Shown one piece after another: positions 1 to 36,114 of a stretch of 36,114 nucleotides of DNA (position 1 is the stretch's first letter; the number at the start of each line of letters is the position of its first letter). The position numbers and the translations under genes are program-made. The stretch is from contig WFZK01000006.1 in assembly GCA_015489595.1 (NCBI GenBank), forward strand, positions 1 to 36,114, in the 5' to 3' direction. The notes under the pieces were generated by a model. The model saw only the letters and a list, made by a program, of their open reading frames with translations. It was not told the origin of the DNA and made no database searches. This DNA is from Candidatus Dojkabacteria bacterium. GTDB taxonomy: Bacteria; Patescibacteriota; Dojkabacteria; GCA-002793355.

Positions 1-225
1 GGGTTTGTGCCAAAACCTCTGTAGATTTCACGCCATAGCTTAATATAAGGGTGGTTTTTTATGTCTTCAAGGTTGTGTTTGGTCAGGAATTCTTTAAGTT
101 TTTTAAGCTTAAAATTCTCTAGTAGGTCGTTTGTGGTTCTATTGTCAACTCCTTGAGCGATTAAGACAGCGATGCGGAGTTCGGGATAATTTAGGACGAT
201 ATCTTCAGAGATTGTGAATTTCACT
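1..225 (-). CDS. Partial B3/B4 tRNA-binding-domain-like protein (N-terminus only, runs off the window)
   Basis: Not in ORF track. Minus-strand translation from GTG at 225: (M)KFTISEDIVLNYPELRIAVLIAQGVDNRTTNDLLENFKLKKLKEFLTKHNLEDIKNHPYIKLWREIYRGFGTNP; the W-R-E-x-Y-R-x-F-G ending resembles B3/B4-domain (PheT-like) proteins. Starts 10 nt after the GNAT stop codon. Confidence 0.65.
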
Positions 226-235
226 TTAAGTCACA

Positions 236-757
236 CTAATATTTAAGTTCTTTTATGAAGCCTTTCTCTTCGGCAGGAGGTATCCCGTATATCTCTTCTT
301 GTTGGTTCGGTGAGATTGGGGTAAAGCCGCGCCTCTTGTAGAATTCAATTGCGATTTGGTTCTTTGGGTGGACAAAGACAACGTATTGGAAGATTTTGGA
401 TCTTTTGAGAAAATCTTCACCTGCTTTGAGAACCTGAGTGCCTATGCCTTGGCCTATGTAATCTGGGTCGAGGTAGATTCTCCACAGTCTCCAGAGAGCT
501 TCCTTGAACGGTCCGATAAAGCAGAAGCCTATGATCTTGTTGTCATCTGTTTCTACTACAGTAGACCATCCGCCGTTTCGTTGTACCCACTCAAGGTGCT
601 TTTGGAGGGCATCAGGGGAGTAGTGTTGTTCTACGAAGTCCGTGATGAATTTTTCGTTAAAGATGTGCTTGTAAGTGAACAGCCATGATCTCTTAGCGAT
701 ATCGTAGATTTGGTGGAAGTCGGAAGGAGTAAGAGGTCGAATGGCGATGTTAGTCAT
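236..757 (-). CDS. GNAT family N-acetyltransferase
   Basis: IYLDPDYIGQGIGTQVLKAGEDFL (R/Q-x-x-G-x-G/A acetyl-CoA loop) and N-x-x-A-x-x-F-Y-x-x-x-G-F terminal motif. Confidence 0.9.
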   Translation of the reverse strand: MTNIAIRPLTPSDFHQIYDIAKRSWLFTYKHIFNEKFITDFVEQHYSPDALQKHLEWVQRNGGWSTVVETDDNKIIGFCFIGPFKEALWRLWRIYLDPDYIGQGIGTQVLKAGEDFLKRSKIFQYVVFVHPKNQIAIEFYKRRGFTPISPNQQEEIYGIPPAEEKGFIKELKY

Positions 758-762
758 TAGTA

Positions 763-768
763 ATTATA
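763..768 (-). promoter_or_regulatory. -10 TATAAT, 5 nt before ATG 757 (leaderless)
   Basis: Minus strand CAGGTATAATTACTAATG. Confidence 0.7.
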
Positions 769-838
769 CCTGATATTGCCCCCGAGGGATTAGCAAGCTC
801 CTTTCTTTTTACGGTAGTGAGAAGCTATACGACTGCTT

Positions 839-1171
839 TTAAAACACCCTCCCCCCTAACGGCACCTCTTTTTCAGGCACTACGAGAATTGCCCTTCCCT
901 CCTTATCCGGGAATCCTAGTGTGAGCACGTCGGAGTATTCAGGGCCTATCTTTAGCGGAGGAAGATTAACCACTGCTGCAACGAGTTTGCCTTTTAGTTC
1001 TTCTTTGGAGTAATGGGTAAATTGCCCAATTGATTGTTTAATTCCTAGCTTAGGATCAAAGTCTATCTTTAGAAGGTAAGAGGGCTTTCTAGCTTCGGGA
1101 TAATCATAGACTTCAATAATTTTCCCGACTCTGATATCTACTTTTTGAAAATCGGATATGGTTATGGGCAT
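839..1171 (-). CDS. CsaA/MetG C-terminal-like tRNA-binding domain protein
   Basis: DFQKVDIRVGKIIEVYDYPEARKPSYLLKIDFD...VVNLPPLKIGPEYSDVLTLG: OB-fold tRNA-binding domain pattern. Confidence 0.85.
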   Translation of the reverse strand: MPITISDFQKVDIRVGKIIEVYDYPEARKPSYLLKIDFDPKLGIKQSIGQFTHYSKEELKGKLVAAVVNLPPLKIGPEYSDVLTLGFPDKEGRAILVVPEKEVPLGGRVF

Positions 1172-1178
1172 GATGGGA

Positions 1179-1184
1179 ATTGTA
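1179..1184 (-). promoter_or_regulatory. -10 TACAAT, 7 nt before ATG 1171
   Basis: Minus strand TTACAATTCCCATCATG. Confidence 0.55.
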
Positions 1185-1266
1185 AGTTAGATTGTTGTCG
1201 CATACAAGAAGTGAGGCCCTGAACTACGTTTAGTTATACGATGTAGGAAGCATTTTCTTAAGGTTC

Positions 1267-2046
1267 TCACTTTGCCACATAATTCCACAGCGCATAAAAT
1301 ATCTGCTTCTGCGTTTTGGCTATCTCCTGGTTATATATTTCAAGGCCGAAAAGTTCACCTTTGTAAAAGTAATAGAATGCGCAAACATTGTTGTATATGT
1401 AAACGTCGTGGTTAAATTCGATTACCGAAGCTGGGATTATTTTCCTTTGATAATACTTTTCATAGCCTTTTACTTTTGTAAATTCTTCTATAGGCTGGAA
1501 GTTTTCATTTTGAATCTCGCGGTTGTAGATCTTTCTTCTGACTATTTCTTGTCTGAGCTCTTCTGCGAATCTTCTGCCTACGCTTTCGTTCCAGTTTAAA
1601 TAGCCGTACCCTACTATTTCGTATTCTGCGCGTAGGGTGTTCCACAAGACTTGTTTGAGGCCGCGAACGCCTTTGTAATACAAGATTTTAGTGGCTTTAA
1701 TCTTGGTAGGGTGGACTAGTAGGTCTAGGAACTTAAGTACTAAGGGGAGGTCCTTGCGAAGGGATTCGACTTGTTGTTCTTTTTCTTTAAGAAGAAGTCT
1801 TAATGCCTCAGGTGAAGCAGCGCGGACCCGTTTCCCTCTGTAGTCTACTACTTCTTCTATTAGCCCTAGTTTCTCTAATCGTGCGCATAATCTGTAAAGA
1901 GTTGTTCGGTTAATGCCGGTTATTCTTGAAAGCTCAAGAAGGCTCAAGTCTCCCTTTTCGAAAAGCGTAAGGTAGGTCAGGGCTTCTTTTTTAGAGAGAT
2001 CGAATTCAGCTAAGAGGGTTATGAGACGTTCTTTGTTCATGGACAT
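1267..2046 (-). CDS. TrmB-like HTH transcriptional regulator
   Basis: N-terminal winged HTH LSKKEALTYLTLFEKGDLSLLELSRITGINRTTLYRLCARLEKLGLIEEV. Start moved from the track's 2082 to ATG 2046 (MSMNKERL) because a TAGAAT box lies 7 nt upstream. Confidence 0.75.
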   Translation of the reverse strand: MSMNKERLITLLAEFDLSKKEALTYLTLFEKGDLSLLELSRITGINRTTLYRLCARLEKLGLIEEVVDYRGKRVRAASPEALRLLLKEKEQQVESLRKDLPLVLKFLDLLVHPTKIKATKILYYKGVRGLKQVLWNTLRAEYEIVGYGYLNWNESVGRRFAEELRQEIVRRKIYNREIQNENFQPIEEFTKVKGYEKYYQRKIIPASVIEFNHDVYIYNNVCAFYYFYKGELFGLEIYNQEIAKTQKQIFYALWNYVAK

Positions 2047-2053
2047 TAACAAC

Positions 2054-2059
2054 ATTCTA
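2054..2059 (-). promoter_or_regulatory. -10 TAGAAT, 7 nt before ATG 2046
   Basis: Minus strand GCTAGAATGTTGTTAATG. Confidence 0.55.
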
Positions 2060-2246
2060 GCAGAAATTAACGTACATATCAAGTTTATTGTTCAGATTAA
2101 CTCTCTTCTGTGTACGCGAAGGTAGGTGGCTTCTAGCTTTATGTACGCAGCTTCACTGTCGAGCTTGTTCAGGCCCTGATACAACTATTAGACTGATCTC
2201 ATTAAAATTGTTTAAAATCATGTTGAATTAACTGGACATCATCAAG

Positions 2247-3188
2247 ATGAAAATCGCCATCTTAGCACCTAGGAAAGAATTTAAAAAAGAGCAATTGGCC
2301 AAACTTAAAGCTCAAGGAGACATTGTTTTTGTCAAAGAGAGGAAGGAGTATCCTTTAGCTTATCTGAAAAAATTGGTTAGAGGGTCAGATATACTTGCTG
2401 TCGACCCCGATATCTTAGGAGGTTTTGAGGCAGCTTGGCCACGGCTGAGGGAGATTATCGATTCTACTCCTAGCATAAAAGGTTTGGCTCTGGCTACTAC
2501 TTCTACCGAGTATATTGATCTTGAGTATTGTGCCGAGAAGGAGATTCGGGTGGCGAATGTTCCGGGCTATGCTACTGAAGCAGTGGCTGAGCATACTATT
2601 GGGATGATTATTGGTGCGCTTAAGCGGATTTTCCTTTCAGATAGGAGAGAACAGAAAGGTAATTTTAGGCTTGAAATGGGCTATGAGTTAGTAGGGAAGA
2701 CTTTAGGTGTTATTGGCTTAGGGCGCATAGGTACTAGGGTCGCTAAGCTTGCGCGTTGTCTGGGGATGAGGGTGTTCGGATACAACAGAACCCCTAAAAA
2801 GATTCCTGGCATAAAATTGGTTCCTCTAGAGACGCTTTACAGACAATCTGATGTTATCTCTCTTCACCTTGCTGCGATCGATGAGACCAAGGGATTTATC
2901 GACAGAAGTGCTCTTTTGAAGATGAAAAAAGGGGTATTCATTATAAATCTGGCCAGCAGGTGGGTTGTGGATGAAAAGGCTATGGCTTACGCTTTAAAGA
3001 CAGGTCGCGTTGATTCATATGTATATGAAGGGGATGATTTAAATAGCGGCCCGCTTGCCGGTATCGAAAGAGCTTTGGGGTTTAGGCAGTTTGGCTGGTA
3101 TACCAAAGAAGCGCTAGAGAGAGCAATTCAGATTTGGGTGGAGCAGATCCAAAATATAAGTCATCATTTGGCTACTAAAAGACATTAG
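2247..3188 (+). CDS. D-isomer-specific 2-hydroxyacid dehydrogenase (NAD-binding)
   Basis: GKTLGVIGLGRIGTRVAKLARCLGMRVFGYNR Rossmann motif; ATEAVAEHTIGMII; KKGVFIINLASRWVVDEKA. Confidence 0.9.
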   Translation: MKIAILAPRKEFKKEQLAKLKAQGDIVFVKERKEYPLAYLKKLVRGSDILAVDPDILGGFEAAWPRLREIIDSTPSIKGLALATTSTEYIDLEYCAEKEIRVANVPGYATEAVAEHTIGMIIGALKRIFLSDRREQKGNFRLEMGYELVGKTLGVIGLGRIGTRVAKLARCLGMRVFGYNRTPKKIPGIKLVPLETLYRQSDVISLHLAAIDETKGFIDRSALLKMKKGVFIINLASRWVVDEKAMAYALKTGRVDSYVYEGDDLNSGPLAGIERALGFRQFGWYTKEALERAIQIWVEQIQNISHHLATKRH

Positions 3189-3258
3189 TTCTTCCTGTCA
3201 CAGGAGGTGTCTAGTGCTTGGGACTGGGAGAAAATATAGGAATGCTTACCCTCTAAAA

Positions 3259-3372
3259 TAGGTTGCCTTACCCGTGGTAGCGAAAGATTGTCTGTTAACA
3301 GGAAGATTTAAAACAGTCAGAGGAACGATAGTTTGAGGGGCTGGGCCAAAAATTGATTTTCGCCCCAGCCCC
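3259..3372 (+). repeat. ~115-bp dispersed repeat, copy A (ends in GGGGCTGGGC hairpin 3337-3372)
   Basis: TAGGTTGCCTTAC...GATTTAAAAC...GGGGCTGGGCCAAAAATTGATTTTCGCCCCAGCCCC; aligns to copy B at 20364-20480. Confidence 0.8.
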
Positions 3373-3441
3373 TTTTAGTAAGGGAGCTGTTGTTAACTTA
3401 CGCTATAATACAGCAATTACTTAATTTCTTAGTGTAATTAC

Positions 3442-4482
3442 GTGTCTTCCGATAGATCACAAGATATCGACATTGTAATCCTCTGGGTCGACGCTAACGA
3501 TCCTGAGTGGCGAAAGGATTTTGAGAAATATGCGAAACAAGAGAAGAATAAAGACATAGTGCTTCAAAAATACCAAGATATTGGAACCTTGAAGTACATC
3601 TTCCGCGGTATTGAGAGATTTATGCCGTGGTATCGCAAGGTGCATCTTGTAACCTATGGTCACTATCCTAAGTGGCTTAATTTAAAACACCCTCGACTGC
3701 AGTTAGTTGCTCACAAGCAGATATTTAAAGATCCAAGCCTGCTGCCGGTGTTTAATTCTGCTGCAATAGAGGTAAATCTACATCGAATTCCAGGGCTTGC
3801 CGAAAGGTTTGTGTATTTCAACGACGATATGTTGGTGATCTCTCCGGTGAAGCAAAGCAGGTTTTTTAAAAATGGCCTGCCCCGGGATTTTTTAGTGTTT
3901 TCTCCTCTCGTATACGATATCGATAGCAACTTCTGGCCCTCTATCTATGCCACAATGTCGCTTATTTACAGGCATATAATTAATAAGCTAGGATACAGGA
4001 GGTGGCTTTTTAAGCAGCTCCGAAAGCTTTTTACTTTAAAATACCCTTTAAGCTGGAATATTCGTAATCTTTTAGCCTTTATTATTCCGTTTCCGCTGTT
4101 TAAAATGTATCATTCCCCGCAGCCTTATCTAAAAAGGCATTTTCAGGAGGTAGAACGAGTGTTTAAGGAGCAGGTAGAGCTGGTGGCGCGTACTAGGTTT
4201 AAGGAGTGGTACAGTACAAGCCAATACCTTGTCAGGTTCTATATGCTGGCTAAAGGAGAGTTTTCCCCCCATGCCCCTTCTGATACATACTGGGCTCCAG
4301 TAGAGTCCTTAGAGGAAGCTAGACATCATATTAGGGTGTTAGAGTCTTCTGGGAGGCGGTATCGATTCGTCTGTTTTAATGATGGAAAACGAGTGCCGGT
4401 GAAAGATTTTCCTAAGTATAGGCAGACCCTTGCTCAATACTTAGAGGGGATACTTCCGAAGAAAAGTAATTTTGAGATCTAA
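3442..4482 (+). CDS. Stealth-family protein (capsular polysaccharide phosphotransferase type)
   Basis: DIDIVILWVDANDPEWRKDF (CR1-like); HPRLQLVAHKQIFKDPSLLPVFNSAAIEVNLHRIPGLAERFVYFNDDMLVISPV (CR2-like). GTG start. Confidence 0.9.
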   Translation: MSSDRSQDIDIVILWVDANDPEWRKDFEKYAKQEKNKDIVLQKYQDIGTLKYIFRGIERFMPWYRKVHLVTYGHYPKWLNLKHPRLQLVAHKQIFKDPSLLPVFNSAAIEVNLHRIPGLAERFVYFNDDMLVISPVKQSRFFKNGLPRDFLVFSPLVYDIDSNFWPSIYATMSLIYRHIINKLGYRRWLFKQLRKLFTLKYPLSWNIRNLLAFIIPFPLFKMYHSPQPYLKRHFQEVERVFKEQVELVARTRFKEWYSTSQYLVRFYMLAKGEFSPHAPSDTYWAPVESLEEARHHIRVLESSGRRYRFVCFNDGKRVPVKDFPKYRQTLAQYLEGILPKKSNFEI

Positions 4483-4490
4483 GAGGTAAC

Positions 4491-5741
4491 ATGAAGAAAC
4501 CTTTACTTATTCACATGGTCCCGTTCCTTTCATATGGAGGGGCGGAAAAGGTGGCCGCCTTGCTGGCATATAAAGGTGGCGGGTTTACCCAGCGTATCTT
4601 AATGTTTTTGAACAAGCAGACTTATGAAACGTCGGTACCCGTTGATAAATTCGCTGGGGTTGAGCTTTTAACTAATCATAAAGTGTTTTACAAACAGTAC
4701 GGTATCATAAAAAAGATTCATAAGGCCTTAATTGTGTTTCTGTATTCTATTTTTCTTTATAGATACCTGGTAAATAAGAAGCCTGATGTTATAGTGATTC
4801 ACTCTGAGGTCATTCGTAGAATCTTGGTAGTGACCTTTTACCTGAACAAAGTTTTTGGTTTGATTAAGGGATGGCCTAAAGTAGTGGTAGTATTGCATTC
4901 TGCCACTTTTGTGACTTCTACTTTTAGAAAACTTTTCCCAGATACCCTTTACATAGCTCCCAGCGTGGGTATAAAGGGATACTATGAATATGAGCATCCA
5001 GAGTTAAAGAATAAGATTAGGGTTGTACCCAATCCTTACGACCCGCGAATTATAAAACTTGCTCAACACAGGATAAATGCTGAACATTTGAGACTCTTTA
5101 GGGAAGCTCGGAAAAGTTTAAAATTAATCAATATCGGGGCGCTGACCTTGGGGAAAGCTCAATGGCATTTTATCCGTGGAGTTTGGTATTTGAATAGGGT
5201 TTTAGGGATCAATACTCATGGATTTATTCTAGGTGCAGATGGTGCTCTGTCCCGGCGACTCAAACAATTAGCTCAAGATCTAAGCATCTCCTCGCATGTA
5301 CATTTTCTGGGCTTTCAAGCGAACCCCTATAAGTATTTAAAAAGGATGGACATATTCTGGTTCACTACCTTAAGCGAAGTTTTACCTCTCGTACTCTTGG
5401 AATCTATGATTCTTAAAGTTCCCATCGTTTCCACAGACGTAGTCACTGGTCCGCGTGAGATCTTGGGATACTCTACTGACTATTCTGAGCTTTTGCATGA
5501 TAGATTTGTAGTAACTAAATATGGGGTTTTAACGCCTGCCATGGAAGATAAGTTCCTTACCACAGAACCATTGACTCCAGCTGAAAAATTAAACATAGAA
5601 GCTATTGTGAAACTTTATAAAGATAAAAAATTATACGAGTCTATCAGAGAAAATGCTTATGTATATGCCAGAAAAGAGTATTCTATAAAGAGAGTTAGGC
5701 GTTTATACAATTCTTATTTTGAGAAGATTTTAGCAAGTTGA
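4491..5741 (+). CDS. Glycosyltransferase family 4/1-like
   Basis: N-terminal PFLSYGGAEKVAALLA; C-terminal INIGALTLGKAQWHFIRG... MDIFWFTTLSEVLPLVLLESMILKVPIVSTDVVTGPREIL. SD-like AGAGGT just upstream of ATG. Confidence 0.85.
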   Translation: MKKPLLIHMVPFLSYGGAEKVAALLAYKGGGFTQRILMFLNKQTYETSVPVDKFAGVELLTNHKVFYKQYGIIKKIHKALIVFLYSIFLYRYLVNKKPDVIVIHSEVIRRILVVTFYLNKVFGLIKGWPKVVVVLHSATFVTSTFRKLFPDTLYIAPSVGIKGYYEYEHPELKNKIRVVPNPYDPRIIKLAQHRINAEHLRLFREARKSLKLINIGALTLGKAQWHFIRGVWYLNRVLGINTHGFILGADGALSRRLKQLAQDLSISSHVHFLGFQANPYKYLKRMDIFWFTTLSEVLPLVLLESMILKVPIVSTDVVTGPREILGYSTDYSELLHDRFVVTKYGVLTPAMEDKFLTTEPLTPAEKLNIEAIVKLYKDKKLYESIRENAYVYARKEYSIKRVRRLYNSYFEKILAS

Positions 5742-5760
5742 GGAGGTAGCAGAGGTAAAG

Positions 5761-5766
5761 TATAAT
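5761..5766 (+). promoter_or_regulatory. -10 TATAAT, 8 nt before ATG 5775
   Basis: TATAATAGGTGTCTATG. Confidence 0.55.
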
Positions 5767-5774
5767 AGGTGTCT

Positions 5775-6533
5775 ATGTTGAGAAATACCTATATTTTGTT
5801 CGGAATCTTCGTGGTGGTAAGTCTGTTAGAGCCTGCCTTTTTATTCCTCTCTGCCATATACCTTAAACCTCCGGCTATTATCCTGTCCCATCTCACCCAC
5901 ATAGGCGGGCTTATTACTTCGATCGTGGCGCTGTTGGCACTGCGCCTTAGTGGAATTTCTTTAAGCCAGATTGGTATTAATTTTTCTAGTTTAAAAAAGG
6001 CTATAAAATGGTCGAGCGTAGCGTGGTTTCTTATTGGCGCAGTGTTGGGGGTGGGTATGTTGTTTGTTCCGGATGGTGCAGTCAAGGTCACCTCTGTTGG
6101 AACTATCATTAAGTTTTATCTATTCGTAGGATTGCCTGAAGAGCTGTTGTTTAGGGGCTATTTCTTTACCTGGCTTTTTGAATTTTTTAAGCTAAAAGTC
6201 ACAGCGAAGAGGGCGAAGGTTATCGCATTGGTTGGAAGTAGTTTAATCTTTGCCTTAAGTCATATTCCGCAGCGTCTGCTAGTGGCAAAGATGGCGCTAA
6301 ATCTTGGCCTGGTGGTCAGCTTGGTTAAGGTGATGGTTGATGGATTTATTGCAGGCTGGATCTTTATGCGGACTAGAAATATCTGGTTCACCGGTATATG
6401 GCATGGAGGGGTAGATAATCCGATTTTTAGTTTAAGCGGCCATAAGGATCTTACAGGGTGGGTTGTGACATTGGTTTATTTGGGGGTCGCGGAAGCTCTC
6501 CGAAGGAGAACTGAGGAGCAAGTTGGCAAGTAG
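5775..6533 (+). CDS. CPBP-family intramembrane glutamic endopeptidase
   Basis: PEELLFRGYFF (EExxxR), ALSHIPQR, GIWHGGVDN; multiple hydrophobic segments. Track start is GTG 5769; ATG 5775 is the alternative. Confidence 0.85.
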   Translation: MLRNTYILFGIFVVVSLLEPAFLFLSAIYLKPPAIILSHLTHIGGLITSIVALLALRLSGISLSQIGINFSSLKKAIKWSSVAWFLIGAVLGVGMLFVPDGAVKVTSVGTIIKFYLFVGLPEELLFRGYFFTWLFEFFKLKVTAKRAKVIALVGSSLIFALSHIPQRLLVAKMALNLGLVVSLVKVMVDGFIAGWIFMRTRNIWFTGIWHGGVDNPIFSLSGHKDLTGWVVTLVYLGVAEALRRRTEEQVGK

Positions 6534-6575
6534 TTAACCTCGGCTCTTGGAGGCCATCACCTAATGGGTAACTTA

Positions 6576-7292
6576 TTATACTTTTTTAGAACTGCTCTTA
6601 TCTTTCTCTGCGGTTTTCTTCTTTTCTTTCTTCTCCTTATCCTCTAACCATCTCTGTAGTGAGAGAAGGTCGGGTATAATTTCAACCCCTTCTTCTTCTA
6701 AAAGTTCAGTGGGAGTGTGAGGGCTTTTTATAAGAACAGCATCCATTCCTACCCGCTTAGGAGTGTAGTAGTCTTTCTCTGGGTTGTCTCCTACTACGAG
6801 GATATCTTTAGGCTTGGTGCCTTTAAAGTAGTTCTTTATTAACAAAAGAGCATGCTCCAGACGTGTGGGCATAAGGTCTCCGAATAGCATAAAATCAAAG
6901 TACGGCAATATGCCTAGTTGCTCCAAGATCATCTCTCCTGTCTTAAGCCAAATCTTGCTGAATATGACCAGCTTGTACTTTTGTGAGAGCTTTTTAAACA
7001 TCCTGGTAAGTGCTCTGTTTTTCTTAATTTTTACAAGATGGTAGATTTCGTGCAGAGAGATTCTAACTAGATATTCTGCATCTGCTCTGGGAATACCTAG
7101 TAGCTTGTGCAGGGTCCTACTTGCGGAACGAGTTTTCTCATATTCTTTCCAGAATTCTTCAGCAAAGTGGTTAGCAGGTACACCGAAGATTCGAGAGACG
7201 TTTAAGATAAGGTGCGACTGTATTAGTGTGTCTTGATACTTATTGCGGGGAAGGATGGTTCCTGTAAGGTCAAATACCACAGCCTTATACAT
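6576..7292 (-). CDS. HAD-superfamily hydrolase
   Basis: VVFDLTGTILP motif I; LVIFSKIW motif II-like; KPKDILVVGDNPEKDYYTPKRVGMDAVLI motif IV; K/E-rich tail. Confidence 0.8.
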   Translation of the reverse strand: MYKAVVFDLTGTILPRNKYQDTLIQSHLILNVSRIFGVPANHFAEEFWKEYEKTRSASRTLHKLLGIPRADAEYLVRISLHEIYHLVKIKKNRALTRMFKKLSQKYKLVIFSKIWLKTGEMILEQLGILPYFDFMLFGDLMPTRLEHALLLIKNYFKGTKPKDILVVGDNPEKDYYTPKRVGMDAVLIKSPHTPTELLEEEGVEIIPDLLSLQRWLEDKEKKEKKKTAEKDKSSSKKV

Positions 7293-7297
7293 GGGGT

Positions 7298-7303
7298 ATT
7301 ATA
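7298..7303 (-). promoter_or_regulatory. -10 TATAAT, 5 nt before ATG 7292
   Basis: Minus strand GATATAATACCCCATG. Confidence 0.7.
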
Positions 7304-7324
7304 TCATTCTATGACGCAGCCGTG

Positions 7325-7330
7325 TATAAT
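7325..7330 (+). promoter_or_regulatory. -10 TATAAT, 6 nt before ATG 7337
   Basis: TATAATTCTACTATG; back-to-back with the 7298 minus promoter. Confidence 0.7.
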
Positions 7331-7336
7331 TCTACT

Positions 7337-8272
7337 ATGTACACCGTCGGAAAAATCCTGCGAAAAATCAGGGAGCACTTGGGGTACTCCATTTATGATG
7401 TATCTCGTGCTATTAACGTAAAACCCGAGTATCTAAAATGCATCGAAAGGGACGATTTCTCCTGTTTTAAATCTGTAACGTTCGCACGAGGTTTTGTGAG
7501 AAGCTATGCTTCTTTTATAGGCGCAGACGTTGAAAAAATTTTAGCCTTATTTAGGCGTCAGATCGGAGAGTTTGAAGAACCTATTAAGGTCAAAGGCAAG
7601 ATCGAGACTTCCAAGGGACTTACCTTAAGCCCCATTCATCTGGCGTTTATGGCCCTTTTCGTGTTTTTTGCAGCCGTAATTCTGTATATGCTAAAGCTGT
7701 ACTTTAAGGTTCAGCAGCCTCCTAAGTTTAAGATTCTAGAGCCCCCTCGTGAACATTTTGTTGTAGATAAGCCGGAGTTTACAATAAAGGGCGTAACAGA
7801 GCCTAAAACAGTCGTGAAGATAAATGATAAGCAGATAGGGGTAGGGTCAGATAATACCTTCGTTTTTAAAACTACTTTAAAGCCTGGGGAAAATCTCTTT
7901 ACCATAGAGGTCTTTCGAGAACACCTTCCTGATCGTAAGTCAATAAAGAAGATCGTTCTAGAATACAAGCCGACGAATAAGCCTGGGGAAACCAAACCTA
8001 ATAAGAATGAGTCTAAGACTTCTTTTAAGCTTGAGCTGACAGATAGGGCCTGGATACAGATTGTTGCCGATAATGTTCAGGTCGCGGTGGGGATTAAGCC
8101 TAAGGGTTATGTTAAAGAGTTTAAGGCTAGCAAAGAGGTGATAGTAAAGTCTGGGGTTCCAACAGCTACCAAGTTGTATGTAGATGGCAAATTGCAGCAC
8201 CTTGATCCCCAGAAAGCCTTTTCAGGAGGCTGGAAGTGCGTCAACAAAGGTGATGGATTCGAGTGTAATTAG
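7337..8272 (+). CDS. RodZ-like HTH membrane protein
   Basis: N-terminal HTH_25 pattern VGKILRKIREHLGYSIYDVSRAINVKPEYLKCIERDDFSCF, one TM segment, C-terminal DUF4115-like beta region (LELTDRAWIQIVADNVQVAVGIKPKGYVKEF). Start corrected from 7322 to ATG 7337. Confidence 0.8.
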   Translation: MYTVGKILRKIREHLGYSIYDVSRAINVKPEYLKCIERDDFSCFKSVTFARGFVRSYASFIGADVEKILALFRRQIGEFEEPIKVKGKIETSKGLTLSPIHLAFMALFVFFAAVILYMLKLYFKVQQPPKFKILEPPREHFVVDKPEFTIKGVTEPKTVVKINDKQIGVGSDNTFVFKTTLKPGENLFTIEVFREHLPDRKSIKKIVLEYKPTNKPGETKPNKNESKTSFKLELTDRAWIQIVADNVQVAVGIKPKGYVKEFKASKEVIVKSGVPTATKLYVDGKLQHLDPQKAFSGGWKCVNKGDGFECN

Positions 8273-8278
8273 TATAAT
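8273..8278 (+). promoter_or_regulatory. -10 TATAAT, 5 nt before ATG 8284
   Basis: TATAATTTTCAATG. Confidence 0.65.
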
Positions 8279-8283
8279 TTTCA

Positions 8284-9981
8284 ATGGAGGCTGTCCCATC
8301 AAGAATGGTCCATAATTTTTTTGGCCACATATTAAGCCTTTCGCTGTTGTTACTGGCCAGTTTGGTCTTCATAAGCCCAGTTTATGCTTTGTCTAAGCTT
8401 AAGCTAGAAAAGGTCTATTATAAGCAAGATCCCATACAGTTTAAGACTCGGCGCCTGTACGCAATCGTAAAAGAAGTAGGTGGAGAGGATTTTAAGGGAT
8501 ATATACGAGTTGTTGTTAAAGATTCCTCCGGGAAGGTTGTATACACAACAGAGAGGCTTCAGTTGATATTAATAGCAAACAGAGAGGCGGGAGTATTCTG
8601 GGATGTTCCCCATAGGTTTGCAGGAGATTTAAAGTATGAGCTTATTGTCTCGAAGGGAGATGACGCAGTATTTACTGCAGAGTCGCACATAAGGGTTTTA
8701 AAAGATACAGATAGAGATGGTGTACCCAATGTGACTGATCCAGACGATGATAATGATGGTTTACTGGACGTTGAAGAGCTAAGTCTGGGCACAGATCCTC
8801 TAGATCCTGATACTGACGATGACGGGGTTGTAGATGGCAAAGATGCGTTTGCAAAAGATCCGACGGAGTGGAAAGATTCTGATAAAGACGGGATAGGAGA
8901 TAACGCCGATTTAGATGATGACAATGATGGGATTCCGGATACTGAGGAGAAAAGGCTTCATACCGATCCGTATAAGGCAGATACAGATGGGGATGGTTTG
9001 TCCGATAGCGAGGAGTTAAAACTAGGGACAAATCCTATAAACCCTGACACAGATGGCGACGGTTTACCCGACGGAGCGGATAAACAGCCGCTTGTGAAAG
9101 ATAAAGAGGTGGGCTCTAAAAGCTCGCAGGCTCCGGACCAGCCTAATAGTGAGGAGAGAGCAAGCGGGCAAGGTGGCAGAGAGCATGGGCAGGGGGCCAA
9201 GGAGGGCGTGGGTTCTGGGCAGGGTAGTAATGTACAGAATGGTTCACAGTCTAAGTCTAGGGCAAGTGAAAATTCTGAAAAGGCATGGCAAAGTAAGAGC
9301 GCATCAGACGGCTACGGGGGTAGCAGTTCGAAGAGCGCCGAAACCCGTGGAAAGATTCAGATCCCCACTAAAGAAAGTTTCAAAGATTCAGATGGGGATG
9401 GGCTTTATGATTTTGTAGAGCAAAGGCTGGGGACTGATCCAAATGATCCTGATTCAGATCACGACGGAGTTGTCGATGGGCAAGACAAGGCTCCAACAGA
9501 TAGCACGATATCAGAGCGGGTTAGTAAGCTAAAAGATTCCGACAAAGATGGTCTGTATGATCATATAGAGAGGATGCTAGGGACAGATCTTTCGGATAAA
9601 GATACAGATGGCGACGGCCTTTCAGATGCTCAAGAGTTGGCTTTAGGAACTGATCCTAAATCTAAAGATTCGGATATGGACGGCCTTAACGATAAACAGG
9701 AGATTGAGGCTGGTCTTGACCCCACTAACCCCAATGATGCTGATTATGATAGTGATAATGATGGGTTAACGAATAGGCAAGAGGTGGCTATAGGGACAGA
9801 CGTGAACAACCCGTATACGCATAGTGTTCTAGGCAGAAAGATCTCTGATGTTACTTATAGCAGGCTAAGGTTGGGGCTAAGGATTGGTGCAATTATATCG
9901 CTGGTTGCCGGCGTGGTACTGTTGGTAGGATGGAGGCGGCGTGGGATTCTGTCTGCTAGCAAGATAACCCAAAGCAGCTAG
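8284..9981 (+). CDS. Secreted/anchored thrombospondin type-3 repeat protein
   Basis: Signal-like hydrophobic N-terminus; many DxDxDGxxDxxE...LGTDPxxxDTDxDG calcium-binding repeats; Ser/Gly/Gln linker; C-terminal TM followed by RRR. Confidence 0.9.
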   Translation: MEAVPSRMVHNFFGHILSLSLLLLASLVFISPVYALSKLKLEKVYYKQDPIQFKTRRLYAIVKEVGGEDFKGYIRVVVKDSSGKVVYTTERLQLILIANREAGVFWDVPHRFAGDLKYELIVSKGDDAVFTAESHIRVLKDTDRDGVPNVTDPDDDNDGLLDVEELSLGTDPLDPDTDDDGVVDGKDAFAKDPTEWKDSDKDGIGDNADLDDDNDGIPDTEEKRLHTDPYKADTDGDGLSDSEELKLGTNPINPDTDGDGLPDGADKQPLVKDKEVGSKSSQAPDQPNSEERASGQGGREHGQGAKEGVGSGQGSNVQNGSQSKSRASENSEKAWQSKSASDGYGGSSSKSAETRGKIQIPTKESFKDSDGDGLYDFVEQRLGTDPNDPDSDHDGVVDGQDKAPTDSTISERVSKLKDSDKDGLYDHIERMLGTDLSDKDTDGDGLSDAQELALGTDPKSKDSDMDGLNDKQEIEAGLDPTNPNDADYDSDNDGLTNRQEVAIGTDVNNPYTHSVLGRKISDVTYSRLRLGLRIGAIISLVAGVVLLVGWRRRGILSASKITQSS

Positions 9982-10099
9982 AGGAGAATACCTTGAGACC
10001 GTGGGGAGGATAGGTGTTTTAAGATTTTGGGCTATAGCTATAGAGGAAGAGGGATGAGGTGCTGGATTGGCAAACGGCAGAGTGTATTGAGTTTTAAAG

Positions 10100-10142
10100 T
10101 TTGTGGAGTATGACTCCACAAAACTCCAGAGATTTTTGGAGT
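10100..10142. promoter_or_regulatory. 43-bp palindromic element upstream of DUF4143 ATPase paralog 1
   Basis: TTTGTGGAGTATGACTCCACAAAACTCCAGAGATTTTTGGAGT; matches 31065-31107. Confidence 0.75.
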
Positions 10143-10179
10143 GGTACTCCATGAAGTTGCATTTTGCTCTGGTGGATAG

Positions 10180-10185
10180 TAAAAT
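10180..10185 (+). promoter_or_regulatory. -10 TAAAAT, 6 nt before ATG 10192
   Basis: TAAAATTCTGATATG. Confidence 0.6.
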
Positions 10186-10191
10186 TCTGAT

Positions 10192-11337
10192 ATGGAATTT
10201 AAGAGGTTTTACAGATTAGAGAAATTAATCACTCGCGGCCGTGTAGTCTTTTTATACGGTCCTAGGCGGGTTGGGAAAACGTATCTTTTGACGAGCTTTA
10301 TACAAGATTATAAGGATAGGGATAAGATATTCTTGGGATTAGGAGAGGATTTAGACTTACAATCAGTGCTAGCGCAACGAAGCGTGGAGATTTATCAAAA
10401 ATATTTTTCTGAGTACGATCTTATTGCGATAGATGAAGCACAGGTGATTCCTAATATCGGCGAATCTCTCAAGCTGTTGGTGGATCTGTTTCCAAACAAA
10501 TACTTTATTGCTACAGGTTCGTCCGCCTTATTCCTAAATCAACAGGTTGGGGAGCCTTTAACGGGCAGAAAATGGGAATACATACTGTATCCGCTGTCAA
10601 TCCTAGAACTTTCTTATACGTTCTCGCATTACGAGGTTAAACGTAAACTAGACGAGTTCTTATTGTTTGGACTTTATCCGGAAGTGTTAAAAGCTGGTAG
10701 TGCACAGCAAAAGAAGAAGATCCTGTATGAACTAGTGAATTCGTATTTACTAAAAGATATTTTAATGTTTGAAAGGCTAAAATCTTCAGCCACTTTAGTA
10801 AAGCTTCTAAAGTTATTAGCTTATCAGATAGGTTCTGAGGTTTCATTAAGTGAACTTGCAAATAATCTAGGCATTGATGTGAAAACAGTGGGTCGTTACA
10901 TAGATCTTTTGGTAAAAAGTTTTATTATCTATCCGCTGGGAGGGTTTAGTAAAAATTTACGTAAAGAAGTTACCAAAAAGAAAAAATATTACTTTATAGA
11001 TCTGGGGATACGAAATACTTTACTTGATGATTTTGGACTTTTAGATACGAGGCCAGATAAAGGCGCTTTGTGGGAGAATTTCCTAACAATGGAAAGAGTG
11101 AAATTACATACTTATCGGGAGACATTCGCTCGTTTATATTTTTGGCGTACATGGCAAAAGCAGGAGATTGATTTAATTGAACAAATAGATGGGGAACTAT
11201 ATGCTTACGAGTTTAAGTTTTCGCCTAAAGCAGCGGCTAAAGCGCGTTTACCTGCTGCATTTAGGAGGGCGTATCCAGAGGCGAAATTTAAAGTCGTCCA
11301 TAAAGATAACTTTTGGGATTTTGTTCTTAAGCTGTAA
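10192..11337 (+). CDS. AAA ATPase with DUF4143-like C-terminus (paralog 1)
   Basis: Walker A LYGPRRVGKTYLL; Walker B LIAIDEAQ; HTH-like SEVSLSELANNLGIDVKTVGRYIDLL; C-terminal EIDLIEQIDGELYAYEFKF (D...ExK, PD-(D/E)XK-like). Confidence 0.88.
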   Translation: MEFKRFYRLEKLITRGRVVFLYGPRRVGKTYLLTSFIQDYKDRDKIFLGLGEDLDLQSVLAQRSVEIYQKYFSEYDLIAIDEAQVIPNIGESLKLLVDLFPNKYFIATGSSALFLNQQVGEPLTGRKWEYILYPLSILELSYTFSHYEVKRKLDEFLLFGLYPEVLKAGSAQQKKKILYELVNSYLLKDILMFERLKSSATLVKLLKLLAYQIGSEVSLSELANNLGIDVKTVGRYIDLLVKSFIIYPLGGFSKNLRKEVTKKKKYYFIDLGIRNTLLDDFGLLDTRPDKGALWENFLTMERVKLHTYRETFARLYFWRTWQKQEIDLIEQIDGELYAYEFKFSPKAAAKARLPAAFRRAYPEAKFKVVHKDNFWDFVLKL

Positions 11338-11415
11338 ATGGTCTGATGGAGTTGAGCAGTAATTGATTTTTAGGATCTTGGCGCCCCCCAACCCGAAGTA
11401 AGATCTTCCCCGCGG

Positions 11416-11421
11416 TATAAT
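11416..11421 (+). promoter_or_regulatory. -10 TATAAT, 5 nt before uvrB ATG 11427
   Basis: TATAATCCTTTATG. Confidence 0.7.
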
Positions 11422-11426
11422 CCTTT

Positions 11427-13514
11427 ATGTCTTCTGCATTTAAATTACAGTCAGACTTCAAGCCTACCGGGGATCAGCCTGCTGCTATAGAGAAGCTAAC
11501 AAGCGGCATTTTGTCCGGCAGGCAGTTTCAAGTACTTTTAGGGGTCACAGGCTCTGGAAAAACATTTACAGTAGCTAATGTAATCGCAAATGTGAACAGA
11601 CCTACTCTGGTAATAAGCCATAATAAAACCTTGGCGGCTCAGCTTTATCAAGAATTCCGCGAGTTTTTTCCTGAGAACGCTGTGCACTATTTTGTGAGCT
11701 ACTATGATTATTATCAGCCAGAAGCATATATCCCTCAGCGAGATCTGTATATTGAGAAAGATGCTAGCATAAACGAACAAATAGATAGATTAAGACTTGC
11801 AACCACAAGCGCGTTGCTTTCTAGAAAAGACGTGATAGTAGTAGCTTCAGTATCGGCTATTTATAACATTGGCTCTCCTAAAGCCTACAGAAACGCAGTA
11901 CAGTTTGTTGGAGTCTCAGAGCCGTATACTCCTCATACTTTAGGTAGAAAGCTTATCAGCCTTTATTATGAAAGAAACGACATCGATTTTAAGCCCGGGA
12001 CATTCCGTATAAGAGGCAACACTCTAGAGATGTATCTAGCTTATGCCGAGCTAGCAATAAGATTTGAGTTTTCTGGCCCTATTGTTTCTTTTATTGAGCT
12101 ATTTGACCCCATCAGCGGTGAAGCAGTAGAGAATCCCAAGGCTTATGTAGAAACAGTCGTAAAGGCTTCGGGTAGCAAGGTCGAAAAGGTGGCACTTTAT
12201 CCAGCGAAGCACTATGTAATTGCTCCAGATATCATGGAAAGCGCTATAGAGCGCATCTTGAAAGATATGAAGGAGCGGGTAATGTGGTTTAAAAAACAGG
12301 GCAGGGAGCTAGAGGCTCACAGGTTAGAACAGAGGGTGCTTTATGATATCGAGATGATTCGTGAGACTGGTTACTGTAAAGGTATTGAGAACTATTCTGT
12401 GTATTTTGATGGGAGAAGTCCGGGAGATCCGCCTTATTCTTTGCTTGATTATTTCCCAGAGGATTATCTGCTTATAATCGACGAGTCACATATGACTATC
12501 CCACAGATTCGTGGAATGTATAACGGTGATTACTCCAGAAAAAAGGCTTTGGTTGATTACGGATTTAGATTGCCTACGGCTTTCGATAACAGGCCTTTAA
12601 AATTTGAAGAATTCGAGGCCAGAATGGGCTATACCATCTTTATGTCTGCTACGCCTGAGGAGTACGAGCTAAAAAAGGCGTGTCCGAATAGTCCAGGTTA
12701 TTGTGAAGAAGGCGTAGCACAGCAGCTTATAAGGCCTACAGGGATAGTAGATCCTAAAGTGTATGTGCGTCCAGCTAAGAATCAGGTACAAGACCTGGTT
12801 TCAGAGATTAAAAAGGTTGTTGCCAAAAAGGGTCGAGTTTTGGTTACTACCCTTACCAAGCGCATGGCTGAGGAGCTCTCAGAGTATCTTCGTGAACTAG
12901 GAATAAAAGTTACATACCTGCACTCCGATATAAAGACCTTAGAGAGGCCAGATATTTTAAGAGATCTACGGGAAGGTAAATTCGATGTGTTGGTGGGGAT
13001 AAATCTTTTAAGAGAAGGCCTTGATTTGCCAGAGGTTCAGCTTGTAGCGATTTTAGATGCAGATAAAGAAGGTTTCTTAAGGTCAAAGACTAGCCTTATT
13101 CAAACAATGGGCAGGGCAGCTAGAAATGTGGCCGGTTATGTAATTCTATACGCAGATCACCGTACAAAGAGTCTAGAGGAGGCTATAAAAGAGGTAGAAA
13201 GAAGACGAAAGATCCAGCTTGAATACAATAGAAAACATGGCATCAAACCACGTACGGTTAAAAAGCAGATAAGGGAGAGGATTATTGAGCAAGAGCCAGT
13301 TGCAAGAGAATATACCTCAATGGAGGATATTCATCAGACCCTAGGGGCTGATATTGAGGTAATGGTAAAAAGCTACAGGGTTTTGCCTAAAAAAGAGCAG
13401 GCAAAAATCATAAGGTGGCTGAAAGAAGAGATGAAAAGGCGCGCCGATGCCTTAGATTTTGAAACAGCCATTAAGCTTAGAGATTTGATTAAGAGTTTAA
13501 AGGGTACAAGGTAG
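11427..13514 (+). CDS. uvrB: Excinuclease ABC subunit UvrB
   Basis: [41 protein letters not shown] beta-hairpin; [27 protein letters not shown]-terminal UVR motif. Confidence 0.98.
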
Positions 13515-13591
13515 GTGGGGCATTCCTTTTTTTGGGGGGACGCTCTATCTTTTCGTAACTGGAGGCCCCCATTCTCTGATAGGGTGAGGTT

Positions 13592-13650
13592 GTTTAGGGG
13601 GGCTGGGCCCAAAATCGACTTTCTACGATTTGGGGCCCAGCCCCCTAAAC
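13592..13650. repeat. Long hairpin, possible uvrB terminator / dispersed palindrome
   Basis: GTTTAGGGGGGCTGGGCCCAAAATCG-actttcta-CGATTTGGGGCCCAGCCCCCTAAAC, about 25-bp near-perfect stem. Confidence 0.85.
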
Positions 13651-13674
13651 CTTTGTTAAATTTCCCCCGACTTG

Positions 13675-13680
13675 TATAAT
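13675..13680 (+). promoter_or_regulatory. -10 TATAAT, 6 nt before ATG 13687
   Basis: TATAATGTTGATATG. Confidence 0.7.
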
Positions 13681-13686
13681 GTTGAT

Positions 13687-14610
13687 ATGAGGCTAAAACT
13701 TATCGGACTTTTTTTGTTGCTTGTTCTTATCTTAGGAGTAATCTATCGGATAAATGTTTTGGGCCTAAGGACACATCAATTCGCATATAGCAAGATGCCA
13801 GTATCGACAATCCGATTCCAGACAAATGTGTACGGGGCGTGTACCAGTCAGATAGAGAAAAACCAGTGGCTTATCAACGGTTTAAGCTACGAGGCTATCA
13901 GGTTGTATGAGGAGAATCAAGGAAAGCTTCTGGTTATAAGAAAGATTAAGATCAGACCTCTGTCAATGCCAGATAATGGATTGGTTGGACTGTATGTTTA
14001 CAGGTCCGTTAAGTCTGGAAAATCGCCAAGGATTCCACTTGCTTATTTTTGGAAACAGGGTAGAGTGGGAAAGTACGAGCTTGATTTCACCGGGGGTGGT
14101 CTTGAAGGGTTACTTGTTTACACAAAACCTGCGACGATTAGGTTAGAGGCAGGCTTGCTTACCCGTCCTGAGCACTATTGCGTTGGTAACCCTTATATTG
14201 TGAAAGGGGAGATTGAATACTCAATTATAGATGCCGCCGAGGCCTATCGTATGTTACGAGAAGGTAAACTGGCCACCTGGACTGCAGAATATGGAAGTGC
14301 GAGCGGTGATTCTGTTTTTAACCTTTCTGAGTGGTATCGGCCGGTTGGGATGAAGTTTTATCTTAAAGGAGGGGAGTTTTTACAGGTAGGTGGAAAATGC
14401 AGATATAGAATTCTGTCAGGTCAGATGTATGCAGACGAGCCGGTTGCGAGTTTTCAGCTTGATCCTATAGCAGGTAACGTATGTGGAGGTTTTGTCGCTT
14501 TTAAAGATGGAGTTTCAGTTAACTCAAAAAGCCTTCTGTTCCTAGATGTGGGTTCAATAACTGGCCAGTTTTTCTTTGGAATGATATGGGGCAATTTTGT
14601 GCAGGAATAA
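13687..14610 (+). CDS. Hypothetical protein with N-terminal membrane anchor
   Basis: N-terminal MRLKLIGLFLLLVLILGVIYRI; no family recognised. Start corrected from 13672 to ATG 13687. Confidence 0.6.
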   Translation: MRLKLIGLFLLLVLILGVIYRINVLGLRTHQFAYSKMPVSTIRFQTNVYGACTSQIEKNQWLINGLSYEAIRLYEENQGKLLVIRKIKIRPLSMPDNGLVGLYVYRSVKSGKSPRIPLAYFWKQGRVGKYELDFTGGGLEGLLVYTKPATIRLEAGLLTRPEHYCVGNPYIVKGEIEYSIIDAAEAYRMLREGKLATWTAEYGSASGDSVFNLSEWYRPVGMKFYLKGGEFLQVGGKCRYRILSGQMYADEPVASFQLDPIAGNVCGGFVAFKDGVSVNSKSLLFLDVGSITGQFFFGMIWGNFVQE

Positions 14611-14612
14611 TA

Positions 14613-14659
14613 GGGGGCGGGGGCAAAAATCGATTGTGCGATTTTTGCACCCACCCACT
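14613..14659. terminator. Hairpin between convergent genes, candidate bidirectional terminator of the same family
   Basis: GGGGGCAAAAATCG-attgtg-CGATTTTTGCacccaccca between stops at 14610 and 14662. Confidence 0.65.
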
Positions 14660-14661
14660 TG

Positions 14662-17424
14662 CTATTCTATTATCACCTTCCGTACCTTGAATTCTTCCAC
14701 AAGCGAATTCATTGCCTCCTTGACTTTACTTACCGATAGATTCGCAAACGCGTAAGCTAAGGCTTTATCATGGTCGTATCCTATTGGGGTAAATTCGTAC
14801 CAAGAATCTATCTGGTAGGTGAAGAGGTCCAAGATGTCCTTCGGCGCTGTTATAGAATTTATGCCCTTGAGTGCGAGAATTCTCACCTGTTGTTTGGTAG
14901 GCTTGCGAGCTTTTATGGTTTCTATTAATAGCTTAAGAGTCCTATCAAGTTGTTTAAGGTAGCCATTGGGGAGCCAGTATAGTAAAAATTTCCATGTTAG
15001 TGAGGGATACATATCAACAGGCAAGAATGCGGCTCCATACGCGTGCATATTAACTCTACCTATCTCTTGGGCTATATGTTCGCTTATAAAATTAAGCGCA
15101 GCCCAGTATGCGGCTTTTTTCTCGTATTCGTCTGCTTTAAATTTAATCTTTGTAATCCCTATTATTGAAGCGTGAGCACTGGGGAGTGTAAGTTTAAGGT
15201 GGTATAGATCTGTGTGATTTATGTTGGCGTGCCTTATCTTCGGTGCTTCGGGTTGTGCAGGCGGTGGTTCGAGTTCGGTATTTGTAGAGAGGGCAAGAGC
15301 CTCTGCTATCTGCTGATCTCTTTTACTTATTCCACCAACAAGGCCAAAAACTTGACCTTTACCCGGCTGCATTAGGTGTTTAAAAAGTTTAAAAACTCCG
15401 GCTAAAATTTCCTCAGTTGAGATCTGGTTGTTAAGGATCTTCTGAATTATTTGGTATCTGACCAGATAGTTGTATGCAAAGGCAGGGTTTATATCAGAAA
15501 GTAGGTATGATTCTCCAAGCCCTAGATAAAATGTAGGCGACAAATTAAAAAGACTCCTTATGAAGTCTTGAATTTGAAGTTGGGCATTTTTATGGTTGAT
15601 GATCTTTGCATCAAAGAGCTCTAGGGCTTTTTGGTAGCGTCTTGCTGCGTCTGCCTCTCTGCCTCTTAGGCCGGTTAGGTAGAACGCTGTTTGTAAGTAG
15701 GGTTTGTAGTTAAGATCGTTTAGTTTTTTAACCTTAATACCAGAAAGGTGCGTGCTAAGATCGTTGCATTTAAGCTTGGCGTATTTGTGGGGATAGACCC
15801 TGGTGTTTGCAAAGAGTTTTTTAAAGAGTGGAAAGTACATGAGAGAATCCGAAGGAGTGAGCTCCTTACGAATTTCAAATGCGCTAATCTCTTGTCTTTT
15901 TCGTTTAAAAAAGATCTGATTATTTTGGACGTTGCGAATCAATAGCTGCTGAGGTTTTTTCTTGACAAATGAAATTTTCGGCCTAATAAGGGTACTTTGT
16001 GGGTATCTGATAGGTTTAGCGTCTTGTGGCGTCGCGTTGTGCAGGTTTTTAATGACTTTAGCGGTTATCTTTTGCATGTATGATAGGTTGGGTACTACAT
16101 GAAATTTGAACGATTGCTCTAGTACCTTTTTAACGGTGTTTACAGTCTCATTGTCTACTAAGCTAGGAGAAAAAAGCGCCTTTAAAGCGTGCTCTGTATT
16201 AGGCTTTAAGCCATGCACAAAGTTGTGCAGGTCGTATACGAAGCGTTCAATAAACGGAGTTTCGTCAAAAACCAGTTCTTTTCTAAACTGGGTTTGAATT
16301 AATTTGTTAAGCTTCTGGATATTTAAGTTTTCGATGGCTTTTTTGATCAGATTGTCAACACTTTTTGCAGCCGACTTTAGTTCGTTTTCAGCTAAGTTTC
16401 TGACTTCAAGAAGATACAGGTTAACGGGCTGTGGATTAAGTGTTGCGAAATCAAGATTTTGAAGCAGAGGATCTTTTTTAATTAGATCTTTGGCTGGTCC
16501 GCATTGGGGATCAAACAGGTGGTTAAGCAGAGCTGTTGTAGCGAAGAATTCAGAAACGTCATCTTTTTTAAACGGTAGTGGCCATGCAAATATCAAGTGA
16601 TGCTTTGCCATTTTAGAGGTGGCGTTTATCTCTAGTTTGATCGCGTTTTTGGGCGGGGGTTTCAGCGTAAGGTATGTGATGTCTTGGTAGTTTGTTTTTT
16701 TGTGAGCCTCTTTTAGAAATTTTTCGATTTTAGCTAGGATAGCGTCGAGGTTTTTAAATTCGCCGTAAAGTAAAATATGTGCATTGTTGCTTGTATAGCG
16801 CTCTGCGTGGAATTTTTTAATATCTTCATAAGTTACATAGACAAGCTCTGGCGGGTATCCACCTGAGTGCTTAAGACCCGAAAGCTCCTTGTATACTTTT
16901 GAAAAGATGTCAGTAACAGAGGGGGTTGGCTCGCTGGCCGCTCCTACCATTTCATTAAAAACAACTCCGGATACGTATTTTTTAAGATCCTGGGGGCTCT
17001 TTGCGGTTATTTTTTCCGGTATCTTTTTGACCCAGACCCCTTCTGAGAGCACTCTGTATTTATCAAACAAAGGATTAAAAACTGCATCCAGGTAGATAGG
17101 AAGGGTTTCAGTGAGGAGCTTCTCTGTGCTTGAAGCAAAGTAGTAAGAGGTGAAGGCAGTATAAGTTGAGGCGTTAAGAATAGATAGCGGTGCTTGACGC
17201 TCTAGGTCAAAGAATAGGTCTTGAGTTTTAAATCGCCTAGAGCCGGTAAGTACCACATGTTCGGTGATATGAGGCAGGCCGCTTTTGGGAGGATTGAAGG
17301 TTCTAAAGCTTATGTCAAAGTAGAAAAGATCATCAAAGCCGTTCGGCTCTCCTATGGTAAATACTGTACCGTATCGGTGGATGAAGTGTTTTATGTTAAT
17401 TGGTTTTAAGGAAAGTTGGAACAT
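14662..17424 (-). CDS. M16-family (M16C/presequence-protease-like) zinc metallopeptidase
   Basis: Inverted zinc motif HITEH in GLPHITEHVVLTGSRRFKTQDLF, downstream VVFNEMVGAASEP supplying the third ligand Glu; full-length 920-aa four-domain size. Confidence 0.88.
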   Translation of the reverse strand: MFQLSLKPINIKHFIHRYGTVFTIGEPNGFDDLFYFDISFRTFNPPKSGLPHITEHVVLTGSRRFKTQDLFFDLERQAPLSILNASTYTAFTSYYFASSTEKLLTETLPIYLDAVFNPLFDKYRVLSEGVWVKKIPEKITAKSPQDLKKYVSGVVFNEMVGAASEPTPSVTDIFSKVYKELSGLKHSGGYPPELVYVTYEDIKKFHAERYTSNNAHILLYGEFKNLDAILAKIEKFLKEAHKKTNYQDITYLTLKPPPKNAIKLEINATSKMAKHHLIFAWPLPFKKDDVSEFFATTALLNHLFDPQCGPAKDLIKKDPLLQNLDFATLNPQPVNLYLLEVRNLAENELKSAAKSVDNLIKKAIENLNIQKLNKLIQTQFRKELVFDETPFIERFVYDLHNFVHGLKPNTEHALKALFSPSLVDNETVNTVKKVLEQSFKFHVVPNLSYMQKITAKVIKNLHNATPQDAKPIRYPQSTLIRPKISFVKKKPQQLLIRNVQNNQIFFKRKRQEISAFEIRKELTPSDSLMYFPLFKKLFANTRVYPHKYAKLKCNDLSTHLSGIKVKKLNDLNYKPYLQTAFYLTGLRGREADAARRYQKALELFDAKIINHKNAQLQIQDFIRSLFNLSPTFYLGLGESYLLSDINPAFAYNYLVRYQIIQKILNNQISTEEILAGVFKLFKHLMQPGKGQVFGLVGGISKRDQQIAEALALSTNTELEPPPAQPEAPKIRHANINHTDLYHLKLTLPSAHASIIGITKIKFKADEYEKKAAYWAALNFISEHIAQEIGRVNMHAYGAAFLPVDMYPSLTWKFLLYWLPNGYLKQLDRTLKLLIETIKARKPTKQQVRILALKGINSITAPKDILDLFTYQIDSWYEFTPIGYDHDKALAYAFANLSVSKVKEAMNSLVEEFKVRKVIIE

Positions 17425-17505
17425 TGATAGACTGAATTTTAGACTAAATTAAGTCATAGTTGAGCAATTTTATCACGGGGTAAAGCTGCTGGAAAATTGT
17501 GATTA

Positions 17506-17552
17506 GGGCGTTGGGGCAAAATGTGGGGATGCCACATTTTGCCCCAACGCCC
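17506..17552. repeat. Perfect 21-bp-stem hairpin in divergent intergenic region
   Basis: GGGCGTTGGGGCAAAATGTGG-ggatg-CCACATTTTGCCCCAACGCCC. Confidence 0.85.
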
Positions 17553-17612
17553 CCAAATAGCTTTTTCCCCTAGTGTAGCGGAAAGATCTCTGCCAGTAGA
17601 GTAATTTGAGCC

Positions 17613-17672
17613 GGCGGGGGCAAAACAGTTGGTTTACAGAGCTTACGCGAAGGTCGATTTTGCGCAAGCCCC
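17613..17672. repeat. Imperfect member of the hairpin family
   Basis: GGCGGGGGCAAAAC...GGTCGATTTTGCGCAAGCCCC. Confidence 0.5.
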
Positions 17673-17720
17673 AGTCAGCTCCAGCCTCTCATGAAAATTT
17701 GCTCCAATTCGTAGCTGGTG

Positions 17721-17726
17721 TAGAAT
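17721..17726 (+). promoter_or_regulatory. -10 TAGAAT, 5 nt before ATG 17732
   Basis: TAGAATACATTATG. Confidence 0.6.
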
Positions 17727-17731
17727 ACATT

Positions 17732-18280
17732 ATGCATTTAGACGAGGATGCTCTTGTTAAGCTTGCCAGACTTCCCTTTTTTCCTGATACCTCTAGGACC
17801 AGGCTAGGGACTTTAGTCTTTTTATTAGATCCCAGTAAAAAGAAATTACTGCTTGGGCTTAAAAAAAGAGGCGGCGCAAAAGGAATATACAATGCTTTCG
17901 GGGGTAAGGTAGGTGACAAAATAGAAGGCGAGACGATTTTAGATGCTGCAGTGAGGGAGGTAAAAGAAGAAGTAGGAGTTAAGGTAGAGCCGTCTGATTT
18001 ATTATTTAGGTCCGCTATACTCTTTCTTTTTCCTCACCTATCTGATGCCGATATGTTCGTTTATGTGTTCGTTGCTGATAAATGGAGCGGGAAGATTAAA
18101 GAATCAGATGAGATGAAGCCTGTGTGGTTTGATATTACTAGGCTTCCCTACGAAAAAATGTGGCCAGCGGATAGGTATTGGTGGCATTTGGTTTTCCGGC
18201 CCTTCTTAGGAAAAGTAGTATTCTCTCCAGAGGGTGGTGTCCTAGAGTATAACCTTACGTCTTTAGACCTTGAAACTTAA
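17732..18280 (+). CDS. NUDIX hydrolase
   Basis: Nudix box GGKVGDKIEGETILDAAVREVKEEVGV. Track start 17606 lies in a hairpin region; ATG 17732 has TAGAAT 5 nt upstream. Confidence 0.9.
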   Translation: MHLDEDALVKLARLPFFPDTSRTRLGTLVFLLDPSKKKLLLGLKKRGGAKGIYNAFGGKVGDKIEGETILDAAVREVKEEVGVKVEPSDLLFRSAILFLFPHLSDADMFVYVFVADKWSGKIKESDEMKPVWFDITRLPYEKMWPADRYWWHLVFRPFLGKVVFSPEGGVLEYNLTSLDLET

Positions 18281-19727
18281 TCTCTCCGGCAAAAAAGTTC
18301 TAGTACAAGGATTAGGATTGAATGCCGGTGGTGTGGGGATGGTTCGTTTTTTAGCTTCAAAAGGTGCAAAGATAAGGGTGACTGATCTGAGAGATTCGAA
18401 GGTTTTACGTCCTAGCATCAACCAAATAAAAGATCTTATTAAGGCAGGCGCAGTAGAGCTCGTCTTAGGAAAGCATAGAAAACAAGATTTTGCATGGGCT
18501 GATATCGTAGTTAGAAACCCAGCAGTAAAGCCGGGAAATGAGTATATAGAGTACGCCAAGAAATTGGGTAAAAGGATTGTGATGGAGATGGCCCTCTTCT
18601 TTGCCCTGGCTCCGGGTCTTAAGCTCGGAGTTACAGGCACCAGAGGCAAAAGCACTACAACAATGCTTACGTATCTTTTCTTAAAGAGCGGTAACCAAAA
18701 CTTCTCTAATGTCCTATTGGCAGGGAATATAGGACAAAGCGCTGTGGCTCAGCTAGACTCTTTGGATCAGAGCTCCCTTACAGTTTTAGAGCTTTCGAGT
18801 TTCCAGCTTAGTGTGATGAGAGAAAATAAACAGAGCCCTAATGTCGCGGTGGTTACAAATATTTATCCAGATCACCTAAATTGGCACCCAGACATGGAGC
18901 ATTACGTTATTAGCAAAAGAACGATAGTTGAGTTTCAGAAGCCTTCTGATTTTGCCGTTATTAACCTTTCGAACACGTACACTCGAGATTTTGTCGATCA
19001 TACGAGTGCGTCTGTATACGGTGCTTTAGAAGAACCAGTCCAGCATAAATCCAAGTTTTCAGGGGTTAAAGATGTTTACTTTTACAAAGATGGCTACATT
19101 TACTCTATAAAACGTGGGCGAGTCTATAAAGTTCCTGACCAAACTTATCTTAAGGGTAAGCACAATATGTTTAATATTTTGCTAGCTTACATCACAGCGA
19201 AGTTGCCGATTTTTAGCGTCCCTGATTCGATTATTACTAAAGTACTCAGGGAGTTTAAGGGACTGCCTGGCAGGCAGGAATACATAGGAACCCTAAACAA
19301 CGTCGATTTTTACAACGACACCGCCGCCACCATGCAAGACGCTACTGTGGCTGCTATTGAGCGTTTTTCTAAACAATACGGGGAAGGAACCGTGGTGATA
19401 ATAGGAGGCATGGATAAGGGCCTTGGATATGAGAAATTAGCTTCTGCGCTAAAAGAGAGTGGGGCAAAGGTAGTTGTATTAGAAGGCAGCGCTTCGGAAA
19501 AGATAGCCGAGCTTTTAGATAAGGAAAATATCGAATATTATGGTCTTTATGATGATATCTACAAAGCAGTACACAAAGCATATGAGTTAGCCAGTGGGTT
19601 TAAAAAATCATGCGTAGTTTTATCTCCAGGAGCGGCCAGTTTTAATATGTTCGCCAACGAATGGGACAGAGGAGACAAGTTTAAAGAAGCTGTATCTCGG
19701 CTAGGGGCTAAGATAGATGAGGAGTAA
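18270..19727 (+). CDS. murD: UDP-N-acetylmuramoylalanine--D-glutamate ligase
   Basis: VLVQGLGLNAGGVGMVRFLASKG; LGVTGTRGKSTTTMLTYL; NIYPDHLNWHPDMEHY; HNMFNILLAYITAK; FYNDTAATMQDATVAAIE. TTG start overlapping the NUDIX stop. Confidence 0.92.
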   Translation: MKLNLSGKKVLVQGLGLNAGGVGMVRFLASKGAKIRVTDLRDSKVLRPSINQIKDLIKAGAVELVLGKHRKQDFAWADIVVRNPAVKPGNEYIEYAKKLGKRIVMEMALFFALAPGLKLGVTGTRGKSTTTMLTYLFLKSGNQNFSNVLLAGNIGQSAVAQLDSLDQSSLTVLELSSFQLSVMRENKQSPNVAVVTNIYPDHLNWHPDMEHYVISKRTIVEFQKPSDFAVINLSNTYTRDFVDHTSASVYGALEEPVQHKSKFSGVKDVYFYKDGYIYSIKRGRVYKVPDQTYLKGKHNMFNILLAYITAKLPIFSVPDSIITKVLREFKGLPGRQEYIGTLNNVDFYNDTAATMQDATVAAIERFSKQYGEGTVVIIGGMDKGLGYEKLASALKESGAKVVVLEGSASEKIAELLDKENIEYYGLYDDIYKAVHKAYELASGFKKSCVVLSPGAASFNMFANEWDRGDKFKEAVSRLGAKIDEE

Positions 19728-19780
19728 TGTAAGGAATCTATGCTGGATCCCCTCGCCAGCGTTTTATTTCTAAAGGGATC

Positions 19781-20269
19781 CTACTCTCTCTTTATTATCT
19801 TTTCTATGTAAGGCTGTGCGATGTTGGCGAATTCGTTTTCATATAAGGAAAGGTGTCTAAGGATAAGCGGTGGCTCGAAATTGTTTATGATCTTGCTTTT
19901 TTCTAGTTTTTTACTTTCAACCAGCCAGGGGATCTGGCTCCAGAAGAGACTGGAGCGAATGATAAACCAGACCTCCTTTATACCTGCCCAATAGGCTGCG
20001 GAGAGACACATAAGACATGGTTCAAATACAGTCACCAGAATGGCACCACTGAAAAAAGGCTTGCCAATTTTCTGACAATATTTGCTAATTACTAGCCTTT
20101 CGGCATGCGCTGTAGCATCGGTATTGGTTGCAACTAAACTCGGGGAAGAGGAGAGTATGTCATGCGTTTTGCTGTCAATCAACACAGCAGAGTTGGGAAG
20201 ATTCCCCTGCTCACCTGAGAGTGTCATTAATTCTTTTAGTGTTTTTAGGGTTTCCTTTGGCAGCTGCAC
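19781..20269 (-). CDS. Nucleoside/cytidine deaminase-family protein
   Basis: AHAERLVI and EPCLMCLSAAYWAGIKEVWF zinc motifs (HAE...PCxxC). GTG 20269 favoured over the track's TTG 20287 because TACAAT sits 5 nt upstream. Confidence 0.85.
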   Translation of the reverse strand: MQLPKETLKTLKELMTLSGEQGNLPNSAVLIDSKTHDILSSSPSLVATNTDATAHAERLVISKYCQKIGKPFFSGAILVTVFEPCLMCLSAAYWAGIKEVWFIIRSSLFWSQIPWLVESKKLEKSKIINNFEPPLILRHLSLYENEFANIAQPYIEKIIKRE

Positions 20270-20274
20270 GTAAG

Positions 20275-20280
20275 ATTGTA
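20275..20280 (-). promoter_or_regulatory. -10 TACAAT, 5 nt before GTG 20269
   Basis: Minus strand TACAATCTTACGTG. Confidence 0.55.
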
Positions 20281-20311
20281 CTATCAATTTTATGTTTTAA
20301 ACAGGGGGCAG

Positions 20312-20360
20312 TTGGGCGTGGGGCAAAATGTGTCATTACCACATTTTGCCCCACGCCCAA
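20312..20360. repeat. Perfect 21-bp-stem hairpin in divergent intergenic region
   Basis: TTGGGCGTGGGGCAAAATGTG-tcattac-CACATTTTGCCCCACGCCCAA. Confidence 0.85.
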
Positions 20361-20363
20361 AAG

Positions 20364-20480
20364 TAGGTTGCCTTACGTGAGTAGTGAAAAATCGTTTGTC
20401 AACGATGGGAGATTTAAAACGGCTAGAAGATGATAAGTTTAGGGGGCTGGGGCAAAAATCGACTTTTGCCCCACGCCCCA
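20364..20480 (+). repeat. ~115-bp dispersed repeat, copy B
   Basis: TAGGTTGCCTTAC...GATTTAAAAC...GGGGGCTGGGGCAAAAATCGACTTTTGCCCCACGCCCC; same order and near-equal length as copy A. Confidence 0.8.
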
Positions 20481-20662
20481 CTTGGGGTTTTATCCAGGGA
20501 TGGAAAGAGATTAATTTCCGCGTAAGTTTCCTCAAATTGTCATTATGCTAATCAATTTGAAACATCCTGGTGGCGGGTGGCTTTCCACAACCGTGGGGAG
20601 GGCAATTCCTATTAGGGTGTGGGACTTGTGGAATTGCTTTTGGTAGGTCGGTTTTTATTTTT

Positions 20663-20715
20663 CACACGGTGGCGGGCGGAAATTGACTTTTACAATTTCC
20701 GCCCGCCACCGTGTG
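20663..20715. repeat. Perfect 23-bp-stem hairpin abutting the FemAB -10 box
   Basis: CACACGGTGGCGGGCGGAAATTG-acttttA-CAATTTCCGCCCGCCACCGTGTG. Confidence 0.88.
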
Positions 20716-20716
20716 C

Positions 20717-20722
20717 TACAAT
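20717..20722 (+). promoter_or_regulatory. -10 TACAAT, 10 nt before ATG 20733
   Basis: TACAATCCTTAAACCTATG; hairpin 20663-20715 ends 1 nt upstream. Confidence 0.5.
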
Positions 20723-20732
20723 CCTTAAACCT

Positions 20733-21740
20733 ATGCTAAAACTATCGCAGGTTAACCGCTCAGAGTGGGAAAATTTCGTGGATACCCTTGAATATGTTAC
20801 CCCTCTTATGTCTTATACATGGGCAGAATTTGAGAAGTCTTTGTCTTCTTCGTTTGAGGCGTTAAAGGTAATCGATGGCAATAGGATCGTTGCACTTTTG
20901 CCCCTTAAAACCATAAATGCCAGGCGCGGTAGATTCGTATATTTGCGTCACGCTCCGATTTTAGACTGGGCAAAAGTTACTCCAGATGTCCTCAGTGAGC
21001 TTTTTAAATTACTTAAAACCTACGCTGGTGAGCACAAAGCCTTCGCTGTGAGGTTCCAAGCTTATTATCCTGAAAATCATAAGCTTGAGGATATGTTTAA
21101 AAAGCTTGGAGCCTTAAAGGGTACGAATCATGAGGTGGACGCGGAGCGCAGTGTACGGGTGGATTTGTATTTGCCCTTAGAGAGAATTTTTAGGACTTTT
21201 CGTAAAACTACGAGGTGGAGTATTAAGAAAGCTCAGGAACTTGGAATCCGTGTTGTAGAAAGGGCAGACTGGAAGTTGTTTTATGATATTTTTTCTATAA
21301 CTTTGAGAAGACATCGTAATTGGAAAGCTCAAGCTGTTCGATTAATTCGTAAGCAGTTTGAATTTTTAAGCAAAAAGAAGATGTCCAGAATGTTTTTTGC
21401 GTATTATAAGGATAAGCCCATTGCAGCGGGGATATTCACTTATTACAAGAACATGGTCATGTATCATCACAGTGGATCTATACCTGTTAAGCTTCCGTCG
21501 ATGTATGCGATCATCTGGCATGTAATCAAAGATGCAAAAAAGCGAGGGTATAAAGTGCTGGATCTATGGGGTGTTGCTCCTAAAGATGCGAAGAATCATC
21601 CCTGGTATAACCTGTCTATTTTTAAGCGAGGATTTGGGGGGCGTGAGGTTAAAATGATGCATGCTTATGATTTGGTGATAAATCCGCTTTGGCACCTTAC
21701 GCGGCTTTATGAAAAGTTCGAATCGAGAAAGTGGAGGTAG
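20733..21740 (+). CDS. FemAB-family (peptidoglycan bridge) aminoacyltransferase-like protein
   Basis: FemAB/GNAT-like fold signals: RTFRKTTRWSIKKAQELGIRV; MFFAYYKDKPIAAGIFTYYKNMVMYHHSGS; WHVIKDAKKRGYKVLDLWGVAP. Start corrected from 20619. Confidence 0.85.
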   Translation: MLKLSQVNRSEWENFVDTLEYVTPLMSYTWAEFEKSLSSSFEALKVIDGNRIVALLPLKTINARRGRFVYLRHAPILDWAKVTPDVLSELFKLLKTYAGEHKAFAVRFQAYYPENHKLEDMFKKLGALKGTNHEVDAERSVRVDLYLPLERIFRTFRKTTRWSIKKAQELGIRVVERADWKLFYDIFSITLRRHRNWKAQAVRLIRKQFEFLSKKKMSRMFFAYYKDKPIAAGIFTYYKNMVMYHHSGSIPVKLPSMYAIIWHVIKDAKKRGYKVLDLWGVAPKDAKNHPWYNLSIFKRGFGGREVKMMHAYDLVINPLWHLTRLYEKFESRKWR

Positions 21741-21755
21741 GGGGAGAAGGTGTGG

Positions 21756-21761
21756 TATAGT
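21756..21761 (+). promoter_or_regulatory. Extended -10 TGGTATAGT, 5 nt before ATG 21767
   Basis: TGGTATAGTGTAGTATG. Confidence 0.6.
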
Positions 21762-21766
21762 GTAGT

Positions 21767-24700
21767 ATGGGGGTGAGGGGAAAAGGGAGTTTTCAGAAGG
21801 TCGACACTATGCCATCAGGAGTTTTCGGCCAGCTGGAGAGAGGTGGTGATGCTGATCAACGATCTGGGTTCAGGGTTTCTTTTAGGCGCGAAGATCTCAA
21901 GAGAATAGATAGGGAGCTCCCTATGACAGCAAATTATGGAGAAGGAGTACGGAACTTAGATCAAACTGTTCAGGATCTTTTACAGAATCATATAGATGCT
22001 GCAGCACATAAGTTCATAATTGAGAAACTGGGGCCGTCTCTCCTAGAGATGAATTCCTCCGAAATTCAGGAGGCCCTTGAGGATGAGGAAAGGAAAGACA
22101 AGCTTAAAGAGTTTCTGTGGATGTCGTATTTATATTGGTGGGTGCATCCTGCGATGTCACCTGAAGACCAGCAAGAATCGTTGGAGTTTTTAGCAGAACT
22201 GGCAGAGGGTTTGCCGGTTCGGGAAGAACTCCGAGATGGGAAATCTGACAAAGTGGATCCAAACGCCCTTGATGAAATTATTAAGGGCCTTGTGTTTGAT
22301 AAGCCGGAGATTGACTATAAACTTTACGATTGGGAGGGAAATAGGTACTTAAGAGTGAAAATAGAAGATTTGGATAGCATACGATATCCTCCTGATAGAT
22401 ATGTGATTGTGGAGGTAAGGATTCACGATGCAGGTAAGGGATACGATCCAAGCTTGCTTGCTGTATTCTTTTCCAAAAAGGGAGATTTGCCTTGGAGTAT
22501 AGGTCAATTTGGCGAGGGTGCTAAGATGGCTGCCAGAGAGATCCAGAGGGCTGGAGGAGATGTGGTTTTCAGGTCTGTACCTTCTAAAAAAGGAGAAGGC
22601 GTTCGCGAAATCTGGCAGGTTAGACTTAGGACTTATGGGAAAAGTCATGATGAGGAGCTGGTCTCAGATCCAAGATTCGCTCCGGTTAGGGCGAGAGGTG
22701 TGAGTACAGCGGTCGACGATAAGGTGCCGAGTGGCTCATGCACCATTGTTAGATTGCCACTTAAATTAGAAGGAAGATCAGGGCGGGATGAAAGACCACT
22801 AGAAGGGCTTAGGGCACGTTTTGACCCTAGGATGGGGTTTGATTCGGTCGTAGGTTTTTTTAGAGATCTGCAGTTAAGGAAGGAGGGGTTGAAGGGGTGG
22901 TATTTTCCGTTTAGTTTAAAGAAGATGAAGGATCAAGGTCTTACCCCTGTTTTGATTTGTCCAGATTGTGGTGGAGAGTTGCGAGTTTGGGGCATGCGGT
23001 TTGATACGACCTACTTTAAGCCGGATATGGCGTACAACTTTCTATCATTGCCAGAGGGGATGCTTGGACGGGATCGCGACAAGGTTTCAGGGTACGAGCT
23101 TTTAGAGCTTGTTGAAAAGATTGTTACAAACTCTGGTGAGGGATTCTTAAAGAGACTCCTTACTTTGGCATTACGCGGAGAAGGGCGTAGGGCACTCTCA
23201 GAATCAGGGCTTGAAATGGGAGTACTCAATTCAGTAATCTCTCACTGTATAGGGAGGCCTTTGGAGGAATCAGGATGTGTTCGTTTTATGGAAACGGCGC
23301 GAGAGATCCTTGGTCTTACCCCTCAAGAATATTTTCTACTCATATCCAGTAGAGAGGCTAAAGAGAATAAGCCTCTCCTTGAGTATATTAAGCAATTAGG
23401 AGGGAATTTTAGGGTACTTCCAGCCCCATCCCACTTGGTTGATTCCCTTACTGCATATTTTCTAATAAGGGGATATAAAGTTACAGCTTCTCTGTCTGAG
23501 ATGCTACGAACTCTTTTGGTCGAGGGAAGAAACAGTCAAGAGCGACTAAGACTAGGAGAGGTGTTGAAGGTGAGAGCCGCCAACATCTTAAGAGAAATAG
23601 GGGTAGAAATTCCAGAGAGCTTATTAAGGGAGATAACAGTAGTGCCTTTTGCACATGTAGAAGGAGTAGATCCGCTAATACGGCCCTATGCGGGGCCTTT
23701 GTTTGTGGATGTTGAATATTGGGGAGATACAGCCCCTGTGGTTGTGGCTTCGGTTTTGTTGGGATTGTTGGAAGATAAAGATGTTGATATAGATCTTGCA
23801 CTCTTAAGGGCCCAACGGGCTCTACTTAGCCGTATAGACGATGCTGCAAAAGAAATGGTGCCTGATGCCGGCGTGTCAGAAGAAGTACAGAGAGAGGTCA
23901 ATGGATTAATAATGGAGTACTTTACCCTACTTTATGAGCGTATAAAAGGTAGAGAAATTTCAACCGTTGATTTTAGACACGAGGATTTCCAAGCAATTCT
24001 CCGTAGTCGTATTCCACGAGAACTGTGGGACAAGTTACGGGGATGCGGTTATTCAGCCAGCAGAGAGTGTGGAATTCTTTCAGAGATCGTGCCGAGGGCT
24101 TTTGTGTGGGAAGACGGCACTTTACATATGCTCAGTTGGCGCGATGGGGAGCCGACTTCGGTAGAGCTTGGAGAGCATAATCGGTTAGGGAGTTGGAAAG
24201 GACATCCTGTATATGGATTTACAGTTGGGGAAGATGCGTACATTTTTATAAAATGGGAGTTTAAAAAAGATACCGTAATAACAGATGGGGTGAAAAAGAT
24301 AGTTTTTGATGGAGACTACGTTGTGGAGTTCAGAAAATTTGGAGGTATTCAACCATATTCAGTTTTGAATATGGGGTTCACAGGTTTGTGGGCTGTGGCT
24401 GGGGATGGTATTTTAGTTAGAAGCTATCCTCATGTTTTAGGAGAAGAGGAGTGGTGGAAAGCAGAAATTGCTGGGGTTCTGAAGGAAGTCGAGATCTATG
24501 AAGGAGGACGCGTAGATCCTTTTAGGAATAGTGCGTACCCTTCTAGAATAGAAACAGGAATCCCAATTGAGTACGGAATTAAACACTGGCCTCCTTGGCG
24601 GCTATGGGCAGAGTTAGTTCAGAACGCAATAGCTGAAGGTGGTGTTGCTTCAATGAGACTATATTTCAAGATTAAAAGAGAAGGTGAAGAGGTTTGGGTT

Positions 24701-26206
24701 AGCGGAGACGAGCTTAGGGAGGGTGAGAAAATAGAGGGAGTTAGGATCGAAAATCCAGGTTCTTACCATCCTTTAATGTTAAAGTGGCTAGGTGCTGGCT
24801 CTAAATCTCCGAATCCTCTAATCCCTGGTCGGTTTGGTGAAGGGGCCAAGTTGGCTCTCTCGTATTGTCTGTTCCATGGTCTTTTAGTACGGTTAGGATC
24901 TGAGCACGGCAATCAGAGATGGGTTGCTACCGCCTCCACCCGTGAAGAGGAATTCGGCGAAAAACTTGCAAAACTATTGACTCTCGATGTTGAATATAAT
25001 GATGTACCAGAAGGGGATGTGCCCGTTTCGTTCGTGGAGATTCTACCTGGGGAAGACATCCCCTTTGAGGAGTGGGAAAATTTTGTTGAACCAGTGGATC
25101 CAAGGAGAGAGGAGGAAGGGTTATACGGGATTGAACGTTTCGTTTTATTAGAAAGAGACTATGATGAGGCTTTTAGGCTACCTGGGGGTGTGTGGGTTTT
25201 GCGTCGTCCACAAAGGAGGGGGCAGATTTTCGTGAATGGTATTTTAGTGCCTAGGGCTGGGAAAGAGAGTTATTTATTTGGATATAGTTTGCCCTCAGAT
25301 GTTATAGATAGAGATCGTGAAAGAGTAGATGTGGGGAAGATTCGAGATTATCTAGGTTATGTTTTAGCCTGGGCTCCTGTAGAGCTCGTAGAGAGTTTCG
25401 TGCGTAAGATTAAGGGCGCGATTCGAGGGAATAAGTTGGAAGTGGAAGGTCTGCCTGGCGATTTTAGCTATGGGGCGAATGTGACCTTGTTGGAGGTGGG
25501 GGGCAAAAAGACATTCCCTTCGCTCTCTTTCTGGCGGGAAGCCCTGATGGATCATCTGAGCGTGAGTGCAGTGTATTCGGAAGATGATTTGTGGCACAAA
25601 TATGCCGAAAGAGTGAAGGAGGGGAAAGGTAGTTTAGAGGAACGTTTAGAGATTCTACGCGCTCTTTCAGATTTAGATCATTTCAAGGGATTCGCGTTGA
25701 ATGTTCCCCCTCGTTTGTATCATTCTTTTTTTAAGCATGTATTGCCTTCTGCTCAGGATTTGCTTAGCGATAAGGGGCGAGTGTTTGTGCCGCAGGAGAA
25801 GGTGCCACTTGAGATCCAGAGTAGGATACAGGCTTTGCTAAATGTGTCCTTAAAGCTTCTTAGCAGTGATAGTATTAGAGCTGCTGTTAGGAGGATAGGA
25901 GGGGACGAGATGTTAATTAGATATGCTGAGAATCTCAGAGCGATGTTGGAGCGGAACGACTTGGTCAGATATTTTGTTTCTTACTTCTCTGGAGATTTGG
26001 GAGAGTGGAAAAGAGAGAAGCAGGAAATATATTTAAATTTATGGATCACGCTTACAAATTCAAGTTCCGTAGTGAAGGTAATAATGCACGAATTGCTACA
26101 CGCTCTTACCGGTTTAAAGGACTACACCCCCGAATTTCTGGCCATTCATATGGAGGTTCTGAGAGTATTACGTGAGATGACACGAAGGAAGAATAAGCAG
26201 GGTTGA
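21767..26206 (+). CDS. Giant protein with two tandem GHKL-like ATPase modules and C-terminal HExxH metallopeptidase-like motif
   Basis: Module 1: QDLLQNHIDAA (21971-22003), VRIHDAGKGYDP (near 22418-22450), GQFGEGAKMA (22502-22531). Module 2: ELVQNAIAE (24611-24637), VRIENPGSYHP (near 24740-24772), GRFGEGAKLA (24827-24856). CPDCGG at about 22958. HELLH at 26087-26101. Confidence 0.85.
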   Translation: MGVRGKGSFQKVDTMPSGVFGQLERGGDADQRSGFRVSFRREDLKRIDRELPMTANYGEGVRNLDQTVQDLLQNHIDAAAHKFIIEKLGPSLLEMNSSEIQEALEDEERKDKLKEFLWMSYLYWWVHPAMSPEDQQESLEFLAELAEGLPVREELRDGKSDKVDPNALDEIIKGLVFDKPEIDYKLYDWEGNRYLRVKIEDLDSIRYPPDRYVIVEVRIHDAGKGYDPSLLAVFFSKKGDLPWSIGQFGEGAKMAAREIQRAGGDVVFRSVPSKKGEGVREIWQVRLRTYGKSHDEELVSDPRFAPVRARGVSTAVDDKVPSGSCTIVRLPLKLEGRSGRDERPLEGLRARFDPRMGFDSVVGFFRDLQLRKEGLKGWYFPFSLKKMKDQGLTPVLICPDCGGELRVWGMRFDTTYFKPDMAYNFLSLPEGMLGRDRDKVSGYELLELVEKIVTNSGEGFLKRLLTLALRGEGRRALSESGLEMGVLNSVISHCIGRPLEESGCVRFMETAREILGLTPQEYFLLISSREAKENKPLLEYIKQLGGNFRVLPAPSHLVDSLTAYFLIRGYKVTASLSEMLRTLLVEGRNSQERLRLGEVLKVRAANILREIGVEIPESLLREITVVPFAHVEGVDPLIRPYAGPLFVDVEYWGDTAPVVVASVLLGLLEDKDVDIDLALLRAQRALLSRIDDAAKEMVPDAGVSEEVQREVNGLIMEYFTLLYERIKGREISTVDFRHEDFQAILRSRIPRELWDKLRGCGYSASRECGILSEIVPRAFVWEDGTLHMLSWRDGEPTSVELGEHNRLGSWKGHPVYGFTVGEDAYIFIKWEFKKDTVITDGVKKIVFDGDYVVEFRKFGGIQPYSVLNMGFTGLWAVAGDGILVRSYPHVLGEEEWWKAEIAGVLKEVEIYEGGRVDPFRNSAYPSRIETGIPIEYGIKHWPPWRLWAELVQNAIAEGGVASMRLYFKIKREGEEVWVSGDELREGEKIEGVRIENPGSYHPLMLKWLGAGSKSPNPLIPGRFGEGAKLALSYCLFHGLLVRLGSEHGNQRWVATASTREEEFGEKLAKLLTLDVEYNDVPEGDVPVSFVEILPGEDIPFEEWENFVEPVDPRREEEGLYGIERFVLLERDYDEAFRLPGGVWVLRRPQRRGQIFVNGILVPRAGKESYLFGYSLPSDVIDRDRERVDVGKIRDYLGYVLAWAPVELVESFVRKIKGAIRGNKLEVEGLPGDFSYGANVTLLEVGGKKTFPSLSFWREALMDHLSVSAVYSEDDLWHKYAERVKEGKGSLEERLEILRALSDLDHFKGFALNVPPRLYHSFFKHVLPSAQDLLSDKGRVFVPQEKVPLEIQSRIQALLNVSLKLLSSDSIRAAVRRIGGDEMLIRYAENLRAMLERNDLVRYFVSYFSGDLGEWKREKQEIYLNLWITLTNSSSVVKVIMHELLHALTGLKDYTPEFLAIHMEVLRVLREMTRRKNKQG

Positions 26207-26499
26207 TGTGTTAATACAAGCGTGACGTATGTTCTAGATTCCGCAGGACAGTTTGATCTCGTTTAATTCTCGCTTTAACCGGGAAGGGATAAGTGGCCAA
26301 TAGAACCACTGTTTGAAAGGTGGAAAGGTTCTTGAAAGAATTGGTAGGATTTTTACTAGAGTGGAGGGATAATAGGATGGATTAGAGGCTGGATATAGAA
26401 ATTTTTATGGGTATATTGAGAGGGATGGGGGAGGGGTTTGTTCCATTCGGGGGTTATTCTGTAAGCGGTGGATTTTAACTTACCTTCCCCTCCCCCTGC

Positions 26500-26505
26500 T
26501 ATAAT
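26500..26505 (+). promoter_or_regulatory. -10 TATAAT, 5 nt before uvrA ATG 26511
   Basis: TATAATCCCTCATG. Confidence 0.7.
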
Positions 26506-26510
26506 CCCTC

Positions 26511-29480
26511 ATGCAAGATTTTATAAAGATCCGAGGGGCGCGTGAGCACAATCTAAAAAACATTAATCTTGACCTGCCGAAGGGCAAGTACATTGTTTTT
26601 AGCGGCCTCTCCGGATCGGGTAAAAGTACGCTGGCTATGGATGTTATTTATGCAGAAGGCCAGCGTAGGTATTTAGAGAGCCTATCAAGTTACGCAAGAC
26701 AATTTTTAGGAGAGCTAAAAAAGCCAGATGTGGATAGAATCGAAGGGCTGTCTCCTGCTATAGCTATTGATCAGAAAACTGCTTCGCATAATCCGCGTTC
26801 AACTGTAGGCACTGTTACTGAGATTTATGACTACCTAAGATTGTTATATGCTAGGATCGGTGTGCCTCACTGTCCTTCGTGTGGGCGAGAACTTACACGC
26901 CAGACTGTAGATCAGATTGTTGATAGCATATTAAAAAAGATTGAGGACTTCTACAGATCTTCTGCATACAAACAGTTTTGGGACTACGGATTCAGAGCCG
27001 CAATTGTGGCGCCTGTGGTTATAGGCCGCAAGGGCAGGTTTGAGCCCCTTTTTGTGAACTTAAGAAAGCAGGGTTGGTATTTGGTTTATGTTGATGGGGT
27101 TTTGTATGATCTTAAGCTAGGACTTCCACCGCTTGATAAGAACGTTAAACATACTATTTATGTTGTAGTGGATTTTTTGATAGCTGGGCAAAAAGACGAT
27201 GTTCGCTCAAGAGTGTTTCAGGCGGTGGATCAGGCTAGGAGTCTGGAGCCTAAACTGGTAAAGCTATTAATTTTCTTAAACAAGGAGAGTAAGCTCCCGC
27301 GTGAGCTTGGAGATTTTGTCGAGCAGAAGGATTTTAGCACTGCCCTTTATTGTCCGGTGTGTGATATCTCTTTAAGAGATTTCGAGCCAAGAGACTTCTC
27401 GTTTAACTCGCCTTATGGCGCCTGTGAGGCATGCAATGGACTAGGAATAATAAAAAAGATAGATGAAAACCTTTTGCTTGATAAAGAAAAAAGCGTCTCA
27501 GAAGGAGGAATTTTGCCGCTTCGGAGCTTTTATGATAGGGATTCTTTTCTAAAGCAGCTTTTGCTTAAGGTCTGTGAACGACACAAGATTCCCTGCGGAG
27601 TGCCTTTAAAGCATCTGACGAGAAAAAAGCTGGATATTTTGCTCTACGGAGATTCACAGCCTTATGAGGTCGTTTACTACTCCTCAAAAGACGGTTCAAA
27701 ACGCATTGTGGAGACCAGGTGGGAGGGGATAGCAAACAACCTTGAGAGAAGATATAAAGAAACCCAGTCCGAATTTATTAGGTCGGAGATCGAGAAGTAT
27801 ATGTCAAGCGTCACCTGTGATGTGTGTGGCGGGGCGCGCTTAAAGCGCGCCCCGCTTGCTGTTACAGTGGGAGGGCTTAATATTTACGAGCTAACTACGC
27901 TTTCTGTATCGGATTTTATTGAATTTTTAAATTCGCTGGAATCGCAGCTGTCTGATAAAGAGAAGCAGATTGCAACCCCAATAATCAAGGAGATAAAAAC
28001 CAGGGCTGAGTTTTTAAAAGACGTAGGGCTATCATATTTAACCCTGGCAAGGAGCGCTAATACTTTATCAGGAGGTGAAGCGCAGCGCATAAGACTAGCG
28101 AGCCAGATCGGCACTGGTTTAACAAACGTAATCTACGTGCTAGATGAGCCTTCTATCGGTCTCCATGCCCGTGATCAGCGTAGGCTTATAGATACCCTAA
28201 AGAAGTTGAGAGATCTTAACAATACCGTAATTGTAGTAGAGCATGACATGGATACCATTCTTAATGCTGATTGGGTTGTTGATTTTGGCCCGGGGGCAGG
28301 CGAAAAAGGTGGTGAAGTTGTAGCACAAGGGACTCCTGCTCAGATAATGAAGGATCCTGCCTCAGTTACAGGGCCTTATCTTAGCGGTAAAAAGAGTGTA
28401 GCTAAAAATGTAAAAAGGGGAACAAAAAGACTGGAAGAGGAGCTAAAAAAGAAAAATCTGCTCGTCAAATCAGAAAATCGTGGTTTCATCGAGCTAAGAG
28501 GTGCAAAAACACATAACCTTAAAGATATCACAGTAAAATTCCCTTTAGGAAAGTTCATATGCGTTACAGGAGTTTCAGGATCAGGTAAAAGTTCTTTAGT
28601 AGTTGAGACCCTCTATCCAGCCCTAAAGAAGTCCCTAGGGCAAAGGGTTTCAGCTGTAAACGCCAAGTATAAAAGCGTTTTTATTTCAGAGCAGATAGAT
28701 AAGGTGATATTCATAGATCAGTCGCCAATAGGTAGAACTCCGCGTAGCAATCCAGCCACGTATACCAAGGTCTTCGATGATATAAGAAGTCTTTTTGCTC
28801 AAACAGAAGAGGCCCGTTTGCGTGGATACCGCCCAGGAAGGTTTAGTTTTAATGTGCCGGGTGGAAGGTGCGAGGCCTGTCGCGGCGAAGGCCAAATAAA
28901 GATAGAGATGCAATTTATGCCAGATATCTACATAGAGTGCGATGTGTGTCGAGGTAAAAGGTATACTTCTGAGGTTCTAGAGGTTAAATACAAGGGCAAG
29001 AGCATAGCAGATGTCTTAGACATGAGTGTTGATACAGCCTTAGGATTTTTTGGCCACATTCCATATATTAAGCGCAAGTTGCAGGTTCTTTCTGATGTAG
29101 GTCTTGGTTATATTAAGCTAGGACAGCCGGCTCCTACCTTATCTGGAGGTGAAGCTCAGAGGGTTAAGCTTGCAGCAGAGCTTAACAAGAGGGCAACCGG
29201 CAAAACAGTCTACATCTTAGATGAGCCTACTACGGGACTTCATTTTGCAGACATTGAAAGGCTCATCGTGGTCTTAAAAAGACTGGTGTTATTAGGCAAC
29301 ACCGTTATAGTTATAGAGCATAACCTTGATTTTATAGCTCAAGCTGATCACATAGTTGATCTGGGCCCAGAAGGAGGGGAGCAAGGCGGTCAGATAGTAT
29401 GTGAGGGAGATGTAGAGACGCTTTCTAAGTGTAACAAAGGATATACGGGCAAGTTCCTAGCTGAACATTTAGGGCTATGA
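26511..29480 (+). CDS. uvrA: Excinuclease ABC subunit UvrA
   Basis: [35 protein letters not shown]; two ABC signatures [12 protein letters not shown] / [12 protein letters not shown]; zinc modules CPSCGRE..., [14 protein letters not shown]...CDVCRGKRY. Confidence 0.98.
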
Positions 29481-30931
29481 TAGAGTCTCGGATCTTTAAG
29501 CTAGATAATATCAACCCATCTGAAGATTTACCCAAACATCCTGGAGTTTATATCTTTATGGACAAAAGCTATAAGCCACTCTACATAGGCAAAGCGAAAA
29601 ATCTTAAAGCTAGGGTTTCGGGGTATTTTGCTAGAAATCTTTTGCATCCAAAGACAGCCAGGATGGTGGAGTCCTCTGAGTATCTAAAAATCATTCCGAC
29701 CGCAAGTGAAGTTGAAGCCTTTTTGCTTGAGGCTGATCTGATTAAAAAATTTAAGCCTAAGTACAATGTAGATTTAAAGGACGATAAGAGCTATGTTCAC
29801 ATTATTTGGGAAAAGATAAACGTAGATGCGCCCTCTAATAAAACAGACACAGGAGAGTCAATATCATCGCTTAAGCAAGACGCTTTAAAAGAGCGCTCCA
29901 AGCAAAATCAGGTTTTAGACAAGGTTTTTGTAGGCAGACTTACTAAACTAAGAAGCAAGCGTAAAGTAAAGGCTATAGGGCCATTTGTAGAGGCTAAGGT
30001 CACAAAGCAGGTTTTAAGGGCTCTTCGTAGAGTGTTTCCATTTGCCACCTGTTCTAAGACTAAGTTTTTAGAGCACAAAAAACTAGGTAGGCCATGTCTT
30101 TATGGGCAGATTGGGCTTTGTCCAGCTCCTTGCACTGATCCGCAGGCGTTTAAAACCAATCGAGATAATATAAGGCGGCTTTTTAGGTTTATTTTAAAAG
30201 GCACAGATCGTTACACTGCAGAGGTTGAAAAGAAGATGCGTGCTCTTGCCCGTCAGGAGCGTTTTGAAGAGGCCTTACAACTTCGAGATCATTTAGATAA
30301 GCTTAAAAGTCTTGAATTGGCGTATGTATTGCCTTCAGAGTATGAAGAAAATCCCAATCTCATCGTAGATATCCGAGAGGCTAGAGTTGCCCAGATTTTA
30401 GAGCTTTTTAAGCTAAAGAAAACAAAACATCTTAGGATAGAATGTTATGATATCTCCAATCTTATGGGAGAATGGGCCACCGGAAGCATGGTGGTATCTA
30501 TAGACGGCCAGCTAGAACCTAGTGAATATAGGAGATTCCGCATCAAATTTACCAAGGGCATCACTGACTTTGGAATGATGGCAGAGGTTATAAAAAGGCG
30601 TATCAAGAAAGATTGGCCTAAGCCAAATATTATGCTAATAGACGGGGGGAAAGGGCAAGTAAGTAGCGTACTAAGGGCGATACAGGGGACAGAGTTTGAA
30701 AATGTTTTAGTTGTGGGAATATTTAAACCTAATGATTTTTTCGTGGTAAATCTAGAGAATTTTAAAAAGGCTACCGGCAAAAAACTTGCAGGGACGGGTC
30801 TCGCCACAGGCTGGCAGGTTATTGTTCCTAAAAAGAGAAATCTGGGTTGGGAGCACTTAAGGGAATTAAGAGATGAAGCTCACCGCACTGCTAAGGGGTA
30901 TCATAAGAAGTTAAGAAGTGTTAGGAGCTAG
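29477..30931 (+). CDS. uvrC: Excinuclease ABC subunit UvrC (short form)
   Basis: GIY-YIG domain HPGVYIFMDKSYKPLYIGKAKNLKARVSGYF; UVR motif; RNase H-like domain CYDISNLMGEWATGSMV, LIDGGKGQ, DEAHRTAKGYHKKLRS. ATGA overlap with the uvrA stop. Confidence 0.96.
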   Translation: MIESRIFKLDNINPSEDLPKHPGVYIFMDKSYKPLYIGKAKNLKARVSGYFARNLLHPKTARMVESSEYLKIIPTASEVEAFLLEADLIKKFKPKYNVDLKDDKSYVHIIWEKINVDAPSNKTDTGESISSLKQDALKERSKQNQVLDKVFVGRLTKLRSKRKVKAIGPFVEAKVTKQVLRALRRVFPFATCSKTKFLEHKKLGRPCLYGQIGLCPAPCTDPQAFKTNRDNIRRLFRFILKGTDRYTAEVEKKMRALARQERFEEALQLRDHLDKLKSLELAYVLPSEYEENPNLIVDIREARVAQILELFKLKKTKHLRIECYDISNLMGEWATGSMVVSIDGQLEPSEYRRFRIKFTKGITDFGMMAEVIKRRIKKDWPKPNIMLIDGGKGQVSSVLRAIQGTEFENVLVVGIFKPNDFFVVNLENFKKATGKKLAGTGLATGWQVIVPKKRNLGWEHLRELRDEAHRTAKGYHKKLRSVRS

Positions 30932-31044
30932 AGTTTTTGGGAGAAATCGTGTTGCCTGGTTTGTATATGGGGCATGGTACAAAATGTGGGATTTATTGGT
31001 TATCCTGGGAGGGTTGGGTTTGGTCTGGGGAATCCTAAAGAAGC

Positions 31045-31107
31045 GCTCCACAAAATTGTATGATTTTGTGGAGCATGACTCCATAAAATTTGCAGATTTT
31101 ATGGAGT
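31045..31107. promoter_or_regulatory. Two tandem perfect 12-bp hairpins upstream of DUF4143 ATPase paralog 2
   Basis: GCTCCACAAAAT-tgtatg-ATTTTGTGGAGC then ACTCCATAAAAT-ttgcag-ATTTTATGGAGT. Confidence 0.85.
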
Positions 31108-31112
31108 TATAT

Positions 31113-31118
31113 TATAAT
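31113..31118 (+). promoter_or_regulatory. -10 TATAAT, 5 nt before ATG 31124
   Basis: TATAATTCAACATG. Confidence 0.7.
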
Positions 31119-31123
31119 TCAAC

Positions 31124-32287
31124 ATGTCAGTCGCAGCAGATTTCGTGCCAAGAATCTACACTAATTTGGGTAACTACTTCGGAGGCAGGAAAGTATTAGT
31201 TTTGTACGGTCCTAGACGAGTTGGGAAGACAACCCTCGTTAGGCATTTTTTAAAGTCCCTAAAAGGGGGTCAAAAGAGAAGATTTTACCCATATAAGTAC
31301 GTGTCTGGCGATGAGCTAGAAGTTCAGGAGGTTTTATCAAGACCGGTGTTAGAGAATCTTATTGAGTTTTGTGAAGGAGCCAAACTCCTGGTTGTGGACG
31401 AGGCTCAACGGATCCCTAATATCGGATGGAGCATTAAACTGCTGGTGGACAGCGAGAAGGACATTCACGTAATTCTGACAGGGTCATCGAGTTTCAATTT
31501 AGCAGGACAGGTAGGTGAGCCTTTAACAGGGCGTAAGTTTACCTTGACTTTGTATCCCCTTTCGGTTTTAGAGCTTCGTAGGCACTTCGGAGCTTACTGG
31601 GTTAAGAGGAATTTGGAGAAACTTCTAGTATTTGGTAGTTATCCTGAGGTGTTATTGGCCTCATCTATCTCTCAGAAACGGAGGATTTTGGAGGACCTCG
31701 TAAATTCTTATCTTCTTAAGGATATCTTAGAACTAGAAAAGGTTAAGTCTTCGAACGTTCTTGTTCAACTTCTTAGACTCTTGGCCTTTCAAGTTGGAAG
31801 TGAAGTCTCGTACAATGAGCTTGCGTCTAGCTTAAAAATTGATGTAAAAACCGTGGCAAGATATTTGGATCTTTTGGAGCAAACCTTTGTTATATTTAGA
31901 CTTTATGGTTATTCTCGGAATTTAAGAAAAGAGATAGTTAAAAAGCAGAAGTATTACTTCTACGATCTCGGTATAAGAAATGCGATTATAGCTAATACAA
32001 ATCCTACAGATATACGAAATGATGTTGGGGCTCTCTGGGAGAATTTTCTTGCCGTAGAACGCATAAAAAAACAGCACTATACTTCCATCTATGCCAACAA
32101 CTATTTCTGGAGAACGTGGGACAGGAGGGAAATAGATTGGATAGAAGAGCGCGAAGGTAAGCTTTTCGCATACGAATTTAAGTATTCTCCAGAGGCTAAG
32201 GTAAGTTTTACGGCTTTTTTAGAGACTTATCCTGAGGCTAAAACAAAAGTAATTACCCCTGATAATTTTCTGGAGTTTGTAGGTTAG
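31124..32287 (+). CDS. AAA ATPase with DUF4143-like C-terminus (paralog 2)
   Basis: VLYGPRRVGKTTLVRHF; LLVVDEAQRIPNIG; GSEVSYNELASSLKIDVKTVARYLDLL; EIDWIEEREGKLFAYEFKYSPEA. Collinear paralog of 10192-11337. Confidence 0.88.
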   Translation: MSVAADFVPRIYTNLGNYFGGRKVLVLYGPRRVGKTTLVRHFLKSLKGGQKRRFYPYKYVSGDELEVQEVLSRPVLENLIEFCEGAKLLVVDEAQRIPNIGWSIKLLVDSEKDIHVILTGSSSFNLAGQVGEPLTGRKFTLTLYPLSVLELRRHFGAYWVKRNLEKLLVFGSYPEVLLASSISQKRRILEDLVNSYLLKDILELEKVKSSNVLVQLLRLLAFQVGSEVSYNELASSLKIDVKTVARYLDLLEQTFVIFRLYGYSRNLRKEIVKKQKYYFYDLGIRNAIIANTNPTDIRNDVGALWENFLAVERIKKQHYTSIYANNYFWRTWDRREIDWIEEREGKLFAYEFKYSPEAKVSFTAFLETYPEAKTKVITPDNFLEFVG

Positions 32288-32297
32288 TGTAGTCCTA

Positions 32298-32336
32298 AGG
32301 GGGGAATTTTGCCCCACTTTTGGTGTTATCCCCCCA
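32298..32336. repeat. G6/C6 hairpin, degenerate family member or terminator
   Basis: AAGGGGGGAATTTTGCCCCACTTTTGGTGTTATCCCCCCATT between paralog 2 and the PEGA gene. Confidence 0.5.
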
Positions 32337-32343
32337 TTTCATA

Positions 32344-32349
32344 TATAAT
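32344..32349 (+). promoter_or_regulatory. -10 TATAAT, 5 nt before ATG 32355
   Basis: TATAATAGATTATG. Confidence 0.7.
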
Positions 32350-32354
32350 AGATT

Positions 32355-33131
32355 ATGGCTGTAAAGTATTTACGCGCAAACAATCGGTATAAACCTTCGA
32401 TTTTTGATAAGTTCCTTAGAATTTTCAGAAAAAAGAGTCCGGTCGTTTTAGAAGAGCTAGATACCAGACCTGGAGAGTCTGTTCCTGTGGGTAAAAAGCT
32501 TGCAAAAATCTTTGGAAGCTTTGGCGGCCTTGCCCTAAAGATTCTTCTTGTTGTCTCACTGGTCGGAGTTACAGTTGCTCTAGCTTATCTGGATATTCCT
32601 TTTAAGTATCTAAGACACGTAAGTAACAACGTGCTTGCGCCTGCGTCGTTGGTTGTAAATACTGAGTTCACTAAGGCGTCAGTTTACCTAAATAGCGAGT
32701 CTTTAGGCCAAACTCCCTTGCAAGTAAAGAGCATTGGGGCAGGTGAATATACCCTTACTCTCAAGCCGGAGTTTAAATTTGTGGAGCCTCTCAGCGTTCC
32801 TATTAAGCTTATAGGACATAGAACCACTGTTGTAAGAGCTCAGCTCGGGCCTAGTGAAAGAACTAGTAGTTACATAATTGTATACTCCTACCCTAAAGAA
32901 GGAGTAGATCTTGTAGTAAAGACTGTTTATCCTGGAGCGCACGTGCTCGTAGATGATAATGAGGTTGGAGTAACTCCACTTATTTTAAAACAACTAAATC
33001 GGGGCAAGCATACGATCCAGCTCAAAAGAGAGGGGTTCAGGCCTATAAAAGTAGAGATAGAGAAGCCCAAGACTGATACAGTAAGCATTAAAGCTAAGAT
33101 GTATGAATACGTTTTAAATGCGAATAAGTGA
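32355..33131 (+). CDS. PEGA-domain membrane protein
   Basis: One TM segment, then two PEGA-like units (ASVYLNSESLGQTPLQVKSIGAGEYTLTLK; AHVLVDDNEVGVTPLILKQLNRGKHTIQLKREGF). Confidence 0.82.
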   Translation: MAVKYLRANNRYKPSIFDKFLRIFRKKSPVVLEELDTRPGESVPVGKKLAKIFGSFGGLALKILLVVSLVGVTVALAYLDIPFKYLRHVSNNVLAPASLVVNTEFTKASVYLNSESLGQTPLQVKSIGAGEYTLTLKPEFKFVEPLSVPIKLIGHRTTVVRAQLGPSERTSSYIIVYSYPKEGVDLVVKTVYPGAHVLVDDNEVGVTPLILKQLNRGKHTIQLKREGFRPIKVEIEKPKTDTVSIKAKMYEYVLNANK

Positions 33132-36111
33132 ATTTACACGTACAAACAAGCCGGTTGTTATATTGGTTAACATAACTAACCCTTTGGCAATTAATCTTAT
33201 CAAAGTGCTTTTAGAGCAAGAGACAAGGGTAGTTGCCTTTGATCATTTAACACCGAATGTAAAAGAGTTGGTAAAAAAGGTAAAGCACGAGAATTTTTTG
33301 TTTGTAGATATAAACACTGCCAGCAATAGCCTTGAGCGTTTCTACAGGGTAGATTATGTTTATGACTTTATTTATCACCTAGTGGTCGGCTCTAATTATC
33401 CGTATGCAGATCCTGAAGAGTTTGTAGTTAATAAGTTAACGAACAGAGAGTTTGTAAAGCAGAGCGATTTAACAGATATGTTTCTTAAGGCTGCTGTCGA
33501 GTTTAATGCAAAATACACACTGATTACTCCAGGCTATTTAGGTCAGCTTCTTAAGAAACCCAGTGAGCACAACCTGCAGCTTTTCAGATACGCTGAGTCT
33601 CTATTTTCTGAGTACTTCACTCGTTCTAAATTTAATGGAAGAATCGTACGGGTAGCAGAGATCTTGGGCGCTGAGATGGATCTTAGCGTACCTACATTTG
33701 TAACTAGGCTGCTCCGAGAGGTGGTGCTTAAAGATACAGTGACTATCTTGGGGGAGGGGCTTCAGAACAACTATGTTGTTGACATTCATGATGCTACTTA
33801 TGGTCTGCTTAAGGCAAGCTTTAGTCGTAAGGTTGTGGGCAAGACCGTGCACCTTGCCTCCCCTAATCCGGTTACAACTCTAAGCCTAGCTTATACAGTG
33901 CTTGAGCTGACTGCTGATGAGAAGAAGGTTGAGTTTGTAGACGTTGAAGAATCAGGCTATGATTTGTCGCATCAGGCCTCTTTGGCAGAGGCTTCGGCAG
34001 CTACTCCACTTGTTAGATTCGGTTGGGAGCCTAAGATACCTCTTGAAGAGAGTTTGAAGAACACCCTATCTTATGTAGCCAATAAGTTTAATACGGTTTG
34101 GCATACTGCTGACATTAAAGAGCCTCAGATTTCAGAAAAAGATCAGGGAGAAACTGCAGAAGATTTAGTTCCAGGAGCAAAGTATAAAGAGATGACAAGC
34201 TGGCATCAGAAACTGTTTTGGGGCGCTGTCTATTGGCTTTATATGCTATTTGTAAGGATTCCGGTAAGGATGCTTCTAGGGGTTGGAGAGTTGCCATATA
34301 AAGTTACCTCGAAACAGTTTATTCTAGGGGTTGTAAAGCTCGTATTGATAATCGCCCTTGTATTTTTAGCTTTGCCGTATGTTCAGATGGGGATTGCGGG
34401 TCTGGATATGTGGTACAGATATTCTCAGTTTAGAGGAGCGTACAGAAACTACGACGCTGATGGCATGACTAAAAATCTAAAGATAATTGCTGCTGATATA
34501 AGGCGGCTTGATAGGGCCTATGGTGATGTTTCATATCTTAGACATCTTGGGCTTAAAGATTATTATGACAATACTGGTTTAGTAATAAAAGCTTTAGGTC
34601 ACGAGGCTTTAAGTCTTGATAAATTTGTTTCCTCTGCGGCTCCTTTAATCGGATACATAAAGCAGCTGAAAGTAATTGATATTAATAATCCGGCAGGACA
34701 ATCTCAAGCTCAGTATTTTAAATATGTTGATGCTGTAGCTAAAAAACATTTCCTAGCATCAGATGCATATCAGGATCATGCAGTGGCTCAGGCACTTCTT
34801 ACACAAGTGAAGGTAAGCATTTATCCCAAGCCGGTTCGCAGGTGGCTTTACAAAATAAAAGACGCCACGGCAAGCTACGATAAGATTCTGCGGCCTTATA
34901 AAGATATATATCCGTACATTCCATATCTTATGGGCTACAGACAGAGGGTAAATTATGTGATTCTAATGCAGAACAATTACGAGCTAAGGTCTACAGGAGG
35001 TTTTTTAACAAGCTATGCGATCGTTGGCATAGAAAATGGTGCTGTTAAGGAATTTACAGTTGATGATGTCTACAACGTAGATGGCCAATTCAGTGGTTTA
35101 GATGCACCAGCAGAGATGAAGCAATATTTAGATTACTCTAAAATTAAGCTATCTTTAGCTAATTGGGAGCCTGAGCTTCCTACAGTTGCGAGGAGAGTAA
35201 GCAAAATTTTAGCAGCGACAGAAAAGGCTAGCCATTCGGATATATTTGTAACAGTTAACTTCTCTTTGCTAGAGCAGCTTCTAAGAATCACTGGGCCTGT
35301 ATATGTGGCCGGTTTTGGGAATGTGTCGTCTGAGAACCTCTTTTCTCTAATGGTTAAGACCCACCAGAAGGCAAAGCCAGGCACTAGCGAAAAGGTAAGT
35401 GTTGTTTCAAAACTTATCCCGCCGCTTATTACCAAACTTCAGAGATCTAAAGCTTCAACAAAGATACAGTTAATAGATGTTTTAAGAGACGCAATAAGAG
35501 CGCACGACGTTCAGATCTATACAGTAAACTCTTATCTAAATGAGCTACTCGCGGCCAAGAATGCGTATTACCATTTTGATAATCGAAATTTTGTCAGTCT
35601 AATAGACTACAACTACGGAGGCAACAAGGCGGATAAATTCATTAAAAGATCGGCCGAAATTATATACGACGCAGACAAAAAAGAGCTTACCTTTAATGTC
35701 ACTTATACAAACACGTCTAAAAGCAAGTATTATCCAGAGGGAGATTACAAAGACTTGGTTAGAGTATTTTATCCGGCCAGTTTTAAGCTTGACCATGTAG
35801 AGGGATTAGAACAAAGTGCAGAGTATAGGTACAACAGTAAAGTTTCGTACGTAATAGGTAAGATGCTGGTACGTATAGGAGGCAAGCACGTTTTGCGTTT
35901 AAGATTCAAAACCGACGATTTGGCCGGGAAGAAGTTCTGGATCCTAAAGCAGCCTGGAGCTTTGTTAGATCTCGTTGTAAACATCACTGATAAAAGTGGC
36001 CAGATTAAGCCTGAGGCGATGCAGGCTCAAGGCTTTAATCTAAGCGGCTGGACATGGGTAAGGTTTTATAAGTTAGATAGAGATATTGCTGTCGAGCTGC
36101 AGAAGAAGTGA
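33118..36111 (+). CDS. SDR/epimerase-like N-terminus fused through TM segment(s) to DUF4012
   Basis: N-terminal NAD(P)-binding epimerase-like region (PVVILVNITNPLAINLIKVLLEQETRVVAFD; VVDIHDATYGLLKASFSRKVVGKTVHLASPNPVT); TM near FILGVVKLVLIIALVFLALPYV; DUF4012 hallmark VILMQNNYELRSTGGFLTSYAIVGIENG. Start overlaps the PEGA gene stop by 14 nt. Confidence 0.85.
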   Translation: MRISEFTRTNKPVVILVNITNPLAINLIKVLLEQETRVVAFDHLTPNVKELVKKVKHENFLFVDINTASNSLERFYRVDYVYDFIYHLVVGSNYPYADPEEFVVNKLTNREFVKQSDLTDMFLKAAVEFNAKYTLITPGYLGQLLKKPSEHNLQLFRYAESLFSEYFTRSKFNGRIVRVAEILGAEMDLSVPTFVTRLLREVVLKDTVTILGEGLQNNYVVDIHDATYGLLKASFSRKVVGKTVHLASPNPVTTLSLAYTVLELTADEKKVEFVDVEESGYDLSHQASLAEASAATPLVRFGWEPKIPLEESLKNTLSYVANKFNTVWHTADIKEPQISEKDQGETAEDLVPGAKYKEMTSWHQKLFWGAVYWLYMLFVRIPVRMLLGVGELPYKVTSKQFILGVVKLVLIIALVFLALPYVQMGIAGLDMWYRYSQFRGAYRNYDADGMTKNLKIIAADIRRLDRAYGDVSYLRHLGLKDYYDNTGLVIKALGHEALSLDKFVSSAAPLIGYIKQLKVIDINNPAGQSQAQYFKYVDAVAKKHFLASDAYQDHAVAQALLTQVKVSIYPKPVRRWLYKIKDATASYDKILRPYKDIYPYIPYLMGYRQRVNYVILMQNNYELRSTGGFLTSYAIVGIENGAVKEFTVDDVYNVDGQFSGLDAPAEMKQYLDYSKIKLSLANWEPELPTVARRVSKILAATEKASHSDIFVTVNFSLLEQLLRITGPVYVAGFGNVSSENLFSLMVKTHQKAKPGTSEKVSVVSKLIPPLITKLQRSKASTKIQLIDVLRDAIRAHDVQIYTVNSYLNELLAAKNAYYHFDNRNFVSLIDYNYGGNKADKFIKRSAEIIYDADKKELTFNVTYTNTSKSKYYPEGDYKDLVRVFYPASFKLDHVEGLEQSAEYRYNSKVSYVIGKMLVRIGGKHVLRLRFKTDDLAGKKFWILKQPGALLDLVVNITDKSGQIKPEAMQAQGFNLSGWTWVRFYKLDRDIAVELQKK

Positions 36112-36114
36112 GTA

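What the first reader, a model, noticed from the sequence alone, without database searches (positions are those of the whole stretch)
21767..26206. 1479-aa protein: tandem GHKL-like ATPase modules plus C-terminal HELLH protease-like motif, no recognised family
Seen directly: two copies of the same motif order. Module 1 has QDLLQNHIDAA, VRIHDAGKGYDP and GQFGEGAKMA. Module 2 has ELVQNAIAE, VRIENPGSYHP and GRFGEGAKLA. These correspond to the N, G1 and G2 boxes of GHKL (gyrase/Hsp90/histidine kinase/MutL) ATPases. The protein ends with VIMHELLHALTGLKDYTPEFLAIHMEVL, a zincin-type HExxH with downstream Glu candidates. Module 2 has lost the G1 Asp (HDAGKG to IENPGS), suggesting one active and one degenerate site. 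A covalent GHKL dimer in one chain coupled to a metallopeptidase motif would be an unusual ATP-gated protease or conformational-switch design. Function (proteostasis, defence or conflict system) is speculative.
Basis: partly seen in the sequence, partly recalled or inferred. Interest (0 to 1): 0.85.

Follow-up and report, generated by a model that had tools for sequence, protein, structure and literature searches.

The report
Tandem GHKL ATPase fused to metalloprotease
A 1,479-residue protein from a tiny-genomed bacterium joins two copies of a clamp-like ATP-binding module to one zinc-protease-like domain; it belongs to a family, unnamed in the libraries and papers checked, that is also found in phages, archaea and gut bacteria, and whose paired forms usually carry one intact protease site per two ATP-binding modules.

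Summary
In detail: one intact 1,479-codon ORF (21767-26206 +) with two GHKL modules and a C-terminal HELLH. It is not an orphan. Module 2 plus the HELLH domain is homologous end to end to ~450-aa single-unit proteins in tailed phages (45 of 53 viral hits keep HExxH; HExxH plus a downstream Asp is invariant in all 38 aligned). Other relatives occur in DPANN archaea, Melainabacteria and a few other genomes. AlphaFold/Foldseek places module 2 nearest MORC2 and module 1 nearest Hsp90/TRAP1. The last ~100 residues resemble minigluzincins: best profile hit yeast Wss1 (E=1.6e-5), Foldseek selecase. I propose an asymmetric ATP-gated clamp protease. Anatomy is well supported; ATP gating and DNA-bound substrates are inference. 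The 'one active, one degenerate ATPase' reading is weak: the G1 Asp is Asn in 17 of 38 aligned sequences. No Pfam, NCBIfam, PADLOC or paper found here names the family. Found in 1 of 380 genomes of this phylum. New variant of known domain kinds.

The parts
21767..26206 (+). Whole ORF, 1,479 aa: GHKL unit 1 - middle region - GHKL unit 2 - zincin
   Evidence: open frame without stops; profile hits to each module
21914..23146 (+). GHKL unit 1 (residues ~50-460): Bergerat-type domain with a ~130-residue insert between N and G1 boxes, then a transducer-like part with the family's Y-N...RDR motif
   Evidence: 3.8e-17 for 203-270; 0.003-0.005 for N box and RDR motif; Foldseek TRAP1 prob 0.98, Hsc82 0.93 (model pLDDT 59)
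21971..22003 (+). Unit 1 N box QDLLQNHIDAA (Asp in place of the catalytic Glu, as in most cellular relatives)
22415..22450 (+). Unit 1 G1 box VRIHDAGKGYDP (Asp kept)
22502..22531 (+). Unit 1 G2 box GQFGEGAKMA
23534..23857 (+). Candidate dead zincin of unit 1 (residues ~590-697: helix-strands-helix-helix, VVASVLLGLLEDKD in the HExxH place)
   Evidence: Predicted secondary structure only (pLDDT ~45-70); no sequence-profile support. Tentative
24044..24472 (+). Beta-rich middle region (residues ~760-902), no relatives found
   Evidence: pLDDT mostly below 50
24539..25411 (+). GHKL unit 2 (residues ~925-1215), phrog_6077-like
   Evidence: Foldseek MORC2 prob 0.99
24611..24637 (+). Unit 2 N box ELVQNAIAE (Glu and Asn kept; family Arg and Asp lost)
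24740..24772 (+). Unit 2 G1 box VRIENPGSYHP (Asn at the Asp position, as in nearly half of the family)
24827..24856 (+). Unit 2 G2 box GRFGEGAKLA
25904..26203 (+). C-terminal minigluzincin-like metallopeptidase domain
   Evidence: selecase 0.98, abylysin 0.95; Wss1 E=1.6e-5
26087..26101 (+). HELLH zinc-binding/catalytic motif (residues 1441-1445)
   Evidence: HE..H in 38 of 38
26120..26122 (+). Asp1452, candidate third zinc ligand
   Evidence: invariant in 38/38 and 44/44 aligned sequences

Best explanation
The protein is a single-chain, asymmetric pair of GHKL ATPase units carrying one intact Wss1/SprT-like (minigluzincin) metalloprotease domain. SHOWN: the two GHKL modules, the homology of module 2 plus protease to a phage/cellular family, the conserved protease motif, and the recurrence of one intact protease site per two GHKL modules. 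INFERRED: ATP binding closes the two GHKL modules on each other, as GHKL proteins such as Hsp90, MORC, MutL and Topo VI-B do when they dimerise. The closed clamp then encloses a substrate and brings it to, or uncovers, the one protease site; hydrolysis reopens it. More speculative: the substrate is protein bound to DNA, so the enzyme would strip or degrade DNA-bound proteins, as Wss1/SPRTN do for DNA-protein crosslinks, but gated by an ATP-driven clamp. Phages would use the single-unit form as a homodimer on their own replicating genomes.
For: Module 2 + protease homologous end to end to phage proteins. GHKL profile's best solved relatives: Topo VI-B 2e-6, Hsp90 2e-4, MORC2 0.0015; Foldseek MORC2 0.99 for unit 2, TRAP1 0.98 for unit 1. 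Protease profile's best solved relatives: Wss1 1.6e-5, abylysin 0.0026; Foldseek selecase/abylysin 0.98/0.95; SprT-like is the Pfam family most members touch, below cut-off. Two GHKL to one intact protease: here; L067; archaeal L161; five Gastranaerophilales ORFs whose second unit aligns to the whole first (hhalign 7e-127) with HExxH lost; an archaeal gene pair, one HELGH and one TRLGE. DNA link: of phage neighbours with a named family, many are helicases, topoisomerase, primase, DNA polymerase/primase, Ku-like; this gene lies directly upstream of uvrA-uvrC, with uvrB further up; no SprT-like protein was found in this genome.
Against: No biochemical evidence of ATPase or protease activity. Three cellular relatives read EExxH at the protease site (L068, L069, L160), so protease activity is not universal. 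Some phage members lack HExxH altogether. No DNA-binding domain was identified. The dead protease in unit 1 rests on predicted secondary structure only. The uvr neighbourhood is a variable spot in relatives, so adjacency may be accidental. Phage neighbour counts have no background control.
Confidence: 0.45

Rival explanations
1. Conflict-system protein: the GHKL pair senses infection (or, in phages, host defence) and switches on a protease that cleaves host or phage proteins. Bacterial copies would be defence effectors, phage copies counter-defence like T4 rIIA.
For: Patchy distribution (1 of 380 phylum genomes; 12 of 236 archaeal phylum genomes), widespread in phages, structural matches to phage RIIA. 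PMC7824862 groups rIIA-like GHKL proteins with variable C-termini among counter-defence systems.
Against: No PADLOC hit; checked neighbours in Gastranaerophilales and archaea include EngA, methionyl-tRNA synthetase and SAICAR synthetase rather than defence genes; codon usage is host-like.
Confidence: 0.3
2. Hsp90-like chaperone-protease: the GHKL pair works on client proteins in solution and the zincin trims or degrades them, with no DNA involved.
For: Unit 1 model is nearest TRAP1/Hsc82; minigluzincins include the soluble selecase and abylysin.
Against: The GHKL profile is nearer Topo VI-B than Hsp90; unit 2 is nearest MORC2; phage neighbours lean to DNA metabolism.
Confidence: 0.2
3. Non-proteolytic scaffold: the zincin fold is kept as a zinc-stabilised or protein-binding domain and the GHKL pair acts as a conformational switch.
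For: EExxH variants in L068, L069, L160 and members without HExxH.
Against: HExxH plus Asp invariant in 38 of 38 aligned sequences including this one; dead copies are often paired with a live copy.
Confidence: 0.15
4. Chance motifs in an unrelated large protein.
For: Overall identity to relatives is only ~15-25%.
Against: Independent profile hits with E-values down to 1e-21, correct motif order, and structure matches.
Confidence: 0.02

Closest known systems
phrog_6077 phage GHKL family (annotated RIIA lysis inhibitor / HATPase / sacsin-like)
   Same: Homologous GHKL module with the same boxes and Y-N...RDR transducer motif
   Different: The three phrog members read here (P0004-P0006) are 330-405 aa, single-module and without HExxH; this protein has two modules plus protease
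GHKL-HExxH phage proteins, e.g. Moorella phage MTATph1 CDS0173
   Same: End-to-end match of module 2 + zincin, HExxHxxSGxxDxTxEF
   Different: Single unit of ~450 aa
Yeast Wss1 / SPRTN / SprT-like minigluzincins
   Same: Protease profile matches Wss1 (1.6e-5) and abylysin (0.0026); similar HExxH-G-H/D-F spacing
   Different: Family-invariant Asp near the usual third-ligand His; below Pfam cut-offs; fused to GHKL ATPases
MORC / Topo VI-B / Hsp90 GHKL ATPases
   Same: Bergerat-type module by profile and fold
   Different: None is fused to a zincin in what was found here; pairing is intramolecular in this protein
T4-type RIIA
   Same: Structural match of the GHKL part; described as GHKL plus variable C-terminus (PMC7824862)
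   Different: No zincin described there; no sequence-level membership tested

Membership tests
GHKL ATPase superfamily | N, G1 and G2 boxes in order | tested here: met
   unit 1 has Asp for the N-box Glu, unit 2 has Asn for the G1 Asp
GHKL ATPase superfamily | Bergerat fold | tested here: met
   Foldseek MORC2 0.99, TRAP1 0.98; models of moderate confidence, no hit with E below 0.001
GHKL ATPase superfamily | ATP binding and hydrolysis | not testable with these tools
   Needs protein
phrog_6077 | Profile match over most of the domain | tested here: met
   Unit 2, profile 13-242 of 366, E=3e-14
Minigluzincin (Wss1/SprT-like) metallopeptidase | HExxH motif on a helix | tested here: met
Minigluzincin (Wss1/SprT-like) metallopeptidase | Fold: helix, three strands, two helices | tested here: met
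Minigluzincin (Wss1/SprT-like) metallopeptidase | Canonical third zinc ligand (His or Glu) | tested here: inconclusive
   Invariant Asp1452; His or Phe-Glu five or six residues on in most relatives, Phe-Leu here
Minigluzincin (Wss1/SprT-like) metallopeptidase | Pfam SprT-like or WLM cut-off | tested here: not met
   Best member E 8e-4 for SprT-like, 7e-4 for WLM; window member 0.047 and 14.0 bits against a cut-off of 25.6 for SprT-like
SPRTN/Wss1 DNA-protein crosslink protease | DNA-dependent proteolysis | not testable with these tools
   Functional assay needed
Known anti-phage defence systems (PADLOC) | Profile match | tested here: not met
   no family
T4 rIIA | Sequence membership in RIIA | not tested
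   Only structural similarity of the GHKL part

The most novel reading that the evidence does not exclude
A class of ATP-gated, DNA-clamp proteases shared by phages, CPR bacteria, gut Gastranaerophilales and DPANN archaea, in which two GHKL modules, often one unit with a dead protease, gate a single Wss1/SprT-like protease on DNA-bound proteins.
Probability: 0.3. Interest if true: 0.88.

Novelty: new variant of a known kind. Interest (0 to 1): 0.64.

Why it matters
If the mechanism holds, prokaryotes and their phages have a protease switched by a GHKL clamp, a coupling not found in the papers and libraries searched here. The repeated one-live, one-dead protease arrangement makes a testable prediction about stoichiometry. 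It would also give a function to many phage proteins now listed as hypothetical or RIIA-like.

Tried and rejected
Whole-protein searches in viral contigs, genome contigs, phage and plasmid records and 380 phylum genomes found no close relative. Chance motifs: rejected. Recent foreign gene: codon usage is host-like, though no related genome of the family carries it. Sequence support for a dead zincin in unit 1: tested against 200 shuffles, none; the structure hint remains. G1 Asp loss as proof of a dead ATPase: rejected. Synteny: uvrB lies within about 3.6-11 kb of uvrA in four of the relatives, and uvrC fragments follow uvrA in three, with variable genes between uvrB and uvrA. L103 in G256 is a different GHKL protein without HExxH. 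Tree of GHKL modules: cellular and viral groups separate with only 86/95 support and long branches, so the order of duplication is unresolved. Literature searches found no description of the fusion.
Full report
Observation. The reported ORF exists exactly as described: 1,479 codons, ATG start, no stop. The genome is small (825,502 bases, 47 contigs, 93.5% complete). Its class includes G083, whose contig C107 matches, at every stretch sampled, a contig of a Dojkabacteria MAG (L065), so I place the host in or near Candidatus Dojkabacteria; this is inference.

Relatives. Plain searches find nothing, but PHROG phrog_6077, a phage GHKL family, hits residues 938-1211 at 3e-14. Following it led to P0002 (449 aa, on a viral contig) and Moorella phage MTATph1 CDS0173 (446 aa), each one GHKL module followed by HExxHxxSGxxDxTxEF. 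An alignment-based scan gave 53 viral loci, 45 of which keep a C-terminal HExxH. One of the two scan patterns lay beside the motif, so that fraction is biased upwards; many hits carry the DGxxxH form that the pattern cannot match. In the 38-row alignment HE..H and Asp1452 are invariant.

Cellular relatives. L068 (labelled delta-proteobacterium), L069 (Melainabacteria, tandem), L070 (Woesearchaeota) and L067 (Bacillota MAG, tandem) came from genome contigs. In the window's own phylum only this genome had a family member among 380 (the second hit there, L103, is another GHKL protein).

Structure. Residues 903-1479 modelled with 38 sequences gave mean pLDDT 71.9; Foldseek matches MORC2 (prob 0.99) for the GHKL part and the minigluzincins selecase and abylysin (0.98, 0.95) for the C-terminus. 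E-values were above 0.001, but the two halves independently return the expected folds. By sequence profile the protease domain's nearest solved relative is yeast Wss1 (1.6e-5), then abylysin; SPRTN is weak (0.13). The GHKL profile is nearest Topo VI-B, Hsp90 and MORC2. Residues 1-902 gave pLDDT 59 and match TRAP1 and Hsc82. That model shows a helix-strands-helix-helix element at 590-697 where unit 2 has its zincin, without HExxH; the alignment used could bias this, and sequence profiles do not support it.

Two-to-one pattern. L067, L161 and this protein have two GHKL modules and one HExxH; L069 and L160 have the same layout but EExxH. In five Gastranaerophilales-type ORFs the second unit aligns along the whole first unit (hhalign E 7e-127) with HExxH replaced, for instance by ICQMLH. 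In archaeon G760 two genes overlapping by about 20 bases encode full units, one with HELGH and one with TRLGE. So the paired, one-protease state has been reached in at least three layouts. Single-unit phage members could reach a paired state only as dimers.

ATPase boxes. Unit 1 keeps Asn, G1 Asp and G2 but has Asp for the N-box Glu, as most cellular relatives do. Unit 2 keeps Glu, Asn and G2, has Asn for the G1 Asp, and lacks the Arg and Asp of the N box. Asn at G1 is common in the family, so I do not read it as inactivation. In the bacterial tandems L069 and L160 the second module's G1 is also irregular (DES-YEG, DSSEYG), which hints at a division of labour.

Context. The gene starts 26 bases after a FemAB gene and ends 304 bases before uvrA. 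In family relatives uvrB and uvrA lie near one another with variable genes between them and no family member there. Codon usage is like the host's. The genome shows no SprT-like protein at E 0.001. Phage neighbours with a named PHROG include several helicases, a topoisomerase, primase, DNA polymerase/primase, Ku-like and anti-restriction proteins, and portal proteins.

Mechanism and literature. Wss1 and Spartan are described as minigluzincins; [quoted passage not shown] MORC proteins are GHKL ATPases linked to chromatin compaction; C. elegans MORC-1 topologically entraps DNA (PMC8277788, abstract). Jumbo-phage and polyvalent-protein surveys mention rIIA-like GHKL proteins and zincins separately; in the passages read, neither joins them. 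ATP-driven dimerisation of GHKL proteins is established knowledge from memory. The proposal of an ATP-gated clamp protease follows from these parts and is untested.

Noticed in passing
L162 6208-9781: Archaeal pair of overlapping genes, one with HELGH and one with the site changed to TRLGE; looks like a split version of the window's tandem protein.
   Followed up: partly
L157 40-13137; L158 357-10277; L159 2809-9696: ORFs of 2,296-4,366 aa from the Melainabacteria class that end in a live GHKL-zincin plus a dead GHKL-zincin unit; their long N-terminal parts were not studied.
   Followed up: partly
L163 7269-8903; L147 1462-3168: Archaeal family members split by in-frame TAG codons (one and two): recoding, sequencing error or decay not distinguished.
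   Followed up: no
L069, L068, L160: Three cellular members have EExxH in place of HExxH with the rest of the site kept.
   Followed up: no
L011 and L064: The N-box Asn is replaced by Glu (QEAFD, QENLD) in two members that keep G1 Asp and G2.
   Followed up: no
window 10192-11337 and 31124-32287: Two AAA_14/DUF4143 ATPases matching PADLOC candidate PDC-S01; a similar gene lies beside the archaeal tandem in L161.
   Followed up: no
L002 / L006 / L065: A viral contig (IMGVR_UViG_3300027784_000677) shares sequence with a contig binned in a Dojkabacteria MAG: a phage of that group or contamination.
   Followed up: partly
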